This document shows positions 1 to 64,000 of a stretch of DNA of 64,000 nucleotides, piece after piece. Position 1 is the stretch's first letter. Every line of letters begins with the position of its first letter. Under the pieces are notes generated by a model. It was not told the origin of the DNA. It worked only from the letters and a program-made list of their open reading frames with translations, and made no database searches. The stretch is from NCBI RefSeq assembly GCF_000703085.1, contig NZ_JNLL01000001.1, forward strand, positions 620,001 through 684,000, written 5' to 3'. A program made the position numbers and the translations under genes. This DNA comes from Persephonella sp. KM09-Lau-8. Its GTDB lineage: Bacteria > Aquificota > Aquificia > Aquificales > Hydrogenothermaceae.

Positions 1-180
1 TGTATAAACTTTACCTTCAAGAGTTATTTCTTTTACAAATAAACCTTTTAATTCAAACTCACATTCTTTTCCTATTAAATTATCTGTAATTCCTTTTATT
101 CCTAAAATAGGGTAAGATTTCGAACTACCTATTTCTTTTATAACTAATTTACCTTTTTCTTTTACAATCTTACCTTTCAT
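1..180 (-). CDS. Hypothetical protein at the end of the type III CRISPR operon (partial, cut by window edge)
   Basis: The ATG is at 178-180, three bases after the csx19 stop, in the same operon and strand. The 60 visible residues are Lys/Glu-rich and beta-prone (starts MKGKIVKEKGKLVIKEIG) and run off the left edge. I do not recognise the family. Its place directly after Csx19 suggests another CRISPR effector-complex or accessory subunit, for example a further Cas7-like protein or a small subunit, since neither Cas11 nor Cas6 is seen in the window. That is inference from position only. Confidence 0.6.
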   Translation of the reverse strand, partial: MKGKIVKEKGKLVIKEIGSSKSYPILGIKGITDNLIGKECEFELKGLFVKEITLEGKVYT

Positions 181-183
181 AAT

Positions 184-729
184 TTAAACCTCTTTTAAGA
201 AAAATTTCACAAATCTATTATCTTCAAAGCCTACTTGCCCCAATGGATTGTATGTTATGTAATTTCTTGTTTTTATGAATAATCTTTTATTTAAAGATAC
301 ATCTTCGTTTAAAATTTTTTTTGGTAAAATAAAAATGGAACCTCTATCTTCCTTTATTTTTTTCCAGTTTTCGTCAATGCTTATTGTTTCAGTTCCTAAT
401 ATAAGCTGATTTGTATCTATATATTCTATTTTTCCATTGTCGGATGGAATATCCTTTCTATAACGATAAAAATACTTATTCTTCTTTCTCCATATATGTA
501 ATTCTTCATCTTCGTTAAAAGCTCTAATTCTAAAAGTAAAGTCATAGTCCGGTTTTTCAAAGAAAAAAAGGTTCCTTTGCTCTATATACCCAAATAAAAT
601 TTGATAATCAAGCCACAAAACTACAGTTCCGTTATTAATAAGTTCTGTTATAAATTCAGGCGAAATTTTTTCTATTTGTCCTATATATGTTTCGGAATCT
701 ATATTTTTTTGGATTATGTATTCTTTCAT
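184..729 (-). CDS. csx19: Csx19-like type III-D CRISPR protein
   Basis: This 181-aa protein has the layout I associate with the Csx19 family (TIGR03984), a marker of type III-D loci. It has an early LWLDYQILFG segment, a central HIWRKKNKYFYRYR stretch, then DTNQLILGT and RGSIFILP, and ends with TRNYITYNPLGQVGF followed by NRFVKF. The molecular role of Csx19 is poorly known; it is taken as an accessory of the Csx10-containing effector complex. Its start overlaps the stop of the double-Cas7 gene by 4 nt, implying translational coupling. Family recognition is from motif memory, not a search. Confidence 0.75.
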   Translation of the reverse strand: MKEYIIQKNIDSETYIGQIEKISPEFITELINNGTVVLWLDYQILFGYIEQRNLFFFEKPDYDFTFRIRAFNEDEELHIWRKKNKYFYRYRKDIPSDNGKIEYIDTNQLILGTETISIDENWKKIKEDRGSIFILPKKILNEDVSLNKRLFIKTRNYITYNPLGQVGFEDNRFVKFFLKEV

Positions 730-2114
730 CTCCTTCCTCTTACACTCTTTATAAACTCGGATACAAAATTTTCCAATTCCTGCTTTATGTTCTCTTTATT
801 TCCTTTTATATCTAATTTCCCATTCTTATTTTCCAAAATTGCTTTTATCTTTTCCTCTCCTTTTTCATAAACTATTTTGGCAAATATTCCTTCAAATGTT
901 CCTCTACCAATATTTTTCTCTCCACCTATAGTAAGGTGTCCTGTCCATAAATCTTTCAATAAAAGTAAGAGTAAGCCGATATCTTCATCTTTGGCTTCTT
1001 CTATTTTTATTTTTACAAAAACTTTGTTGTTTTCTTTTGCCCATAGTGCAAAACTATCAAATAAAGCTGAATGAATTACTCCACCGGTAAATCTATCTAT
1101 TCTTATTCTGTTTTGTAATTTTTTTAAATACTCCTCTACTGTTGTTTCTTTTACATACATCCTGCTTTTTATTTTTTCTTTTGTATTTTCATCTGTGTAG
1201 CCCATCAAGTCTTTTACATATTCTTCTCCATTTCCACCTAAGGTATTTACAATTTTTACAGCCTTATTTCTTATAGCTCCTTTCACCGATGTTCCTGCTA
1301 ATACAGGTTTACCGTCACTTTCTATATGTGTTTTATCAGGAGCTTCAGGATTTGGAGAATAAGAACCTATGATTAAAGAATTTTTAATTTTTAGCTCTGC
1401 AGTTAGATAAAACGTATTTTTGTTTTTCTTTTCTAATGTATTTTCAGAAATTTTAGTTTTAGGATTTGTGTAAATTCCAGTTAAATAATTGATTGCATCT
1501 TCTTCATTACTAAAATCAAACTCATAAATTTCTATATTATTAAGTTTGATTTCACCAAATCCACGTGTAGTTATAGCTCCTACTTTTAGTTTTTCATTTT
1601 TTAGAATGTTTATTATAGTTTGAAGAATTTTATAAAGTTCTTCTTTCTTTTCATTGAATTCTTGTCTTAAAGTGAGTTCCCCTTGAAAACTAAATTCTAC
1701 TTGAGGTTCTAAAATTTCATAATTATATTTAGCTTTTTCTTCTGTAATTCCTATTTTGTTATTTATCTTAATTCCGTTTCTTATGTTTATTTTTCTTTTA
1801 ACTAAATCTTCATTTATAGGTGTTAAATCATTTAAAATAAAATGACTTTGATAGGTTTCTTTATTTTCATCAATTATATTGCTTCCCCAGAAATATTCAA
1901 AAGAATTACCATCTAAAACTTTATAATTATTTTTAATATAATGTCTCAATGCGCCGGCAAATGAGCTTGCTGGTATATAAGGAACCCCATTTTTATCTTT
2001 TATGATCTCTATATCTATTAAGTCTCCTTTTCCCTGCCCAATAATCAAAGGAGATGTATTTATTATTTTCCCTTTTAGGATTATCTTTCCCACTAACTTA
2101 TCTTTATTATTCAT
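726..2114 (-). CDS. Double Cas7 (Csm3-like) RAMP protein of a type III-D complex
   Basis: The 462-aa protein carries two RAMP domains. Domain 1 (about 1-195) has the Cas7 thumb region with D31 and D34, then PYIPASSFAGALRH, and ends in the Gly-rich TTRGFGEIKL. Domain 2 (about 236-415) has GSYSPNPEAPDK (D260), PVLAGTSVKGAIRN, and a terminal Gly-rich loop IGGEKNIGRGTFEG. Cas7 subunits form the crRNA backbone of type III complexes, and their conserved Asp residues cut bound target RNA every 6 nt. Two fused copies would fill two backbone positions. D31/D34 and D260 are candidate cutters. It overlaps the upstream csx10 stop by 8 nt. Confidence 0.85.
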   Translation of the reverse strand: MNNKDKLVGKIILKGKIINTSPLIIGQGKGDLIDIEIIKDKNGVPYIPASSFAGALRHYIKNNYKVLDGNSFEYFWGSNIIDENKETYQSHFILNDLTPINEDLVKRKINIRNGIKINNKIGITEEKAKYNYEILEPQVEFSFQGELTLRQEFNEKKEELYKILQTIINILKNEKLKVGAITTRGFGEIKLNNIEIYEFDFSNEEDAINYLTGIYTNPKTKISENTLEKKNKNTFYLTAELKIKNSLIIGSYSPNPEAPDKTHIESDGKPVLAGTSVKGAIRNKAVKIVNTLGGNGEEYVKDLMGYTDENTKEKIKSRMYVKETTVEEYLKKLQNRIRIDRFTGGVIHSALFDSFALWAKENNKVFVKIKIEEAKDEDIGLLLLLLKDLWTGHLTIGGEKNIGRGTFEGIFAKIVYEKGEEKIKAILENKNGKLDIKGNKENIKQELENFVSEFIKSVRGRR

Positions 2115-4305
2115 TCTTATGTCCTCTACGGAGTTTTAAAATAGTTTTGAAAAATGTAATCCAATAGTTTTTGTAAAGTTCGTTTTTTATATATTCGGTT
2201 AATACTTTATCTATCTCTTCTTTTAATAAATCTTCTTTTAATTTATTTTTAGTTTCTTGTAATATGTCGTTTATAGGTTTTTCGTAATTGATAAATTCAA
2301 TTTTTCCGTCGGGTTTCTTTTCAAAGGTGTCCGTTTTATCGAGCTTATCTTTTGCTAAGTTTTTTAACTTATTTAAGTTTTCCAATAGTTCTGTTTTGTC
2401 TTTAGAAACTTTTAGCAAATCAATTAATTTATTAATTAGACTATTAGACAGACTCTTGAATTTATTTTCTTTTTCTCGCGCATCTTGAATTGCTTTTGTT
2501 TCAATTTCAAACTTTAAGTAAGACAAAATCATATTTTTGAAAAGCTGATGTGGAATTGTCTCTAATTTTGGTATCTCTTCTTTTTCAAATTCTTCAAGCT
2601 CAAATTGTTCTTTATCAGGAAACCAATTTATTTTGATTTGCCCGTATCCTAAATTTGTAAATTCTCCTAAACCTTCTTTTTCTAACTCTTTTAATTTTTC
2701 ATAATCTATTTTTCCTACTATTATAAACGTTGAGCCTTCTGAATATGCTGAAAATGAAGAGGTTTTGGAAGACCAGGTATTTACATAATTCTCAACGCTT
2801 GTAGTTCTTGCAAAAATATCTTCTATTTCAAAACTATTTCCCAATGCCTCTTTTAAATATTTTTTTAAAGTTTTTTCGTTTAAATCTGGATATCCATTTT
2901 CATTTAGTAAAATAATAGGAGAAATGGCAGTTATACTTACTTTTTCTGATTTTGGAGTATTTATATCTATGTCAGATATATTTCCAAATTCTACTAAAAC
3001 TGTTCCGTATTGTGCTAATTTTGACCTTCCCATTTTTCCTAAAAATTCATTACCTAATATCTCTTTTAATTTTTGGAGTACAGCTTCATTACCTGAAATA
3101 TATCCTTTAAATGTTTGATTTTCTTCTATTGCTTCATAATAAAAAATTCCTGCGTCTGTGCTTCTACCTGCTGTTCTGTCTTTATATCTTGAACTGTGGA
3201 AAAACTGTTTTCTCTTTACAGGTTTTATAAATAGATTTTCATTTTCAAATTGAACAAATGCAGAAAAAGGTTTAATTTTTACATCTGATTTTTCAATTAT
3301 TTCTGGAATTTTTGCAACATTATAGGTTTTAGGATTTTCTTTATTCTCTTTTTGAATTGCATAACTATTTGGATAAAATTCTTTTTCATCTGCAGTAGGA
3401 TAAGCATTTTTAAATTTTGTTGCTTCTGATAAAAATAAAGATTTAAAGAAATTATTTTTGTGAGGCTCTTTCAGATTTAATTTTTCTATTATAATATTCG
3501 CTAACATTCCTCTTATGCTACTTCCTGTTATATAACCTTGCGTATTTACCGTATTTTGTTCGCCAATAGCTTTTGAAATTATAACTGGTGATAAGGTAGT
3601 TATTTTAAATTCTATCTTTTTAACAGAGGATTTTTCGTTATTTAAGTTCACGTCTGCATAATTTTTCCTATTTTTTTCTACCTCCTTATTTTCCTTTAGA
3701 ATTTTAATTGCTTCTTTCAAATCTGTTTCTAATTCAGGTAAAACTACTTCTATTTGTCCGAAACCTCTATTTCTTCTCAATCCTATTCTTTTCAAATTTT
3801 GTGCTGCGAGAAGTAGCAGTGCTTCCTCTTTTTTAGTAAGTTCTTTAGCTTTTATTTCTCCTTCAAAGGTCATATTTTTATCTAAAACTCTATATATTCT
3901 TAACGAACCTTCTTTTGCTACGCCTTTCTCATCTATAGATGTTTGTTGAATAATAGAGGTAAAAACCTCTAACACATGGGATTTATCAAAAATTTCTTCA
4001 GAAGAGAGAACATATTTTAAGAATGTTGAGAAATCTTTATAATTTTCAATTTTTAAATTTTCAAAATCAAGTTTTGCTTCTTTATCTCTATCTGGAGAAC
4101 CAAACAAAGAAAAAAAAGTTTTCCTATCTTCAATATTTAAGATTTCTAAAACTTCCAACGCACTTTCTTTTAAAAGCCCTTTTAATCTTTTGGCAGGAAT
4201 ATAAGGGAGGTTTTCATTATCAAAAATAATGTCATTATCAATGAGACCCGATGGCTCACCTGATGATATTAATGTCGGAGATAAGGTTTTAATTTTTATT
4301 TTCAT
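2107..4305 (-). CDS. csx10: Cas7-Csx10 fusion RAMP protein (type III-D)
   Basis: A long 732-aa multi-RAMP protein. Residues 1-190 are Cas7/Csm3-like: DNDIIFDNENLPYIPAKRLKG near the start and a Gly-rich loop GLRRNRGFGQIEV at 175-187. Residues 230-440 look like Csx10: GYITGSSIRGMLAN at 257-270, FKNAYP near 298-303, the FFHSSRYKDRTAGR segment around 368-381, and GKMGRSKLAQYG at 423-434. A third RAMP-like unit (455-562) ends in NLGYGQIKINW, followed by a Lys/Glu-rich helical tail. Csx10 is the Cas5-related subunit of type III-D complexes that should cap the crRNA 5' end. Fusion to Cas7 fixes part of the subunit order. It starts 3 nt after cas10. Confidence 0.8.
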   Translation of the reverse strand: MKIKIKTLSPTLISSGEPSGLIDNDIIFDNENLPYIPAKRLKGLLKESALEVLEILNIEDRKTFFSLFGSPDRDKEAKLDFENLKIENYKDFSTFLKYVLSSEEIFDKSHVLEVFTSIIQQTSIDEKGVAKEGSLRIYRVLDKNMTFEGEIKAKELTKKEEALLLLAAQNLKRIGLRRNRGFGQIEVVLPELETDLKEAIKILKENKEVEKNRKNYADVNLNNEKSSVKKIEFKITTLSPVIISKAIGEQNTVNTQGYITGSSIRGMLANIIIEKLNLKEPHKNNFFKSLFLSEATKFKNAYPTADEKEFYPNSYAIQKENKENPKTYNVAKIPEIIEKSDVKIKPFSAFVQFENENLFIKPVKRKQFFHSSRYKDRTAGRSTDAGIFYYEAIEENQTFKGYISGNEAVLQKLKEILGNEFLGKMGRSKLAQYGTVLVEFGNISDIDINTPKSEKVSITAISPIILLNENGYPDLNEKTLKKYLKEALGNSFEIEDIFARTTSVENYVNTWSSKTSSFSAYSEGSTFIIVGKIDYEKLKELEKEGLGEFTNLGYGQIKINWFPDKEQFELEEFEKEEIPKLETIPHQLFKNMILSYLKFEIETKAIQDAREKENKFKSLSNSLINKLIDLLKVSKDKTELLENLNKLKNLAKDKLDKTDTFEKKPDGKIEFINYEKPINDILQETKNKLKEDLLKEEIDKVLTEYIKNELYKNYWITFFKTILKLRRGHKNE

Positions 4306-4308
4306 TTT

Positions 4309-5745
4309 CTAAACCTCTTCTAATTCAAATGGATAGAATTCCATTAGTTCCAAAGCTTCTATAAAATTACTTTCTTTTAAATCCTCTGGTAAATTTTTAC
4401 CTGTTAAAGCCTCTATTTCATCTTTAAATGTTTTAATTCTTTCTTCGCTACTGTAGAAGTACATCTCTCTTAATTTCATTAGTTTTGTTCTTGGGAATTG
4501 AGAAAGTTGTTGTGCTAACTCTTTTAATACACTGAAACTATCCTTTCTATGGTCGTTAAGACAATAGCCATTCATAAAAAGATTCTTCCCATATCTGGTT
4601 TTGAAGTTTGTGTTTCTTATTTCTTCTATACTCCCGGTATATCCTGAAGATGAAACAAAAAAGTCCAAATAAGAACCTTCTTTTTCTTTAAACTTCTTTT
4701 TTGCATTTGAGGTTAGTTCCTCTGCCCACAAATATGATCTATAAAAAGGATATTTTGTTTTTACAATAGATATCCCTCCACAAGCTGTAACATTCTTTCC
4801 ATCTGGTAAGATTCCTTTTTCAAATTCCTTGATAAAAATCTCTGTAAGCCATATTCCTAATTTGCCGTGAGAAACAAATGTTATATCGTCTCCACCAATT
4901 ATGATTGGTCTGAAAGGTAAAACAGTTTTTCCGTTTTCTTTCTTTAACTCAAAACCATTTTCTTTTGTAAAATACTCCTTTTTGTTTTCTATTTTTTCTA
5001 TTAAAGTATCAAGCATTTTTTGGAAGGCATTTCTGGTTATTTGGGAAAGTTTTTCTGAAAATTCTTTCATATCTTTTAAGGATTTTATCTTTTGTATTCT
5101 TTTTCCTATTGAGTTTCCATCTATATGAACTACAGCTATATAGCTTTTTTCTGATTTTTGCCCTAATTTATTTATTTCTAATGTAAAGGTGTAATTTGGG
5201 TATTTTTTCAAGAATTCATTCAGTTCTTTTATATCTTTGGAAGCTTCTATTTTGGATTTTGATACCATTGATACAAAGTGATTTTCGTGTTTGATTTCCG
5301 CTGAGTAACCAGATAAAGGACATTCTGCTGTGATACCATGTTTTTGAATAACTACTTCAGGGAAGTATATATTCTTATTTTTTTGTAATTGTTTATGTAA
5401 GTTTTTTATAGATTCCTGATAATAAGGCTCATCAACTCTGAAATTCTCTTCAATAGCAAAAGCTGTTTTTAAAGATGGATATTTTTTCAGTAAGTTTTTA
5501 GTATAACTTTTTATAAAACTTATAGCCTCATCTCTTGTGTTAAATAGTATTAAAGCATTTCCTCCACCTTCATATCCCAATTTTGCATCAAAATTTTTTA
5601 AAATCTCATTTAACTCCTCTTTAAAAATTCTTTTAACAATATTTGATGCACCTACATTTTCTTTTAACTTATTACTTGAAAATATATATTGCTGAATGGA
5701 TATTGTATCTATAAGAACAGCTACATTTTTTTCAAAATTTTCCAT
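4309..5745 (-). CDS. cas10: Cas10-like cyclic oligoadenylate synthase, short form without HD domain
   Basis: The large-subunit signature is clear: a second palm domain with HIDGNSIGKR at 207-216 and IIIGGDDITF at 281-290, so the GGDD cyclase motif (284-287) is intact. A first palm-like unit (about 1-110) has a degenerate YEGGGNALILF. There is no N-terminal HD nuclease and, at 478 aa, it is much shorter than Csm1 or Cmr2. Between the palms only one Cys (C142) remains where Cas10 often has a four-Cys zinc site. By family knowledge it should make cyclic oligoadenylates when target RNA is bound, which suits the SAVED-protease effector gene 16 nt upstream. DNA cutting by this subunit is not expected. 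The SD GGAGGGAG supports the start. Confidence 0.88.
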   Translation of the reverse strand: MENFEKNVAVLIDTISIQQYIFSSNKLKENVGASNIVKRIFKEELNEILKNFDAKLGYEGGGNALILFNTRDEAISFIKSYTKNLLKKYPSLKTAFAIEENFRVDEPYYQESIKNLHKQLQKNKNIYFPEVVIQKHGITAECPLSGYSAEIKHENHFVSMVSKSKIEASKDIKELNEFLKKYPNYTFTLEINKLGQKSEKSYIAVVHIDGNSIGKRIQKIKSLKDMKEFSEKLSQITRNAFQKMLDTLIEKIENKKEYFTKENGFELKKENGKTVLPFRPIIIGGDDITFVSHGKLGIWLTEIFIKEFEKGILPDGKNVTACGGISIVKTKYPFYRSYLWAEELTSNAKKKFKEKEGSYLDFFVSSSGYTGSIEEIRNTNFKTRYGKNLFMNGYCLNDHRKDSFSVLKELAQQLSQFPRTKLMKLREMYFYSSEERIKTFKDEIEALTGKNLPEDLKESNFIEALELMEFYPFELEEV

Positions 5746-5761
5746 AAACTCCCTCCACTAA

Positions 5762-7288
5762 TCAAAATGGACTTGCTATATTCTGAGTTTCAAATACTTT
5801 TTCATATTTTTCCTTCGGCTTTGCATCTTTATTTTTCAAAGAATATACAGGCACATTTATTACATGACCTATTGCCATACCAAGGGCAAAGCCTATAACA
5901 GTAGGAGCACTCATAAATAAATGGAATTTACTAATTTTTTTGTCATCTCTAAGTTTGGTAATTATCGAGTTAATTTCTACAACATATTTTTTCCAATCTT
6001 CATTCACAGGTAATTTTCCTTGGTTATCTTTTAAGCTTATACCTATAACAGGCATATTTTTCCCATTTTCCTTTAGATAGTTTTCAACATCAGAATACAA
6101 AGGATGACTTGCTAAATGAATCGCCAATGCAACTTCCGAATAATTATCACTTTCAGGAATGGTTATATCACAATATTCAGGATTTTTTAATACATTGTGT
6201 TTTATTTCTTTTAAGCTTCTTAAACTTTCTGAATCTTCTAAATTTAAAACAGGATAATAAACTTTATCTTTACCTGGTTGATAATGATACAAGATACAAG
6301 GTTGTCTGGAACCAAATTTAACCCCAAGTCCAAAAGCTAAAGATGTAATTCCTGTGGAGATATGAAAAACTACTGTTTTACCTGCTTTATCTAAAATTTT
6401 TCTTATTTTGGGTTCAAATTCTTTATTTATATAATCAGTCCAAAATTCCTCATTTAACGGTAAAAAGTCTGGATAGTGAAGTGTGATATCTTCAGGACAT
6501 ATATCATAAATATTTTTTAAATTTTCTAAACTTAAATATTTTTCTATTTTATGTATTTCTTCTACTAAATCATTTAAAGCTTTGTTAACATCTTTATTTG
6601 CAAGCTGAATAAAAGGGACTGGTATGTGTTTTCTTCCTATCCAGAAATCAAGTTCTTCAATTTCCCTCACTTCTTTAGGTGATATTAGTTTTTTCCTTTT
6701 TTCTTCAGCAACTTTTCTTTTTTCATCTATAGCTTCAACTTCATAAATATCTCTGTCATTACCTATAACTCCTGTAAAAGCGTATCTATTTAAGGTTTCT
6801 TGAGGATAATTTAACGCTGCATATAGAGCTAACATAAAAGAGTTATGCTTAAAGTTATCGCCAAATATTACAAAGAAATTTTTTTGAGTTATTTTTTTTA
6901 TTGTTTCTACAGCTTTTTTTATGTCTTTATCATTTGTAAGGACAACTGGCTCATCATGTTTTTTTAGTTCAATAACTATCATTTGTGAGAGTTTTGCTTT
7001 GTTCCTATTTGGTGAATACACAGGGAAATATGAAACTTTATAATCTGATTGGAATATCTCAAATACTATATTTTCAGGGAGTTCTAAAACTTTTGAAAGT
7101 AGAGGAATATCAAAAACTTTAGGATATTTTCTTATACTTTTATACAGCTCAAATTTTACTTCATTATCATCACTTTTAAATAACTGATAAAACTCTTCTA
7201 ATTTATTTTCAAATTTTCCATCTTTTATTTGAGATATTAAGAATTTTCTATCTAATTTGTCATTTAAGGCATTTCCTATAGAATTCAT
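5762..7288 (-). CDS. calpL: CalpL-like CRISPR-associated Lon protease with SAVED sensor domain
   Basis: The 508-aa protein has a Lon-like protease region (about 85-260) and a C-terminal SAVED-like region (about 290-500, with FHISTGITSLAFGLG and FHLFMSAPTVIGFALGMAIGH). The likely catalytic Ser is S150 in GDNFKHNSFMLALYAAL, matching the Ser strand-helix of Lon; the Lys is K190 or K192 in EVEAIDEKRKVAEEK, about 40 residues on, as in Lon. The family member CalpL of Sulfurihydrogenibium binds cyclic tetra-adenylate through SAVED, oligomerises and cleaves CalpT. The adjacent CalpT-like and sigma genes and the cyclase-competent Cas10 support the same role. It starts 1 nt after calpT. Identity rests on domain pattern and context. 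Confidence 0.88.
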   Translation of the reverse strand: MNSIGNALNDKLDRKFLISQIKDGKFENKLEEFYQLFKSDDNEVKFELYKSIRKYPKVFDIPLLSKVLELPENIVFEIFQSDYKVSYFPVYSPNRNKAKLSQMIVIELKKHDEPVVLTNDKDIKKAVETIKKITQKNFFVIFGDNFKHNSFMLALYAALNYPQETLNRYAFTGVIGNDRDIYEVEAIDEKRKVAEEKRKKLISPKEVREIEELDFWIGRKHIPVPFIQLANKDVNKALNDLVEEIHKIEKYLSLENLKNIYDICPEDITLHYPDFLPLNEEFWTDYINKEFEPKIRKILDKAGKTVVFHISTGITSLAFGLGVKFGSRQPCILYHYQPGKDKVYYPVLNLEDSESLRSLKEIKHNVLKNPEYCDITIPESDNYSEVALAIHLASHPLYSDVENYLKENGKNMPVIGISLKDNQGKLPVNEDWKKYVVEINSIITKLRDDKKISKFHLFMSAPTVIGFALGMAIGHVINVPVYSLKNKDAKPKEKYEKVFETQNIASPF

Positions 7289-7289
7289 T

Positions 7290-8201
7290 TTAAACCTCTA
7301 TTTTTAAATTATCAGCTATGAATTCTATGCTTACATTTTGTAAATTCTGAGGAATTTTTATTTTAAATACCTCTGGAATGGTTCCCTCTATAGTTTTGCC
7401 AAAAATGTGAATTTTCCCTTTTTTTCCTATTAAGTCTTTATTTGTTATTTTTACAGTTAGTTCATTACCTTCTTTCATCATCTTAAAATCTTTCCTTTCT
7501 GCAAATAGTTCTCCTTCTGCAGCATAGGCAAGATTCGGAATCTCTATACTATCTTTTTGCTCTTCTAAGCTTTTATAAAGTAACTCCTCTAGAAAATCAA
7601 TTTCCGCTTTTTCTTCCAAATCATCAAAATATCCAAATATCCTTGCTTTGTATTCTTTTACGTCTTCTACTTCGTCTTCTTTAAATCTGTTTTGTATAAA
7701 ATTGCCATCTTCCAGTATGGCAAGTCCTCTTTTTTCAGGAGGAATTTCTATGCCTTCGTCTAAAATTTTTAGCAATAAATCTATGTCTTCATCAGTTAAC
7801 TTTCCTATATATACTGCCTTTTCAATTTCCTCCAATGGTATATAAAACTCGTTCCAGGTCTCTACCATATACGGAAGCTCATTAAGCTCAAATATAAAAT
7901 CTTCCTCAGTAGCAAAATCCACAAAATCAGATACTTTATAAACGGAATAAAGATTTTGGCTGCTGCCTTCAAGCTTCCCATTTATCATGAAAAATATAGG
8001 TATTCCTCTTTCGGAAATTAGATAGTATATTTCTCCAAACTCAAGGTCTGGTTTAGGTTGTGTGCTTTCTTGGAGTGTTTGCTGTAGTTCCATAAATTTA
8101 TTTTTTAGTTTATTCCTATCTATTTCTATATCTTTGAGTTCAGGGATAGGATTTTCCTTTTGCTCTTTGTAAAGTCTATATAAATCTTCCAGATATCTCA
8201 T
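7290..8201 (-). CDS. calpT: CalpT-like substrate of the CRISPR Lon protease (MazF-related, sigma-holding)
   Basis: The 303-aa acidic protein sits between the sigma gene and the Lon-SAVED gene, the position of CalpT in the known system. Residues 50-125 form a MazF-like beta unit (LEFGEIYYLISERGIPIFFM, then VETWNEFYI). Residues 126-220 are helical and very acidic. A linker IPNLAYAAEGELFA (221-234) precedes a separate beta domain (235-303). Published CalpT is cut in a loop to a large N-terminal and an about 10-kDa C-terminal piece. Cleavage near A227-A228 here would give similar pieces, but the site is my inference. SD GAGGTAAG lies 6-7 nt before the ATG. Confidence 0.7.
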   Translation of the reverse strand: MRYLEDLYRLYKEQKENPIPELKDIEIDRNKLKNKFMELQQTLQESTQPKPDLEFGEIYYLISERGIPIFFMINGKLEGSSQNLYSVYKVSDFVDFATEEDFIFELNELPYMVETWNEFYIPLEEIEKAVYIGKLTDEDIDLLLKILDEGIEIPPEKRGLAILEDGNFIQNRFKEDEVEDVKEYKARIFGYFDDLEEKAEIDFLEELLYKSLEEQKDSIEIPNLAYAAEGELFAERKDFKMMKEGNELTVKITNKDLIGKKGKIHIFGKTIEGTIPEVFKIKIPQNLQNVSIEFIADNLKIEV

Positions 8202-8236
8202 TTTTGTCTTACCTCAGATTTTCTTGTTTCTACCAA

Positions 8237-8917
8237 TTAACGAAACTTATCACATATTTCTGACATCAAGTATTCCTGGACAAAATAAGTAAATCCTTCT
8301 AATGAAAAACCTTTTTCTTTAACAAATTTAGTTAAAGAACTTTTTAATCTACTTTTTCTTTTGTATGCCGCATCATCAGAAATATCTTCACCAAAAAAGT
8401 TTTTATCATTGAAAAACATATAACAAAGTGTTCTTTGTTCTGTTTCTGAGAATTCTTTTTTTATGGTTTCTGCTATTTCTTTTGCTTCTACAATTACTAC
8501 AAGACTTACATCTTTATTTAGAGTAAGTATTTCAAACTCTTTTCCTTCTTCATTTTCTTTAATTAGTTGTGTATCTCGTGGCTTTTTTTCTTCTGTGTAA
8601 TATTTTTTAAGAATTTCCCTTTGGTTTGTTCTTAAAAAGTTATGTATTGCTTGGTATATGTATGAAACTATGTTAGTGCTCTTGTCTTTTATTTTTTCTT
8701 TTAAGGTGGGATTAAGAGAAAAATTTTGTTTAAACAATACTTTGGTTAAAAAATCATTAAAAAGGTCTTCTGGTTCTGTGTGCTTTTTTAGTAATTCATA
8801 CTTACCAAACTCTTTTACAAAAATTTTAAATAGTATTTCGTAGCCTGTAATATTATCTGGATTATGAGGATTTAGTAAAAAATCAATAATATAAGAAAAA
8901 CTATCTTTATTGTTCAT
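8237..8917 (-). CDS. calpS: CalpS-like ECF-type sigma factor
   Basis: A 226-aa protein with an ECF sigma layout. A region-2-like helical part (about 40-100) includes EPEDLFNDFLTKVLF, comparable to the DAEDLVQEVF helix of ECF factors. A region-4-like part (about 150-205) has FSETEQRTLCYMFF, then AYKRKSRLKSSLTKFVKE as a possible recognition helix. In the characterised system CalpS is held inactive by CalpT and freed when CalpL cuts CalpT, turning RNA detection into a transcription response. The first 11 nt overlap the end of the MazF-like gene and the next gene begins 35 nt downstream. Which promoters it reads is not visible here. Confidence 0.75.
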   Translation of the reverse strand: MNNKDSFSYIIDFLLNPHNPDNITGYEILFKIFVKEFGKYELLKKHTEPEDLFNDFLTKVLFKQNFSLNPTLKEKIKDKSTNIVSYIYQAIHNFLRTNQREILKKYYTEEKKPRDTQLIKENEEGKEFEILTLNKDVSLVVIVEAKEIAETIKKEFSETEQRTLCYMFFNDKNFFGEDISDDAAYKRKSRLKSSLTKFVKEKGFSLEGFTYFVQEYLMSEICDKFR

Positions 8918-9599
8918 TTTTTTCCTCTATCTCTTTTAGTATCTTGTCTATATAGGATGTATCGCATTTCGCACATTTTTTGATTAGTTTGTAGTTTTCA
9001 TTATAAATTTTGCATTTTTCTTGTATAGCCTCTTTCTTAGAGGAAGCTTCTATATGCTCTAGTTCCTTTAAAAGTAAGATAGGAATACTAAATTCTATTC
9101 CTTTTATCCTAGTAATTTGTTTTCCTTTAACCTTTCTTTTAATTACTTCTCCAAAAATATAAGAATCTTTTTCTATAGAGGGCAAAAAGCATTCGTAAGT
9201 TTGAAACTTACAGTTACTTATACTAAAGTCTACTTTTTCAGTATCCTCTTTTTGATTTAGTTGAAATGTAGATAATGCAATAAATTTTACGTTGGGTGGT
9301 TTCACATTTGTAATAACTATCGGTCTATATTTTTTTCCTTTCGTTTCTTTTAAAAGATTATGTTTATTGGATGTCAAAACAATCTGATTTTGAGAAGCAA
9401 AATATAATGCACATACATTAACAACATACATTTCACCTTTTTTTAAGCTGATATACTTGAATACCTGCTTTCTATAATTTTTAACTTCTTTTTCTAATTC
9501 TTTTATTTCTTCTTTTAGTTCCTGATTTTCTTTTTTGAGCTGATAATACTCTTTTACTTTGCTATAAAGATATTTCCAGAGGAAAAAATCAAGTATCAT
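8907..9599 (-). CDS. MazF/PemK-like protein with N-terminal coiled coil, first gene of the CRISPR-signalling operon
   Basis: This 230-aa protein starts with a short hydrophobic patch (MILDFFLWKYLY) and a strong Leu/Glu/Lys coiled coil (about 15-50). A MazF/PemK-like beta core follows: LKKGEMYVVNV at 52-62 and GKKYRPIVITN to FIALSTF (about 88-112), which matches the KxGxIY...RPxVI...VxxAxxTS pattern of the fold. The tail has a CAKC pair (209-212). It is a second MazF-like protein beside the CalpT-like one and overlaps calpS by 11 nt. It could be a toxin, an RNA-binding subunit or an extra sigma-complex partner. Whether the RNase active site is intact cannot be judged by eye. Confidence 0.65.
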   Translation of the reverse strand: MILDFFLWKYLYSKVKEYYQLKKENQELKEEIKELEKEVKNYRKQVFKYISLKKGEMYVVNVCALYFASQNQIVLTSNKHNLLKETKGKKYRPIVITNVKPPNVKFIALSTFQLNQKEDTEKVDFSISNCKFQTYECFLPSIEKDSYIFGEVIKRKVKGKQITRIKGIEFSIPILLLKELEHIEASSKKEAIQEKCKIYNENYKLIKKCAKCDTSYIDKILKEIEEKNEQ

Positions 9600-9696
9600 A
9601 TCCTTCTCCCTCTTACTTTATAAATAGTGTATCACAAAGTCAGAAATTGAGGAAACACTGCGTTAATAGTTCAAAAACTGATTTAGGAGGGAAAAT

Positions 9697-9852
9697 ATGA
9701 AAAACAGAAAAACAAAAATTGCCGTTGCTGCAAACAAGTCTATTGCACATAAGCATGCCATTAGCACATTTGGAAGGGCAAGAGCATTTAAAAATAAGAA
9801 AAAGGAAAAGCCTTCTAAAAAAATCAAAAATATTGATGAGTTTTTATATTAG
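9697..9852 (+). CDS. Small basic hypothetical protein (51 aa)
   Basis: An ATG at 9697 follows a strong SD (AGGAGGG at 9685-9691). The 51 codons give a very basic peptide (MKNRKTKIAVAANKSIAH...), with a Lys-rich middle (FKNKKKEKPSKK) and a NIDEFLY end. It has no membrane segment or signal peptide. The composition suggests nucleic-acid or ribosome binding, but I do not recognise the family. It is divergent from the CRISPR signalling operon, whose first ATG is 98 bases away, so the two share an upstream region. Confidence 0.6.
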   Translation: MKNRKTKIAVAANKSIAHKHAISTFGRARAFKNKKKEKPSKKIKNIDEFLY

Positions 9853-9911
9853 GTGTCAGATTTTTGGAAAAATATCTGTTAATAAAATTAAAAAACCTTT
9901 AAGGAGGTAAG

Positions 9912-10346
9912 TTGATGAAAAACTTTAACTTTGACGAAGAAAAACTTAAAAAGTTTGTTGAGGAGAACATTCCTAAGGTTACCGAGGAAGATATACAGAA
10001 GGTTCTGGACAAAGAGAAAGAACTCCGTAAAAAGTTTCAGGGGAATACCTGGCTTGGTCAGTTCATAAAAGATTTTAAAATTATGTTCTCTATGGTCAAA
10101 GACTACATGAATGGTTCATACAGAGAGGTTCCATGGTTTACTATTGCAGCGGTTGTTGTAGCTCTCTTATATGTTCTGTCTCCTGTGGATTTTATACCTG
10201 ATTTTATTCCCGGGGTTGGATATGTGGATGATGCCTTTGTTATGGGACTTGTCTTAATGATGATAAAAGAAGATTTATACAGATATAGAGAGTGGAAAGT
10301 CCAACATGAACTAAAAAACTCTATCCAGGAAGGGGGAAAAACATAA
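9912..10346 (+). CDS. YkvA/DUF1232-family membrane protein
   Basis: The 144-aa protein contains the DUF1232 signature in its second half: PWFTIAAVVVALLYVLSPVDFIPDFIP followed by GYVDDAFVMGLVLMMIKEDL, which is one or two membrane-interacting helices around the SPVDFIPDFIPxxGxxDD motif. The first 75 residues are charged and helical. The function of the family is unknown. SD AAGGAGG lies before the ATG. A hairpin-T terminator follows immediately. It sits between the CRISPR effector operon and the adaptation genes but shows no CRISPR link itself. Confidence 0.85.
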   Translation: MMKNFNFDEEKLKKFVEENIPKVTEEDIQKVLDKEKELRKKFQGNTWLGQFIKDFKIMFSMVKDYMNGSYREVPWFTIAAVVVALLYVLSPVDFIPDFIPGVGYVDDAFVMGLVLMMIKEDLYRYREWKVQHELKNSIQEGGKT

Positions 10347-10363
10347 CATAGCCGGCTACCTCT

Positions 10364-10385
10364 GGGGGATATCCCCCTCTTTTTT
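10364..10385 (+). terminator. Intrinsic terminator after the DUF1232 gene
   Basis: GGGGG and CCCCC (10364-10368 and 10373-10377) flank an ATAT loop, followed by TCTTTTTT. It lies 18 nt after the DUF1232 stop and 14 nt before the cas2 start, so cas2 probably has its own promoter or depends on read-through. Confidence 0.75.
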
Positions 10386-10398
10386 AAGGAAATAGGCG

Positions 10399-10656
10399 AT
10401 GAAATTTATATTCTGCTATGATATCTCTGATAACAGAACCTTGAATAAAGTTGCAAAGAAATTACAGGAACACGGGATAAGAGTTCAATACAGTGTATTT
10501 GAAATAGATACTACTTATCAGAAAGCCGTAGAACTTCTTGAAGAAATAAAACAAATCATAAACCCAGAAACAGATAGAATATTCATGTATCCTGCAAATA
10601 GAAATCAAAAAGGTATAAAAAGGTTTGGTTTAATCCGCGGGGGAAGAATTATCTGA
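10399..10656 (+). CDS. cas2: Cas2 (first copy)
   Basis: The 85-aa protein has the Cas2 ferredoxin-like pattern: FIFCYDIS at 3-10 with the conserved Asp (D8), then GIRVQYSVFEID and a short C-terminal strand. Cas2 dimers bridge Cas1 dimers in the spacer integrase. It lies on the plus strand, convergent with cas1, and its last 27 bases overlap the 3' end of cas1. That opposite orientation is unusual for a cas1-cas2 pair. The IRVQYSVFE block is shared with the second Cas2 at 12424-12711, so both are recognisable members and not decayed. Confidence 0.92.
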   Translation: MKFIFCYDISDNRTLNKVAKKLQEHGIRVQYSVFEIDTTYQKAVELLEEIKQIINPETDRIFMYPANRNQKGIKRFGLIRGGRII

Positions 10657-11523
10657 AAAATTCGTTCTTAGGAATTTGCTTATTTTTTGGACTTCTTCAT
10701 CATAAATATTTTCATGTATCCATTTTAGCAGCTTTTTCAAATCTGTATTACTCAGGTAAACGCCTTTTTCTGTTTTAACAAATTCCATCTCATTTATATC
10801 AGTATTCTGTAAAAATTTGTAAACACTCATAGTTATTGATGGTCTTATTATTTCCATCAAGTCAGATACAAAAGCATGATGAACTCCCTTTTTCCTGTGC
10901 AAAAAACTCAAATATGGGTCAAATCCCCAAGAAAAAACTTCAGGCACTAATCCATTATAAAAAACCATATAAGCTGAGCTTAAAATAGAATTAATAGGGT
11001 CTTTAGGAGGGTTATAAGTCCTTTTGGTAAATTCAAGATTGATATCTTTTAGTAGTTTTCTAAATTTTTCAAACATTTTTGTGGATGCTACTCCTTCTAT
11101 ACCCAGTATTGTGTTAATATTTTGAGCTTTTTGGAGAGCCTTTTTATGTTCATAAATGTTGATATCAAATTCTTTTTCTATGTTATTTAATTTTTGTAGC
11201 ACAAATTCTTTAGCTAATTTGATGTTTTCTTTTTCATCAAAAAACTTTCTATATTGGGTTATGCGAATGTTTATATTACTTTGAGTTTTTGATGGTATAA
11301 GTATTCCCCTAAAAAATCCTGGGGAACTTAGAAAAACTATATATTTCTGATTATTTAATAAAAAATTTATCAACGGTTGGGTAATTTCTATATTTCCGAA
11401 TAGAAATATATTTTTAAATGCGGTAAGTGGATAAGATGATATTTTCTTATTGTCTTTGTAAACTGCAAGTTGGTTTTCTTTCCTTTTTAGAGCAATACCC
11501 TGGGTAAGAAAGTATAAATTCAT
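10630..11523 (-). CDS. cas1: Cas1 spacer-acquisition integrase
   Basis: A 297-aa Cas1 with the expected catalytic set: E143 in TILGIEGVAST, H209 in DPYLSFLHR, and D221/E224 in SDLMEIIRP. The N-terminal beta domain (about 1-75: LYFLTQGIALKRKENQLAVY, IFLFGNIEIT) and the alpha domain are both complete. The Cas1-Cas2 complex integrates prespacers at the leader-repeat junction. The C-terminal SDNSSPAD is encoded across the overlap with the convergent cas2. Upstream, 11 nt away, is the catalytically altered Cas1-like gene. Confidence 0.95.
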   Translation of the reverse strand: MNLYFLTQGIALKRKENQLAVYKDNKKISSYPLTAFKNIFLFGNIEITQPLINFLLNNQKYIVFLSSPGFFRGILIPSKTQSNINIRITQYRKFFDEKENIKLAKEFVLQKLNNIEKEFDINIYEHKKALQKAQNINTILGIEGVASTKMFEKFRKLLKDINLEFTKRTYNPPKDPINSILSSAYMVFYNGLVPEVFSWGFDPYLSFLHRKKGVHHAFVSDLMEIIRPSITMSVYKFLQNTDINEMEFVKTEKGVYLSNTDLKKLLKWIHENIYDEEVQKISKFLRTNFSDNSSPAD

Positions 11524-11534
11524 TTTCCTTCCCT

Positions 11535-12413
11535 TTAAAAATCTTCTAATTTTAATTTTCCTTCCTCTATTTTTTGGAAAGTATCTAAGAAATCGTTCAA
11601 CTTTCTTATCTGATTTATATTATGTAAGAATTTTTCTGCAAATATCTTTGTAATTACTAAAATTCCCTCTTTCTTGACAGCAAAGAGCTCAAAATCACTG
11701 TTTTTTAAGTATTTCAAATATGTGTCGACGGCATCCAAAGTCGCTTTTACTTTGAAAGGACTGAACAATAACACGGCAAAATCTGGATATGTTGGCTTGT
11801 TTAGGATATGAATACCTTGATATAGATTTATTTTATTTTTAGCCAGATAACTTGATATATATGCTATATACAAAGAATGAAAAAAGTTAATTACCATATG
11901 AGGTTTCCCTTTCTGTTGATAATTCCTGACAGTGGGTAGAGTATTATTTATCAAATAAAAACCTCTATACAATACACCATTCGCCAGAGCTTGAGTAAGC
12001 TTATAAGTTTCCTTTGTAGTTAAGTTGTGAAAAGATGTTAGCATTACTTTTTCTATCATATCCAGTTCTACAAAATAATGCTTAACTGAAAATCCTACCT
12101 GTCTTCTTAGGAATTTTAGATAACTTAAGGTTGAGTAATAGGCTTGTTTAAAGATAAATTTTGAGATTAAGTTTATATTTTTGTAAATTTTGCCTCTATA
12201 TCTGGGGATATGAAGAAAGTCTATATTTCCTTGTTGATTTATATGGAAAATAGGTTTGCGAATGTCGGTTTGTAGTTTGTTATTGGTAAATAAAAATATA
12301 TTTTCTATTTTGCTAATAGGAACCTCAAATTCATCTTCGCTGGATTTTAAATGTAGTCTATATTTTTTAAGGTTTATTTTTGTGTTTGGAGTAATGACAA
12401 ACAGATTTGCCAT
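11535..12413 (-). CDS. Cas1-like protein lacking acidic catalytic residues
   Basis: A start at 12413 is chosen because AAGGAG sits 6 nt before that ATG, giving 292 aa. The protein follows the Cas1 plan. A beta domain has NLFVITPNTKINLKKYRLHL, IENIFLFTNNKLQT and DFLHIPRYRGKIY. An alpha domain has INFFHSLYIAYISSYLAK, YQGIHIL and FAVLLFSPFKVKATLDAV. Against the intact Cas1 next door, the Glu of IEG is Asn (ANG, N145), the His appears kept (H202), and the Asp/Glu of DLMEIIRP become Leu/Ser (LLFSPFKV). It is thus probably an inactive paralogue that might pair with Cas1 or Cas2. The alignment was by eye; identity is good, function inferred. Confidence 0.75.
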   Translation of the reverse strand: MANLFVITPNTKINLKKYRLHLKSSEDEFEVPISKIENIFLFTNNKLQTDIRKPIFHINQQGNIDFLHIPRYRGKIYKNINLISKFIFKQAYYSTLSYLKFLRRQVGFSVKHYFVELDMIEKVMLTSFHNLTTKETYKLTQALANGVLYRGFYLINNTLPTVRNYQQKGKPHMVINFFHSLYIAYISSYLAKNKINLYQGIHILNKPTYPDFAVLLFSPFKVKATLDAVDTYLKYLKNSDFELFAVKKEGILVITKIFAEKFLHNINQIRKLNDFLDTFQKIEEGKLKLEDF

Positions 12414-12423
12414 GATATTCTCC

Positions 12424-12711
12424 TTAGATAAAGATATCTTCATTAATTGTTATGGCTATTTTGTTGCCTTCTTTTTTGGCTGATTTGTATTCTTCTTTGG
12501 TAAGTGGGTAGATTATGATTGTATCGTTTGGAGATGTGATATAGGGGGTGATACGTTTGATTAGGTCTTTTAGGGCTTTTTCTGAAATATAAAGTTCAAA
12601 AACACTATATTGCACTCTTATCCCGTATCTAAGGAGTTCTCTATAGAGTTTGTCTCTGTTTTTATCATCTGATATGTCGTAGACGAGTAAATAGTAGTTT
12701 TTCGAATACAT
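12424..12711 (-). CDS. cas2: Cas2 (second copy)
   Basis: A 95-aa Cas2 with YYLLVYDISDDKNRDKL (catalytic-type Asp) and YGIRVQYSVFELY. The ATG at 12709-12711 is preferred over an earlier in-frame start that would reach into the CRISPR repeat, because GGGGAG lies just upstream. It leads the minus-strand cas2-cas1'-cas1 run, 10 nt before the Cas1-like gene and 50 nt from the first repeat. It differs clearly from the 85-aa Cas2 at 10399-10656, so the locus has two distinct Cas2 proteins beside two Cas1-family proteins. Confidence 0.92.
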   Translation of the reverse strand: MYSKNYYLLVYDISDDKNRDKLYRELLRYGIRVQYSVFELYISEKALKDLIKRITPYITSPNDTIIIYPLTKEEYKSAKKEGNKIAITINEDIFI

Positions 12712-12761
12712 ATGGCTCCCCTGTGGTTTTTTATCTAATAAACGGAAAAGGGGAACAAAAT

Positions 12762-13330
12762 CTGACAATACCCTCAAAACAGCGGGTCAGTTCCAGCAGC
12801 TAAAATCGCAGCCTCTCTTGGATATACAGTGTATGCAGGGTCGCAATACCCTCAAAACAGCGGGTCAGTTCCAGCAGCTAAAATCGCAGCCTCTCTTGGA
12901 TATACAGTGTATGCAGGGTCGCAATACCCTCAAAACAGCGGGTCAGTTCCAGCTGGTACTTGCTTCCCGGGAATAGGTACCGGGGAGTAAAGGGTCGCAA
13001 TACCCTTAAAACAGCGGGTCAGTGCCAGTTATGAGCCGACTTATTTTTGACACATCAAAAGATGTCGCAATACCCTCAAAACGGCGGGTCAGTGCCAGTC
13101 CCCGTCCCCGGAGGGTAAAGGCCCACCGAACCTCAACTTTCGTCGCAATACCCTCAAAACGGCGGGTCAGTGCCAGTAGCGCATCTCCTATCGAGGCAGC
13201 CTACGGGGACCCTGTTAGTCGCAATACCCTCAAAACGGCGGGTCAGTGCCAGTCCCCGTCCCCGGAGGGTAAAGGCCCACCGAACCTCAACTTTCGTCGC
13301 AATACCCTCAAAACGGCGGGTCAGTGCCAG
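12762..13330 (-). CRISPR. CRISPR array: 8 repeats of 35 nt, 7 spacers (5 unique)
   Basis: Repeats start at 12762, 12840, 12918, 12994, 13064, 13142, 13218 and 13296. In plus sense they begin GTCGCAATACCC and end GGGTCAG(T/G)... as TTCCAG in the first three and TGCCAG in the last five. Spacers are 35-43 nt. Spacers 1 and 2 are identical, and spacers 5 and 7 are identical. The leftmost repeat is altered at its left edge (CTGA in place of GTCG), marking the trailer. Repeats 5-8 are uniform, marking the young, leader-proximal side at right. Transcription is therefore inferred leftward (minus), with repeats read as beginning CTGGCACTGACC and ending GGGTATTGCGAC. Confidence 0.95.
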
Positions 13331-13629
13331 AGCTTAGATTTTTGCGGTTTAGCGGGTAATTTCATGTTTTTAAATAGGACTAAATTTTTCCCTAAAATTT
13401 GCTTGTCAGCCTTTATTTTCAATATTCTACTCCAAATTGTGAAATTTCTACAAATTTTTATCTGCACAAAATTTATGCAGCCCGCTAAAGCTTTATTTCC
13501 AATAGTTAGCTAAAATTTTAGTCTGTCTCGCTAAAATTTACACCTTGATTTTGTAGAGATTTTTATATGATATAAATCATATTCTCTTGCCAGGTAGCCA
13601 TTTTCCTTGTTTATATCTTATACCCTATT
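13331..13629 (-). promoter_or_regulatory. Putative CRISPR leader (AT-rich, non-coding)
   Basis: About 300 bases without a credible gene, strongly AT-rich, next to the uniform end of the array. It contains recurring CTAAAATTT-like words (near 13380, 13392, 13512 and 13530), an inverted pair TTTAGCGGG (13348-13356) / CCCGCTAAA (13481-13489), and a small hairpin CTGCA...TGCAG (13462-13480). A leader should hold the crRNA promoter and the Cas1-Cas2 docking site. The assignment rests on position, composition and the repeat gradient; I could not fix a convincing promoter by eye. Confidence 0.6.
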
Positions 13630-13663
13630 ACAAACTTGATTGCAAGTTTGTATGTCTTATAAT
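13630..13663 (+). promoter_or_regulatory. Promoter with overlapping palindromic operator-like element
   Basis: A perfect inverted repeat ACAAACTTG-ATTG-CAAGTTTGT (13630-13651) overlaps a -35-like TTGATT (13636-13641). Sixteen bases later comes a consensus -10 TATAAT (13658-13663). The next start codon (13694) is 30 bases downstream. A protein bound to the palindrome would block the promoter. No T-run follows, so it is not a simple terminator. Confidence 0.6.
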
Positions 13664-13693
13664 AGTTTTTATAAACAAAATTCAGAGGTTAGA

Positions 13694-13954
13694 ATGGATA
13701 TACTACAAAATATAATTTTATGGATATTAGATTTATTTGATAACGGAATTAGGGTGTTTGAACCTTATCAGGGAAGTGTTTCTATGGATGAAAAGCAATA
13801 CACTGCAATGCAGGGTATTATCCATTTTATAGGATGGACAATTGCAATAGGAATTATAATCTGGGTGTTCAGATATATGAAAAAACATGCTCAGCAAGAT
13901 GAAAGGATGAAAAAGTATTATCAAAAATCAGAAGAGGATAAATCTCAGAATTGA
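13694..13954 (+). CDS. Small single-pass membrane protein (86 aa)
   Basis: The start at 13694 is chosen over an in-frame ATG at 13640 because AGAGGT lies upstream, and the earlier ATG falls inside the palindrome/-35 region. The protein has an amphipathic N-terminus (MDILQNIILWILDLFDNGI), a membrane helix (IIHFIGWTIAIGIIIWVF, about 46-63) and a charged tail (RYMKKHAQQDERMKKYYQ). Family not recognised. Its end overlaps the convergent cytochrome gene by 10 nt. The placement beside cytochromes could hint at electron transport, but nothing in the sequence shows it. Confidence 0.7.
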   Translation: MDILQNIILWILDLFDNGIRVFEPYQGSVSMDEKQYTAMQGIIHFIGWTIAIGIIIWVFRYMKKHAQQDERMKKYYQKSEEDKSQN

Positions 13955-14856
13955 AACTCTTTTTGAAGAACTTTTTCCTTTTTATTCTTCCATGAAAGCT
14001 TTCTTAAAATAGTGACTACTACCTTATCAGGTTTTAAATCAATAAAGAAATCAAGTTCTTTCCATTTTCCAAATTTTAGAGGGTCTTTTGAATTTATTAT
14101 CTGCATCTGATTAAAAATTTCATTTCCATTTTTAAATCCTGTCAAATATATATAAAGCTTAGGTTTTCCGTTATCTGCAGTAGGAACTGAATGGGGTATT
14201 CCTGTGTTTTTTATGCTAAGGGTAAGAATATCATCATTAATGGAAATTTTAATCTGAAAGTCTTTTTCAGAGGCTATAGAAGCAGGAAATTTATGGGAAT
14301 GGATATCTTTTTTAGAATGCAGATATGTAAAGGGAAATTTTTGTATAAGCCTACCTTTTTTGGCTGGCATGTGGCATTCCTGACAATTTCTCTTTGAGGC
14401 TGTCTGTTGCCATTGTTTATAAGTTTTTTGATGGCAGGAGGAACAAATCTTTGATGTTATATAAACAGGGTCGTAAGTTGAGTAGTGGGGTGGAGAAAAT
14501 ACATCATAAGGTCCGTGCATTGAGTTTGTTTCTTCTTTGTAATGGCAGGAAAAGCAGTTAACACCTTCTTCTCTAAGTTTATCCCTCAGCTGTGGTTTTT
14601 TTTCAGGATGTATCTCAAGGGGTGCGTGGCAGGAAAGATATTTTGTTTTTGTGTGATTATTACTTGCTTCTACATAATGGGGAGAAGTCCATGCCTTTGA
14701 ATGTCTGGAATCAAGCCACTGGTTGTATATGTTCTGATGACATTCTGCACATCTTTTGGAAGGAGGACGTTGAAGTAAGTCCTCCTCTAAAAATAGCTTT
14801 TCTATCCTGTCGCAACCTGCTATAAAAACCACTAATAGTAGCAGGAGTAAAGGCAT
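13945..14856 (-). CDS. Multiheme c-type cytochrome lipoprotein
   Basis: The N-terminus is a lipoprotein signal (LLLLLLVVFIAGC, Cys15 as lipid site). Four CXXCH heme sites are present: CAECH 36-40, CFSCH 101-105, CSSCH 138-142 and CQECH 158-162. A fifth place, YLSCH at 73-77, keeps Cys-His but has Tyr for the first Cys, so it may have been a site that lost covalent attachment or is single-Cys. The C-terminal 130 residues are beta-rich without hemes. The arrangement resembles cytochrome c-554-type proteins with NQW/KQW motifs after CXXCH. It is expected on the outer face of a membrane carrying electrons. It starts 2 nt after the triheme gene stop, so both form an operon. Confidence 0.85.
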   Translation of the reverse strand: MPLLLLLLVVFIAGCDRIEKLFLEEDLLQRPPSKRCAECHQNIYNQWLDSRHSKAWTSPHYVEASNNHTKTKYLSCHAPLEIHPEKKPQLRDKLREEGVNCFSCHYKEETNSMHGPYDVFSPPHYSTYDPVYITSKICSSCHQKTYKQWQQTASKRNCQECHMPAKKGRLIQKFPFTYLHSKKDIHSHKFPASIASEKDFQIKISINDDILTLSIKNTGIPHSVPTADNGKPKLYIYLTGFKNGNEIFNQMQIINSKDPLKFGKWKELDFFIDLKPDKVVVTILRKLSWKNKKEKVLQKEFQF

Positions 14857-14858
14857 TT

Positions 14859-15683
14859 TTAATCACCAAATTTTTCCTTTATCAAATAAAGTGTCTGGTG
14901 AACATTATGGCATTTTGCACAATTGTTCTGGGATATCCATTTTATATGTTGTGAGATGGCTTTTTTGTCTGATTTTTTAATTGCTTCCTGAAGAGCGCTT
15001 ATATGTTTCTGGGTTCTTTCTCCAAAATATATCTTTTCTGAACCTTCTTCCTGTGTATGACATTCACTGCAGGATTGGGATAATCCTTTAAGTCTTTTTG
15101 TAAATGAAAGTCCGGCTTTTTTGGCTTCTTTATTTTTACCTTCTGTAAGGTAAATTTTCAGTAATTTCATATCGTTTGTCATATTTTTCATATATTTGCC
15201 ATAGTCTAATTTTTCACCTGATACTGGGTCTTCAACATTTATTTTCTCAAAATCAGGTGTATGATATTTAACCTTTACAGAGGCCTGATAAGCTCCGTGG
15301 CACTGGACACAGGTTCTTCCTATAGCTTTTAGATTTTCCATTGCTGCTGTTTTGTCTTTGTTTTTAACAGCTTCTACAAGTTTTTGTGCATTGGTTTTTT
15401 TAAGGTTTCTATCCCATTTTTTGACCATCTGACCGATTTTTAGATAGTTTTCCTGTAATTTTTCAGCCCATAGCTGTGCATTCTGCCAGTCTTCTCCTTT
15501 AATGTTTACAACCAGACCGGTCATTGATGTTGAAAGCTGATGCATCAGACTTAGAAATTCATATTTTTCAGATTTAGGTGGATAGTATTTTGAAAGTTCA
15601 TCTGGGGGGTCTTTCAGTTTTATGTTTTTTGCAAAAGCAGATGTAAGCAGTAATAAACTTAATATCCCTGCTAAAGCTCTCAT
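14859..15683 (-). CDS. Triheme c-type cytochrome, secreted
   Basis: A 274-aa protein with a cleavable signal peptide (MRALAGILSLLLLTSAFA) and three CXXCH sites: CVQCH 125-129, CSECH 205-209 and CAKCH 255-259. Each site is preceded by a helical stretch, and the regions around the first two look alike, which suggests repeated cytochrome c'-like helical units (each with the heme site near the end of the bundle). Periplasmic electron transfer is the likely role; partner and substrate are unknown. It is upstream of, and almost touches, the lipoprotein cytochrome gene. SD GGAGGG is present in the upstream strand. Confidence 0.88.
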   Translation of the reverse strand: MRALAGILSLLLLTSAFAKNIKLKDPPDELSKYYPPKSEKYEFLSLMHQLSTSMTGLVVNIKGEDWQNAQLWAEKLQENYLKIGQMVKKWDRNLKKTNAQKLVEAVKNKDKTAAMENLKAIGRTCVQCHGAYQASVKVKYHTPDFEKINVEDPVSGEKLDYGKYMKNMTNDMKLLKIYLTEGKNKEAKKAGLSFTKRLKGLSQSCSECHTQEEGSEKIYFGERTQKHISALQEAIKKSDKKAISQHIKWISQNNCAKCHNVHQTLYLIKEKFGD

Positions 15684-15730
15684 TTTTGTCCCTCCTGTCT
15701 TTTTATTTTATAAATTTGCAGGAGGGGAAT

Positions 15731-16357
15731 TTATCTTTTTATGGCCATAATCATAAAAACAGGATAATCTCTTTTTTGCCCTTCTCTTTCTTTGGTTATG
15801 GTATGGACTATCTGATATTTAACTTTTTCCAGACCGCTTTCTTTTAGCCAGTTTTCAACATCTTTTTCATCAAAGCCAAAATGCTTTACATCAGTGTTAT
15901 CTGAGTGAAATGTGCCATCTTCTTTGTAAAGGTCTATTACTGCAATATAACCCCCTGTTTTAAGATATTCCTTTAGCTTTTTAAGGGTTTCAACAGGGTC
16001 ATCAAGATGGTGAAATGTCATTGAGGTAATAATCAGGTCAAAATCCTTTTCAGGAAAGCTTTGTGTCAATATGTCGTGTTTATAAATTCTTATGTTATTT
16101 ATGTTATTTTTCTCAATTTTTTCTTTGAAAACATTAAGCATTCCTTCCGAAAGATCAAAAGCCACAATCTCTTTCACATAGGGAGCAAGCATTATATCCA
16201 GAATGCCTGTGCCTGCTCCTATATCCATAACTTTGAAATTCTTAGTATCAGGAAGGTTTTCTAAAATAGCCTTCAGGAAATCTTCAGACCTTTTGTATTT
16301 TTCTGGGGTGTCGTATCTGTTTGCAACTGCATCAAATCGTTTTCCTATATCCATCAA
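15731..16357 (-). CDS. Class I SAM-dependent methyltransferase
   Basis: A 208-aa protein with the Rossmann methyltransferase motifs: motif [16 protein letters not shown] (about 44-58), the acidic motif II end VAFDLSEGM, and motif [17 protein letters not shown] (about 109-123), followed by [20 protein letters not shown]. It is of the UbiE/SmtA-like group; the substrate (quinone, small molecule, arsenic or other) cannot be told. Its ATG overlaps the stop of the rubredoxin gene by 4 nt, so the two are translated together. Confidence 0.85.
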
Positions 16358-16548
16358 TCAATCCTGTAAAAATGGGATTTTGGATATTCACAAACGGGAC
16401 ATCTCCATTTATCAGGAAGTTCCTCAAATCTTATCCCTGGAGAAATAGCCCTTTTTTCATCTCCTTTTTCAGGGTCATATATATACCCACAAACTTTACA
16501 TCTAAACCTGTCTATAGTTCTGTCCTTGATAATCACCTTTTCTCTCAT
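16354..16548 (-). CDS. Rubredoxin
   Basis: A 64-aa protein with the two rubredoxin knuckles, [14 protein letters not shown] (17-30) and [11 protein letters not shown] (50-60), and the usual [16 protein letters not shown] linker. It binds one iron through four Cys and carries single electrons in the cytoplasm, often to oxygen- or superoxide-detoxifying enzymes. It has a 16-residue N-terminal extension compared with minimal rubredoxins. Coupled with the downstream methyltransferase by a 4-nt overlap; the functional reason is not clear. Confidence 0.95.
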
Positions 16549-16569
16549 AGCAAAAATATAGTATAAAAT

Positions 16570-16947
16570 TTATTTAAAATTTTCTATCGCTTTAGCTAAG
16601 TCTTTCATTGCTTTTAAATGGTTAAGAAGCCTATCATATAGTTCTTCCGCTAATGCTTCATCATAGGTATGAACGCTTAGATTTCTATCTTCTAATATTG
16701 AAAGCCATTCATCCTCGTTCTGTATTAGCCCCATAGAAAATGCTTCTTTCAGGCAACTTCGTGGAGACCTGCATAGGATACCTTCTTTTTCTAAAAAATC
16801 TTTTAATGTTTTCCACGATAGCTCAAAACATAGTTCAAATCTTTTGATGGCACTATCTCTTACAACATCATTCTTTTCCAGACTTAAAACTTCTTCAAAT
16901 TTCTTCAGGCATTTTTTAAATTCGCTTAGTCTATCCTCTAAACTCAT
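16570..16947 (-). CDS. HEPN-family protein paired with MNT nucleotidyltransferase (HI0074-like)
   Basis: A 125-aa helical protein of the nucleotidyltransferase substrate-binding (HI0074) family: KRFELCFELSWKTLKDFLEKEG (47-68) then PRSCLKEAFSMGLI and WLSILEDRNLSVHTYDEALAEE. The R-N-L-S-V-H stretch (RX4H) is the HEPN RNase motif. In MntA-HepT-type toxin-antitoxin systems the HEPN protein is the toxin and the MNT enzyme AMPylates it. The MNT gene overlaps upstream by 17 nt, with MNT first here. Toxic activity is inferred from the family. Confidence 0.85.
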   Translation of the reverse strand: MSLEDRLSEFKKCLKKFEEVLSLEKNDVVRDSAIKRFELCFELSWKTLKDFLEKEGILCRSPRSCLKEAFSMGLIQNEDEWLSILEDRNLSVHTYDEALAEELYDRLLNHLKAMKDLAKAIENFK

Positions 16948-17266
16948 AAAGCAAAACTCCTTCTTTTTGCACAGTGTTTTTGATGCTTTCTGAAGCTTTA
17001 TTTAGATAAATAAAATCTATTTTTCTAAGGGTTCGTAGATTTTCTAATTCTTCCTTTATTTTTCGTATTTCTTTTTCAGTTATTTCTTTCTCAGTTTCAA
17101 GTGCTATATCTAAATCCGAAAAATATGAGGCTTTTCCGGTGGCAAAGGAACCAAAAAGATAAAGCCTGAATGGAATTTTAATATTCTTCCTGAAAATGTT
17201 TACAATCTCTTCTAAAAGTCTGGAAATTTTTTCATCTTTGTAAGACAAATTTCTTATCTTTTCCAT
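16931..17266 (-). CDS. MNT-domain nucleotidyltransferase (putative antitoxin)
   Basis: A 111-aa minimal nucleotidyltransferase with LYLFGSFATGKASYFSDLDIALE (38-60), giving the GS...SDLD metal-binding motif. Related MntA proteins transfer AMP to Tyr of the HEPN partner. The upstream 64 bases separate it from the divergent mtnC; no good SD precedes the ATG (TATAGTATGG), so translation may be weak or leaderless. Confidence 0.85.
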   Translation of the reverse strand: MEKIRNLSYKDEKISRLLEEIVNIFRKNIKIPFRLYLFGSFATGKASYFSDLDIALETEKEITEKEIRKIKEELENLRTLRKIDFIYLNKASESIKNTVQKEGVLLYEFRG

Positions 17267-17330
17267 ACTATAAAGTCTAATTGCCTTTGAGTTTGTTGTA
17301 AACTAATTAAAAAAACAACAGGAGGTAGGA

Positions 17331-18011
17331 ATGGTAAAAGCCATTTTGATAGATATAGAAGGGACGGTTTCTCCTATCAGCTTTGTTAAAGATGTTTTAT
17401 TTCCCTATTCAGAAGAAAAAATGGAAAAGTTTATAAAGGAAAACAAAGACAAACCTGAAATAAAAAATATTCTTCAGCAGGTTCAGGAGATAGAAGGAAA
17501 GGAGATGGATATAGATGAGATAATCCAGACATTAAAAAGATGGATAAAAGAAGACAGAAAAATAGCACCTTTGAAAGATATACAGGGATTTATATGGAAG
17601 GAAGGATTTGAAAGCGGTCAGATAAAAGCTCCCCTTTATGAAGATGCATACCGCAAAATGAAAGAATGGAAAGAAAAGGGATATAAGCTTTATATCTATT
17701 CTTCTGGTTCAGTTCAGGCTCAAAAATTGTTTTTTTCCCATACAGACAAAGGAAATATATTAAACTGGTTTTCAGGACATTTTGATACAAAAATAGGAAA
17801 TAAAAAAGAAGCGGAATCTTACCGCAAAATTGCACAGGAGATAGGACTGAAGCCTGAAGAAATACTATTTTTATCAGATAATCCTGATGAGATAAAAGCT
17901 GCTGCACAGGCAGGAATGAAAGTATATAGACTGGTAAGGCCGCAAGATGCGGAATATATTGAAAATTTTGAATACCCTCAAATAAAAAGTTTTGACGAGG
18001 TTCAGCTGTGA
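17331..18011 (+). CDS. mtnC: Enolase-phosphatase E1 (methionine salvage)
   Basis: A 226-aa HAD-family enzyme with the MtnC motif AILIDIEGTVSPISFVKDVLFPY (4-26; Asp nucleophile in DIEGT), LYIYSSGSVQAQKLFF (115-130), the GNKKEAESYRKIA segment and ILFLSDNPDEIKAA (174-187). The family converts 2,3-diketo-5-methylthiopentyl-1-phosphate to acireductone. SD AGGAGGT before the ATG. Overlaps rsgA by 4 nt; no other methionine-salvage genes are close by. Confidence 0.93.
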   Translation: MVKAILIDIEGTVSPISFVKDVLFPYSEEKMEKFIKENKDKPEIKNILQQVQEIEGKEMDIDEIIQTLKRWIKEDRKIAPLKDIQGFIWKEGFESGQIKAPLYEDAYRKMKEWKEKGYKLYIYSSGSVQAQKLFFSHTDKGNILNWFSGHFDTKIGNKKEAESYRKIAQEIGLKPEEILFLSDNPDEIKAAAQAGMKVYRLVRPQDAEYIENFEYPQIKSFDEVQL

Positions 18012-18892
18012 AGAAAGGGCTTGTTATAGATAGAGAAGCGCAGATGATAGGGGTTTATACCCTTGATGATAAGAAGACATACAGAGGAATACCCAGAAAA
18101 AAGGTATTAAAAAAGACAAAGATATATGCAGGGGATTATGTTTACGGCGAAGTTGTTGATGAAAACACATTTGCCATAGAACAGGTAGAAGAAAGAAAAA
18201 ATTTCCTTGTCAGGCCACCAGTTGCCAATGTTGATAAAGTGCTAATTGTTTCTACAATAAAAATGCCTGAATTTGATAATTTTCTGATGGACAATCTACT
18301 TGTTGTTTATGAGCATTTTCAGACAGATCCAGTAATTATTTTCAATAAGATTGACCTTCTTAATGAAGAAGAAAAAGCAGGATTGGAAAAATGGACACAG
18401 ATTTACACAGATGCTGGTTATGATGTGCTCTGGGTCAGTGCAGCAAGAAATGAAGGAATTCAAAAACTAACAGATTATCTGGAAGGAATGATATGCGTTC
18501 TTGCAGGACCTTCAGGAGTAGGTAAGTCTTCAATCCTATCAAGGCTTGTTGGTGTCCAGCTGGAAGTAAGAGAAGTTAGTGAAAAAACAGAAAGAGGAAG
18601 GCATACAACAACAGGTGTAAAGCTGTTTCCATTTGGGGAAAACTCGTTTATAGGTGATACACCTGGATTTTCCAGTGTTGATGCGCTGTATTTCCTTAAA
18701 CCAAATGAAGTGAGGCTTTATTTCAGAGAATTTCTGAGATACGACTGTAAGTTTCCTGATTGCACCCATACCAGAGAACCGGGATGTCAGGTCAGGGAAG
18801 CAGTAAAGAACGGTGAAATATCCTGTGAAAGATACAAAAATTATATAAAAATAATAAAGGAAGACCCTGCCTTGTGGCAGGAGTTATGTTAG
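18008..18892 (+). CDS. rsgA: Ribosome small subunit maturation GTPase RsgA
   Basis: The start is GTG at 18008, overlapping the mtnC stop. The 294-aa protein shows the circularly permuted GTPase order: NKIDLL (G4, about 116-121), then LAGPSGVGKSSIL (G1, about 164-176), then DTPGFSS (G3). A C-terminal zinc knuckle has CKFPDCTHTREPGC and a later Cys, and an N-terminal OB-fold is present. RsgA helps late 30S subunit assembly. It ends against the convergent Fe-S gene with a 4-nt tail overlap. Confidence 0.95.
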   Translation: MKKGLVIDREAQMIGVYTLDDKKTYRGIPRKKVLKKTKIYAGDYVYGEVVDENTFAIEQVEERKNFLVRPPVANVDKVLIVSTIKMPEFDNFLMDNLLVVYEHFQTDPVIIFNKIDLLNEEEKAGLEKWTQIYTDAGYDVLWVSAARNEGIQKLTDYLEGMICVLAGPSGVGKSSILSRLVGVQLEVREVSEKTERGRHTTTGVKLFPFGENSFIGDTPGFSSVDALYFLKPNEVRLYFREFLRYDCKFPDCTHTREPGCQVREAVKNGEISCERYKNYIKIIKEDPALWQELC

Positions 18893-20190
18893 TAAACGGA
18901 GCTTACAGACTGCTCCTCTTCTTCTTTATTATCTGGTTTTTGTATATTTCCCCCTTCAATTAATCTTTCTGCCAGATAATCTGCAAGGTGGACAATTTTT
19001 ATGTTTTTGTAATCTCCATGTTTATACATTCCATCAGCGATGTTGAATATACAGCCTGGGCAGTCACTTAAAACATACTGAGCCTGGGTTTTTTCTATGT
19101 CTTTTACTTTTCTTTTCTGTATCTCTGTTGCAACTTCATAATTTGATACTGAGAAATATCCTGCAAAACCACAGCACATCATTGCATCTTCACCTTCTAC
19201 ATACTCAGCATCTATAACACCTTTCAAAAGGTCTCTGTAAACGTTCGGGTCTGTTGACATAGCTGTGTATGAGTGACATGGGAAGTGGAAAGTTACCCTT
19301 TCACCTTCTCCTTTGAACACCAGATAACCTTCTTCTCTCAGTATCTCTGCAAAATCCTTTACAGGATAGCCGTACTCCTCTTCAAGAGCTCCACCACAGG
19401 TTGGGCATGCAACAACGATATAATCAAATTCATACTTATCTATCTCCTCTTTATTGTGCTTGTAAAGTTTTTCAAATAAATCAACATAACCGCTGTATAA
19501 CTGGGGTGCACCGCAACATCTTATATTTTCAGGGACAACAACCTCGTAGCCAGCCTTTTCCATAAGTTTTATAACGCTTTCACCTGTTTTACCGTAAAAG
19601 GCATCTATCATACAACCTGTAAAGAATAATAATCTTCCCTTGGATTTTTCAGGTTTTACCTCTACTCCTCTCAGACCAAATGGTTTTGCTGTTGGTTTAG
19701 GAAGCAGTTTTGTAAACTTTGGAATTCCAGTATTAAGGAAAACAGCATTGTATTCAGGAACATCTTTTTTGAATAATTTTCCATAAGCATTCATCAAAGA
19801 AGGGGCAAACTTCATGGATACCTTTGTAACAAAATTACCTGTCATAGCAAGGCCTTGGTAAACAGCTGTTTTAACAGGGTCGAATTTGGATTTTTTCTTT
19901 TCCTCGGCCATAGCCCTTGCTCTGAACATGATATCCTTGTATTCAACTTCGTTAGGGCATATCCATTCACATCTTCTACACATTGCACATTCATTCCATT
20001 GCTGCGCTATCTCTTCTGTCAGAGGCAGAACTCCATCAACAACAGCTTCAGCAAGGGCTAATCTACCTCTTGGAGATGACCTTTCCTGTTTCACAACAGA
20101 ATAGGTTGGACATACAGAGCGGCAGGCAGAACATTTTACACACTGGTGCGCCAGATTTTCTGGCAGTGTTACATCTATAATATCACCCAT
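18889..20190 (-). CDS. CCG-domain (Fe-S)-binding oxidoreductase subunit, GlcF/HdrD-like
   Basis: The ATG at 20190 is preferred because AAAGGAG lies 6 nt upstream, giving 433 aa. Two [4Fe-4S] ferredoxin motifs open the protein (CVKCSACRSVCP and CAMCRRCEWICPNE). Two CCG cysteine-rich domains follow (CCGAPQLYSG and CCGFAGYF), with single Cys ligands FFTGCM, ACPTCGG, FPCHSY and SDCPGC. Such subunits hand electrons to or from a flavin partner (glycolate oxidase GlcF, glycerol-3-P dehydrogenase GlpC, HdrD, thermophile fumarate reductases). No flavin subunit is adjacent, so the substrate is unknown. It overlaps the small winged-helix gene by 8 nt. Confidence 0.85.
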   Translation of the reverse strand: MGDIIDVTLPENLAHQCVKCSACRSVCPTYSVVKQERSSPRGRLALAEAVVDGVLPLTEEIAQQWNECAMCRRCEWICPNEVEYKDIMFRARAMAEEKKKSKFDPVKTAVYQGLAMTGNFVTKVSMKFAPSLMNAYGKLFKKDVPEYNAVFLNTGIPKFTKLLPKPTAKPFGLRGVEVKPEKSKGRLLFFTGCMIDAFYGKTGESVIKLMEKAGYEVVVPENIRCCGAPQLYSGYVDLFEKLYKHNKEEIDKYEFDYIVVACPTCGGALEEEYGYPVKDFAEILREEGYLVFKGEGERVTFHFPCHSYTAMSTDPNVYRDLLKGVIDAEYVEGEDAMMCCGFAGYFSVSNYEVATEIQKRKVKDIEKTQAQYVLSDCPGCIFNIADGMYKHGDYKNIKIVHLADYLAERLIEGGNIQKPDNKEEEEQSVSSVY

Positions 20191-20380
20191 TTTGTTCTCC
20201 TTTAACACCTAAGATTTTGTTGTAGCATTTATCTATCTTAATCAGACCATTTATGTGAAGCTCATTAACTATTTTTTGAATACTGTTTCTATCAATACCT
20301 GTCAGTCTTTCCAGCTCGCCTACTTTAAGAGGTTTCCCTGCTTCCTTGATAATCTGAAGAATCAGTTTTTCTCTATCCAA
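20183..20380 (-). CDS. Small winged-helix DNA-binding protein (65 aa)
   Basis: MDREKLILQIIKEAGKPLKV then GELERLTGIDRNSIQKIVNE and LHINGLIKID is a typical three-helix-plus-wing pattern, the size of a bare DNA-binding domain. The last codons carry the SD of the Fe-S gene that follows, so the two are co-translated. It may regulate that gene or itself; no ligand domain is present. Confidence 0.8.
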   Translation of the reverse strand: MDREKLILQIIKEAGKPLKVGELERLTGIDRNSIQKIVNELHINGLIKIDKCYNKILGVKGEQNG

Positions 20381-20482
20381 GTTGCCAACCTCTTTTTCAG
20401 GTATAAACTGAATATAAAAACATTAATATTTAAACACCATAATTAAAATCATAAAAGTTAGTAAAGGTTAACCTGACAACCA

Positions 20483-20511
20483 TTGACACAAAATCCTCTT
20501 AACAGTATTCA
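20483..20511 (+). promoter_or_regulatory. Putative promoter of the chemosensory operon
   Basis: TTGACA (20483-20488) is a full -35 match. Seventeen bases later TATTCA (20506-20511) is a weak -10. The MCP start codon is 51 nt downstream, with SD AGGAGGG. The 180-base gap back to the divergent winged-helix gene shows nothing else I can assign. Confidence 0.45.
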
Positions 20512-20561
20512 TTAATAATATAAGACGATAATTAATATGAAATTCAGGTTAGGAGGGAAAT

Positions 20562-22463
20562 ATGGGATTTATAAAATTTAATGACTCTCCAGATAGTAAT
20601 ATTCCTGAGACAGGTGATACTTCTACCCAGACCCAAACCTCACAATCAAAAAATATCTTCCCAATGGGAGATAACATGGATTTAAAACAGCTTGCCCAGA
20701 ATTTATTAAGTAAAATTCAGGAGGGTTTGGCTGCAATTGAGGAGCTAAAGGGGACGATGGAGCAGATTGCTGCTGCTGCTGAAGAAAGTGCAGGAGCGGC
20801 AGAGGAAAGTTTAAGCGCAGTTACAGAAATCAAACAAAATGCTGCTTTAATGCAAAAAGAAACAGAAAAAGCTCTAATTGTAATAGATAATTTTGAAAAT
20901 CTAATCAAAAATGCCACAGAAGATGTAAATGAAAGCGGGGCAGGAATGGCAAAAACTGCCGACAGTGCCAGAAAAATAGCTCAGAAAACAGAAGAGTTAT
21001 TTAATGCAGGTAAAAATATAACTGATGCAGTAGACCTTATAACAAAACTTGCTAAAAAAACATCTTTACTTGCTTTAAATGCAGCTATAGAGGCAGCCAG
21101 AGCAAAAGAAAAAGGCAAAAGCTTCACAGTAATGGCCTCAGAAATAAGAACAATGGCATCAAAATCAAATACTTATGCCCAGAAAATAAAAGATATAGTT
21201 AAAGAAATTCAGGACAAAATAAAACTAACAAGAGATGAAATGGAAAAATTAGAAAAAGAAATGGTAAACGCCTCAGATGAAAGTAATATAGCTGTTCAAA
21301 AAATGGAAGAGTTATTAAAGGCCTTTGAGGATATAGTAAGAAAAACAGAAGAGATGCTTGACCAGGTTAACAGGGTTGTAAATGAGATAGATATTCTACA
21401 TCAAGGCTCTGAGACAATAGCGGCAGCTGCAGAAGAAGCAGCAGGAGCAACCAGTGAGGTGAGTAATACTGTTGCTTCTGAAGTTGTTGCATTTTCCCAG
21501 ATTGAAGAGGCTGCCCGCTCAATACTGGAAATTTCCATAAAAATTGATACTAAAAATAGCCAGATTGTAGCCAATGAGGTTGCAACTGCATCTGAGGAGC
21601 TTTCTGCATCTATAGAAGAACTGGAAAAATCTATGGAACAGATAGTTGAAGCTCTCAACCAGATAGAAGAAGCAGCCAAGATATCCGAAGAAGATGCCAC
21701 CAAAAACTCAAATGTTGCCCAGAACTGCGTAAACTACATTGAGCAGGCAAACAACTCAATTCAGAATATAGTTAATACTCTCCAAAAACTGTTTGAAGAT
21801 TACAATCAGATTTTTGAAACAGTAAAGAAAACCCGTCAGTTATCAAAACAAAATACAGAAAAATCAGAAGGACTGAAACTCCATCTAAACCTGATTAAAT
21901 CAAAAATAAACTCACTGAACAACACTATCCGTAAAATTGAGCTGGCACTGGTTCAGACCACAGCTTTATCAATAAACGGAGCAGTTGAGGCAATAAGAAT
22001 AGGAGAATTAGGGGAAGGCTTTAGTGAGGTAAGTCGGGATATAAGAGAACTTGCAACAACTTCAGAGGAAAATCTGGATAAAGTTATAGAAATCATAGAC
22101 CATGTAAATGAGGAAAATGACATAATTCTGGTTGAGCTAAACAATATAGTTCTTACTCAAGATAGAGAAAATGAAAAACTCCAGAAATTAGAAATTGAGT
22201 TTGGAAAAAATTTAAACTCCTTTAAAGAGCTTATGGAAACTATGGAAAAGCTAAAAAAATCTATAGAAGAAACAAAAGTAGCCCTTGAACAATCAAAAAT
22301 AGCAGCAGACCAGATAAAAGAAGCTGCAGAACTTTCACTGAAAAATGCTTCAGAATCTAAACAGGCAGCAGAACTCATACTAAACACCGTTAGAGAAATG
22401 GACACGGCAGTTAATATACTCTCTGCTGTTGCAGAAAAACTGTCTAAAGGTGTGTCAGCATGA
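20562..22463 (+). CDS. Soluble methyl-accepting chemotaxis-type protein with two signalling units
   Basis: A 633-aa, almost wholly helical protein with no membrane segment. The first signalling tip is at about 163-205 (KKTSLLALNAAIEAARAKEK, then GKSFTVMASEIRTMASKS), close to the MCP consensus. A second, less conserved tip is at about 463-510 (TTALSINGAVEAIRIGELG, then EGFSEVSRDIRELATTSEEN). Ala/Glu-rich helices such as AAAAEESAGAAEES and AAAAEEAAGATSEV supply likely methylation sites. The N-terminal about 45 residues are low-complexity and show no sensor domain. As first gene of an operon with CheW, CheB and CheR homologues it should be a cytoplasmic receptor. The doubling is odd. Confidence 0.88.
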   Translation: MGFIKFNDSPDSNIPETGDTSTQTQTSQSKNIFPMGDNMDLKQLAQNLLSKIQEGLAAIEELKGTMEQIAAAAEESAGAAEESLSAVTEIKQNAALMQKETEKALIVIDNFENLIKNATEDVNESGAGMAKTADSARKIAQKTEELFNAGKNITDAVDLITKLAKKTSLLALNAAIEAARAKEKGKSFTVMASEIRTMASKSNTYAQKIKDIVKEIQDKIKLTRDEMEKLEKEMVNASDESNIAVQKMEELLKAFEDIVRKTEEMLDQVNRVVNEIDILHQGSETIAAAAEEAAGATSEVSNTVASEVVAFSQIEEAARSILEISIKIDTKNSQIVANEVATASEELSASIEELEKSMEQIVEALNQIEEAAKISEEDATKNSNVAQNCVNYIEQANNSIQNIVNTLQKLFEDYNQIFETVKKTRQLSKQNTEKSEGLKLHLNLIKSKINSLNNTIRKIELALVQTTALSINGAVEAIRIGELGEGFSEVSRDIRELATTSEENLDKVIEIIDHVNEENDIILVELNNIVLTQDRENEKLQKLEIEFGKNLNSFKELMETMEKLKKSIEETKVALEQSKIAADQIKEAAELSLKNASESKQAAELILNTVREMDTAVNILSAVAEKLSKGVSA

Positions 22464-23800
22464 AGGTGAGTGTTCTGGAGTTTACCATTGGAGATGGCTT
22501 ATTTGGAATTCAGGCAGACTATATAAAACTCATATTTGATGTGGAAGTTATAAAAGATGTGGATATGATGCCTGATTATGTAATTGGTATAACAAGATAT
22601 GGGGAGAATGTCTATCCTCTTATATGCACAGCCAGAATTCTGGAAATGGAAGGGGATTTTTGCACCCAACCTATCGGAAAAACAGCCATTGTTGTAAAGA
22701 CCAGAAAAGGTCTGTATGCACTTCTTATTGATGAAATAATAAAAATACAGGAGATAGAAAAAACAGATGAAAACAGCATAATAAACTTTTATAAAGAGCA
22801 GGACACGGTTTTAGAAGAAATCACACCAAAATTTATTGAACAGAGGGTAAATATACCAAGCTTTTTTGAGAAAAAAGAAAAGGATTTTGCAAAGACATTA
22901 TCACAGGAAGAAAGAGCCTTTGTTTTGTCTGAAATAGAAGATAGGATTATTGGATTTGATATTGATCTGGTAAAAAAGGTTGAAGATATAGAAGAACTAA
23001 AACCTTCACAAATTCCAACAGAAAACTGGGTAAACAGGGTTTATTCTCTAAAAAATATGATTATTAAGACAGGAAATCTTAGAAAATTGCTTAATATCAA
23101 TGAAAAAAAAGGGGAAAATCTTATATTATTAGGCAAAGGTAGCAAAATTCTAGGTATTGAAGTGGATAGAATAAATGATTTTGCTGCAGTTCCTGAAAAT
23201 GAAATAAGTATTTCCACAGAAGAGGAAATTTTTGACAGATATTTTATACATAATGGGAAAATTGTATCTGTTATAGCAAACAAGCATATAAACAACTGGA
23301 TAGACCAGTATGCTCTGAAATCTGAGATTCACCATGAAGAAGAGACAAAGAGAAAGGATACAAAGGAAATTCTACTGATAAAAATAGGAAATAAAAGATT
23401 CGCCTTAAAAATGGATGAAATTGTGGAAGTCCTGAACTACGAAGATGTGAAAATCTCAACATATCCGACTAAAAATCCTTATATAAAAGGGATAATGGCT
23501 TTTAGAGAAAAAACATACTACCTGATTTCATTTGAGGCAGCACTTAATCAGAAAATAGATATTGATGAAAATACAAAAATATTGATATTCCAGAAAGACG
23601 GTAAAGAGGGAGCTCTTATAATATCAGAAATAGAAGATATCTTATCTGTTCCAGAAGAGAAGATAATTCCTGTTTTATCAGAGGATTCATTTATAGATGG
23701 AGCCTTTATTTCAGATACAGGAGATATTATCAATTTCTTGAATCCAAACTGGATATATAATGCAGGAGGATTAAAAGGAGAGCTGGTGGAAAATGCGTAG
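22460..23800 (+). CDS. Triple CheW-domain coupling protein
   Basis: The 446-aa protein reads as three CheW-like folds in tandem: about 1-110 (SVLEFTIGDGLFGIQADYIK to YALLIDEIIKIQEI), about 155-270 (AFVLSEIEDRIIGFDIDLVK to ILGIEVDRINDFAAVP) and about 303-425 (EILLIKIGNKRFALKMDEIV to GALIISEIEDILSVPEEK). There is no receiver domain, so it is not CheV. CheW normally couples receptors to CheA; three linked copies could bridge several receptors or replace part of the kinase array. It overlaps the MCP stop by 4 nt and cheB by 8 nt. Confidence 0.8.
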   Translation: MKVSVLEFTIGDGLFGIQADYIKLIFDVEVIKDVDMMPDYVIGITRYGENVYPLICTARILEMEGDFCTQPIGKTAIVVKTRKGLYALLIDEIIKIQEIEKTDENSIINFYKEQDTVLEEITPKFIEQRVNIPSFFEKKEKDFAKTLSQEERAFVLSEIEDRIIGFDIDLVKKVEDIEELKPSQIPTENWVNRVYSLKNMIIKTGNLRKLLNINEKKGENLILLGKGSKILGIEVDRINDFAAVPENEISISTEEEIFDRYFIHNGKIVSVIANKHINNWIDQYALKSEIHHEEETKRKDTKEILLIKIGNKRFALKMDEIVEVLNYEDVKISTYPTKNPYIKGIMAFREKTYYLISFEAALNQKIDIDENTKILIFQKDGKEGALIISEIEDILSVPEEKIIPVLSEDSFIDGAFISDTGDIINFLNPNWIYNAGGLKGELVENA

Positions 23801-24869
23801 TAAAAAGATACTTGTTGTGGATGACTCTGCATTAGTTCGGAGAATTCTGTCTAATATAATTCAGGAATTAGGATATGAGGTAGACACAGCAAAAGATGGA
23901 GAGGAAGCTCTCCAGAAGATTCAGCAGGAGAATTATGACCTGATTACTCTGGATATTGAAATGCCCGGTAAAAATGGCATAGAAGTCCTGAGAGAGATTA
24001 TGGAAAAGAAGCCTACACGGGTGGTTATAATCAGCTCCTACGCAACTGATAATGCAGATGTTACACTGGAAGCACTGGATTTAGGGGCTCTTACCTATAT
24101 AACAAAACCAGGTAAACTGGGAGTAGACCTAAAGAAAATAGAAGAGGAAATAAAAGTAAAAATAGAAGAATCCCTAAAAGTTCCCAAATACAAAATAATA
24201 GCCAATAGAAGAAACAAAACCCCAAAAATAATCCACAAAGAGATATCTACAACAGATTTCGTTCCCAAAAAAGACCATAAATATGTTCTGATAGGAGCTT
24301 CCACAGGAGGACCCAGACTTATTGAAGAGATAGCAAGAACACTTCCAGAGAATTACCCTTACCCAATATGTGTGGTTCAACACATGCCTGTGAATTTCAC
24401 AAAAAAGTTTGCCGACAGGTTAAACAGTATCAGTAAACTTACAGTTGTTGAAGCTTCCAACGGAGAAGAAGTTGTTCCCGGAAAGATGATAATAGCAAAA
24501 GGCGGATATCATCTGCATTTTAGAAGAAGACAGGACGATGTTATTGTGTGCAAACTGGTATCAAATGCCAGAGGTAGAATTTTCGTTCCATCTGTAGATG
24601 AGATGTTTTTCTCAGCCTTAGAAGTTATGAACCCAAAAGATATAATTGCAATTCTTCTTACAGGAATAGGGGATGATGGTGCAGATGGTATGGTGGCTCT
24701 CAGAAAAGCAGGAGCTTACACCATAGCAGAAAGCGAAGAAACAGCAACAGTTTATGGAATGCCTAAGGAAGCTTATGTTCGAGGTGGAGCCTCAAAGGTT
24801 CTACCATTTCCGGAGATATTAGAAGAATTAATAAAATTAGGAATGGAGACAGATGTTCAAAAAGCATAA
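23793..24869 (+). CDS. cheB: Chemotaxis response regulator methylesterase CheB
   Basis: A receiver domain is at 1-120 (ILVVDDSALVRRIL, phospho-acceptor Asp in DLITLDIEMPGKNG, TKPGK Lys). The methylesterase domain is at about 165-350, with the catalytic Ser in GASTGGPRLIEE, the His in CVVQHMPVNFTKKFADRL and the Asp in TGIGDDGADGMVAL. It removes methyl groups from (or deamidates) receptor glutamates. No CheA is in the cluster to phosphorylate it, so either a kinase elsewhere acts on it or control differs. Overlaps its neighbours by 8 and 17 nt. Confidence 0.95.
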   Translation: MRSKKILVVDDSALVRRILSNIIQELGYEVDTAKDGEEALQKIQQENYDLITLDIEMPGKNGIEVLREIMEKKPTRVVIISSYATDNADVTLEALDLGALTYITKPGKLGVDLKKIEEEIKVKIEESLKVPKYKIIANRRNKTPKIIHKEISTTDFVPKKDHKYVLIGASTGGPRLIEEIARTLPENYPYPICVVQHMPVNFTKKFADRLNSISKLTVVEASNGEEVVPGKMIIAKGGYHLHFRRRQDDVIVCKLVSNARGRIFVPSVDEMFFSALEVMNPKDIIAILLTGIGDDGADGMVALRKAGAYTIAESEETATVYGMPKEAYVRGGASKVLPFPEILEELIKLGMETDVQKA

Positions 24870-25455
24870 TCATACTTATCATATACAGAGGTTTAAAGAA
24901 TTTGATGAAGCAAGGGTGTTTATAGAAGATATGAGCAAAGATGAGGAAAACACCCTTGCAGCCATTGATTATATGATTACCCATAAGGAGTATTACTTTT
25001 TACTGAAAAATCTACTTAAAAACATAAAAAACAACAGAATAAACAGAAAAATGTATGAGTATGCTCTGTTATCCCTTGATAAATGCCCTAAAAGAGAAGA
25101 AGAAAAAGAAATCTACAGACAGATTTTAAGAACAGAGAGAACTGCTTTTGTGGAACCTTTAATAGACTTCCTCAAAAGTTGCAGCTGTGAGTTAAAAGAT
25201 TTTCTATTTTCACTTATGGATGAAAACAGTCCAGAGCTACGTAGAATAGCAGTAAAGGCATTGCAACACTGTCCTGATAAAACAGCAGATAATCGTATTC
25301 TTCAGCTTGCAGTAAAAGAAAAAAACCAAAAGGTTTTAAGAGAAATAGCAAAATATATTCAGCTGTTTATAACAGATAAACAGAAGCTGGAGGAGGTGAT
25401 ACAAAAAAACTCAGAATTAAAAACGATAATAAAAAATTATACACAGGTAGGTTAG
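24853..25455 (+). CDS. HEAT-repeat-like helical protein in the chemosensory operon
   Basis: A 200-aa all-helical protein. The second half holds two HEAT-like helical pairs (DFLFSLMDENSPELRRIAVKA and LQLAVKEKNQKVLREIAKYI), the pattern of short protein-binding repeats. It has no membrane or enzymatic motif. It overlaps cheB by 17 nt and precedes cheR by 4 nt, so it is expected to work with the adaptation enzymes, perhaps as a scaffold. I do not recognise a named family. Confidence 0.7.
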   Translation: MFKKHNHTYHIQRFKEFDEARVFIEDMSKDEENTLAAIDYMITHKEYYFLLKNLLKNIKNNRINRKMYEYALLSLDKCPKREEEKEIYRQILRTERTAFVEPLIDFLKSCSCELKDFLFSLMDENSPELRRIAVKALQHCPDKTADNRILQLAVKEKNQKVLREIAKYIQLFITDKQKLEEVIQKNSELKTIIKNYTQVG

Positions 25456-25459
25456 TTAT

Positions 25460-26278
25460 ATGGAGGTATCGTCGCAGCAGCTTAAAAAACTGAGGGATTT
25501 TATTCAGATAAATACAGGGATTTTTATAGATGATGAGAAGTTAGATAATATATACAAAAGAAAAATAAAAGAACTTCTTGTCAAAAATAATTACAGGGAT
25601 TTTGATTCTTTTTACAGGGATGTATTAAGAAATCAATCCCTCAGGCAGGAGCTATACAACGCAGTTACCATAAATGAAACATATTTTTTCAGGGAAGAAT
25701 ACCAGTTTAAGACCCTTGTTAGGTATATAATCCCTGAACTGGACAAAATCCGTCCCCCAACTGAGCCTATAAATATTCTCAGTGCTCCCTGTTCAACAGG
25801 GGAAGAGGTCTATAGTATAGCCATTTATATAATGGAAGAAGGTCATTACATCAAAAAAAGAGATTTTATGCTGCTGGGAATAGATATAGACAGTGAAGCA
25901 ATTAGGAAAGCCAAAGAGGGTATTTATTCAGAAAGAAGTGTTAGTAAACTACCTCAGCATATAAAGGAAAAATATTTCAAGAAAATAGGAAATCACTATC
26001 AGGTCATTGACCAGCTGAGGAAAGCTGTTTCATTTAAAGTGGTAAATGTGATGGACAAGCATACAATGAAACGGCTTGGGAAATTTGATGTGATTTTTTC
26101 AAGAAATATGCTGATTTACTTTAACGAGATACACCGTAGAGAGATACTATCCACTTTTTACAATATGCTAAAACCTAATGGTTACCTTTTTCTGGGACAT
26201 GCAGAGCGTATTCCTCCAAGCCTGAAACTTTTTAAACAAATCAAATTGGGGGAAAGCTTTGTATACAAAAAGGAGTAA
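25460..26278 (+). CDS. cheR: Chemotaxis protein methyltransferase CheR
   Basis: A 272-aa CheR: an N-terminal helical domain (QQLKKLRDFIQINTGI), the TINETYFFREEYQF segment, SAM-binding ILSAPCSTGEEVYSIAIYI, LLGIDIDSEAIRKAKEG, and DVIFSRNMLIYFNEIHRREI, then GYLFLGHAERI. It methylates receptor glutamates using SAM. Present with CheB and an MCP, it makes a complete adaptation pair in a cluster that lacks CheA. Confidence 0.95.
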   Translation: MEVSSQQLKKLRDFIQINTGIFIDDEKLDNIYKRKIKELLVKNNYRDFDSFYRDVLRNQSLRQELYNAVTINETYFFREEYQFKTLVRYIIPELDKIRPPTEPINILSAPCSTGEEVYSIAIYIMEEGHYIKKRDFMLLGIDIDSEAIRKAKEGIYSERSVSKLPQHIKEKYFKKIGNHYQVIDQLRKAVSFKVVNVMDKHTMKRLGKFDVIFSRNMLIYFNEIHRREILSTFYNMLKPNGYLFLGHAERIPPSLKLFKQIKLGESFVYKKE

Positions 26279-26306
26279 ATATGGCTTAGAAGAAGGGAAA
26301 ATTTAT

Positions 26307-28667
26307 ATGATAGAAACTGATAAGGATTTAAATATCTTAGAGATGTCCCAGAAGAATTTCTTAGGTTATAAAAATATAAAAGGTGAGAATTTTATCAATT
26401 TTATCCAGAAACGGCAGATAGAAGAGTTTAAAGCGAAAATAGAAGAGCTAAAAAAAGGTAAAAAATTTATATTCTTCCCAAAACTCCGCCTTGTTACAGC
26501 AGATAAAAAAATAGAATATTTTGATGCTGTAATAATTAACCATGAAAAAGTATTCTGTATTTATCTTATAAATGTGACAGACAGTTATGAAAAAGAAAAA
26601 GTATTCAAAAAAATCCTTGAAGTTGTTCCTATAGGAATATTCCTACATATCAGACTAAAGCCTGTTTTTATAAACTCAAAGATGGCAGAAATTCTGGAAA
26701 TTCCACAGGAAGAACTGGAAAACTTTAATGTTGAAAAACTAAAATCAATTGTTTATCCGAAAGACTGGCCAATAATAGAAAACTATCTGGAAAAAAGATT
26801 AAAAGGTGTAAAAGAAACCGCTGATTATATAGTGAGGATAAAAACCCCTAAAGGAAAAATCAAATGGATACATGTAGTTTCAGATACTATCTTTGTCAAA
26901 GGTATGCCTGCAGCTCTCGGTGCAGTTGAAGATGTAACGAAAAACATTTCTCTGGAAAATGCATACAGACTTTTATCTTCTATAAACAGGGCAATTATCA
27001 GCACTACCTCTGTCCATACATTGTTCAGACGTCTTGTTGAGATTTTTGTTGATATAGGCAAATTTAAACTGGCAGTTATTGAAAAATTTTCCCCTGTCAG
27101 AGAAAGTATTCCAATAATGTATGAAGCTGATGAAGAGATTGCTGACAAAATAGATATAGAAAAACTTTCAGACAAAAATTTTATCCAGAATGAACTTCCT
27201 AAAATTTTAGACCTGTATTTTGCTGTAAGTATTCCCATTGTGATCAAAGGAAAAGCAGAATTTGCTTTATCTCTATACTCAGATATGCCTCAATTTATGA
27301 GTTTCAGGGAAAGCGAAGTATTTAGCGAGATTGCAGGGGATATTTCCCTTGCCATCAGCTATATCAGGAAAGAACATGATTTATTTAGAAAAGAGTATTT
27401 TGATGGTTTGACAGGTATTGGCAACAGAAAACTGCTGTTTAAAAAGTTAGATGAACTAATTTCTGAAGATTATCCATTTTATTTAATTCTTATTGATATA
27501 TATAACTTTAAACATATAAACGAAGTTTACGGAGAAGAAACAGCTGATTTTATACTTAAAGAGTTTGTAGACAATATCAGGAGAAATATAACTACTCATT
27601 TTGTTTTCAGAAGTGGTTCAGACGAAGTTGCCATTATATATACAGGTAAAAATATAGTTAATTTTCTAAATAAGCTAAAGACAGTTCTTCAAACACCTGT
27701 GCAGATTAGAAACAAAACAATACATATTGATTTTAATATGGCAGTAGTTGAATATCCAAAAGATGCAAAACACAGAATGGAGCTTATTCTAAAAGCAGAA
27801 AGAACCCTTGAGATGGCCAAAAATGAGGGTAAAAACACAATAAGATTTTTCAACAAAGAAGAATATATAAAAACCAGAAAATTCCTGTCTATGGAAGAGA
27901 TTATAGAAAGGGCATTAAGAAAGGACTTATTTTTCATAAACCTGCATCCGATAGTTTCGTTTGAAACCGGTGAAGTTATTGCAGCAGAAACCCTTATCAG
28001 ACTAAAGGATGAGAATGGTAATTATATATCTCCTGCAGATTTTATACCTGTTGCTGAACAGACAGGTCAGATTGTTTTAATAGATGATCTTGTAATAAGA
28101 AAAGTAAGTAAAATCATATCCCAGTGGAAAAAGGAAAATCTGAAACCTGTTAAGATCTCTATTAATGTAACCCCGTCAAATATCAAAAATTTAGTAGAAA
28201 CATTTCACCATAAAAATCTCAATTACAATAATTCAGGATTTTCCCCTGAAGATATAGAGAATCTGAAAAATTACGTAATTTTTGAGCTGACAGAAAGGGA
28301 GTTTGTAGAGATAGCAGAAAATAAAAAAGAGATAGAAATTTTAAGGGAATTAGGATTTGAGATAGCTATAGATGATTTTGGAACAGGATACTCAAATCTG
28401 AACTATCTGGCAGAGACAGATATAGATTTTCTGAAGATAGATATATACTTTGTTAGAAATATGCTTATGAATGAAAAATTATTCAAACTGGTTAAATCTA
28501 TAATCAATATTGCAAAAATATTTGATATTAAAACAATTGCTGAAGGAGTTGAAAAAGCAGAAGAATACACAGCCCTGAAAGAGCTGGGCTGCGATTTTTA
28601 TCAGGGATACCATTTCTGTAAACCTTTACCCCCTGAAGAGTTCAAAAAATATCTTAAAAAGGTCTAA
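26307..28667 (+). CDS. PAS-GAF?-GGDEF(degenerate)-EAL protein, probable c-di-GMP phosphodiesterase
   Basis: Start set at ATG 26307 (786 aa); the same frame runs up to a TTG at 26259 inside cheR, which seems a poor start. There are PAS-like regions (about 1-215), then a GAF-like region (about 220-355), then a GGDEF domain whose active loop reads SGSDEV instead of GGDEF and lacks an RxxD I-site. The EAL domain keeps its key residues: ETLIR, SINVTPSN, ELTEREF, AIDDFGTGYSNL, LKID, AEGVEK and FYQGYHF. So it likely hydrolyses c-di-GMP, with the GGDEF as a regulatory part. No membrane segment. The context links the output of the chemosensory operon to c-di-GMP. Confidence 0.82.
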   Translation: MIETDKDLNILEMSQKNFLGYKNIKGENFINFIQKRQIEEFKAKIEELKKGKKFIFFPKLRLVTADKKIEYFDAVIINHEKVFCIYLINVTDSYEKEKVFKKILEVVPIGIFLHIRLKPVFINSKMAEILEIPQEELENFNVEKLKSIVYPKDWPIIENYLEKRLKGVKETADYIVRIKTPKGKIKWIHVVSDTIFVKGMPAALGAVEDVTKNISLENAYRLLSSINRAIISTTSVHTLFRRLVEIFVDIGKFKLAVIEKFSPVRESIPIMYEADEEIADKIDIEKLSDKNFIQNELPKILDLYFAVSIPIVIKGKAEFALSLYSDMPQFMSFRESEVFSEIAGDISLAISYIRKEHDLFRKEYFDGLTGIGNRKLLFKKLDELISEDYPFYLILIDIYNFKHINEVYGEETADFILKEFVDNIRRNITTHFVFRSGSDEVAIIYTGKNIVNFLNKLKTVLQTPVQIRNKTIHIDFNMAVVEYPKDAKHRMELILKAERTLEMAKNEGKNTIRFFNKEEYIKTRKFLSMEEIIERALRKDLFFINLHPIVSFETGEVIAAETLIRLKDENGNYISPADFIPVAEQTGQIVLIDDLVIRKVSKIISQWKKENLKPVKISINVTPSNIKNLVETFHHKNLNYNNSGFSPEDIENLKNYVIFELTEREFVEIAENKKEIEILRELGFEIAIDDFGTGYSNLNYLAETDIDFLKIDIYFVRNMLMNEKLFKLVKSIINIAKIFDIKTIAEGVEKAEEYTALKELGCDFYQGYHFCKPLPPEEFKKYLKKV

Positions 28668-30025
28668 TTTTCCAGTGTTTTGATACTATCTTTAAGCATA
28701 TCTAAGAAATAATTCAGTTCATCCTCGGATATAACAAGAGGAGGCATTATTACCATAACATCTCCAAGGGGTCTTACCCATATACCTCTTTTAAGCATTT
28801 CTTTTGCCACCTTGAAGCCTGTTCTTTCTCCGTAAGGGAAAGGTTCCATCTTTTCTTTATCCTTTACCAGTTCAACTCCAGCCATAAATCCGTATTGTCT
28901 AACATCTCCCACATGTTTTAGTTCCCAGAACTCTTTTAACCTTTCCTCTAACAGTTTTATCTTTGGTTGAAGTTTTTTTAATGTCTGTTCTTCCTCAAAA
29001 ACCTCCAGATTTGCTATTGCAACATTGCAGGCTATTGGGTTCCCTGTGTAAGTATGACCGTGATAAAAATGTTTTGCTTCCCCAAATTCTCCTAAAAATG
29101 CATTGAATATCTCATCTGTTACAAGGGTGGCTGCAAGGGGAAGATATCCACCTGTTATTCCTTTTCCAAGAGCCATTATATCTGGCTCAATTCCTTCCTT
29201 CTCGGAGGCAAACATATAACCTGACCTTCCAAACCCTGTTGCAACCTCATCAACAATCATAAGAATGTTATACTCATCACATATTCTTCTGACTTCTTTT
29301 AAGTATCCCTTAGGGAAAGGAAGAATTCCTGCTGCTCCCTGCACTCCTGCCTCAAGGACAAATGCAGCTATCTCCTGATGATTTTTGAATATAAATTCCT
29401 CAACCTCTTCTATAAGAAGTTTTGTTGTGTCATACTCAAGTGCTTTTTCTCTGCCAACTTTTTTGACTGCCTCAAGATATGGGGAAGGCATTTTATAAAC
29501 ATCAAAAAGGAGAGGCTTATATTTTTCGTGGAATATGTTTATACCACCTACAGAAACACTTCCTATGGTATCCCCGTGATAAGCCTCAGATAGAGTTACA
29601 AACTTATTTTTTTGGTTTTCCCCTTTGTTGTGCCAGTAGTGGTATGCAATCTTTATGGCAATTTCCATTGCCTCAGCACCATCTTCAGAGTAGAAAACCT
29701 TTGTAAGTTTAGGAGGAGTTATCTCCACAAGATTTTTGGCACAGACTATTGCAGGAACATTAGAAGCACCAAGGGTGGTAAAATGGGCTATCTTTTGAAC
29801 CTGCTCAATAACAGCCTGATTTAGCTTTGGATGATTATGTCCATGAACATTACACCATAGAGAAGCAACACCGTCCAAATATTTATTTCCGTAAATATCA
29901 TACACATAAACACCTTCACCCCTTTCAACAATAACATTCTCTTCTTCCCTGTAAACCTTCATCTGTGTAAATGGATGCCAGAAATACTCTTTATCCCACT
30001 CCTCAAGATATTTTCTGTTCAGCAT
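28664..30025 (-). CDS. bioA: Adenosylmethionine-8-amino-7-oxononanoate aminotransferase
   Basis: A 453-aa class III PLP aminotransferase. It opens with WDKEYFWHPFTQMK, as is typical of BioA. It shows SLWCNVHGHNHPKLN, the LSEAYHGDTIGSVSVGG block, FVLEAGVQGAAGI, the Asp of MIVDEVATGFGRSG and the PLP Lys in ALGKGITGGYLPL. It makes 7,8-diaminononanoate in biotin synthesis, normally with SAM as amino donor. SD GGAGG before the ATG. It ends with a 4-nt tail overlap with the EAL gene; no other biotin genes are here. Confidence 0.93.
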   Translation of the reverse strand: MLNRKYLEEWDKEYFWHPFTQMKVYREEENVIVERGEGVYVYDIYGNKYLDGVASLWCNVHGHNHPKLNQAVIEQVQKIAHFTTLGASNVPAIVCAKNLVEITPPKLTKVFYSEDGAEAMEIAIKIAYHYWHNKGENQKNKFVTLSEAYHGDTIGSVSVGGINIFHEKYKPLLFDVYKMPSPYLEAVKKVGREKALEYDTTKLLIEEVEEFIFKNHQEIAAFVLEAGVQGAAGILPFPKGYLKEVRRICDEYNILMIVDEVATGFGRSGYMFASEKEGIEPDIMALGKGITGGYLPLAATLVTDEIFNAFLGEFGEAKHFYHGHTYTGNPIACNVAIANLEVFEEEQTLKKLQPKIKLLEERLKEFWELKHVGDVRQYGFMAGVELVKDKEKMEPFPYGERTGFKVAKEMLKRGIWVRPLGDVMVIMPPLVISEDELNYFLDMLKDSIKTLEN

Positions 30026-30139
30026 GCTTCCTCCTGTATTGATAGATATTAATTTTTTCTGTGGACAGATTTAGTATTCTAAAATTATATTTAAAATCTA
30101 AGGATGATGTCGTGCAATACTTAAGATATTGAGAATTAT

Positions 30140-31669
30140 ATGAACTTTATTAAAACTTATAAAAGAGAGATTCTATACGCTGTTATCATTTTCTCTCTTT
30201 TAAGTTTGATCTCTTCATTTGTTTTTTGTAAGTTTTATTTACAGGCTGAACAAAATTTTATAGATAGAGCATTAAAGACCAATAAATACATAATACTATC
30301 CGAACTACGTTCATTAACAGATATCTCAGATATAACCTATGACATAAGGATTAACCAGCCTGATGTTCTTCTCCTTATGTATATGGCAAATCATACTAAA
30401 GTTAGAGATACTTATCGGATACAACTTTATAAAAAACTTTTACCTGTGTATAAATCTTTAAGAAAACATGGCATTCGCCAACTACATTTTCACCTTCCCG
30501 GTTCTATAAGCTTTTTGAGATTTCATAAGCCTGACAAATATGGGGATTCCTTAAAAGGAATTAGATACACCATAGACCTTGCAAATGAAACCAGAAAAGT
30601 TGTTCGGGGATTTGAAGAGGGAAGAATATTTAATGGTTTTCGGAATGTTTACCCACTTTTTTATGATGATGAGTTTATTGGGACTGTTGAGATATCTTTT
30701 TCAGCAATTCCTCCGATAAAATCCTTAAGTTATTTATATCCAGGATATTATGGATTTCTAATCAGAAATGAGCTAATTACCAAAAAAGTCTGGAAAGAAG
30801 AAAGAACAAATTATCTTCCTTCAAAGGCTATCCCAGATTATAGCTGGGACAGAAAAGTGCTTTATACAGTTTTAGGAGACACAAAGAAAATAGAAACTAT
30901 AAAAAATCTTGAAAAGTTATTAAAAGGGAAGGTAACTAAAATAATAAATAAAGATATTGCATTAAAAATTTCATATAATGGACAAGATTATCTTGCCTTT
31001 TTTATTCCTGTTAAAAATGTAAAAGGAGAATATGCTGCAGCTTTCGCCGGTTTTATCCCAGAGGTTTTTTTCAGAAAAAATCATCACAAATTTGTATTTA
31101 TGGGTATGTCTGCTATAGGTTTTAATTTCCTTGTGGCTCTGCTTATTTTTATACTGCTTAAAAAAGATAAAGATTCTAAGTTATCCCTTGAGAAAAAATC
31201 AATAATAGACCCATTAACAGGACTTTTAAACAGAAGAGGTTTCTATAAATTATCTGAGCCAATTATTGCAAATGCAGAAAGAAAAAACAGACCTGTTTCT
31301 CTAATGTTTGCAGATATTGACCATTTTAAACAGATTAATGATAATCATGGGCATCATACAGGAGATAGAATTCTAAAAGAATTTGCAAGAATATTACGTT
31401 CAAATTTAAGAAAAAGCGATATTATCTCCAGATGGGGAGGAGAAGAATTTTTAATTCTGTTAAATGATACAAATACCCAGCAGGCCAAAAAAGTTGCCGA
31501 AAAAATTAGAAAAATTGTTGAAGATACTCAAACCTCTCCTAAATTTACTGTCAGCTTTGGAGTTACCCAGAAAAGGAAGGATGAAAAATTAGATTCTGCT
31601 ATTGAAAGAGCTGATAAATTATTGTATAAGGCCAAAACAACAGGTAGAAATAAAGTGGTTTCAGACTGA
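30140..31669 (+). CDS. Membrane diguanylate cyclase with periplasmic sensor
   Basis: A 509-aa protein with one N-terminal membrane helix (YAVIIFSLLSLISSFVF) and a second near 318-338 (GMSAIGFNFLVALLIFILL), enclosing an about 280-residue outer sensor. That sensor includes LHFHLPGSISFLRFHKPDKY, the hallmark of a Cache-like fold common in such enzymes. The GGDEF domain (about 350-509) has RWGGEEFLILL at about 430 and an I-site RKSD five residues before it, so active synthesis with product inhibition is expected. The ATG follows a weak SD. It stands alone between bioA (divergent) and the next plus-strand genes. Confidence 0.9.
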   Translation: MNFIKTYKREILYAVIIFSLLSLISSFVFCKFYLQAEQNFIDRALKTNKYIILSELRSLTDISDITYDIRINQPDVLLLMYMANHTKVRDTYRIQLYKKLLPVYKSLRKHGIRQLHFHLPGSISFLRFHKPDKYGDSLKGIRYTIDLANETRKVVRGFEEGRIFNGFRNVYPLFYDDEFIGTVEISFSAIPPIKSLSYLYPGYYGFLIRNELITKKVWKEERTNYLPSKAIPDYSWDRKVLYTVLGDTKKIETIKNLEKLLKGKVTKIINKDIALKISYNGQDYLAFFIPVKNVKGEYAAAFAGFIPEVFFRKNHHKFVFMGMSAIGFNFLVALLIFILLKKDKDSKLSLEKKSIIDPLTGLLNRRGFYKLSEPIIANAERKNRPVSLMFADIDHFKQINDNHGHHTGDRILKEFARILRSNLRKSDIISRWGGEEFLILLNDTNTQQAKKVAEKIRKIVEDTQTSPKFTVSFGVTQKRKDEKLDSAIERADKLLYKAKTTGRNKVVSD

Positions 31670-31750
31670 TTTTCTCTGAGTTTTCTCATACCTATATCTG
31701 AAAAAAATAATAATACTGTTGTCTATTTTACAAATACAAAGGAGAGAAGG

Positions 31751-32404
31751 ATGATAAGAGAAGAAGACGTTTATATGATTATAAAAACGGAAAATGGAGA
31801 AAAAAGATTTGGATGGATTTTTTCAGAGGGTTATCCTAAAGGAGCTTCTGAGTATTTCATCGCAACAGAGGAAATAATAAAGGACAAAGAAAATCCCTTA
31901 AAATATCTAAAAGAGGTCAAATGGGCAATATACAGCGGAAAAACTGGAGAAAAATTAACACAGGCTTTTGATTGGATTTCCCCGCTGGGACTGGTAAAAG
32001 GGCAATCTCCATATTTCAGAGGAACATTAAACGGCAAAGATGCTTTATTTTCTCTAAAGGGACAAAAAACAGACTGGTTTGAAAAGATTAGAGATAGAGG
32101 AGCTTTAACAGGGGAAAGTAATTACTACTGGGGCAAGAAAAATAAACATTTTGCTTTGTATGATATCACTACCGGAGAAAAACTTACAGATGATTTTAAA
32201 TCCTCTGTTATAGCAGGGGCTCTAATCGGAAAATCAGAAAACCTTATTGTAGGCAGCTACGGAGACGAAATATTTTTTATACTTGATATAAAAACAGGGG
32301 AAAAACTTACACCAGATTTTGACGAGCATAAATTAATAGAGATATTAAAACATGGGGATTTAGAAAGGGCAGTAAGGGAGCTAAACAATGGAAAAAATAC
32401 TTAA
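31751..32404 (+). CDS. Uncharacterised protein with internal TGEKLT repeats
   Basis: A 217-aa soluble protein with repeated units ending in a similar phrase: SGKTGEKLTQAFDW (about 61-74), DITTGEKLTDDF (about 139-150) and DIKTGEKLTPDF (about 181-192). Between them are beta-strand and Tyr/Gly-rich stretches. The spacing (about 42 residues between the second and third) suggests a small repeat beta-structure, loosely like WG repeats. It has no signal peptide or catalytic motif I know. It overlaps the next HD-domain gene by 17 nt, so it may act with it. A strong SD (GGAGAGAAGG) supports the start. Confidence 0.7.
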   Translation: MIREEDVYMIIKTENGEKRFGWIFSEGYPKGASEYFIATEEIIKDKENPLKYLKEVKWAIYSGKTGEKLTQAFDWISPLGLVKGQSPYFRGTLNGKDALFSLKGQKTDWFEKIRDRGALTGESNYYWGKKNKHFALYDITTGEKLTDDFKSSVIAGALIGKSENLIVGSYGDEIFFILDIKTGEKLTPDFDEHKLIEILKHGDLERAVRELNNGKNT

Positions 32405-32936
32405 GGCTGCTGAATTTGCAAATGAAGCCCATAAACACCAGAAAAGAAAATCAACAGACCTGCCTTATATTACACATCCTTTATCTGTAGGTCTGATACT
32501 GTCCAAATTTGGTGCAGAAGAAGATGAAATAATAGCAGGCTTGCTTCATGATGTTATAGAGGATACAGAGTATACCTATGAAGATATCAAAAATGAATTT
32601 GGTCAAAAAATAGCGGATATTGTTCTTCAGCTTTCTGAAGAAAAGGAACTTCCATGGGAAGAAAGGAAGAAAAAGCATATTGAACATCTAAAACAGGCTG
32701 ATATCTCAACCAAAAGAGTTGCCCTTGCAGATAAACTGGCCAATTTATACAGTATAAAACATGAGCTTAAAGAGCATGGAGAAAATCTCTGGAATAGATT
32801 CAGCAGAGGTAAAGAGCAGCAGAAATGGTATTACACCTCCATGGTTGAAGCCTGCGGCAGCGGTATAGAAGATGAAGTAATAAAAAAACTTTATGAAGAG
32901 GCACAGAGGGTCTTAAAAGAAATATTTAGCGATTAA
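32388..32936 (+). CDS. HD-domain phosphohydrolase (SpoT hydrolase-like)
   Basis: A 182-aa protein close to the hydrolase half of RelA/SpoT: HKHQKRKSTDLPYITHPLSVG (first metal His), AGLLHDVIEDTEYT (HD plus the ED typical of ppGpp hydrolases) and KRVALADKLANLYSI. It is short and without synthetase, TGS or ACT domains, like a small alarmone hydrolase (SAH/Mesh1 group). It might act on ppGpp or another nucleotide. Its stop overlaps the convergent nuoF stop by 4 nt. Confidence 0.85.
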   Translation: MEKILKAAEFANEAHKHQKRKSTDLPYITHPLSVGLILSKFGAEEDEIIAGLLHDVIEDTEYTYEDIKNEFGQKIADIVLQLSEEKELPWEERKKKHIEHLKQADISTKRVALADKLANLYSIKHELKEHGENLWNRFSRGKEQQKWYYTSMVEACGSGIEDEVIKKLYEEAQRVLKEIFSD

Positions 32937-34222
32937 CTAAAGCATACTTTACAGGTTTTATTTAGATGTGCCTCAAATTCTTCTGGAAATTTATTTAAAG
33001 CATCTGCTATTGCATTAGGGGCAGAAAAGCCAAGTCCACATATTGAGTTTGCAGGAATGTTTTTAGCAAGATGTTTCAGGTATTCTAAGTCCTTCTCGGT
33101 TGCAGTGCCTTCTTTTAGCTTTTTCATAATAACATGTTGCTCATATGTTCCAACTCTACAAGGTGTGCACTTTCCGCAGCTTTCATGGTGGAAAAAGTTT
33201 GTAATTACAAGTAGAGCATCAATTATACAGTCATCCTCATCTAAAACTATTGTTGTCCCTGTCCCACCAAATCCTTTTGGAGAGTAATCCATTGGGGTGT
33301 CAAGCTCATCTGCAGAATACACCCCAAGAGCTCCTGCAAAAACAGCTTTTACCTTCTTGCCATCTTTTACACCACCAGCCATATCAATAAGCTCATTGAG
33401 AGTTATATCCATGGTGGCTTCATAAACACCAGGTTTGTTTACCTTCCCGCTTATTGGGAATAGTTTAGGACCAAAAAATCCTGCAGGACCAATATTCATA
33501 AAATGTGCTTCATAGGTAACAATAATCGGGATATTGGATAGTGTTTCCACATTATTAACAACTGTAGGTTTACCGTATAAACCAACCTGTGCAGGATAAG
33601 GAGGTCTCAGTCTTGGATGACCTCTCTTTCCTTCAAGACTCTCAAGAAGTGCAGTTTCTTCTCCGCAGATATATGCACCTGCTCCTCTGTAAACCTTTAT
33701 ATCAAAGGAAAAGTCAGTTCCCAGTATATTTTTACCTAAAAATCCATGTTCCTTTGCTTCTTGTATGGCATTTTCCAGTATGAGATATCCTGCAGGATAT
33801 TCTCCTCTGATATATATGTATCCTTCTTTTGCACCAAGGGCATATCCGGCAATTATCATTCCTTCAAGAAGTAGATGTGGGTCTCTCTCTATGATTATTC
33901 TGTCCTTAAATGTTCCCGGCTCAGATTCATCTGCATTACAGACAAGATATCTTGGAGGAGGATTCATTAAAGCAAAACGCCACTTTCTACCTGTTGGAAA
34001 ACCTGCACCACCTCTTCCCCTCAGTGTGCTTTCCTCAACCAGAACAACTATATCCTCCGGTGTAAACTTTGTGAGGGCTTTTTTTAATGCAGAGTATCCC
34101 CCTGTTGTTACATATTCCTCTATATCAACAGTTCTGTTTTCTTTTGCTCTTCTAAGCAGCAGGTTCAGATTACTTTCAACATGTATCTCAGGTAGCCTTG
34201 GAATTTTATCCCTTATACTCAT
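32933..34222 (-). CDS. nuoF: NADH-quinone oxidoreductase subunit F (or NADH-binding subunit of a related dehydrogenase)
   Basis: A 429-aa protein with the FMN/NADH motifs GRGGAGFPTGRKW (69-81), GAGAYICGEETALLESLEGK (about 182-201), VVNNVETL, and the [4Fe-4S] motif ESCGKCTPCRVGT plus a later Cys. It takes electrons from NADH (or reduces NAD+) through FMN. It overlaps nuoE by 1 nt (TAATG). No other nuo genes are adjacent. Such free EF pairs can serve complex I encoded elsewhere, a hydrogenase or a formate dehydrogenase. Confidence 0.92.
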   Translation of the reverse strand: MSIRDKIPRLPEIHVESNLNLLLRRAKENRTVDIEEYVTTGGYSALKKALTKFTPEDIVVLVEESTLRGRGGAGFPTGRKWRFALMNPPPRYLVCNADESEPGTFKDRIIIERDPHLLLEGMIIAGYALGAKEGYIYIRGEYPAGYLILENAIQEAKEHGFLGKNILGTDFSFDIKVYRGAGAYICGEETALLESLEGKRGHPRLRPPYPAQVGLYGKPTVVNNVETLSNIPIIVTYEAHFMNIGPAGFFGPKLFPISGKVNKPGVYEATMDITLNELIDMAGGVKDGKKVKAVFAGALGVYSADELDTPMDYSPKGFGGTGTTIVLDEDDCIIDALLVITNFFHHESCGKCTPCRVGTYEQHVIMKKLKEGTATEKDLEYLKHLAKNIPANSICGLGFSAPNAIADALNKFPEEFEAHLNKTCKVCFS

Positions 34223-34707
34223 TACTCATACCTGCCAAGGATTTCTTCAATATCTTCTTCAGTTTTAATTTTGCTTCCATCATACAGATCATCATTTATT
34301 AAAAATGCAGGTGCAATACCGCAGCTTCCTATACACTCAACCAGCTCAATATACCATTTACCATCTGGACTGTTTTTACCAATATCTGCCCCTGTTTTCT
34401 TTTTAATCATCTCAAGGATATTCTGGTATCTGGCAAGATGACATGGTAGATTTCTGCAAATTCTTATATGGTTTTTTGCATTTTTCCTGTATCTGAACAT
34501 ATCATAGAAGGTGACTATACCTTCTATATCTGCAAGGGGCACCTGAAGATATTCGGATAACTCCTCTATTGCTTCTTGGGGAATATCCCTGTAAACATCA
34601 AGAATTTTGTGCAGTGCAGGAATGATACACTGCTCCTTTAGAGGAAATCTTTCCCTGCACTTTTTTATTTCAGCAATAATCTGCTCATTTAAATATTTAA
34701 ACTCCAT
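34222..34707 (-). CDS. nuoE: NADH-quinone oxidoreductase subunit E, [2Fe-2S] protein
   Basis: A 161-aa thioredoxin-like ferredoxin with the four Cys ligands in CRNLPC (85-90) and CIGSCGIAP (about 128-136), preceded by the ADIEGIVTFYDMF helix typical of NuoE. It passes electrons between the FMN of NuoF and other centres. Located 12 nt after metG in the same direction, so the three may be one transcript. Confidence 0.93.
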   Translation of the reverse strand: MEFKYLNEQIIAEIKKCRERFPLKEQCIIPALHKILDVYRDIPQEAIEELSEYLQVPLADIEGIVTFYDMFRYRKNAKNHIRICRNLPCHLARYQNILEMIKKKTGADIGKNSPDGKWYIELVECIGSCGIAPAFLINDDLYDGSKIKTEEDIEEILGRYE

Positions 34708-34719
34708 TTACTACCCCGT

Positions 34720-36621
<1,902 letters not shown>

Positions 36622-36740
36622 TTACAACCTCATAAGTTTATTATTAGCAGTATTAAATTATATAACTGTTTGATTTTTTCCGAAAATGAATATTATTAAA
36701 ATTAATCTAAAATTTGGAGATTAAATAAAAAATTGAGACA

Positions 36741-39365
36741 ATGAATTCTAAGCATATAAATAGATATCTAAAGTATAATCGATTTCTTGAGAAAAGGGCA
36801 GGAATAAAAAGCTATGGTCAAAAAGTTGTTCTGGTCTTAATCCTTCTATTTTTTATATCATTTATTGCAGCTGCCACATTTTTAACAATAATAAGCATTC
36901 AGGATGAAATTCAACGAATTAAGGTAAGTCTTGAAAAAACCATTCATATAGAAAAAAAGCTAATAAAAAAGGAACTTGAAACTATAGAAAATAATGCCAA
37001 AGTCTTTATATCAACTTATGAAAAGAAAAATGATCATCGCAGTATAGACTTTAATATATTAAAAAAGTCTCATATATACAGTATTTATAACAATGTTGAG
37101 CATTATACTATTGGAAGGAAAATCCCTATATCATCTGTAGAGCTTCTACAGTATTCAGATGATAAATATATATTACTGGCAGATTATCTAATAATAAACA
37201 TACAAAATATGTATTATGTATTTGTTGATAAATCAGCATTTAACTATATTCTATCTTCTCAAAATTTCCCATTAAGTGAATATGATCCTGTATTTGTCCT
37301 GAAAACTTCCCCTAAAACCTTTAGTTCTTTTATATGTTCGTCTTCAAAGTTTGAAAACAGCAATTTTTATATAATTGGATGTGTTGATAGAGCAACGGTT
37401 ATATCCAGTAAGATAAACTCATCTGTAATTGGAAGTATAATTGTTTTTTCTGTATTTTTCCTGCTATCTTTTGCTTTTTATAATTTGTTCTTTAAGAAAA
37501 TTCTTCTCTATCCAATTAACTATCTCAGAAAAAATGTCCAGTATATGAGTGATAAGGGTCTTGAAAAAGTAAAATTTGATCTTCATGAGCATGGAGATGA
37601 CGAGTTTGCAAAGATATCTCAGGTTCTTGAATCAACAAGACAAAAAATATTGAAACATCAAAAAGGGATGAATCTGGTTTTGACCACAACTGCAAAAATG
37701 ATATCCATGACCAATGATATACATAATTTTGCCTTATTTGCTATCAATAGCCTTGATGAGCTTTTAAATGCAGAAGGAAGTGTTTTATGTCTGTATTCAA
37801 AATTAGAAGACAGTTGTTCAATACTTGTTCATTCAGATGATTATTTACTTAATAAAATTCCTTTTAATCTGGAAGAAAAAGAGTTTAAAAAATTACAAAA
37901 TACACATCAGGCAAACAATATAATCCTTGATAAGACTGATGATAGATATATAGCTTCCATAAAAAAGGAAGTTAATGATGAGTATTCTCTATATATAGTT
38001 ATCTTTAAGCGAGGGGAAAGACTTTCAGAAGAAGAACTTAAATATACAGATATGATTTTATCCCATCTGGTATATAGCATAAATTTGCTAAACCTTGCCA
38101 CTTATGACCCGCTTACCAGACTTTATAATAGAAGGGCGATTGTTGAATATGCAGAAAAAGAAGTTGAGAGGGCAAAAAGATATAATCATGATTTTAGTAT
38201 TATCCTACTGGATATAGATGATTTTAAAGGTATCAATGATACTTATGGCCATACAATGGGAGATATTGTTTTAAAACAGGTGTCAGAAATAATCAAAGAT
38301 GAAATTAGAGATATAGATAAAGTTGGAAGATATGGAGGGGAAGAGTTCATTATAGTATTACCTGAAACTGGAACTGAAAGTGCACTAAAACTGGCAGAAA
38401 GAATAAGGAAAAATATATCAGAACGGGAGTTCAAAATAGGAGACTACAAAATATCCATAACTATAAGTGCAGGAATAGCAGGGCTTGGAATACATGGGGA
38501 AACATTTGAAGAAATCTTACAGGCTGCAGATCTTGCACTATATCAGGCCAAGAAAAACGGTAAAAATCAGGTTGTTATGCTTGGTAAAGAAGAAATTTCA
38601 CAGATACTTGAGGAAGAATTTGAAAGCAAAAACTTTCTTATTGATGCAATACAGGAAGACAGAGTTTTACCTCACTTCCAGCCTATTGTAGATTTAAACA
38701 CTTTAGAGATAGTAGGATATGAAGTACTTGCAAGAATAAAAGATGGAGACAGGGTGATTCCGGCTTACAGATTTATAACAACGGCCATAAAGTTTGGAAT
38801 AATCTTAAAAATCGATGAAATCATCCAGAGGAAAACTGTTGAACTTTTATTAAATCAAAAAGAAATTCCACAGATGTTATTTTTTAATCTATCAAGACCA
38901 TATATTCAGGACATACAACATATCTCTCAGTTTGTTGAACTCCTTGAAAAGAATAACATCCCTAAAGAAAACATTGTTCTGGAAATAACAGAAGAAGAAG
39001 CAATCAGTGAGATCACAATAGTCAAAGAGGCTATTAGAATTGCAAAATCAAAAGGAATTAGATTTGCCCTTGATGATTTCGGAGTTGGTTATTCAACATT
39101 CTCTTATATAAAACATTTTGATATTGATATAATTAAACTTGATGGCTCTCTTATAAAAAATATTCATAAAGATGAAGATAATCAGATTATTGTTGGTGGA
39201 ATAGCTTATATATGCAAGGAAAAAGGGATAAAACTTCTTGCAGAAATGGTAGAAACAGAAGAGGAAGTTAAGACTCTCAGAGAACTGGGAGTTTCATATG
39301 CACAGGGATATATATTCGGCAAGCCAAATAGCGAGTTTATAAAAAATATAGTGGAGGATTTATAA
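36741..39365 (+). CDS. Membrane GGDEF-EAL protein
   Basis: An 874-aa protein with two membrane helices (about 29-55, VVLVLILLFFISFIAAATFL; and about 226-252) flanking an outer sensor. Then come a HAMP-like region, a GAF-like part (about 305-450), a GGDEF domain with GRYGGEEFIIVLP at about 530 and an RDID I-site, and an EAL domain with EVLAR (about 657), FNLSRPY, EITEEEA, ALDDFGVGYSTF, IKLDG, AEMVET and YAQGYIFGKP. Both halves look catalytically possible, so it could make or break c-di-GMP by signal. It is followed with no gap by the phosphohexomutase gene. Confidence 0.9.
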   Translation: MNSKHINRYLKYNRFLEKRAGIKSYGQKVVLVLILLFFISFIAAATFLTIISIQDEIQRIKVSLEKTIHIEKKLIKKELETIENNAKVFISTYEKKNDHRSIDFNILKKSHIYSIYNNVEHYTIGRKIPISSVELLQYSDDKYILLADYLIINIQNMYYVFVDKSAFNYILSSQNFPLSEYDPVFVLKTSPKTFSSFICSSSKFENSNFYIIGCVDRATVISSKINSSVIGSIIVFSVFFLLSFAFYNLFFKKILLYPINYLRKNVQYMSDKGLEKVKFDLHEHGDDEFAKISQVLESTRQKILKHQKGMNLVLTTTAKMISMTNDIHNFALFAINSLDELLNAEGSVLCLYSKLEDSCSILVHSDDYLLNKIPFNLEEKEFKKLQNTHQANNIILDKTDDRYIASIKKEVNDEYSLYIVIFKRGERLSEEELKYTDMILSHLVYSINLLNLATYDPLTRLYNRRAIVEYAEKEVERAKRYNHDFSIILLDIDDFKGINDTYGHTMGDIVLKQVSEIIKDEIRDIDKVGRYGGEEFIIVLPETGTESALKLAERIRKNISEREFKIGDYKISITISAGIAGLGIHGETFEEILQAADLALYQAKKNGKNQVVMLGKEEISQILEEEFESKNFLIDAIQEDRVLPHFQPIVDLNTLEIVGYEVLARIKDGDRVIPAYRFITTAIKFGIILKIDEIIQRKTVELLLNQKEIPQMLFFNLSRPYIQDIQHISQFVELLEKNNIPKENIVLEITEEEAISEITIVKEAIRIAKSKGIRFALDDFGVGYSTFSYIKHFDIDIIKLDGSLIKNIHKDEDNQIIVGGIAYICKEKGIKLLAEMVETEEEVKTLRELGVSYAQGYIFGKPNSEFIKNIVEDL

Positions 39366-40745
39366 ATGAATATAAAATTTGGAACAGATGGATGGAGAGC
39401 AGTTATAGCAAAGGATTTCACATTTGATAATCTTCTTAAAGTAGCCCAGGCACATGCAGACCATCTCAAAGAAAAAAATGGAAAAAAAGTAGTAGTAGGA
39501 TACGATACCAGATTTATGTCAGAAAATTTTGCTGCAGCAGTTGCTGAAGTATTTTCATCAAACGGCTTTGAGGTAATACTATCCTCCACTTTTTGCTCTA
39601 CCCCTGCCCTTTCACTGGCGGCAAGGGATTTTGATGCAGATGAAGGAGTAATGATAACAGCCTCCCATAATACCTATGAATACAACGGCTATAAAATAAA
39701 AGGTGGATACGGAGGTCCTGCAACTCCGGAAATAATCAGCAGTGTTGAGGAAAAATTAGATAATACATCTCCCAAAACTGGCACTACCAAATGGAAGGAA
39801 ATGGATTTTAATAGCCATTACATAAAAGCATTAAAGAAATATCTTACCCCAGGGGTTTTTAATCAAAAACCTGAAAAAGTAATCCACGACCCTATGCACG
39901 GTGCAACAATAGGACTGCTAAACAGAATACTTGAAGACACTCTAATTGATGTTATTGAAATAAACCATTTTAGAGATGCATTTTTCGGTTTTAAACATCC
40001 TGAACCTGTGGAAAAAAATCTACCTCTTTTAAGGGGAAAAACTGTTGCTGAAGAAGCAGTGGCAGGAATTGCAAATGATGGAGATGGGGACAGAGTCGGC
40101 GTGGTAGATGAAGCAGGAGAATTCATAAGCACGCAAATCATATTTGCCCTTTTACTTCTCCACACAATAAGAAATAAAAAAACAGAAGGAGCAATAGCAA
40201 AAACAGTATCAACAACATATCTGGTTGATAGAATTGCTAAAAAAGAAGGAAGGAAGTTATACAAAACACCTGTAGGTTTCAAATATATTGCAGACTTATT
40301 CCTGAAGGAAAAAATAGCCTTTGGTGGTGAAGAGTCAGGAGGATATGGCTTTGGTTTTCATATTCCTGAAAGGGATGGATTATTATCCGGTCTTATGATT
40401 TTGGAAATGATACATCTCCACGGAAAATCCCTCACACAGCTTGTTGAGGATTTATTCTCAGAATTTGGAACAGCCTATTACAAAAGACTGGACCTGAAAG
40501 TAGAAGGAGATCAGGGGAGAATTCTCGTTGAAAAGCTTAAAAAAGAGCCTCTAAAGGAAATCGCAGGATTTAAGGTAAAAGAAACAGACCTTACAGATGG
40601 AGTTAAGCTTATTTTTGAAAATGACGGCTGGGTGTTATTCAGAGCTTCTGGAACAGAACCTGTCCTTAGAATTTATGTTGAGATGCCAGAAAAATCAGAA
40701 GTTGATATGATATTAGAAGAAAGTAAAAAACTGATTGGAGGATAA
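39366..40745 (+). CDS. Phosphoglucomutase/phosphomannomutase family protein
   Basis: A 459-aa alpha-D-phosphohexomutase: N-terminal IKFGTDGWRAVIAKDFTF, the phospho-Ser loop MITASHNTYEYNGYKIK (about 95-111), the metal loop IANDGDGDRVGVVD (about 235-248), sugar loop GGEESGGYGFGFHIPERDG, and phosphate-binding FRASGTEPVLRIYVE near the end. All four domains are complete. Substrate choice (Glc, Man or GlcN phosphate) cannot be read safely. SD GGAGG lies in the end of the upstream gene. Confidence 0.93.
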   Translation: MNIKFGTDGWRAVIAKDFTFDNLLKVAQAHADHLKEKNGKKVVVGYDTRFMSENFAAAVAEVFSSNGFEVILSSTFCSTPALSLAARDFDADEGVMITASHNTYEYNGYKIKGGYGGPATPEIISSVEEKLDNTSPKTGTTKWKEMDFNSHYIKALKKYLTPGVFNQKPEKVIHDPMHGATIGLLNRILEDTLIDVIEINHFRDAFFGFKHPEPVEKNLPLLRGKTVAEEAVAGIANDGDGDRVGVVDEAGEFISTQIIFALLLLHTIRNKKTEGAIAKTVSTTYLVDRIAKKEGRKLYKTPVGFKYIADLFLKEKIAFGGEESGGYGFGFHIPERDGLLSGLMILEMIHLHGKSLTQLVEDLFSEFGTAYYKRLDLKVEGDQGRILVEKLKKEPLKEIAGFKVKETDLTDGVKLIFENDGWVLFRASGTEPVLRIYVEMPEKSEVDMILEESKKLIGG

Positions 40746-40748
40746 ACC

Positions 40749-41162
40749 GTGGAGGAGCTCGTTTTTCATCCTTATGATGTAAGAATGTCCGAAGAAGGAG
40801 AGATAATTGCAATAGTTGAACCTGATGAATACCTGAAAGAGATGATAGAAAACAAAGAAACATGCTGGGAAGTTGATATTGATGTTGATTATGATGAGGA
40901 AGAACACGAACCATACCTTATGGTAACTCTCCTCAAAGACAAAGGCCAGATTGCCATGGCTTTCCCTTACGGAGAAGCATGGGAGGCTCTATCAGAAAAA
41001 GGAGTAATATCTATAGTGCTCCTTACCCAGTTTGACCTTGACCATGGAGATACCTCAGATTTGATTTCCATAACCGTTGAAATAGATGGCTTCCTGAAAG
41101 GCTACATAGCAGGTGCAATGAGAATGTGGGAAGCTGTGAGTGAAGAGATTGAGGAAGAATGA
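40749..41162 (+). CDS. Acidic hypothetical protein (137 aa)
   Basis: GTG start at 40749 with GGAGG at the end of the previous gene. The protein is very acidic (VDIDVDYDEEEHEPYLMV, EEIEEE end), without signal, membrane or known catalytic motif. Strands such as YLMVTLLKDKG and LISITVEIDGFLKGYIAGAM suggest an alpha/beta fold. It is tightly placed (3 nt after the mutase, 4-nt overlap with the thioesterase). Family not recognised. Confidence 0.75.
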   Translation: MEELVFHPYDVRMSEEGEIIAIVEPDEYLKEMIENKETCWEVDIDVDYDEEEHEPYLMVTLLKDKGQIAMAFPYGEAWEALSEKGVISIVLLTQFDLDHGDTSDLISITVEIDGFLKGYIAGAMRMWEAVSEEIEEE

Positions 41163-41557
41163 AACTCAACTACAGCAGAAAGGTTCATTTTTACGAAACA
41201 GACGCACAGGGGGTAGTTCACCACTCAAACTATCCCCGTTATTTTGAAGAGGCAAGGGGATATTTTTTAGAAAAAATAGGCTACCCCTATTACAAAGTAA
41301 GAGAAGAATTGAATATAGATATAGTTCTTGTTGAGCTTTCTGTTAAATACAAAAACCCACTGAAATACGGGGATATTTTTAATATAGAGTTCTGGATTTC
41401 ACATATGGACAGATTTTTCTTTGATTTTGATTATGTCGTAACAGTAAATAAGACCCAGATTGCAACAGGTAAAACGAAACATGTTTGTATAGACAGATTT
41501 TCCAGAAAATTAGTTTCTGTCCCAGAGGTGCTGAGAAAAGGCTATGGAGAAAAATAA
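41159..41557 (+). CDS. YbgC-like acyl-CoA thioesterase (hot-dog fold)
   Basis: A 132-aa protein with YETDAQGVVHHSNYPRYFEEARGYFL (12-37), the 4HBT signature with the Asp of TDAQGVV as catalytic residue, and LVELSVKYKNPLKYGD. It hydrolyses acyl-CoA thioesters or, in Tol-Pal contexts, short-chain substrates. No tol genes are nearby. It overlaps the preceding gene by 4 nt and pmbA by 14 nt. Confidence 0.9.
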   Translation: MKLNYSRKVHFYETDAQGVVHHSNYPRYFEEARGYFLEKIGYPYYKVREELNIDIVLVELSVKYKNPLKYGDIFNIEFWISHMDRFFFDFDYVVTVNKTQIATGKTKHVCIDRFSRKLVSVPEVLRKGYGEK

Positions 41558-42860
41558 AATTATATCCTCAGTTTCAGACCTTTTATCAGGTTATCAGTGG
41601 GAGATATATATATCCTCAATTCAAACCTTAAAATCTGTTTCCAGCAAACTGTCTATAGAAAGTCTGACAAAATCAAAAGAAACAGGAGTAGGTGTCAGGA
41701 TTAAAAAAGGAGATAAAACCGGATTTTTTTATGTATCTAACCCAACAGAAGAAAAAATTAATAAAGCATTGCAAAAAGCCATTCAATCCCTTGAAATATC
41801 TGAAGATGACCCTTATATCCAGTTTTCAAATCCTGTAGACAACCCTATAAATCTGGAAATATATGACAGATACTCTGCAGAAAATCTGACTGATGCTGAA
41901 AAATCACAGATTGCACTGGAGTTTGAGGACAGAATAAGGTCAAAGGATAGCAGAATAACTAATGTTAGAAATTGCAGTTTTATTGAAAAAATATCTGAAT
42001 ACACCCTGATAAACAGCAATGGCGTGAAAATCTCCGAAAAATCTACAAGCTACACAATTATGGCAGCAGCCATAGCAACAGGGGAAAAAGATAGTCAGAT
42101 TGCATGGGGATTTGACTCCTCCAGATTTCTCTCTGATTTGGATATAGATAAAACTGCAGAAGAGATAGTTCATAATGCTGTTTCCCTATTGGGAGCAAAG
42201 CCTATTCCTTCACAGGTAATACCTGCTTTATTTCCCCCTTATGCATTTACACAGATTTTGGAAGCCTTTTTCCCTGTTTTTTCTGGGGAAAGTCTTATCA
42301 CAGGAAAAACTTATCTAAAGGATAAACTACAGGAAAAAATAGCACCTGATTTTTTAACATTGATAGACAGCGGATTACTCAGCAGAAAAACAGGTTCCAG
42401 AAAGTATGATGATGAAGGAACTCCAACTCAAAACACAGATATAATCAAAAATGGGGTATTCCAGACATTTCTCCATAGTACATATACAGCAAATAAAACC
42501 TTATCTTCTCCAACAGGAAATTGCTTTAGAAGCTCTTTTAAAGATACCCCTTCAGTTCAGCCATCAAACTTCTATATAGAAAATGGCAATCAACCTGTAA
42601 AACCGGAAGGAAAATACTTCAAGGTAATAGAAATGATGGGGCTTCATACAGCAAATCCTGTTACAGGTGATTTTTCCGTAGGAGCGACAGGACTGCTTAT
42701 TCAGGATGAATACGAATATCCTGTAAGCGGAATAACCATATCAGGTAACTTTTTTGAGCTGCTGGGAGATATAGTTCAGATAGGCAATGACCTGAAATTT
42801 TACGGAAGATTTGGAAGTCCTTCTGTATTTGTTTCCAGAATAAATATTGGAGGAGATTAA
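41544..42860 (+). CDS. pmbA: TldD/PmbA-family protein (PmbA type)
   Basis: A 438-aa protein with the PmbA plan: an N-terminal strand-rich domain (GVGVRIKKGDKTGFFYVSN), a central IMAAAIATGEKDSQIAWGF, and C-terminal FQTFLHSTYTANKT, NFYIENGNQ, GLHTANPVTGDFSVGATG and GNFFELLGDIVQIGNDL. TldD partners carry the HEXXH metalloprotease site, while PmbA lacks it, as here. The pair processes peptides such as modified RiPPs. The stop is 1 nt before the end of the convergent tRNA-Leu gene. Confidence 0.88.
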   Translation: MEKNKIISSVSDLLSGYQWEIYISSIQTLKSVSSKLSIESLTKSKETGVGVRIKKGDKTGFFYVSNPTEEKINKALQKAIQSLEISEDDPYIQFSNPVDNPINLEIYDRYSAENLTDAEKSQIALEFEDRIRSKDSRITNVRNCSFIEKISEYTLINSNGVKISEKSTSYTIMAAAIATGEKDSQIAWGFDSSRFLSDLDIDKTAEEIVHNAVSLLGAKPIPSQVIPALFPPYAFTQILEAFFPVFSGESLITGKTYLKDKLQEKIAPDFLTLIDSGLLSRKTGSRKYDDEGTPTQNTDIIKNGVFQTFLHSTYTANKTLSSPTGNCFRSSFKDTPSVQPSNFYIENGNQPVKPEGKYFKVIEMMGLHTANPVTGDFSVGATGLLIQDEYEYPVSGITISGNFFELLGDIVQIGNDLKFYGRFGSPSVFVSRINIGGD

Positions 42861-42861
42861 A

Positions 42862-42949
42862 TGGTGCCCAGGGCGGGAGTCGAACCCGCACGCCCGTTAA
42901 GGGCACTGTCCCCTCAAGACAGCGCGTCTGCCAATTCCGCCACCTGGGC
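42862..42949 (-). tRNA. tRNA-Leu (anticodon GAG), 3' CCA encoded
   Basis: On the minus strand the acceptor GCCCAGG pairs with CCTGGGC, followed by A and CCA (42862-42864). The anticodon arm is CTGTC-TTGAGGG-GACAG, with GAG in the middle. A long variable arm (TGCCCTTAACGGGCG) and a T arm with GGTTCGACTCC give 88 nt, the class II tRNA form of leucine tRNA. It reads CUC/CUU codons. Confidence 0.95.
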
Positions 42950-42985
42950 AATTGAGGATAATATTATAAGCAAAAGGAGGGTCTT

Positions 42986-45589
42986 TTGCAAGTAGTTTTT
43001 TTAGCTGAAGGTGCAGACCTTGATGCGCTTTCTACAGCTTATGGAATAACGCTTTTATACCCTGAGGCAAAAGTTTTGCTTCCTGGGGCTTTGTCCCCAG
43101 GGGTTAGGCTGGTTTTAAAACATTTTGAAAAGCTATTTAAAAACAGGCTGATAAAAAAAGAAGAATTATCCCAGATTAATACCCTTTTCCTTGCAGATAC
43201 CAATAACTACAAAAAAGCCCTAAAAGAGCTACAGAGACATGTATCCCCAGAAACTAAGATAGTCATATTTGACCATCATCCTGTAAGGATAAAAATCCCT
43301 TACAAAATAGAAAAACATATAAAAAAAACAGGTGCAGCAGCCACAATAGTGGTAAATAAAATAAAAAGACAAAAAATTCCTATATTCTCTGACCAGGCAA
43401 CATTACTTGCCCTTGGTATTTATGAGGATACAGGTAGTTTCCTCTATGAGATAACAACTCCACAGGATTTAAGGGCAGCATCTTATCTGATATCAAAAGG
43501 TGCTGACCTGAATTTAATAAAAAATATAATTGAGGAAAAGATTGATATTCAGGAGATAGAAATAATCCACCAGATAGTTGATAATATTCAAAACTTTTAT
43601 CTTAAAGACAAAAAAATTGTATTCTCCACAGCTTACAGCAGCCAGTATATACCTGATATATCTTCATACCTTCATATGATTAAGCCACTGCAGGAAGCCG
43701 ATGCCTTTTTTATTCTGATTGCAGAAAAAACAAAAATTAGTATAATTGCCCGTTCAAAAACCCCTGAAATAGATGTGGGAAAGATAATGTCCTTTTTAGG
43801 TGGAGGAGGGCATTATACAGCTGCCAGTGCCACGGTAAAGGGTTTGACTGTTCAGGAGATAAAAAATTATATAGAAATGGTACTTATCGGAGAAACCCAT
43901 AAAAACAGAAAAATAAAAGAGTTTATGTCAGACCAGATAATCACAGTGAATAAAAACCAAAAACTTTCCCAGATTAAAGACTTTCTTGATAAAGCTCCTG
44001 TGCTTCTTGTTGTAAATAAAAACGGAAAATTTGAAGGAATAGTGATAACAAAGGTTTTAAAGGAAAGCCTGAAACACGGACTATCAGAAGCAAAAGTAGA
44101 AAACTTTATCATTGATAGTGTAATCACATTTGAGCCTGAAACAACACTAATTGAAGCAGAAAAACAAATCATGAACTCATCTCAGGAATACTTTCCTGTT
44201 TTAAAAAAGGGTAAGCCTGTTGGAATAATAAACAGAACCTATATAATCAAGATTTTGCACGGACAGGTATTTGATACAGAAAAGGATATCTTTATATCAC
44301 GGGAAAGGATTAAACCCCGCTATCTCAATTATGAAAACCGCCTGAGAAATTATCTACCTGAAGATATAATCTCCCATCTTGAAAAAATCGGAAAGATATC
44401 AAAGCAGCTTGGCTATAACACATATCTGGTCGGTGGAATAGTCAGGGATATTATCTTAGGTAAAAAAAGCCTTGATATAGACCTGATTGTTGAGGGGGAT
44501 GCGATACATCTTGCCAGAGAGTATGCTAAAAGGGAAAAACTACCTGTCCATACCTTTGAAGAATTTATGACAGCCCAGATAACCCTGAAAAACGGCCAGA
44601 AAATAGATTTAGCAACAGCCAGAAAAGAAATTTACACCCATCCGGGAGCATACCCAAAGGTAGAAAAAGCAACAATCAAAGAAGACCTTTATCGCAGAGA
44701 TTTCACCATAAACACCCTTGCAATAGAAATCACAGAAGGTCGTTTTGGAACACTGATAGATTATTTCAATGGCATAAAGGATATAAAGGACAAAGTAATC
44801 AGAATTCTACACCAGCTAAGTTTTGTTGAAGACCCTATCAGGATACTCAGAGCCCTTAGATTTGCTGGAAGGCTTGGCTTCAAACTTGGTAAACATACAG
44901 AAAAACTGCTTAAATTGGCTGTTGATGAGAATATGCTGGAGTTTGCCCCGACAGGCAGGGTAAATCTTGAGTTTACCTATACTTTCAACGAGGAAAAAGT
45001 GGTTGATATTCTTATGCTGATGAACAGATACAAAGTTCTCCATAGTCTTATTCCTGAATTTTATATGGATGAAAAAAGGGAAGAAATAATTAGCAGAGTC
45101 AGGGACACAATTATCTCATTTGAGATGTTTCTTGATATTAAAATAGATAGGGTTTCCAACTATCTCCTTTCCCTTTTATACCACCTGCCTTTTGAGATTT
45201 CTTACAAATTCCTTGAAAAATACCATTTTGAAAAAAGTAAAAAATTCTTTGAGGAGTATTTTGAGGTAAAATACAAGTTCAAAAAAATCCCTGAAAAAAA
45301 CTCTGAACTTTACAAAAAAATAAAATTTATCAGCAAAGATTTACTTGTCTTTATATGTGCCAGCAGCGATATTGAACTTTCAGAAAGAATTATAAAAATC
45401 CTGAAAAAAGAAGAAGAGAAAAAACTCCTCATATCAGGAAAAGACCTGCAGGAGCTTGGTATTAAACCATCTCCCATATACAAAGTCATAATTGATGATG
45501 TTTTTAAAAAATATCTTGATGATGAGATAAAAACAAAAAAAGAAGCCATTGAATATATAAAATCAAAATACAGAGAGGAGATAAAATGA
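42986..45589 (+). CDS. DHH-CBS-CBS-tRNA nucleotidyltransferase/poly(A) polymerase fusion
   Basis: TTG start at 42986 with AGGAGGG 4 nt upstream. The 867-aa protein has a DHH phosphoesterase part (about 1-300: VFLAEGADLDALST, FDHHPVRI, a DHHA1-type FLGGGGHYTAASATV). It then has a CBS pair (about 305-430) and a class II nucleotidyltransferase (about 470-700: YLVGGIVRDIILGKKSLDID, RRDFTINTLAIE, EDPIRILRALRFAGRLG). This fusion is known in Aquificota and some other phyla, where the nucleotidyltransferase adds A or CC to tRNA 3' ends. Which nucleotide it adds is not visible. It lies next to a tRNA gene that already encodes CCA. Confidence 0.9.
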   Translation: MQVVFLAEGADLDALSTAYGITLLYPEAKVLLPGALSPGVRLVLKHFEKLFKNRLIKKEELSQINTLFLADTNNYKKALKELQRHVSPETKIVIFDHHPVRIKIPYKIEKHIKKTGAAATIVVNKIKRQKIPIFSDQATLLALGIYEDTGSFLYEITTPQDLRAASYLISKGADLNLIKNIIEEKIDIQEIEIIHQIVDNIQNFYLKDKKIVFSTAYSSQYIPDISSYLHMIKPLQEADAFFILIAEKTKISIIARSKTPEIDVGKIMSFLGGGGHYTAASATVKGLTVQEIKNYIEMVLIGETHKNRKIKEFMSDQIITVNKNQKLSQIKDFLDKAPVLLVVNKNGKFEGIVITKVLKESLKHGLSEAKVENFIIDSVITFEPETTLIEAEKQIMNSSQEYFPVLKKGKPVGIINRTYIIKILHGQVFDTEKDIFISRERIKPRYLNYENRLRNYLPEDIISHLEKIGKISKQLGYNTYLVGGIVRDIILGKKSLDIDLIVEGDAIHLAREYAKREKLPVHTFEEFMTAQITLKNGQKIDLATARKEIYTHPGAYPKVEKATIKEDLYRRDFTINTLAIEITEGRFGTLIDYFNGIKDIKDKVIRILHQLSFVEDPIRILRALRFAGRLGFKLGKHTEKLLKLAVDENMLEFAPTGRVNLEFTYTFNEEKVVDILMLMNRYKVLHSLIPEFYMDEKREEIISRVRDTIISFEMFLDIKIDRVSNYLLSLLYHLPFEISYKFLEKYHFEKSKKFFEEYFEVKYKFKKIPEKNSELYKKIKFISKDLLVFICASSDIELSERIIKILKKEEEKKLLISGKDLQELGIKPSPIYKVIIDDVFKKYLDDEIKTKKEAIEYIKSKYREEIK

Positions 45590-46080
45590 TTTTTCTGAGT
45601 ATAATTGCTGCTGTAATCCTTTCTATTGGACAGGTTCCCCCTGTTGTCCATCTGGACGGAAAAATAGGAGGCACAATTGATGGAAAACCATTTTCCACAG
45701 AAATGATAAAAGGAAAGGTCTATCTGGTTTTGTATGTTGACCCTGACAAAAGAGAGCTGAATGAAGATTTTACAGAAGCATTAAAAAAACAGCATTTTGA
45801 CCACTCAAAATTCGGTTCAATTGCAATCATAAATATGAAAGCAACATGGCTGCCAAATTTTGTACTGGAAAGTATCCTAAAGAAAAAGCAGAAAAAATAT
45901 CCCCATACCATCTATGTGAAAGATTACCAGAAAGTTTTTGTCAAAAAATGGGGTTTAAAGGACGATGATTACAATGTGCTGCTCTTTGATAAAAATGGCA
46001 GATTGTTGTTTTACAAGCCTGGAAAGCTAACTCCGGAAGATACCCAGAAGGTCATTCAGCTTATAAAACAGAATCTATGA
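45586..46080 (+). CDS. YtfJ-like thioredoxin-fold protein, probably periplasmic
   Basis: A 164-aa protein with a signal-like N-terminus (MIFLSIIAAVILSIGQVPPV) and a YtfJ/redoxin-type fold: IKGKVYLVLYVDPDKRELNE, SIAIINMKATWLPNF, VKKWGLKDDDYNVLLFDKNG. There is no CXXC pair, so no thiol exchange is expected. Function unknown. Overlaps the tRNA nucleotidyltransferase stop by 4 nt. Confidence 0.72.
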   Translation: MIFLSIIAAVILSIGQVPPVVHLDGKIGGTIDGKPFSTEMIKGKVYLVLYVDPDKRELNEDFTEALKKQHFDHSKFGSIAIINMKATWLPNFVLESILKKKQKKYPHTIYVKDYQKVFVKKWGLKDDDYNVLLFDKNGRLLFYKPGKLTPEDTQKVIQLIKQNL

Positions 46081-46135
46081 TTTATTTCAGTTATTACTTT
46101 TTACTCCAGACATAAAATAAAAATAGGGGATAATT

Positions 46136-46918
46136 ATGAAAGTATGTACTTTTAATGTAAACTCTATACGAACAAGAAAAGACCTGATAATCCGCTGGCT
46201 TACAGAAAAGGAAAAGGATATAGATATTCTCTGTTTTCAGGAGATAAAAGTAGAAGATGATAAATTTCCTTATAAAGATTTTGAACAGCTTGGATACAAG
46301 GCTGTAGTCTATGGTCAAAAAGGATATAACGGGGTTGCAACTCTCTCAAGAAAAGATTTTGTAGAAATCAAAAAAGGTCTTGGGGATGAATACTTTGACC
46401 AGCAAAAAAGAATTTTATCCACAAAGATAGGAGATATCTGGGTCATAAATGTGTATGCTCCCCATGGAGATTTAAGAGGCGGAGATAAATACTACTATAA
46501 ACTGGACTGGTATAAAAGGTTCAGGCAGTTTTTGGACGAAAACTTTTCACCTGAAGATAAGATAATAGCACTTGGGGATTTTAATGTTGCTATTGAAGAT
46601 ATAGATGTTTATGATCCGGAGCTTCTTGCTGACAGCATCGGCACAATGCCGGAAGAAAGGGAGGCCTTCAAAAATATCCTTGATTTTGGTTTTGTTGATA
46701 CTTTCAGATATCTGTATCCGGACAAACAGCAGTTTACATGGTGGGATTATATTGGCGGTGCTATCTGGAAAAATGAAGGAATGAGAATAGATTACATTCT
46801 TGCCACAAAACCGTTAATCCCACACCTGAAAGATGTATATGTTGATTTATGGCCAAGGAGAAGAAGAACACCAAAACCATCAGACCACGCACCTGTAATA
46901 GCAATATTTGAGGTTTAA
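46136..46918 (+). CDS. xthA: Exodeoxyribonuclease III (AP endonuclease)
   Basis: A 260-aa exo/endonuclease/phosphatase-fold enzyme: CTFNVNSIRTRKD (3-15), DILCFQEIKVED with the metal Glu, NVYAPHGD, IALGDFNVAIEDIDVYDP, FVDTFRYLYPDKQQFTWWDY, RIDYILAT and KPSDHAPVIAIFEV with the catalytic Asp-His. It cleaves abasic sites and trims 3' ends in base-excision repair. SD AGGGGA before the ATG. Confidence 0.95.
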   Translation: MKVCTFNVNSIRTRKDLIIRWLTEKEKDIDILCFQEIKVEDDKFPYKDFEQLGYKAVVYGQKGYNGVATLSRKDFVEIKKGLGDEYFDQQKRILSTKIGDIWVINVYAPHGDLRGGDKYYYKLDWYKRFRQFLDENFSPEDKIIALGDFNVAIEDIDVYDPELLADSIGTMPEEREAFKNILDFGFVDTFRYLYPDKQQFTWWDYIGGAIWKNEGMRIDYILATKPLIPHLKDVYVDLWPRRRRTPKPSDHAPVIAIFEV

Positions 46919-46919
46919 T

Positions 46920-48221
46920 ATGGATTTATTACTGGAAGGATATTTTCAGGATTTAAAAAGGCTTGAGGAAGAGATAGAAAAATACTATCAGGAATATCTT
47001 ACTCTTAATCAGGTTTTCATTTCAGATAAGAAGGATTACGAGCAAATTCTGCTTAACTATGGCACAGAAGAGCTGAAATTTACACTTGGCTTTCTTACCA
47101 GCATTTACAAAAATATTCAGCAAAAAAAATACTCGGTTATAGACAGTATCTTTGATACCATTGAGCATTCCGGGGAGTTTGAACTGTCAATATTTTACGG
47201 AAATCGTATTTTAGAAAAGTTCAAAGGTAAAGAAGCAGATGAGTACCTAATTAGGCTATATACCCTAAAAAGAATGCTTAATGCCCTTTTAATTCTGGAT
47301 GATAGACTGGAATATCTGAAATATTTAATTGAGTTCATAAAAACTTCAAAGGAGTTCTTCAGTTCTTACAGCAAACTCCTGAAAGAAAACTACCGTAATG
47401 CAATGGATTTTTACCAGTTTATCTATGTTTATTATTTGAAATTCCATTCTGATGACGAACAAGCCCTTGGTTCACTGATAAAAAGCTACAACATAAAAAA
47501 GCTGATGATAGAAAATCAGCTTTTACCTTATCCTAAAGAAAATAATATTTTTCAAATTATAAATATAGTGGGCAGCTACCTGCAGATAGAGGATTCATTT
47601 GTTGCACTTGTTATGGACATTGATGATTATATAAAGGAATTTGTAAAGCAGATTAAGGATCTGAAAGAGTTTTCTAAAAAAAGCCCTTCCATTCTGGAAT
47701 TATACATGCAGCAGCCGTTTAAAAAATATATCAACCAGTTTTTAACAAATATTTATATAATGGGCTTTGAGGAGGAATACCATAAGGTAAGCCAGATTTT
47801 TCCCGAGATTATAACAATAGACCATAAGCTTATAGTTGAGATTAATGAAATCCTTATGAAAGACCCATTTAAAGAGAAAAAACTTTTATCCCTCAAGGAT
47901 GAGATTGAAAGGGCATTCAATAATCTGTCCTTGGATAAAAAGGAAAGTGTGCTTTATGTTTATTACAATGCTTTAATCTCTGTGTTTTATGAAGATACTG
48001 AGTTTCTGACAAAAATAAAAAAGGAAATAGAAGAATACAAATCAAAACTGAAAAATGCCTACAGCCTTGATGTTCCATTATTCAGAATTCTGGGGGTTCA
48101 AGGGGAAAAAGAAAAGGCAAAACAGCTTGCAAATCAAGTAAGAGAACAGGCAGTTATCGCAGGTAAAAAATTCCTTGTTAACGCAATAGACGATTACATA
48201 AAAACAGAATTAGATGCGTGA
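46920..48221 (+). CDS. Hypothetical helical protein (433 aa)
   Basis: ATG 46920 is chosen over a TTG at 46908 because GAGG lies just before it. The protein is helical throughout, rich in Lys/Glu/Leu/Tyr, with coiled-coil-prone parts (LKRLEEEIEKYYQEYL at the start; LLSLKDEIERAFNNLSLDKK near 325), and no membrane segment or catalytic motif I can name. It may be a scaffold or tetratricopeptide-like protein. It begins right after xthA and may be co-transcribed with it. Confidence 0.7.
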   Translation: MDLLLEGYFQDLKRLEEEIEKYYQEYLTLNQVFISDKKDYEQILLNYGTEELKFTLGFLTSIYKNIQQKKYSVIDSIFDTIEHSGEFELSIFYGNRILEKFKGKEADEYLIRLYTLKRMLNALLILDDRLEYLKYLIEFIKTSKEFFSSYSKLLKENYRNAMDFYQFIYVYYLKFHSDDEQALGSLIKSYNIKKLMIENQLLPYPKENNIFQIINIVGSYLQIEDSFVALVMDIDDYIKEFVKQIKDLKEFSKKSPSILELYMQQPFKKYINQFLTNIYIMGFEEEYHKVSQIFPEIITIDHKLIVEINEILMKDPFKEKKLLSLKDEIERAFNNLSLDKKESVLYVYYNALISVFYEDTEFLTKIKKEIEEYKSKLKNAYSLDVPLFRILGVQGEKEKAKQLANQVREQAVIAGKKFLVNAIDDYIKTELDA

Positions 48222-48238
48222 AAGCATTTATGGCTTTC
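48220..48238. terminator. Possible weak bidirectional terminator
   Basis: GAAAGC (48220-48225) and GCTTTC (48233-48238) form a 6-bp stem with a 7-nt loop between convergent genes; only a short T-rich tail follows. Confidence 0.35.
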
Positions 48239-48251
48239 TTTCAATTAAAAC

Positions 48252-48350
48252 TTACTTTGCTTTTCCCATAAAAAGTAAAATACCACTTACAACTAATACT
48301 GACAGAAGTAACATGGAAAAAGTAAGTATATAGTAAGTAGTTTCATTCAT
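48252..48350 (-). CDS. Tiny membrane protein (32 aa)
   Basis: An ATG at 48350 follows GGAGAAAG on the minus strand. The 32 codons give a short polar start (MNETTYYI), one membrane helix (LTFSMLLLSVLVVSGILLF) and a MGKAK tail. The size and form resemble small accessory subunits of membrane complexes, but the family is not recognised. Its start overlaps the stop of the upstream ORF as ATGA. Confidence 0.5.
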   Translation of the reverse strand: MNETTYYILTFSMLLLSVLVVSGILLFMGKAK

Positions 48351-48541
48351 ATTCTTTCTCCTTTTCTTATAAGGTAAGCACCAATTAGTGTCAATGCAAT
48401 ATAAAAAAGGAATGCCAGCATCGTAGTTAAGAAATCAATTTTATGTTTAATAAAAGGCTGAATTATAGCAAATATAACTACTGCAACTCCTATATTTAAA
48501 ATTTGTTTCCCTACTTCTTTTAAATCTTCTCTTCCTATAGT
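48347..48541 (-). pseudogene. Small two-helix membrane ORF without a standard start codon
   Basis: An open frame of 64 codons reads (T)IGREDLKEVGKQILNIGVAV, then a helix VVIFAIIQPFI, then LTTMLAFLFYIALTLIGAYLI and RKGERI. The stop overlaps the next ATG (ATGA), a coupling typical of real gene pairs. Yet upstream a TAA closes the frame two codons before ATA, and no ATG, GTG or TTG lies near the N-terminus. Either the start is a rare ATA/ATT or the ATG has been mutated. Confidence 0.45.
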
Positions 48542-48638
48542 TTAAATCCATATAAGTTATTAGACAATAAATTATCAAATAATAGCTTTAGATTCAATTT
48601 TTCCAATTGACACCTGAAATCTTTTTATTTAAATTTAA

Positions 48639-48656
48639 TGACTGATGAGTCAGTCA
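48639..48656. promoter_or_regulatory. Palindromic TetR-type operator over the regulator's start codon
   Basis: TGACTGA-TGAG-TCAGTCA is a perfect 7+7 inverted repeat. Its centre contains the ATG of the TetR gene (48645-48647). GACTGAnnnnTCAGTC palindromes are common binding sites of TetR-family repressors, so self-control and control of the efflux operon are likely. Confidence 0.75.
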
Positions 48657-49190
48657 ACCAGGGAAAAGCTTATAAATTCGGCGATACAGATTTTTTCCCA
48701 AAAGGGGTTTTATAACACCAAAATATCCGATATAGTCCAGAATGCCGGACTGGCACAGGGCACATTTTATATCTACTTCAAAAGTAAAGAAGATATTTTC
48801 ATGCATATAGTCCTGATGATAGTTGACCAGATAAACCAGACTATTGAAAAATACTCCTCTTTTGATGACAAACCAGAAAAGGTGATTAAACTTTTTGCGA
48901 GGGAAGTTTTTGCCCTTCTTTATCAATATAAGCAGATAGCCTATATATTCTTCTTCCAGATAATCTGTGTAAATGAGGAATTCCAGAAGATATACTTTGA
49001 CACTTCAAGAAAGATTTTTGAGTTTTATAAAAACAACCTTAAAGAGTTTCCGGATAATGAAGTTAGAGCAGATATCCTGATAGGCTATGGCAAGAGACTT
49101 ACAGAAGTTGAACTTCTAATCAACAATCTCAGTTATGAAGAAATCATACAAAAATTTGACAGGGCAATAGAAATAATAACAGGAGCCTGA
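48645..49190 (+). CDS. TetR/AcrR-family transcriptional regulator
   Basis: A 181-aa protein with the N-terminal TetR helix-turn-helix: REKLINSAIQIFSQKGFYNT then KISDIVQNAGLAQGTFYIYF and KSKEDIF (about 6-53). The rest is a helical ligand/dimer domain. It leads an efflux operon (TolC starts 1 nt after its stop), and its own ATG lies inside a palindrome, so it is probably an autorepressor relieved by an efflux substrate. No clear SD precedes the ATG. Confidence 0.93.
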   Translation: MSQSTREKLINSAIQIFSQKGFYNTKISDIVQNAGLAQGTFYIYFKSKEDIFMHIVLMIVDQINQTIEKYSSFDDKPEKVIKLFAREVFALLYQYKQIAYIFFFQIICVNEEFQKIYFDTSRKIFEFYKNNLKEFPDNEVRADILIGYGKRLTEVELLINNLSYEEIIQKFDRAIEIITGA

Positions 49191-49191
49191 T

Positions 49192-50472
49192 ATGAAAAGA
49201 GTATTATTTGCGCTTATTCCAATGCTTGCTTACGGGCTAACTATAGATGAGGCAGTGGAAAAGGCAATAAAGCAGAACCTTGAGATAAAACAGCAAAAAG
49301 TAGAACTGAAAAAAGCTAAAATCCAGTTAAAAGAGGACTACAATCTGTGGGCACCTGAGTTTTTTCTGAACTTTTCCTATACAACTTACAAAGACACCCC
49401 TTATACAAAAATTCCTCCTGGCGTTTTACCATTTCCCCTGTCATTCAAACAGACAGACAAAGATTTTAAAAACTTCTCTGCAGGGATAAATTTCCCCATT
49501 TTTACAGGATTTGCACGGCCTAACAAGATTTCTATATCAAAACTTGAGATTAAATCTAACAAACAACTACTAAAGGAAACCATTACCCAGATAACAGCAC
49601 AGACAAAAGCTGCATACCTTGATGCCCTTATGACACAGGCAATTGTTGAAGTTTATAAAAAACAGCTTCAGGCTGTAGAAAAGCACCTATACCGTGTAAA
49701 AGAGTTCTATAAAGAAGGTCTGGTAACAAAGGTTGATATCCTTCAAACGCAGGTAAAACTATCTGAGGTGAAAAGGAACCTGAGGAAAGCAGAAGGAAAC
49801 CTAAAAATAGCAAAAGCAAGGTTGAGAAACATTTTAAATGAAAATATAAATGAAGATTTTGAGCTGCAGCCGGTAAATATAAAAATACCAGAAAACTTAG
49901 ACCTTCAGGCTTTATACAATTTAGCCCTGAAAAATAGAAATATAATCAAGTCTGTTAGGTTGAAGGAAAAAGAAGTTCAAAAACTGGAAAAAATCCAACT
50001 ATCCTCATTTTTCCCAAAAATAGCAGCACAGGCTTATTACTTTTATACAGACCAGTATCCATATTTAGACCCAAAGAACAATTATGCCTTATCAATAGGT
50101 CTTCAATGGAAATTTCAAGGTATAAAACCTTATTACTCAGCACTGAAAACAAAACTTGAGGCAAAAAAGATAAGATTTCAGTTAAAACAGCTAAAAAACA
50201 ATATAAAACTTGAGGTGAAAGCTGCCTATGAAAACTTCCAGACAGCAAAGGAAAATCTAAAGGTAGCAGAAGACACCCTTGCGGAAGCAGAGGAGTATTA
50301 CAAAATGGTGGTTGAGCAGTTTAAAAATCAGCTTGCCTCCACAACCGATGTTCTTGATGCAGAGAGTATGCTTACATCTGCCAGAAAAGGCAGAGAAATT
50401 TCTTATTACCAGCTAATAAAAGCCTTCGTAGAACTTCAAAAAGCTGTAGGGGGCAAAATAAATGCGCAATAA
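49192..50472 (+). CDS. TolC-like outer-membrane efflux protein
   Basis: A 426-aa protein with a signal peptide (MKRVLFALIPMLAYGLT) and two OEP repeats: helical hairpins such as QITAQTKAAYLDALMTQAIV and VKEFYKEGLVTKVDILQTQV in the first half, and LEVKAAYENFQTAKENLKVA and YKMVVEQFKNQLASTTDVLDAE in the second. It forms the trimeric outer-membrane channel for the adaptor and pump genes that follow. It overlaps the next gene by 11 nt. Confidence 0.93.
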   Translation: MKRVLFALIPMLAYGLTIDEAVEKAIKQNLEIKQQKVELKKAKIQLKEDYNLWAPEFFLNFSYTTYKDTPYTKIPPGVLPFPLSFKQTDKDFKNFSAGINFPIFTGFARPNKISISKLEIKSNKQLLKETITQITAQTKAAYLDALMTQAIVEVYKKQLQAVEKHLYRVKEFYKEGLVTKVDILQTQVKLSEVKRNLRKAEGNLKIAKARLRNILNENINEDFELQPVNIKIPENLDLQALYNLALKNRNIIKSVRLKEKEVQKLEKIQLSSFFPKIAAQAYYFYTDQYPYLDPKNNYALSIGLQWKFQGIKPYYSALKTKLEAKKIRFQLKQLKNNIKLEVKAAYENFQTAKENLKVAEDTLAEAEEYYKMVVEQFKNQLASTTDVLDAESMLTSARKGREISYYQLIKAFVELQKAVGGKINAQ

Positions 50473-51588
50473 GATAGGATTAATCATAATTGTAGTTTTG
50501 ATAATAGTTTTTGCCTTTGTGGCATTTAAATGGGTGAAACACAGAATTGATTATGCTGTTACAGATGCAGTTTTTGTTGAAAGTGACCAGATGGCTAATC
50601 TTTCTTTTTATAGGGCAGAGGGAAAAATCATAAAGTTGTATAAAAATGAAGGAGATACAGTCAAAAAAGGAGAAGTTATCGCCGAGATAGACCCTACAGA
50701 CTATATAACAAAGCTAAATCAGGTAAAGCACCAGATACAAGCCCTTGAGGCAAAAAAGGCATCCCTTGAGGAAAAACTAAAAAAAACCACCCAGAAAGTA
50801 TTAATAAAAGAAAAAACAGCCTATCTAACAAAGGAGCAAGCAGAAACCTCCATAAAAGCCCTTGAATATCAGCTAAAGCAGATAAAGGCGAAAATACAGC
50901 TTGTTAAAAGGGATGTTGAAAGATTTGAGAGACTTGCAAAAAAGGAATTAATCCCCACAGAAAATATGAAGAAGCCCAGACACAGCTTAAAATATTAATC
51001 CAGCAGAAAAAAGCCACTCTCCAGCAGATAGAAAGCCTGAAACTTAACCTTAAAAAAGCTCAGGAAAATATAAAACTGGCAGAAGCAGAAAAGCTAAGCA
51101 TTCCAGAAATAAAGAAAAATATAGAAAGTCTTCAGAACAAAATTCTGGCACTGCAGCAGCAAAAGAAAGACTTGGAAAATCTAATCTCATACACAAAGCT
51201 TGTCTCTCCCTATAATGGCAAAATAGCCAAAAAATTTGTCAGCGAAGGTGAGGTGGTTCCAGCAGGAAGACCAATTTATGCAATTGTTCCAGACAACTCA
51301 CTTTATATCCTTGTTTTGCTTGAAGAAACAAAATTAGAGGGTATAAAAATAGGTAGCAAAGCAATAATACATATTGATGCTTATCCAGACAAAGAATACG
51401 AAGGGGAAGTTTTTGAAATAAACCCTGCAACAGCAGCCAAGTTTGCTCTGGTTCCAAGGGATGTAACTGCCGGAGAATTTACAAAAGTAGCCCAGAGAAT
51501 TCCGGTTAAAATCAAGATTACAAAAGGAGATATATCAGTTCTGAAAGTTGGTCTTGGTGGAGAAGTAGAAATAAAAAGGGAAAAATAA
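50462..51588 (+). pseudogene. HlyD/EmrA-type membrane fusion protein, frameshifted
   Basis: The first part (50462-50998) has an N-terminal membrane helix (LIIIVVLIIVFAFVAF), the lipoyl half GKIIKLYKNEGDTVKKGEV, and a coiled coil. It then ends early after LIPTENMKKPRHSLKY. Adding one A at the run 50961-50964 restores the expected LIPTEKYEEAQTQLKILIQQ and an open frame through the rest of the coiled coil, the second lipoyl half (TKLVSPYNGKIAKKFVSEGEV) and the barrel (to 51588). So this is one adaptor gene broken by a 1-nt loss. It could be a true mutation, slippage-rescued, or an assembly/read error in a homopolymer. Confidence 0.85.
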
Positions 51589-51589
51589 A

Positions 51590-53146
51590 TTGAGTGCAGA
51601 AACACCTATTTATCAGCAGATATCAGTCTGGGAAAGAACCCTTATTACCATAATAGTAATGCTTGGGGCTTTTATGGCCATTCTGGATACAACCATTGTT
51701 GACATTATTGTCCCAAAAATCACAGCCCCTTTAAAAACTGACCTTTACGGTGCCCAGTGGGTTATCACAGCATATATGATAGCTTCTGCAACTATGCTGA
51801 TACTGGCAGAATGGCTGGACAAAAATTTTGGTTTGAGAAAAATATATATATTCGGGGTTTTATTGTTTGCTGTTTCTTCTTTTGCCTGCGGTATATCAGA
51901 TAGCCTTGAAACTATGGTGGCTGCACGGATTTTTCAAGGTATGGGGGAAGCCTTTATTATGGCAACTGCACAGGCAATTTTATTTTCTGTGTATCCCCCT
52001 GAAAAGAAAGGTCTGGCAATGGGAATTTTCGGGCTTGGTGTTAGTTTTGCCCCTTCTATAGGTCCTACCCTCGGTGGATATATCACAGAATATCTAAACT
52101 GGAGATGGGTATTTTTTATAAATATTCCTGTCGGGGTTATAACTGTTCTACTGGCACTTTTTTATCTTCCTGAAACAAGTTTAATCCGAGAAAAAACAAG
52201 ACTTAATTTTATTTCCTTTGGCCTATTGTCCCTGTTCACAATATCCACTCTTGTAATACTTTCCAAGGGACAGCAGCTTGGTTGGTTTATGTCAGATTTT
52301 ATTGTTTATATGCTAATAATTGCCGTTTTTTCTCTGCTTTTTTATATCCTGTCTGAGATGCTCTCCAAACAACCTTTAATTGATTTTTCAATATTTAAGA
52401 TAAAGGAATATTTTGTAGGATTTTCTATATTCTTTTTGCTTCTTGGTTTTTCAATGTATCAGGTTTTTTATCTGTTGCCCCTTTATTTTGAATATTTAAA
52501 GGGATTATCCACATTTGATGCAGGATTACACATTCTTGCATTTGCCGTATTTATTGCAATTTTCTCTCCTGTGGCAGGAATACTATCAGACAAAATAGGA
52601 GAGAAAAAGGTTTTATATATGGCAATTGTTATTTATTTGATAGCATCATTATACTTCCTGCCACGGCTTGATTATTTCACACCTAATATAAAGGCAGCAA
52701 TTATGACAATTCCTCTGGGAATAGCACTGGGAATGTTTTTTGCTCCGGTCACAACACTGGCTTTGAGAAACCTTGGAGAAAAAACATCACTGGGAACTGG
52801 CTTACTTCACTATTCCAGATTTATTGGTGGTTCTTTCGGAACAGCTATAGCAACAAATGACCTGTATAAGTATGGATATCAGCATTTTGAGGGGATAAAC
52901 AATCAGCAAAATATATCCTATGTAGAAATGTTTATAGCAAAGCTCACTCATATATTCTCCCAATTTACTTATCCAGAAAAAGCCAAAGAACTTGCAATGG
53001 CACTAATTTATAAAGTCCAGTATCTTTATAGTATGAACTGGTCTTTTCAGGATACATTTTTTGTTGCAGGATTATGGGGGTTGTTCGGGGCTTTACCTGC
53101 CTTAATTCTGGTTTATTTTGATATTTTCAAAAGGAGAAAAGTATGA
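51590..53146 (+). CDS. EmrB/QacA-type (DHA2) MFS multidrug transporter, 14 TM
   Basis: TTG start at 51590 after AAGGG. The 518-aa protein has DTTIVDIIVPKIT (TM1 motif D of DHA2), AQWVITAYMIASATMLIL, the motif-A loop LDKNFGLRKIYIFG, and GPTLGGYITEYLNWRWVFFINIPVGV (motif C and the WRW signature). The 14 helices are as expected for the DHA2 family. It would pump drugs by proton antiport through the HlyD and TolC partners of the same operon. Overlaps the next gene by 4 nt. Confidence 0.93.
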   Translation: MSAETPIYQQISVWERTLITIIVMLGAFMAILDTTIVDIIVPKITAPLKTDLYGAQWVITAYMIASATMLILAEWLDKNFGLRKIYIFGVLLFAVSSFACGISDSLETMVAARIFQGMGEAFIMATAQAILFSVYPPEKKGLAMGIFGLGVSFAPSIGPTLGGYITEYLNWRWVFFINIPVGVITVLLALFYLPETSLIREKTRLNFISFGLLSLFTISTLVILSKGQQLGWFMSDFIVYMLIIAVFSLLFYILSEMLSKQPLIDFSIFKIKEYFVGFSIFFLLLGFSMYQVFYLLPLYFEYLKGLSTFDAGLHILAFAVFIAIFSPVAGILSDKIGEKKVLYMAIVIYLIASLYFLPRLDYFTPNIKAAIMTIPLGIALGMFFAPVTTLALRNLGEKTSLGTGLLHYSRFIGGSFGTAIATNDLYKYGYQHFEGINNQQNISYVEMFIAKLTHIFSQFTYPEKAKELAMALIYKVQYLYSMNWSFQDTFFVAGLWGLFGALPALILVYFDIFKRRKV

Positions 53147-54300
53147 ATACCATAAAAAAATACTGGCTTGGCTTCATAGTCCTGTTTCTTGTCGTGGTAG
53201 CAGCTTATTTTATTTATCTAAAATTAAATCCTAAAAAACTGCCCTCTAATCTTGTTATGGGCACAGGAAGAATAGATGGAGACCTAATCAATATAAACAC
53301 AAAATACCCTGGAAGGATAGAACTTCTTACTGTAGATGAAGGGGACAACATAACAAAAGGTCAGTTAATTGCTAAAATACAAAGCAGAGAGTATCAGGCA
53401 CAGCTTGAGGCTATGCAGGCAGAAATTAAAGCAAAGCAAAAGGAAATAGAAGCCCAGAAAGTTCAGCTTCAAATCACAAAAGAAACCTTACCTGAAAATG
53501 TTCAGAAAGCCTACGCAAACCTTAAATCCAGCAAGTTTATGCTTGAGGAATTAAACCAGCAGATAAACTCTATGAAAAAAATTGTCCAGCAGGACGAAAG
53601 AGATCATAAAAGATTTAAATCTTTAGCAGAAAAATCGCTCTTTCCACAGGAAAAGTTTGAAAAAATAAAACTCAAGCTGGAAACAGATAAAGATAAACTA
53701 AAAGCTTTGTTAAAAAAGAAAAATCAGTTAATTCAGCAGATAAATGCTGCAGAAAGTTCACTGAAACAAGCAAAATCAACTTTAAAAAAGGTTCAGGCTC
53801 TTGAAAAATCAATAGCAGCCTTGCAAGAAAGCATTAAGGCTTTAAATGCAAAAAAGCAACGGATACAGGCTGTTATTGATGAGCTAAGTATATACTCTCC
53901 GATTGATGGTTATGTGGTTGATAAGGTGGCAAATGTTGGTGAGGTGCTTGGAGCAGGAATGACTGTGGTAACGGCTATAAATCCAGACGATTTATACCTG
54001 AAAATGTTTGTTGATACCATTTACACAGGAAAAATAAAAGTAGGGGATAAAGCAGAAATATTCCTTGATGCCTATCCGAATAAACCAATTCCTGCTGTTG
54101 TTGTAAAAATTGCAAAGAAAGCAGAATTTACTCCAAAAGAAGTTGCTGTAAGAGAAGATAGAATCCAAAGAGTTTACGCAGTTCATTTAAAACCTGTTAA
54201 ACCGAGTCCTCTACTGAAACTTGGTCTTCCAGCAATTGGAGTTATTTCCCTTGATGGAAAAGGGTTGCCAAAAAGTTTGAAAGAACTTCCGGAGCTTTGA
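53143..54300 (+). CDS. HlyD-family membrane fusion protein (YbhG-like)
   Basis: A 385-aa adaptor with an N-terminal membrane helix (YWLGFIVLFLVVVAAYFIYL), the first lipoyl half NTKYPGRIELLTVDEGDNITKGQLIAKI, a long coiled coil (about 85-250) and a second lipoyl half LSIYSPIDGYVVDKVANVGEVL, then a beta barrel. It is intact, unlike the first adaptor. It may serve the MFS pump or the downstream tandem ABC ATPase (a YbhG-YbhF pairing). No ABC-2 permease is encoded nearby. Confidence 0.9.
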   Translation: MNTIKKYWLGFIVLFLVVVAAYFIYLKLNPKKLPSNLVMGTGRIDGDLININTKYPGRIELLTVDEGDNITKGQLIAKIQSREYQAQLEAMQAEIKAKQKEIEAQKVQLQITKETLPENVQKAYANLKSSKFMLEELNQQINSMKKIVQQDERDHKRFKSLAEKSLFPQEKFEKIKLKLETDKDKLKALLKKKNQLIQQINAAESSLKQAKSTLKKVQALEKSIAALQESIKALNAKKQRIQAVIDELSIYSPIDGYVVDKVANVGEVLGAGMTVVTAINPDDLYLKMFVDTIYTGKIKVGDKAEIFLDAYPNKPIPAVVVKIAKKAEFTPKEVAVREDRIQRVYAVHLKPVKPSPLLKLGLPAIGVISLDGKGLPKSLKELPEL

Positions 54301-54310
54301 GGAAGTTTAA

Positions 54311-55399
54311 ATGATATATGAAAAAGTTATTTTGTATATTTTTTTAATAGTTCTAACGGTATTAAGTTTCTTCCTACTGAAAGCTTTAACCTCCCGTGTA
54401 TTGAACAAACTAAAAAATAAATTTTCAATTAAAGACAAAGATATTCTTGCTATAGAAGATACATTTCTAAAACTAATGGCTATTCTGGTATTCATAATCC
54501 TGTTTAATCTAATAGCTCATTTTCCTTATCTGGATAAATATTTTGAAAAATATGTTATATCTCTGCTGAAAACAAGTATCATAGAAACAGAATCAATCAA
54601 GTTAAGTATTTATTCAATAATCAGGGGAATAATAATCTTTTACGTTCTTCTTTTAATAACAAAATTTTTCCGCAAAATTCTTGAAATCTATTTTTATTAC
54701 AAAGCCAAAGGTGAAGAAGTTGCCACAACAATTGATATTCTGGTTTATCACTTTGCACTGGTTATTATTGTTCTGATTACCCTGTCTGCAATGGGAATAA
54801 CATGGAAACTGCTTATTCCAATTGCCGGAGCACTGGGAATAGGTATTGGTTTCGGTATTCAGGATATTGTAAATAACTTTATTAGCGGTTTTATTCTACT
54901 TCTTGGAAAAACAATAAAAAGAGGCGACTGGATTTCTATTGAAGACCAGTTTGGTAAAATCATAGATATTGGAGTTAGAACTTCCGTTCTTAGAACTCTT
55001 GATAACATTGATATTATTATCCCGAACTCACATCTGGTTTCCAACAAACTGATTAATTGGTCTCACACCGACCCGGTGGTTCGTATCCATATTCCTGTAG
55101 GTGTATTCTATAACTCAGATGTTGAAAAGGTAAAAATGACACTCCTTGAAGTTGCAGAAAAAACACCTTTTGTTCTGAAAAACCGTCCCCGTGAAGCAAG
55201 ATTTGTGGAGTTTGGGGATAGCTCTCTTAATTTTGAACTCCTTGTCTGGATAAATGTAAAAAGAACTCCCATCCCCCTTGCAAAGAGTGAACTTAACTAC
55301 CGCATCTGGTATGCCTTTAAGGAAAAAGGCATAGAAATCCCATACCCACAAAGAGATGTCTGGTTCAAAAATAAACTGATAATCCAGAAAGAAGAATAA
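54311..55399 (+). CDS. MscS-family mechanosensitive channel
   Basis: A 362-aa protein with four predicted membrane helices (including VILYIFLIVLTVLSFFLL at the start). The pore-lining TM3 and beta domain of MscS are clear: LLIPIAGALGIGIGFGIQDIVNNFISGFILL, then IKRGDWISIEDQFGKIIDIGVRTSVLRTLDNIDIIIPNS and HLVSNKLINWSH. It would release solutes under membrane tension. Its position between two efflux genes is unusual. Confidence 0.93.
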   Translation: MIYEKVILYIFLIVLTVLSFFLLKALTSRVLNKLKNKFSIKDKDILAIEDTFLKLMAILVFIILFNLIAHFPYLDKYFEKYVISLLKTSIIETESIKLSIYSIIRGIIIFYVLLLITKFFRKILEIYFYYKAKGEEVATTIDILVYHFALVIIVLITLSAMGITWKLLIPIAGALGIGIGFGIQDIVNNFISGFILLLGKTIKRGDWISIEDQFGKIIDIGVRTSVLRTLDNIDIIIPNSHLVSNKLINWSHTDPVVRIHIPVGVFYNSDVEKVKMTLLEVAEKTPFVLKNRPREARFVEFGDSSLNFELLVWINVKRTPIPLAKSELNYRIWYAFKEKGIEIPYPQRDVWFKNKLIIQKEE

Positions 55400-55401
55400 T
55401 A

Positions 55402-57021
55402 ATGACAACACTACAAGTAAAAAATCTGACAGTTAGGTATAAGAAAAAACTTGGGATAAAAGAGGCTTCTTTAGAGGCTAATGAAGGGGAAATTATTGGC
55501 TTTATCGGACCTGATGGGGCAGGGAAGAGTTCATTAATGCATGCCGTTGCAGGTGTGATTAAGTTTGAAGGGGAAATAGTTTATAAAGGATATGCCTATC
55601 ATTCACCGAAAGAAGCAGAAAAAGTAAAACCATATATAGGCTTTATGCCACAGGGAATTGGGCTGGTTCTTTATCCACTTTTAACTGTAAAAGAGCACTT
55701 AGATTTTTTTACGGCAATAAGAAATCTTAAAAAGGATGATGCATACTGGCAATATCGGGAAAGACTGCTAAAAATGGCAGGTTTATATCAGTTTCAGGAC
55801 AGACAGGCTGGACATCTTAGCGGGGGGATGCAGCAAAAATTATCTCTAATCTGCACCCTTATTCATAAACCAAAACTTCTAATTCTTGATGAGCCTACAA
55901 CAGGCGTTGACCCACTCAGTAGAAGAGAACTCTGGGAAATTATTGACGAAATAAGAAAAAAAGAAGGGATTATTGCTCTTATCAGCACAGGATATATGCA
56001 GGAAGCAGAAAAGATGGATAGAGTTCTCCTTTTTGAAGATGGGCAGATTATCGCACAAGGAACAGCTCAGGAACTAATAAATTCTGTTAGAGAATATACA
56101 TATGTTGAAACTGACTGCCACGAAGAATGTTTTTCATTTAATAAAAGAACATACTCTTTAAAGCCTTTAGATGTTCCCCATGCAGAGCCAGACCTTGAAA
56201 GTGTTTTCTTTGTTGATGCTCTAAAAAAATACAAACATATCCCAGAAATAACCATAGAAGAAAGGGAAACTCAGATTGAAATCCCTGAAATAGTTATGGA
56301 AGCTAAAGGCTTAACAAAAAGATTTGGAGATTTTATTGCAGATGACCATATAGATATGGTTTTAAGAAAAGGAGAAATTCTTGGGCTGTTAGGTGCCAAT
56401 GGTGCAGGAAAAACAACATTTATAAAAATGCTACTTGGACTTTATCCAATTGATGAAGGGGAGCTATGGCTACTTGGTAAAAAGATAAAAAGCTATAAAG
56501 ACAGACTTGAGCTAAAAAGCAAAATCGGATACGTCAGTCAGAAATTTGCTCTTTATAAAGATATGACCATCAGAGAAAATCTAATCTATTTTGCCAATAT
56601 GCACAGAATACCTACCTCAAAAGCCATAAAAAGAATAGAAAAACTGGCAGAAGGTCTGGGATTTAAAGATTATCTGAACTACCTACCAACAGAATTGCCC
56701 CTTGGTATAAACCAGAGATTTTCTGTTGCTGCTGCAATATTACACGAGCCTGTGGTTTTATTCTTAGATGAGCCAACAAGTGGTGTTGACGCAGTTGCAA
56801 GGGCACAACTATGGAAATTACTGCATCAGCTTAAACAAAAATGGGGAATATCTATTTTAATTACCACCCACTATATGAGTGAAGCTGAATACTGCGACAG
56901 GGTGGTTGTTTTGAAACAAGGTAAGAAAATCGTTGACGACACTCCTGAAAACCTTCACAAAAAATTCCCAGACGCCAGAACTTTTGAGGATATTTTTGTT
57001 AAATTTTATGAGGAGAATTAA
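55402..57021 (+). CDS. Tandem ABC transporter ATPase (YbhF-like, two NBDs in one chain)
   Basis: A 539-aa protein with two nucleotide-binding domains. NBD1 has GPDGAGKSSLMH, LSGGMQQKLSLIC and LLILDEPTTGVDP. NBD2 (from about 297) has GANGAGKTTFIKM, a divergent signature LPLGINQRFSVAAA and VLFLDEPTSGVDA. This matches YbhF-type ATPases that drive ABC-2 permeases with a HlyD partner. The permease genes (ybhS/ybhR type) expected next are absent; unrelated HEPN/MNT genes follow. Confidence 0.9.
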   Translation: MTTLQVKNLTVRYKKKLGIKEASLEANEGEIIGFIGPDGAGKSSLMHAVAGVIKFEGEIVYKGYAYHSPKEAEKVKPYIGFMPQGIGLVLYPLLTVKEHLDFFTAIRNLKKDDAYWQYRERLLKMAGLYQFQDRQAGHLSGGMQQKLSLICTLIHKPKLLILDEPTTGVDPLSRRELWEIIDEIRKKEGIIALISTGYMQEAEKMDRVLLFEDGQIIAQGTAQELINSVREYTYVETDCHEECFSFNKRTYSLKPLDVPHAEPDLESVFFVDALKKYKHIPEITIEERETQIEIPEIVMEAKGLTKRFGDFIADDHIDMVLRKGEILGLLGANGAGKTTFIKMLLGLYPIDEGELWLLGKKIKSYKDRLELKSKIGYVSQKFALYKDMTIRENLIYFANMHRIPTSKAIKRIEKLAEGLGFKDYLNYLPTELPLGINQRFSVAAAILHEPVVLFLDEPTSGVDAVARAQLWKLLHQLKQKWGISILITTHYMSEAEYCDRVVVLKQGKKIVDDTPENLHKKFPDARTFEDIFVKFYEEN

Positions 57022-57063
57022 AAAGTTTAAAATTATGTTTAAAAATCTTAGGAAATTTGAGTA

Positions 57064-57516
57064 ATGAAGGATATAAAGCTAATTTTACAGGAAATAGAAA
57101 AGCATATTGATACTTTAGATTATGAGACAAAAAAATTAAAAGAGTTAAACTTAACTCCTGAAGATTTAGATGATTATGAAAATATAGTTTTACTTGATGC
57201 TTTTATTTTTAGGTTTATAAAGCTTCAAAGTGCCCTTAGAGAAAAATTATTTCCATTATTTTTTGAAATTTTAACTGGAAAAAGTTATACAGAAGCTACC
57301 TTTATAGACATATTAAACACTCTTGAAAAATATGGTTTTTTAGAAAATGCTGAAGAATGGAACAAAATTAGAAAACTAAGGAATGAATTTGTCCATATAT
57401 ACCCCTGGGAAACTGATATAAAATTAGAAGCAGTTAAAAGCGCAATAGGAAAATTAAATTATATTAAAAAGACTTTTTTCAAAATAAGGAATTATCTTAA
57501 TGCAAAAGGTATATGA
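57064..57516 (+). CDS. HEPN-domain protein (putative toxin of a HEPN/MNT pair)
   Basis: A 150-aa helical protein with RKLRNEFVHIYPWE (about 123-136), which holds the RX4H HEPN RNase motif (R-N-E-F-V-H). It is not closely similar to the HI0074-type HEPN at 16570-16947. The MNT gene overlaps its end by 17 nt, with HEPN first, the reverse order of the first pair. Expected to act as a nuclease toxin kept quiet by nucleotidylation. Confidence 0.82.
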   Translation: MKDIKLILQEIEKHIDTLDYETKKLKELNLTPEDLDDYENIVLLDAFIFRFIKLQSALREKLFPLFFEILTGKSYTEATFIDILNTLEKYGFLENAEEWNKIRKLRNEFVHIYPWETDIKLEAVKSAIGKLNYIKKTFFKIRNYLNAKGI

Positions 57517-57817
57517 AAAAGTCAGACTTTCAAAAGATGTTATTGATGAAATCATAAATTTATCTAAAAAATATTTTGGAAAGGATTGTCAAATCTGGAT
57601 TTTTGGTTCACGGGCAGATTTAACTAAAAAAGGCGGTGATATTGATATATACATAGAAACGCCAGAATACAAAAATATTCTTGATAAGAAATTAGACTTT
57701 TTGGTGGAGCTTGATAAAAAAATCGGCGAACAAAAAGTTGATTTAGTAATAAAGCCATTGAACAGTCAGGATTATATATCTCAAGAAGCAAAATCAACAG
57801 GAATCAGGATTTATTAA
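57500..57817 (+). CDS. MNT-domain nucleotidyltransferase (putative antitoxin)
   Basis: A 105-aa protein with IWIFGSRADLTKKGGDIDIYIE (32-53), giving the GS...GDID catalytic motif of minimal nucleotidyltransferases, and VDLVIKPL with the third acidic residue. It overlaps the HEPN gene by 17 nt. The MntA-HepT mechanism (AMP added to the HEPN toxin) is expected by family. Confidence 0.85.
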   Translation: MQKVYEKVRLSKDVIDEIINLSKKYFGKDCQIWIFGSRADLTKKGGDIDIYIETPEYKNILDKKLDFLVELDKKIGEQKVDLVIKPLNSQDYISQEAKSTGIRIY

Positions 57818-57863
57818 AGGTTTTTAGCATTTCTGAGGATTAGCCTGTATTTTTATTTTTAGG

Positions 57864-59009
57864 ATGAAAAAATATGTAATTATTCTTGGAATAGTCAGCT
57901 TACTAACTGATATATCCAGTGAAATGATTTTTCCTATTTTACCTATATTTTTGGAAAAATTTCTGTATGCAACTAAAACACAGATAGGTTTAATTGAGGG
58001 GTTAGCAGCATTAATAACAAGCTTTCTAAAAGTTTTTTCTGGATACCTGTCAGATAAAATTGGCAAAAGGAAACTTCTGGTGGTTTTTGGATATACTTTA
58101 TCTGCTTTTTCAAAGCCTCTTCTATATTTTGCAACAAACTGGATAGATGTTTTATGGATTAGAGCATTAGAAAGAACAGGAAAAGGCATAAGAACAGCTC
58201 CAAGGGATGCTCTGATTTCTTCATTTTCAGAAGGAAAAAGTGGGCAGGCTTTTGGAATTCATAGAGGTATGGATACAGCAGGAGCAGTTTTAGGTTCGCT
58301 TTTTACATTTTTGTTCCTTATCTATTTTGGTGAAACAGAAGAAAATTTCAGAAAGATATTCTTATATGCCTTCTTTCCGGCGATAACTGCAGTTGTTATT
58401 CTCATGTTTTTTGTAAAAGAACCTAAGATAAATAAAACCAGCCATGAGATTAAAATCAGCTTTAAAAATCTGCCATCTAATTTTAAAAAATTTGTGATAA
58501 TCCAGTCGGTTTTTACACTTTTTACTATGAATTATGTCTTTATTATCTTGAAAGCCAACGATGTTGGTATTTCTATTGGCTTTATTCCACTTGCATATCT
58601 GTTTTTTAATATTGTTTATGCACTGTTTAGTTTCCCTGTGGGTCTTCTATCAGACAAAGTAGGTAAAACAAATGCGATGATATTCACTTATATTTTATTT
58701 TCAATTACCTCTTTCCTTTTTTTGATAAAAAACTCCTTCTTTGGCTGGCTTGGATTTGCTTTTTATGGAATATTTATGTCAGGTTATGAAGTGGTTCCAA
58801 GGGCTTTTATCTCAGATTTAATAAAAAATGAAGACATAAAAGGCAGTGCTTATGGAATTTATCACACTTTAATTGGGATAACATCATTTTTATCTATGAT
58901 AATCGCAGGTATTTTGTGGGATGTGTTTGGTAGCTATATGCCTTTTATGGTTTCAGGAGTTTTTTCTTTGGTTGTTTCATTAATTTTCTGGAAAACTTTA
59001 AAACAATAA
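57864..59009 (+). CDS. MFS transporter, 12 TM
   Basis: A 381-aa MFS protein with the motif-A loop SGYLSDKIGKRKLLVVFGY, GKGIRTAPRDALISSFSEG and RGMDTAGAVLGSL in the first half, and SFPVGLLSDKVGKTNAMIF in the second. The AERTGKGIRTAPRDALI-like motif is typical of a widespread uncharacterised MFS group; no substrate can be named. It has no close partner genes. Confidence 0.9.
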   Translation: MKKYVIILGIVSLLTDISSEMIFPILPIFLEKFLYATKTQIGLIEGLAALITSFLKVFSGYLSDKIGKRKLLVVFGYTLSAFSKPLLYFATNWIDVLWIRALERTGKGIRTAPRDALISSFSEGKSGQAFGIHRGMDTAGAVLGSLFTFLFLIYFGETEENFRKIFLYAFFPAITAVVILMFFVKEPKINKTSHEIKISFKNLPSNFKKFVIIQSVFTLFTMNYVFIILKANDVGISIGFIPLAYLFFNIVYALFSFPVGLLSDKVGKTNAMIFTYILFSITSFLFLIKNSFFGWLGFAFYGIFMSGYEVVPRAFISDLIKNEDIKGSAYGIYHTLIGITSFLSMIIAGILWDVFGSYMPFMVSGVFSLVVSLIFWKTLKQ

Positions 59010-59073
59010 TAGACAGGCGATTTTTTTATCATAGTATTATTTAAAAATTATTATGTAAAAAATAAGGAGTGGT

Positions 59074-61593
59074 ATGAAAGAGTATAAATTCCATACATTA
59101 TCCATAGAAGAAACTTTTAAGCTTTTAAATAGTTCACCAAAAGGTTTAAACTCACAGGAAGCTGAAAAAAGATTAAAAAAATTCGGTTTAAACGAATTAG
59201 AAGAGAAAAAAGAAAGTAAATTTTTAATCTTTATCAGACAGTTTAACAATCCTCTGGTTTATATACTTATTGTAGCTTCAATCATAACCTTTTTTATGGG
59301 GGATTATTTAGATTCTGGGATAATAGCTGGAATTATCCTTATAAATGGTTTTTTAGGTTTTCTACAGGAACTGAAAGCTCAGGCTTCTTTGGAAGCATTA
59401 AAAAAATTAACCCAAACAAAAACAACAGTCTTAAGAGATGGGAAAGAGATAGAAATTCCTGTATCTCAGGTAGTTCCTGGGGATATTGTTATCCTTGGAG
59501 AAGGGGATGTTGTTCCTGCTGATATAAGACTAATTGAGACAGCAGGTCTTCTTGTAGATGAGGCTATTTTGACAGGAGAGTCAATACCTGTTGAAAAAGA
59601 TGCTTCTGTAGTTCTTCCAGAGGATACCCCTGTTTATAAAAGAGTAAATATCCTTTTTAAAGGAACGTTAATTGTTAGAGGAAAGGGAAAAGGAATAGTT
59701 TATGCAACAGGCAAAAACACAGAAATTGGAAAAATAGCAGAAAAAGTCAAAGAAAAATCCCCTGAAACACCATTACAGAGGTCTTTAAAAGTATTTTCTA
59801 AAAAATGGATATTCCTTTTAATAGGAGTTCTATCTGTAATATTTGTTATAGGGATTTTACAGGGAAGGGACTTTTATACACTGTTTTTGCTTCTTGTTTC
59901 TGAACTGGTATCTTCTGTTCCTGAAGGATTACCTCTGGTTGTTACATTTATACTGGTAATAGGGGCATTAAGACTTGCGAAGAAAAAAACATTGGTGAAA
60001 TATTTACCCTCTGTGGAAACCCTTGGAAGTGCCACATTTATAGTTTCTGATAAGACAGGAACAATCACCGAAGGAAAACTACAAGTAAAAGATTATTTTA
60101 CTTTAGACAAAGAAAAACTGCTTCTTACAGCTGCATTATGTAATGATGCCTTTGATACAAAGGGAGACCCTCTGGAAGTTGCATTATTAAAATGGCTGGA
60201 AAATCAAGGTTTTAACTGGAGAAAAGCAAGGGAAAAATATAAAAGAATCTGGGAACATCCCTTTGATACAAAATTAAGATTAATGGCTACTATAAATGAG
60301 ATTGATGGAAAAAAGTTTTTATTTATAAAAGGGGCTTTTGAAAGTTTGATAAATTTTGCTATAAACGATGTTTCAAAGCTTCAAAAAGTCCACGATGAAA
60401 TGGCAGAAAACGGCCTTAGAGTTATAGCTGTAGGATATTCTGAAATAGATAAAATTCCAGATAATATAACAAAAATAAAAATAAAACTTATAGGACTGAT
60501 TGGATTTTTAGACCCTCCAAAAGAAAATGTAAAGGAAGCTGTAAAAATTGCCAGAAAAGCCGGAATTAGAGTAATAATGGTAACAGGGGATAATATTAAA
60601 ACAGCCACAGCCATTGCCAAGATGGTTGATATATATCAGAAAGGAGATTTCTCTCTTTTAGGAGAAGACCTGAAAAAGTATTCAGATAAGGAGCTTTATA
60701 ATGTATTAAAAAGAACATCTGTTGTGGCAAGGGCAACTCCCGAAGACAAATACAGAATAGTAAAAGTACTCCAGTCCAACAAGGAGATTGTAGCTGTTAC
60801 AGGAGATGGTGTAAATGATGTTCCTGCCTTAAAAGTAGCAGACTTAGGAATTGCTATGGGGTCTGGCTCAGAAGCAGCAAAAGAAGTGGCAAAGATGATT
60901 ATAACAGATAATAATCTCTCTGTTATTGTGGATGCTATTCGGTATGGAAGAAATATTGCTTTAAACCTACGAAAAACCATCTACTACTTAATGTCCTGCA
61001 GCTTAGGAGAAATTGGATTAATTAGCTCTGCTTTTTTGCTGAACTTTCCACTTCCTTTACATCCTATACAGATTTTATGGATAAATGTTGTAACAGAAGG
61101 AGTTCAGGATAAAACCTTTGCTTTTAATAAAGAAGATAAAGACGTAATGAACGAAAAACCAAAGCCGCCAGAAAAAACATTTTTTGATAAAAAACAGATT
61201 TTAGACATTATTTTTGCAGGACTGCTGATGGCTATCCTTACCCTTTCTGTATTTCTTTACTTCCTGAATACAACACAGCTGCAGCATGCTATTGCCATGG
61301 CCTTTACATCTTTGATAGTTATTCAATGGTTTAATGGATTTCAATCAATAATTACCCAGCCTTTCTTTAAAAATATCTTTGTAAGTCTAACTGTTAACCC
61401 GTATATGTATGTAGGGGTTGGTATAGGCGTTGTTCTACAACTACTGGCAACATATATATTTCCTGACTGGCTACATACAGTTCCTTTAACCTTCTCAGAC
61501 TGGATGGTTATATTAGGGGTTGCTTTAGCATTCTTTATAATTATTGAGATAAAAAAATGGATTGAATTTTTTATGAATAAAGGAAATATTTAA
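59074..61593 (+). CDS. P-type cation ATPase (P2A, Ca2+-type)
   Basis: An 839-aa P-type ATPase: N-terminal GLNSQEAEKRLKKFGLNELEE, actuator LTGES, M4 SSVPEGLPLVVTFILVIGAL (PEGL, as in calcium pumps), phosphorylation loop VSDKTGTITEGKL, KGAFE, MVTGDNIKTATAIAK and VTGDGVNDVPALKVADLGIAMG. The P2A pattern suggests Ca2+ export, though Mn2+ or Na+ cannot be excluded. SD AAGGAG. It overlaps the exchanger gene by 1 nt (TAATG). Confidence 0.92.
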   Translation: MKEYKFHTLSIEETFKLLNSSPKGLNSQEAEKRLKKFGLNELEEKKESKFLIFIRQFNNPLVYILIVASIITFFMGDYLDSGIIAGIILINGFLGFLQELKAQASLEALKKLTQTKTTVLRDGKEIEIPVSQVVPGDIVILGEGDVVPADIRLIETAGLLVDEAILTGESIPVEKDASVVLPEDTPVYKRVNILFKGTLIVRGKGKGIVYATGKNTEIGKIAEKVKEKSPETPLQRSLKVFSKKWIFLLIGVLSVIFVIGILQGRDFYTLFLLLVSELVSSVPEGLPLVVTFILVIGALRLAKKKTLVKYLPSVETLGSATFIVSDKTGTITEGKLQVKDYFTLDKEKLLLTAALCNDAFDTKGDPLEVALLKWLENQGFNWRKAREKYKRIWEHPFDTKLRLMATINEIDGKKFLFIKGAFESLINFAINDVSKLQKVHDEMAENGLRVIAVGYSEIDKIPDNITKIKIKLIGLIGFLDPPKENVKEAVKIARKAGIRVIMVTGDNIKTATAIAKMVDIYQKGDFSLLGEDLKKYSDKELYNVLKRTSVVARATPEDKYRIVKVLQSNKEIVAVTGDGVNDVPALKVADLGIAMGSGSEAAKEVAKMIITDNNLSVIVDAIRYGRNIALNLRKTIYYLMSCSLGEIGLISSAFLLNFPLPLHPIQILWINVVTEGVQDKTFAFNKEDKDVMNEKPKPPEKTFFDKKQILDIIFAGLLMAILTLSVFLYFLNTTQLQHAIAMAFTSLIVIQWFNGFQSIITQPFFKNIFVSLTVNPYMYVGVGIGVVLQLLATYIFPDWLHTVPLTFSDWMVILGVALAFFIIIEIKKWIEFFMNKGNI

Positions 61594-62591
61594 TGATTTA
61601 CTGGATAGAGTTTCTGATTTTAGTTGTAATAATATTTTTTGCAGGGAAGAACTTAGTTAAGTATGGGGATATATTAGCTGAAAAGCTAAATATTGGAAGA
61701 AGTATTATAGGGCTGATATTTATTGCCTCTGTTACTTCTCTTCCTGAGCTTATTACAGGTATCAGTGCCACTGTTTATGTCCAATCCCCTGATTTACTGG
61801 CTGGAGAGATTTTCGGCAGTTGTATGGCAAATTTATTTCTCCTTGCAATTTTAGACGCTTTTGTTAGAGACCAGCCCTTAACCACAAAGGTTCATTATGG
61901 ATTTACATTAAGCTCAGCCTTTGGTGTTGTGTTAATCACATTTGCAGGGGTAAGTCTGCTTTTAGATGATATTATTCCATCTATTGGATGGGTAAGTGTT
62001 TCCTCTTTTGTTATTATGTTTGTTTATATAATAGCTTTAAAACTAACCACTGATTATGAAAAAAGACTTCTAAAAACAGCAGCCAGAGAGGTTGCAGAAG
62101 AACTACATTACGAAAAAGTGCAGTTGAAAGAAGTAATCATAAAATCTATCTTCTTTTCAATCTTAATCATATTTGCAGCAATATTTCTCCCTGATGTAGG
62201 GCACAAAATAACAGAGATTTTCGGATTAAGTGAAACATTTTTCGGAAGTTTATTTATAGCCATCTCAACATCCTTACCTGAACTTGCAGTATCTATTGCT
62301 GCTGTTAGACTTAATCTGGTTCAGATTGCTGTAGCAAATCTTCTTGGAAGTAATATTTTCAATATTTTTATTTTACCTATAGCAGATATTTTTTACACAA
62401 AGGGTTCAATTTTATCCAGTATGAGTCTTACCAACCTGCTCCCTGCTGGATTTTCCGTCTTGATGACAGGTATTGTTATTGTAGGACTTATCTATAAAGC
62501 AGAAAGGAAATTTTTGCCTCTGGCATACGAATCAATAGTGTTGATATTTGTTTATATTGTTGGAATATATATCATCTTTATAGCCCGTTAA
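61593..62591 (+). CDS. Sodium/calcium exchanger-family antiporter (CaCA)
   Basis: A 332-aa membrane protein with two inverted alpha-repeats: SVTSLPELITGISATVYV (about 46-63) with EIFGSCMANLFLLAILD, and AISTSLPELAVSIAAVRLN (about 223-241) with LLGSNIFNIFILPIADI. The TSLPE and GSN motifs bind the cation. It would exchange Ca2+ (or another cation) for Na+ or H+. It is translationally coupled to the P-type ATPase, making a two-route cation export unit. Confidence 0.92.
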   Translation: MIYWIEFLILVVIIFFAGKNLVKYGDILAEKLNIGRSIIGLIFIASVTSLPELITGISATVYVQSPDLLAGEIFGSCMANLFLLAILDAFVRDQPLTTKVHYGFTLSSAFGVVLITFAGVSLLLDDIIPSIGWVSVSSFVIMFVYIIALKLTTDYEKRLLKTAAREVAEELHYEKVQLKEVIIKSIFFSILIIFAAIFLPDVGHKITEIFGLSETFFGSLFIAISTSLPELAVSIAAVRLNLVQIAVANLLGSNIFNIFILPIADIFYTKGSILSSMSLTNLLPAGFSVLMTGIVIVGLIYKAERKFLPLAYESIVLIFVYIVGIYIIFIAR

Positions 62592-62623
62592 TCTGTTTTA
62601 AATCATTAATAACTTTGAAACTT

Positions 62624-62652
62624 TTGTGTAGTATATACTTGCCTATTATATT
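62624..62652 (+). promoter_or_regulatory. Possible promoter of the sensor gene
   Basis: TTGTGT (62624-62629), 17-nt spacing, then TATATT (62647-62652), 25 nt before the ATG at 62677. The -35 is weak; the -10 is good. Confidence 0.4.
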
Positions 62653-62676
62653 ATGGAGCCTATTATTATTTAATAG

Positions 62677-64000
62677 ATGAATTTAAGAACAAAATTTTTA
62701 CTACTTTATATAGGAACTTTCTTAATTCTAAGTAGTTTCTTCTTATCGCTTTATTTTTACACAGAAACAAGAAATTTTAAAAATATTGAATACCACTATA
62801 TTTACTCCATATTTGAACATATTAATAAAGATTTAAATGATCAAATTCAAAGCTTAAAAAGTTTGTCTAAGAACGAAGCTCACTGGAACAATATATATTT
62901 ATTCGTTTTAAATGAGAATGAAAATTTTATCAAAAATAATTTTGATTCTAAGAATTCTAATTTAGAAGAATACAAAATAAACATTTACACTATATTAGAT
63001 TCTGAAAAGAAAGTTATTTTAAACAGATGCTATCCATTATCTTTAAAATGTGAAAATATACTAAATACTTTACTGCGAACTGTATCAATAGATGAACCTA
63101 AAACCGGTATCGTTTCCATAGAAGGACAACCCTGGATAATTTCAATACAGCATATACTCCCAACTAATAAAACAGGAAAAAAAGTTGGATTTCTTATATT
63201 CGGCAGGAAAATTTTACCTATGGATATTCCTTTCGTAAATTTTAAAAATATTCCTGAATTTATAAAACCTTCGAAAAAATTTAAACTCAATAATGGAGAA
63301 ATATATATAAAAGAGAATGATAATGGTTATACATTTTCTTTTTTAAGAAAAGATCTAAATGGGAAATTATTACCTGTATACTCAGGGAATATACAACCAG
63401 GTATAACCCAGCAATCATATAAATACACGATTATTGCAGGTTTAATTTCTATTTTCGCATTTTTGACCATTTTTGCACTATTATATTTCTTTTTTAAAGA
63501 ATTTTTTAGAAAACCTTTAACTAATATTATTGAAAACCTAAACACTATTGCGAAGAAAAGAGATTTTAGCAAAAGATTGCCTGAAAACTTTAATTCAGAT
63601 GAATTTAAAACTCTTGCAAGAGAAATAAATTTTCTACTGTCTGCAACAGAAATATATTTAAAACAATCTAAAGAGCAATCCCAAATGTTTGAGATTCTCG
63701 CACAAAATTCACCTGTTGGAGTTTTCCTTTTCAGAGATAAGATTGAGTATATAAATCCATCCATAAAAAATATTTTAGGTTACTCCCCTACTGAAATTAT
63801 AGGAAGACCTATTGCTGATTTTCTAAAAGAAATAGATCCTAAATTGAAAGAAAATATTGTAAAGAATATCCAAAGAAGATTAAAAGGAGAAGTTTTTAAA
63901 AATGAATTTCAAATGAAAATAAAATCAAAAGAAGGGAATACCAAGGATGTATTAGTTATTTCCAATACTGTATTCATAAATGAAAAGCCTTATGGAATGG
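62677..64000 (+). CDS. Membrane sensor protein, CHASE4-like/HAMP/PAS (partial, cut by window edge)
   Basis: From ATG 62677 the frame stays open to the window end (441 codons). An N-terminal membrane helix (FLLLYIGTFLILSSFFLSLYF) is followed by an about 220-residue outer domain with NEAHWNNIYLFVLN early, which recalls CHASE4. A second helix (IIAGLISIFAFLTIFALLYFF) then leads to a HAMP-like KPLTNIIENLNTIAKKRDFSKRL, a coiled linker and a PAS domain (FEILAQNSPVGVFLFRD...INPSIKNILGYSPTEIIG). The output domain is beyond the edge; GGDEF/EAL or a kinase is likely given the family and the other c-di-GMP genes here. Confidence 0.85.
   Translation, partial: MNLRTKFLLLYIGTFLILSSFFLSLYFYTETRNFKNIEYHYIYSIFEHINKDLNDQIQSLKSLSKNEAHWNNIYLFVLNENENFIKNNFDSKNSNLEEYKINIYTILDSEKKVILNRCYPLSLKCENILNTLLRTVSIDEPKTGIVSIEGQPWIISIQHILPTNKTGKKVGFLIFGRKILPMDIPFVNFKNIPEFIKPSKKFKLNNGEIYIKENDNGYTFSFLRKDLNGKLLPVYSGNIQPGITQQSYKYTIIAGLISIFAFLTIFALLYFFFKEFFRKPLTNIIENLNTIAKKRDFSKRLPENFNSDEFKTLAREINFLLSATEIYLKQSKEQSQMFEILAQNSPVGVFLFRDKIEYINPSIKNILGYSPTEIIGRPIADFLKEIDPKLKENIVKNIQRRLKGEVFKNEFQMKIKSKEGNTKDVLVISNTVFINEKPYGM

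Follow-up and report, generated by a model that had tools for sequence, protein, structure and literature searches.

The window, that is, the whole 64,000-nucleotide stretch of DNA that was analysed, carries a minus-strand run of three genes in the order cas2b-cas1'-cas1. The first gene, cas2b (12424..12711, 95 aa), was assigned using Pfam and a Cas2 tree; the second, cas1' (11535..12413, 292 aa), encodes a catalytically dead Cas1 paralogue characterized through its open reading frame, Pfam, profile comparison, and column alignment; and the third, cas1 (10630..11523, 297 aa), encodes an intact Cas1 in which Pfam and column alignment located residues E143, H209, D221, and E224. A second Cas2 paralogue, cas2a (85 aa; Pfam and Cas2 tree), is found on the plus strand at 10399..10656, convergent to cas1, whose end it overlaps by 27 nt.

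A CRISPR array of eight repeats, each about 35 nt long, occupies positions 12762..13330 and has no strand assigned. Its spacers include two identical pairs (12797/12875 and 13099/13253), and repeat-spacer units have therefore been duplicated; its repeat recurs elsewhere in the genome, in two small arrays at C1:531953 and C1:873044. The effector genes of a type III-D system (Cas7, Cas5/Cas7-like, Cas10d, and a CalpL-like CRISPR-Lon) are located on the minus strand at 726..7288.

Homology of Cas1' and its catalytic positions

The minus-strand cas1' frame is open over all 292 residues, its start is preceded by a strong Shine-Dalgarno sequence (TAAGGAG; TAAGGAGAATATC-ATG), and gaps of 10 nt and 11 nt separate the gene from cas2b upstream and cas1 downstream, respectively. 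A preliminary description of this DNA had likewise reported a strong ribosome-binding site and neither stop codon nor frameshift. The Pfam model Cas_Cas1 (PF01867) matched the first 50 residues of Cas1' with E=0.0024 and 17.5 bits, below the curated cut-off of 22.3; the PADLOC Cas1 model gave about E=0.002, no NCBIfam model matched, and BLAST aligned Cas1' with the neighboring Cas1 at the N-terminus only (31% over 89 aa, E=6e-4). Domain library searches returned no match to a nuclease family.

A query profile was built by aligning Cas1' with its one clear relative, encoded in genome G008. Profile-profile comparison with 17 intact Cas1 proteins gave E=5.9e-8 over 236 columns, and hhalign against 42 intact Cas1 proteins gave E=1e-11 over 263 columns, with a score of 84. 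Column-shuffled decoys (n=150, 17-Cas1 profile) scored 15.3 ± 2.6 with a maximum of 24.9, compared to 79-84 for Cas1'. When the C-terminal half was examined separately, it scored 28.5, with decoys reaching at most 24.8; most of the Cas1 signal therefore comes from the beta domain. An HMM built from both Cas1' proteins recovered Cas1 among 899 mixed ORFs with E-values down to 4e-10. The best match of Cas1' among solved structures was 2yzs, with a weak E-value of 0.034; P0002 also matches 2yzs as Cas1. AlphaFold2 gave a pLDDT of 37.7 for Cas1' alone and 34.1 when two Cas1 rows were added. Judged by these sequence comparisons, cas1' is a real and intact gene derived from cas1, with homology that spans the beta and alpha domains; the Cas1 plan first ascribed to it from the letters alone agrees with the profile matches, which lie far above the shuffled decoys.

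In a joint column alignment, the GIEG of Cas1 (IEG motif) corresponds to LANG in Cas1', with Asn replacing Glu, and the DLMEIIRP of Cas1 (DLMExxRP motif) to LLFS, with Leu and Ser replacing Asp and Glu. All these replacements had been read correctly in the preliminary description, together with the frame, the Shine-Dalgarno sequence, and the relationship to Cas1; its view that the His was apparently kept was rejected. Cas1' has no His at the position aligned with the catalytic His, the one in 'GIHIL' being two to three columns away, and all four catalytic residues are likewise absent from the G008 relative, the His column included. Cas1' has therefore lost all four. It still carries the R-x-Y ... 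N motif of Cas1 (RNYQQKGKPHMVIN compared with RTYNPPKDPINSIL), and no new invariant acidic cluster is shared between Cas1' and the G008 copy. Glu, His, Asp, and Glu are all present in the neighboring Cas1 (10630-11523) and in 17/17 intact Cas1 proteins examined, two of which have Asp for the first Glu. Such an Asp in the IEG motif (IDG, LDG, ADG) was observed in the Cas1 proteins of L071, L074, L079, and L160, which belong to the most distant family and keep the His and the Asp/Glu.

Dead Cas1 forms and paired Cas2 proteins in the phylum

Genome-level searches covered 136 genomes of one phylum, taken to be Aquificota from the preliminary description, with which the CalpL-like locus agrees. The protein search of these genomes yielded one clear Cas1' orthologue, in G008, which represents another genus of the same family; neither the genome nor the viral collections yielded relatives in single-protein searches, and tblastn of the dead Cas1 families against plasmids found none. 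The gene order in G008 is cas2a, cas2b, cas1', cas1; the window has these four genes too and differs by its convergent cas2a at the other end. The two Cas1' proteins share 33-35% identity. Both Cas2 proteins of the window pair with their G008 counterparts, cas2a with 99/94 support in the Cas2 tree and cas2b at 47% identity. In G008, the dead cas1 is split by a frameshift, which may reflect decay or an assembly error; the assembly consists of ~330 contigs and is presumed metagenomic.

When the loci around the proteins most closely related to the intact Cas1 were read, a second dead form emerged, family X, with 10 copies: nine loci (L045-L053) in eight genomes and a tenth copy that ends at a contig edge. 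The gene encodes 283-300 aa and is located upstream, in the order X-cas2-cas1-cas2; it overlaps cas2 by 23 nt (32 nt in one locus), and the overlap between cas2 and cas1 measures 4 nt in 9/9 loci. Family X proteins are full-length Cas1 homologues (E=1.5e-7 over 250 columns, down to 5e-8; decoy-controlled) in which the Glu is lost, the His is replaced by an invariant Asn, and the Asp and Glu are invariant, and their C-terminal part bears a basic motif, YFFYGNRFKR, that is strongly conserved. Family X thus resembles Cas1' as a dead Cas1 accompanied by cas1 and two cas2 genes, but differs in keeping the Asp/Glu, in lacking the R-x-Y-x-P segment, and in gene order. The family is under purifying selection, two recent pairs giving dN/dS values of 0.15-0.21 for X and 0.12-0.13 for Cas1, and its distances correlate with those of Cas1 (r=0.91, permutation p=2e-4).

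Family S, encoded downstream of cas2-cas1-cas2 in another family of the phylum, comprises proteins of 210-260 aa that match Cas1 in the N-terminal domain only (score 35 versus 14 ± 2 for decoys, maximum 23) and have a dN/dS of 0.19; it is probably a truncated Cas1. An apparently conserved C-terminal tail in this family was discounted as the antisense of an overlapping cas6, as seen at L055:8788-8874, and this overlap of the 3' end of the gene accounts for false tail matches in many genomes.

Two genomes from a more distant family carry the fourth form, of 272-273 aa in the order cas1'-cas2-cas2. At L079:4360-5734, it forms a three-gene run on the strand opposite to a divergent cas1 with a fused Cas2-Cas2. 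At L159:6045-7418, a dead cas1 and two cas2 genes have no intact cas1 nearby, and the cas1 with a fused Cas2-Cas2 of that genome sits on a separate contig (L160); this dead Cas1 may therefore form a separate complex of its own. Against Cas1, the window Cas1' and family X score 79 and 59, but only 32 against each other; the dead forms of the phylum may have degenerated separately. In every dead family, the best-conserved part is the N-terminal beta domain. With an orthologue in G008 and three further dead or probably dead families, conservation beside cas1 in relatives agrees with the earlier claim that the inactive copy is maintained. Separately, a 108-aa ORF at L162:6125-6451 consists of the Cas1 N-terminal domain alone (E=5e-21) and is followed by a CARF-like protein, with no cas2.

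The Cas2 tree placed the two Cas2 proteins of each module in separate clades, and the cas2a and cas2b of the window constitute a conserved, non-identical pair, a point absent from the preliminary description. Cas2-Cas2 fusions of 210-212 aa occur next to cas1 in three genomes (L071:12061-12696, L073:4334-4972, and L079:6418-7050); the N half of the fused protein is most like the shorter Cas2 paralogue. In a tree of the 42 intact Cas1 proteins, the partner type tracked the subclade, with 8 label changes compared to 18.5 in shuffles. A dead Cas1 is missing from a sister clade of the X-bearing Cas1 proteins, whose modules have two Cas2, and most members of the distant family carry only cas1-cas2-cas2. 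Close Cas1 relatives with two Cas2 also exist without a dead Cas1 (L060, L062, L063, and L067), and the dead partner is therefore dispensable. From the clade split, the fusions, and the clades without a dead Cas1, a Cas2 heterodimer seems to be older and more widespread than the dead Cas1.

Proposed role and competing explanations

In E. coli, only one Cas1 of each dimer catalyzes, as the preliminary description had stated for Cas1 dimers in general, and the other touches Cas2 (PMC10011333); in a type I-F complex, inactive Cas1 subunits line the repeat channel (PMC12259127). Given the one-catalyst-per-dimer rule of E. coli, a Cas1-Cas1' heterodimer would fit by analogy. Cas1' would resemble the non-catalytic E. 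coli subunit (Cas1b, PMC10011333) in performing no catalysis and contacting Cas2; the E. coli enzyme encodes both kinds of subunit in one gene, whereas Cas1' would be the product of a separate one.

We consider it fairly probable that Cas1' serves as a dedicated non-catalytic subunit, partnering the catalytic Cas1 on a Cas2 heterodimer. The split orthologue in G008, the run of L159 with no intact cas1 close by, and the Cas1 relatives that have two Cas2 but lack a dead Cas1 weigh against this reading. Cas1 dimerizes via its N-terminal beta domain. The preservation of this domain above all others, the shared operon, and the co-divergence of family X with Cas1 make a dedicated non-catalytic subunit the simplest reading. 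Cas1' would pair with Cas1 through the beta domain and take the place of the Cas2-contacting subunit of E. coli, and strand transfer at both spacer ends would be performed by Cas1 alone. The earlier interpretation of a maintained dead Cas1, conserved beside cas1, is retained here; a kept His is no longer part of it.

Known Cas1-Cas2 integrases have two-fold symmetry and must rely for spacer direction on the PAM, Cas4, host factors, or the leader (for symmetry and the orientation problem, PMC12259127). A Cas2a-Cas2b heterodimer would make the assembled integrase intrinsically asymmetric, and this asymmetry could fix the orientation of spacer insertion. The complete scheme, in which Cas1 and a dead Cas1' on Cas2a-Cas2b form an asymmetric integrase that arose by duplication and loss of catalysis, repeatedly in the phylum, and that fixes spacer orientation, is put forward tentatively, as conceivable rather than probable.

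Alternatively, Cas1' could act outside the catalytic dimer, in a DNA-binding Cas1'-Cas2 assembly of its own that captures prespacers, recognizes the leader, or restrains Cas1-Cas2. The self-contained dead cas1-cas2-cas2 runs of L159 and L079 and the basic motif of family X are compatible with such an assembly, and the two Cas2 paralogues of each module could represent two separate Cas2 homodimers. We regard this as rather unlikely, since the window, G008, and all X loci have the dead gene placed among cas1 and cas2 within a single operon, the gene overlaps of family X are nearly fixed, and the Cas2-Cas2 fusions indicate a Cas2 heterodimer.

That Cas1' is a functionless, decaying duplicate in this genome is very improbable: the frameshift in the sole orthologue and the fast divergence of the two copies would agree with decay, but the window gene combines an intact frame with a strong Shine-Dalgarno sequence and tight spacing, the R-x-Y...N motif persists, families X and S are under purifying selection, and four forms of dead Cas1 recur with the same module. 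We give hardly any credence to the idea that Cas1' has gained a different active site for another reaction on nucleic acids, such as trimming prespacers in the role of Cas4, for although cas4 was not seen among the genes read in the first 24 kb of the window and the Asp/Glu are invariant in family X, the window Cas1' lacks these residues, shares no new acidic cluster with the G008 copy, and matches no nuclease family.

Relation to known systems and neighboring genes

Cas1' is collinear with the Cas1 integrase (PF01867, TIGR00287; small type III-associated, Aquificota-like) over about 263 profile columns and, like it, shares its operon with cas2 and a CRISPR array; it differs from this integrase in the replacement of all four catalytic positions, and it falls under the Pfam cut-off and has no NCBIfam match. 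The inactive Cas1-solo group (Krupovic 2014, cited in PMC9755687) was the only inactive Cas1 found in the open-access literature. Its members are Cas1 homologues with non-conserved catalytic residues, as is Cas1', but lie outside CRISPR loci, whereas Cas1' belongs to an adaptation operon that also encodes an intact Cas1. Cas1-solo genes are defined by having neither cas2 nor a CRISPR array nearby; both lie near cas1'.

As in the preliminary description, which knew of no such split in this group, no account of an intact Cas1 with a dead paralogue as its partner was found in the open-access literature, which largely excludes subscription papers and preprints, and term searches of the 2025 classification did not turn up an inactivated Cas1. 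The dead families fall under curated cut-offs or match no curated model, and have therefore probably been overlooked so far. The presence of dead Cas1 proteins beside the same Cas1-plus-two-Cas2 module in these heat-loving bacteria suggests that one half of the memory-writing machine became a dedicated non-cutting component. If so, a homomeric integrase can turn heteromeric when a duplicate is inactivated, and with separate genes for each Cas1 and Cas2 subunit, each role would be testable by genetics.

Two further minus-strand regions of the window were noted. At 5762-8917, CRISPR-Lon (CalpL-like, SAVED/CARF-Lon) is followed by a weak CRISPR-T match; in this type III-D locus with Cas10d, a 226-aa gene takes the place of CalpS after CRISPR-Lon. 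Adjoining these Calp-like genes, at 8907-9599, a 230-aa protein has as its sole match the PADLOC model C3a162, of unknown function, and its N-terminus is coiled-coil-like.

Follow-up and report, generated by a model that had tools for sequence, protein, structure and literature searches.

Known kinase-less F9 systems

A chemoreceptor array is usually defined by the kinase that it controls, and a clade that has an array, an adaptor and methylation enzymes but no kinase raises the question of what the array is for without CheA. The kinase gap itself is already known. A "partial F9" class, comprising DosM, CheW3 and CheB/CheR without CheA or CheY, was published in 2022 (PMC9321776, section 8), where the Campylobacterota and Aquificota sets are linked. 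The partial F9 loci of Nitratiruptor and Nautilia consist of dosM, cheW3, cheB and cheR, with neither cheA nor cheY, and the single CheA of each genome is of another class (PMC9321776). The full F9 system of Vibrio cholerae (cluster I) likewise combines DosM with a concatenated triple CheW in a cytoplasmic array, but has its own CheA, VC1397; its function is still described as poorly understood, and it supplies a precedent for an array without CheA (PMC7534058).

The operon described here resembles these systems in gene content and differs from the published partial F9 sets in including a HEAT-repeat protein and a PAS-GGDEF-EAL protein. The main text of PMC9321776 makes no mention of HEAT, EAL, GGDEF or c-di-GMP. 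These two additions, rather than the loss of the kinase, are the parts that deserve testing.

Operon content and class assignment

The window is a 64,000-nucleotide stretch of the thermophile Persephonella sp. KM09-Lau-8 (contig NZ_JNLL01000001.1, positions 620,001 to 684,000). Six plus-strand genes form one tight operon at 20562-28667 of the window:

20551..20557, +: Shine-Dalgarno-like AGGAGGG 5' of DosM (read from the sequence)
20562..22463, +: DosM, soluble 633-aa MCP with a pair of signalling domains (MCPsignal, Pfam)
22460..23800, +: CheW3, three concatenated CheW domains (CheW, Pfam; orthologues found)
23793..24869, +: CheB, receiver and methylesterase (Response_reg and CheB_methylest, Pfam; alignment of 74 CheBs)
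24853..25455, +: HEAT-repeat protein of 200 aa, candidate scaffold for CheB/CheR (sub-cut-off HEAT_2, AlphaFold model, relatives)
25460..26278, +: CheR methyltransferase (CheR, Pfam, 3.1e-58)
26259..28667, +: PAS, degenerate GGDEF (GSDEV) and EAL protein, predicted c-di-GMP phosphodiesterase (PAS_3, GGDEF and EAL, Pfam; motifs)

Coordinates and domains agree with the gene content given in the earlier note. Its statement that the genes overlap end to end holds for four of the five junctions (4, 8, 17 and 20 bases) and is slightly too strong for HEAT to CheR, where there is a gap of 4 bases. The 20-base overlap is that of the PAS-GGDEF-EAL gene, which has a TTG start, with CheR. A promoter scan upstream of 20562 gave 3 candidates against a mean of 2.7 in shuffles, which is no excess. 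The gene-order comparison that the earlier note had proposed yields the same order in a related locus, L061, at 95-99% identity (89% for the EAL protein). The arrangement is not a chance one, since this order is kept under purifying selection (dN/dS 0.036-0.152 against L061).

DosM matches MCPsignal (4.4e-39) in two stretches of one protein, both recovered in the genome search, and CheW3 matches CheW (5.5e-40) in three. No strongly hydrophobic segment was found in DosM by a simple scan (maximum 19-residue hydropathy 1.02), as in a cytoplasmic receptor without a transmembrane segment. Relatives of DosM occur in F9 loci. With its tandem-signalling-domain receptor, triple CheW, cheB and cheR, and with cheA and cheY absent from the cluster, the operon has the composition of a partial F9 system and lacks the CheA and CheY of its own that a full one carries. 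The two signalling domains place it in the partial class, and it is, as judged from sequence, a CheA-less F9 chemosensory system; the F9 placement rests on architecture and on the DosM/CheW3 tree. The double signalling domain, which is what identifies the class, had been overlooked when the MCP was first noted.

A single CheA-less clade

The genome scan found 265 relatives, 80 of them listed, and outside the Aquificota and Campylobacterota the distribution is that of a sample. The starting set was 100 loci (L061-L160); removal of eight duplicates and of six loci whose DosM was inadequate left 86. Of these, the 76 in which both DosM and CheW3 are complete went into the tree together with the window. 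All 24 CheA-less pairs fall in one clade (support 1.0) spanning Hydrogenothermaceae, Desulfurobacteriaceae and Campylobacterota. Three changes at the DosM tip, D to K/N, N to S/G and M to A/S/T/N, occur in 24/24 members. The CheA-less DosM/CheW3 pairs examined thus form a single clade with fixed receptor-tip changes, a new observation that provides small conserved gene sets on which the purpose of the array could be tested.

It is very improbable that the operon is merely what is left, without present function, of a full F9 system in decay. Decay does occur in some relatives: the DosM of G067 contains three stops, CheR and EAL are in broken pieces in G093, and the operon site holds CheB-HEAT-CheR alone in G082 and G086; the low dN/dS, the intact catalytic residues and the persistence of one clade across three bacterial groups argue the other way.

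The HEAT-repeat protein

The HEAT protein of the window, taken alone, matches HEAT_2 below the curated cut-off (8.6e-5, 23.2 bits against 27.7 bits). Its AlphaFold model has twelve helices (mean pLDDT 90.2), and HEAT_2 is matched by 38 of 40 proteins at the equivalent position before CheR (39 of 43 CheR-preceding ORFs, four near-identical ones omitted, plus the window protein). A profile-profile comparison without shared rows (A2 against A5) gave 97.8%, E 9.4e-13; a comparison of A2 with A4 was discarded as circular, the window row being common to both. Its membership among HEAT-repeat proteins, as a profile match with a solenoid of helical pairs, comes by way of the model and the relatives. 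Structure searches returned HEAT/TOG-type matches, with a best Foldseek value of 9.4e-3 (none at E < 0.001) and a Z of ~12 (VIA) that lies within the range of unrelated helical repeats, so that the predicted structure backs the fold only and not a function.

The earlier note took the HEAT-like protein to be a new partner of this operon, which does not hold: in many phyla, full F9 clusters that include CheA also have a HEAT protein adjoining CheR. The protein is a general F9 component beside CheR, not special to the window operon, and this is new. It is absent from the Sulfurimonas-type and Desulfurobacteriaceae CheA-less loci, and the kinase-less state therefore does not depend on it. VC1400 may be its counterpart in V. 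cholerae, a conjecture from locus-tag numbering. Its place beside CheR in most F9 clusters makes it a candidate core component, one for which no mention was found in the parts of the F9 literature examined. In description it may be likened to the Halobacterium HEAT_PBS protein OE2401F, which is also encoded among che genes, binds CheY, CheD and CheC2, and in that archaeon is required for the motor to switch (PMC2666748).

c-di-GMP hydrolysis as a candidate output

The last protein of the operon carries an EAL domain (1.3e-60, Pfam) with all seven of what we take to be the EAL catalytic motifs, as expected of a c-di-GMP phosphodiesterase. Its GGDEF domain reads GSDEV in place of the GG[DE]EF of diguanylate cyclases. 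Relatives of the protein also give a weak GAF match.

A c-di-GMP enzyme lies within two genes at 13 of 24 CheA-less loci, 2 of 16 Aquificaceae F9 loci and none of 46 other F9 loci (2/62 for all F9 loci that are not CheA-less). The 24 loci differ from the 24 tree tips by one, L096 replacing the window. A Fisher test gives 5e-8, a value that ignores phylogeny and is not readable as a probability. Among the 13 positives, L094 has a weak GGDEF match without the motif and the enzyme of L099 is on the opposite strand; 11/24 are left without these two. In the truncated L096, which is outside the tree, an upstream GGDEF-EAL gene lies beyond two genes and was scored as a miss. The 11 loci outside the 13 positives have no such enzyme within two genes, some on cut contigs, and this output is therefore not general. 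Predicted c-di-GMP enzymes are nonetheless recurrent neighbours of CheA-less F9 loci, a new pairing that offers a concrete candidate output for the F9 class. With the EAL motifs intact, hydrolysis of c-di-GMP, already suggested in the earlier note, is a plausible output of this operon.

The best explanation of the whole, to which we assign a probability of about 0.5, is an array of DosM and CheW3 that has no kinase, is tuned by methylation and has c-di-GMP hydrolysis as its output. DosM and CheW3 would assemble without CheA into a cytoplasmic array of two layers; the methylation of DosM would be set by CheR and CheB, with the HEAT protein as a possible scaffold for the pair; and the PAS-GGDEF-EAL protein would dock on the array, whose state would be read out as c-di-GMP hydrolysis, not as CheY phosphorylation.

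A possible phospho-input and the candidate clients of CheB and CheR

No CheA, CheY or other kinase was found in the operon or the immediately neighbouring genes (gene list and Pfam), which bears out what had been noted of the locus. The genome (2.07 Mb, 100% complete) contains exactly one CheA, one CheB and one CheR. The CheA lies ~0.27 Mb from the operon, in a flagellar cluster of two MCPs, CheY, CheV, CheW, CheA and CheZ without CheR or CheB; the label F14 for it is borrowed from the assignment for Persephonella in PMC9321776. The window CheB has both its receiver pocket (D10, D11, D54, S82, K105) and its catalytic residues (S170, H197, D295). A dedicated CheA elsewhere, in an incomplete cluster clearly complementary to this operon, had been named as evidence against the earlier reading. 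The flagellar cluster answers to half of this: it holds the only CheA and has no CheR or CheB, so that its CheA may feed this CheB; but in the phylum sample CheB is entirely missing from 42 of the 85 CheA-bearing genomes, and the flagellar system therefore need not be complemented. One CheA-less F9 genome without any CheA match, G128, is merely 83% complete and was excluded as evidence of a CheA-free cell.

The 74 aligned CheBs, from which the split CheB of L149 was excluded by length, all retain the catalytic S-H-D. The receiver pocket is intact in every Hydrogenothermaceae CheB aligned and lost in 4/4 of the Desulfurobacteriaceae, a new distinction as read from the alignment, and the acidic pair is damaged in 3/3 Nautiliaceae. 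CheBs of the F3 class that lack a receiver are a precedent for these relatives (PMC9321776), unlike the window protein. These losses would suit a wholly phosphorylation-free system in which CheB is constitutively active as a methylesterase and the array has methylation and conformation as its only signals. We consider this quite unlikely here, as the intact pocket of the window CheB and of the other Hydrogenothermaceae CheBs would be difficult to account for if there were no phospho-donor. In the preferred model of a methylation-tuned array, the intact receiver suggests a remaining phospho-input to CheB from the flagellar CheA, an input that looks to have been lost in the Desulfurobacteriaceae.

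A hybrid array, published as a proposal for Nitratiruptor and Nautilia (PMC9321776), is possible though rather unlikely. DosM and CheW3 would recruit the flagellar CheA and signal through CheY to the motor, and CheB/CheR would serve both receptor sets, for which the lone CheA in a cluster without CheR/CheB and the intact receiver could be counted. Against this, residues that full F9 systems conserve at the tip are changed throughout the CheA-less DosMs, two Desulfurobacteriaceae (G129 and G133) have lost the CheB pocket despite the presence of a flagellar CheA, and about half of the CheA-bearing genomes, as given above, do without CheB. More doubtful still, if somewhat less so than the constitutive methylesterase, is an array without phosphotransfer in which DosM/CheW3 methylation and conformation, sensed through the HEAT scaffold on CheB/CheR, directly gate a docked c-di-GMP phosphodiesterase; in that case CheA and CheY would have been lost once in the ancestor of the clade, c-di-GMP enzymes would have taken the output slot several times, and the CheB receiver would have decayed too in the Desulfurobacteriaceae.

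DosM has four matches (residues 70, 77, 287 and 341) to what we take to be the canonical MCP methylation motif, against none in five of the six other MCPs of the genome (all but L026). In G080 and G077, however, where the flagellar cluster includes a CheB and a CheR of its own, the MCPs likewise lack the motif, and an exclusive role of CheR/CheB for DosM is therefore no longer claimed. The motif marks DosM as a probable substrate and says nothing on the flagellar MCPs, which may therefore still be clients. The CheB-HEAT-CheR unit stands at the same site without DosM, CheW3 or the EAL protein in G082, G083 and G086 (G090 is cut by a contig end), and G081 (99% complete) retains CheB and CheR but has neither DosM nor CheW3, an indication of a second client that would also fit a hybrid array.

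The operon and its class

The six genes between positions 20562 and 28667 form a single operon with neither CheA nor CheY inside it, as the earlier note had proposed; the genes were also said to overlap end to end, which is true of four junctions, the remaining one being a 4-base gap. The operon and its neighbors are as follows (the names of the two flanking genes, Fe-S and BioA, were assigned by reading the sequence).

18889-20208, minus strand: Fe-S protein gene, flanking the operon
20183-20380, minus strand: 65-aa winged-helix protein with a TTG start (MarR_2, 1.9e-6), between the Fe-S gene and the operon, a possible regulator
20562-28667, plus strand: operon encoding, by Pfam and in this order, a double-domain MCP (DosM), triple CheW (CheW3), CheB, a HEAT-like protein, CheR and a PAS-GGDEF*-EAL protein
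28664-30025, minus strand: aminotransferase-like gene, called BioA, flanking the operon
30140-31669, plus strand: dCache_3-GGDEF protein whose GGEEF motif is intact, lying a short way past the BioA gene downstream of the operon and kept in the related locus L061 (86% identity)
31751-32404, plus strand: 217-aa protein adjoining the GGDEF gene, with zero Pfam matches

The mark of the F9 class is a receptor with two signalling domains together with a triple CheW, and the operon is almost certainly a partial F9 set. Like the sets that PMC9321776 describes from two Nitratiruptor species and one Nautilia species, it has dosM, cheW3 and cheBR and lacks cheA and cheY. Such sets are reported there from 8 of 2781 species overall, with one origin in Campylobacterota/Aquificota, and its authors suggest that they rely on a CheA belonging to another class. 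The missing kinase is already published in that source; the new leads are a link to c-di-GMP, changes at the DosM tips and decay of the CheB receiver.

The best supported reading, to which we give a probability of about one half, is that DosM and CheW3 would form a kinase-less array, with methylation set by CheR and CheB, the HEAT protein as scaffold and c-di-GMP hydrolysis as output; in this genome the flagellar CheA could possibly provide phospho-input to CheB.

Relatives and gene orders

The named relatives belong to Hydrogenothermaceae; one of them is a Persephonella MAG with the same DosM locus (L083) as a genome of the window's genus (L069). A comparison across other Aquificota found the window's order kept in L061, L063 and L069 and partly in L062, while L064, L065 and L068 have DosM-CheW3-CheR-EAL-CheB-HEAT. 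The four Desulfurobacteriaceae loci (L070-L073) have DosM-CheW3-CheR with CheB on the opposite strand, and the Aquificaceae order (L074-L078) contains CheA: DosM-CheW3-MCP-CheY-CheA-CheB-HEAT-CheR-CheY. Across the phylum sample of 136 genomes, CheA is present in 85, CheB in 47 and CheR in 55 (48 above the cut-off); the CheW3 query matches in 37, single-domain CheWs counted too.

It is very improbable that the operon is a remnant. One decaying partial F9 set is seen (L203, G067:C61), in which DosM has three stops and the adjoining CheR is intact; the dN/dS values from comparing the window with L061 are 0.063 for DosM, 0.048 for CheW3, 0.036 for CheB, 0.152 for HEAT, 0.075 for CheR and 0.111 for EAL.

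Full F9 clusters also carry, after CheA, a ParA/MinD-like ATPase of about 250 aa (AAA_31; L108 18468-19208, L124 6460-7227, L132 6332-7117, L101 15228-15980), perhaps an array-positioning protein, which is absent from the window operon.

Probable loss of the kinase, and the DosM tips

The DosM C-terminal domain, used to scan genomes of 84,980 species, gave 265 loci, of which 80 were kept, making 86 distinct loci with the earlier ones. In a DosM+CheW3 tree of 77 sequences, one of them from the window, all 24 CheA-less tips (Hydrogenothermaceae, Desulfurobacteriaceae and Campylobacterota) form one clade with nothing else in it (support 1.0). The simplest reading is that CheA and CheY were lost once and the remainder kept.

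Conserved DosM columns (at least 85% of 53 full-F9 sequences, here all DosMs outside the clade, some with CheA unseen on short contigs) number 82, of which the CheA-less clade has lost 20. The first tip has K (23) or N (1) where full F9 has D (52/53), and S (21) or G (3) in place of N (52/53); in the second, A, S, T or N replaces M (53/53). In well-studied systems CheA and CheW bind at the receptor tips, so these changes, counted as a single event, may be a trace left by the kinase's loss.

The own genome (2.07 Mb, two contigs, 100% complete) was searched for CheA and its neighbors. It has 12 HATPase matches, one CheB, one CheR and, counted by dimerisation domain, a single CheA. This CheA belongs to a flagellar cluster that also encodes two MCPs, CheY, CheV, a small CheW and CheZ; neither CheR nor CheB is in that cluster. 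A hybrid array containing this CheA is a tentative alternative, which the lone kinase favors and the altered tips speak against, and is less probable than the kinase-less array. In G082, a relative's genome, a divergent CheR adjoins CheZ in the flagellar cluster (L205), with no CheB there and GGDEF/EAL genes and another MCP nearby.

The CheB receiver

The receiver phospho-Asp and Lys are kept in 45/45 CheBs outside the CheA-less clade (three being duplicates); inside it, the window's CheB and every Hydrogenothermaceae one retain them. They are lost in 4/4 Desulfurobacteriaceae, and the acidic pair is damaged in 3/3 Nautiliaceae and 2/7 Sulfurimonas-type sequences (L094, L097); CheA is present in G129 and G133, two genomes whose CheB receivers are lost. 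Since the catalytic S-H-D is kept in 74/74, methylesterase function appears to outlive phosphorylation in part of the clade. A wholly phosphorylation-free system, which receiver loss elsewhere might suggest, is an improbable reading of the operon here; the window's family, given its intact receivers, probably retains phospho-input to CheB.

The HEAT protein

The HEAT-like protein had been proposed as a new partner, which was not borne out: it is a general F9 feature, unmentioned in the searched text of PMC7534058 and PMC9321776. Directly upstream of 43 of the 62 CheR genes in F9 loci is an ORF of 160-361 aa that corresponds to none of the known che genes, and HEAT_2 matches 38 of 40 CheR-preceding proteins (the one from the window and 39 of these 43). 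The window's family aligns with 18 other-F9 HEAT proteins over 188 columns (97.8%, E 9.4e-13) with no shared row, and its member here is confidently predicted to be a HEAT-type solenoid. Literature searches for HEAT repeats with che terms returned an archaeal HEAT_PBS paper and single mentions, which does not establish absence from print.

At the window's site adjoining BioA, G082, G083 and G086 have CheB-HEAT-CheR, with DosM, CheW3 and EAL absent there; G090 has CheB-HEAT and then the contig end, and G081 (99% complete) has CheB-CheR alone, with CheW3 and DosM absent from the genome. HEAT thus goes with the methylation enzymes, which can persist without DosM. The orphan CheBs form their own clade (5/5, support 0.991); their loci are L080, L199, L200 and L201, with CheB-HEAT-CheR alone, and L198, with CheB-CheR alone. 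A longer HEAT protein (355-361 aa) precedes CheR in L124, L132, L158 and L159, where CheB adjoins CheW3, which ties HEAT to CheR rather than CheB in these loci.

The link to c-di-GMP

The proposed output, c-di-GMP hydrolysis, is supported as plausible. The window's PAS-GGDEF*-EAL protein has intact EAL motifs and a degenerate GGDEF, and of 24 CheA-less loci, 13 (11 on a stricter count; L096 stands in place of the window) carry a GGDEF/EAL gene in the core or at most two genes from it: seven Hydrogenothermaceae, two Desulfurobacteriaceae (L071, L072), L088, L094, L098 and L099. For ORFs at least four genes away in the CheA-less set, the count is 2/87. Within two genes, such neighbors are found in 2/16 Aquificaceae F9 loci (L077, L118) and 0/46 other F9 loci. 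Five more Aquificaceae cases lie at three genes' distance, and the link is thus not confined to CheA-less sets. Position and domain make-up of these enzymes differ among groups, which suggests separate recruitments. Searching the literature for DosM with c-di-GMP lists two papers, each with a single mention of either term. In the own genome, 19 EAL matches were counted over 2.07 Mb, which is a large c-di-GMP repertoire for a thermophile with so small a genome.
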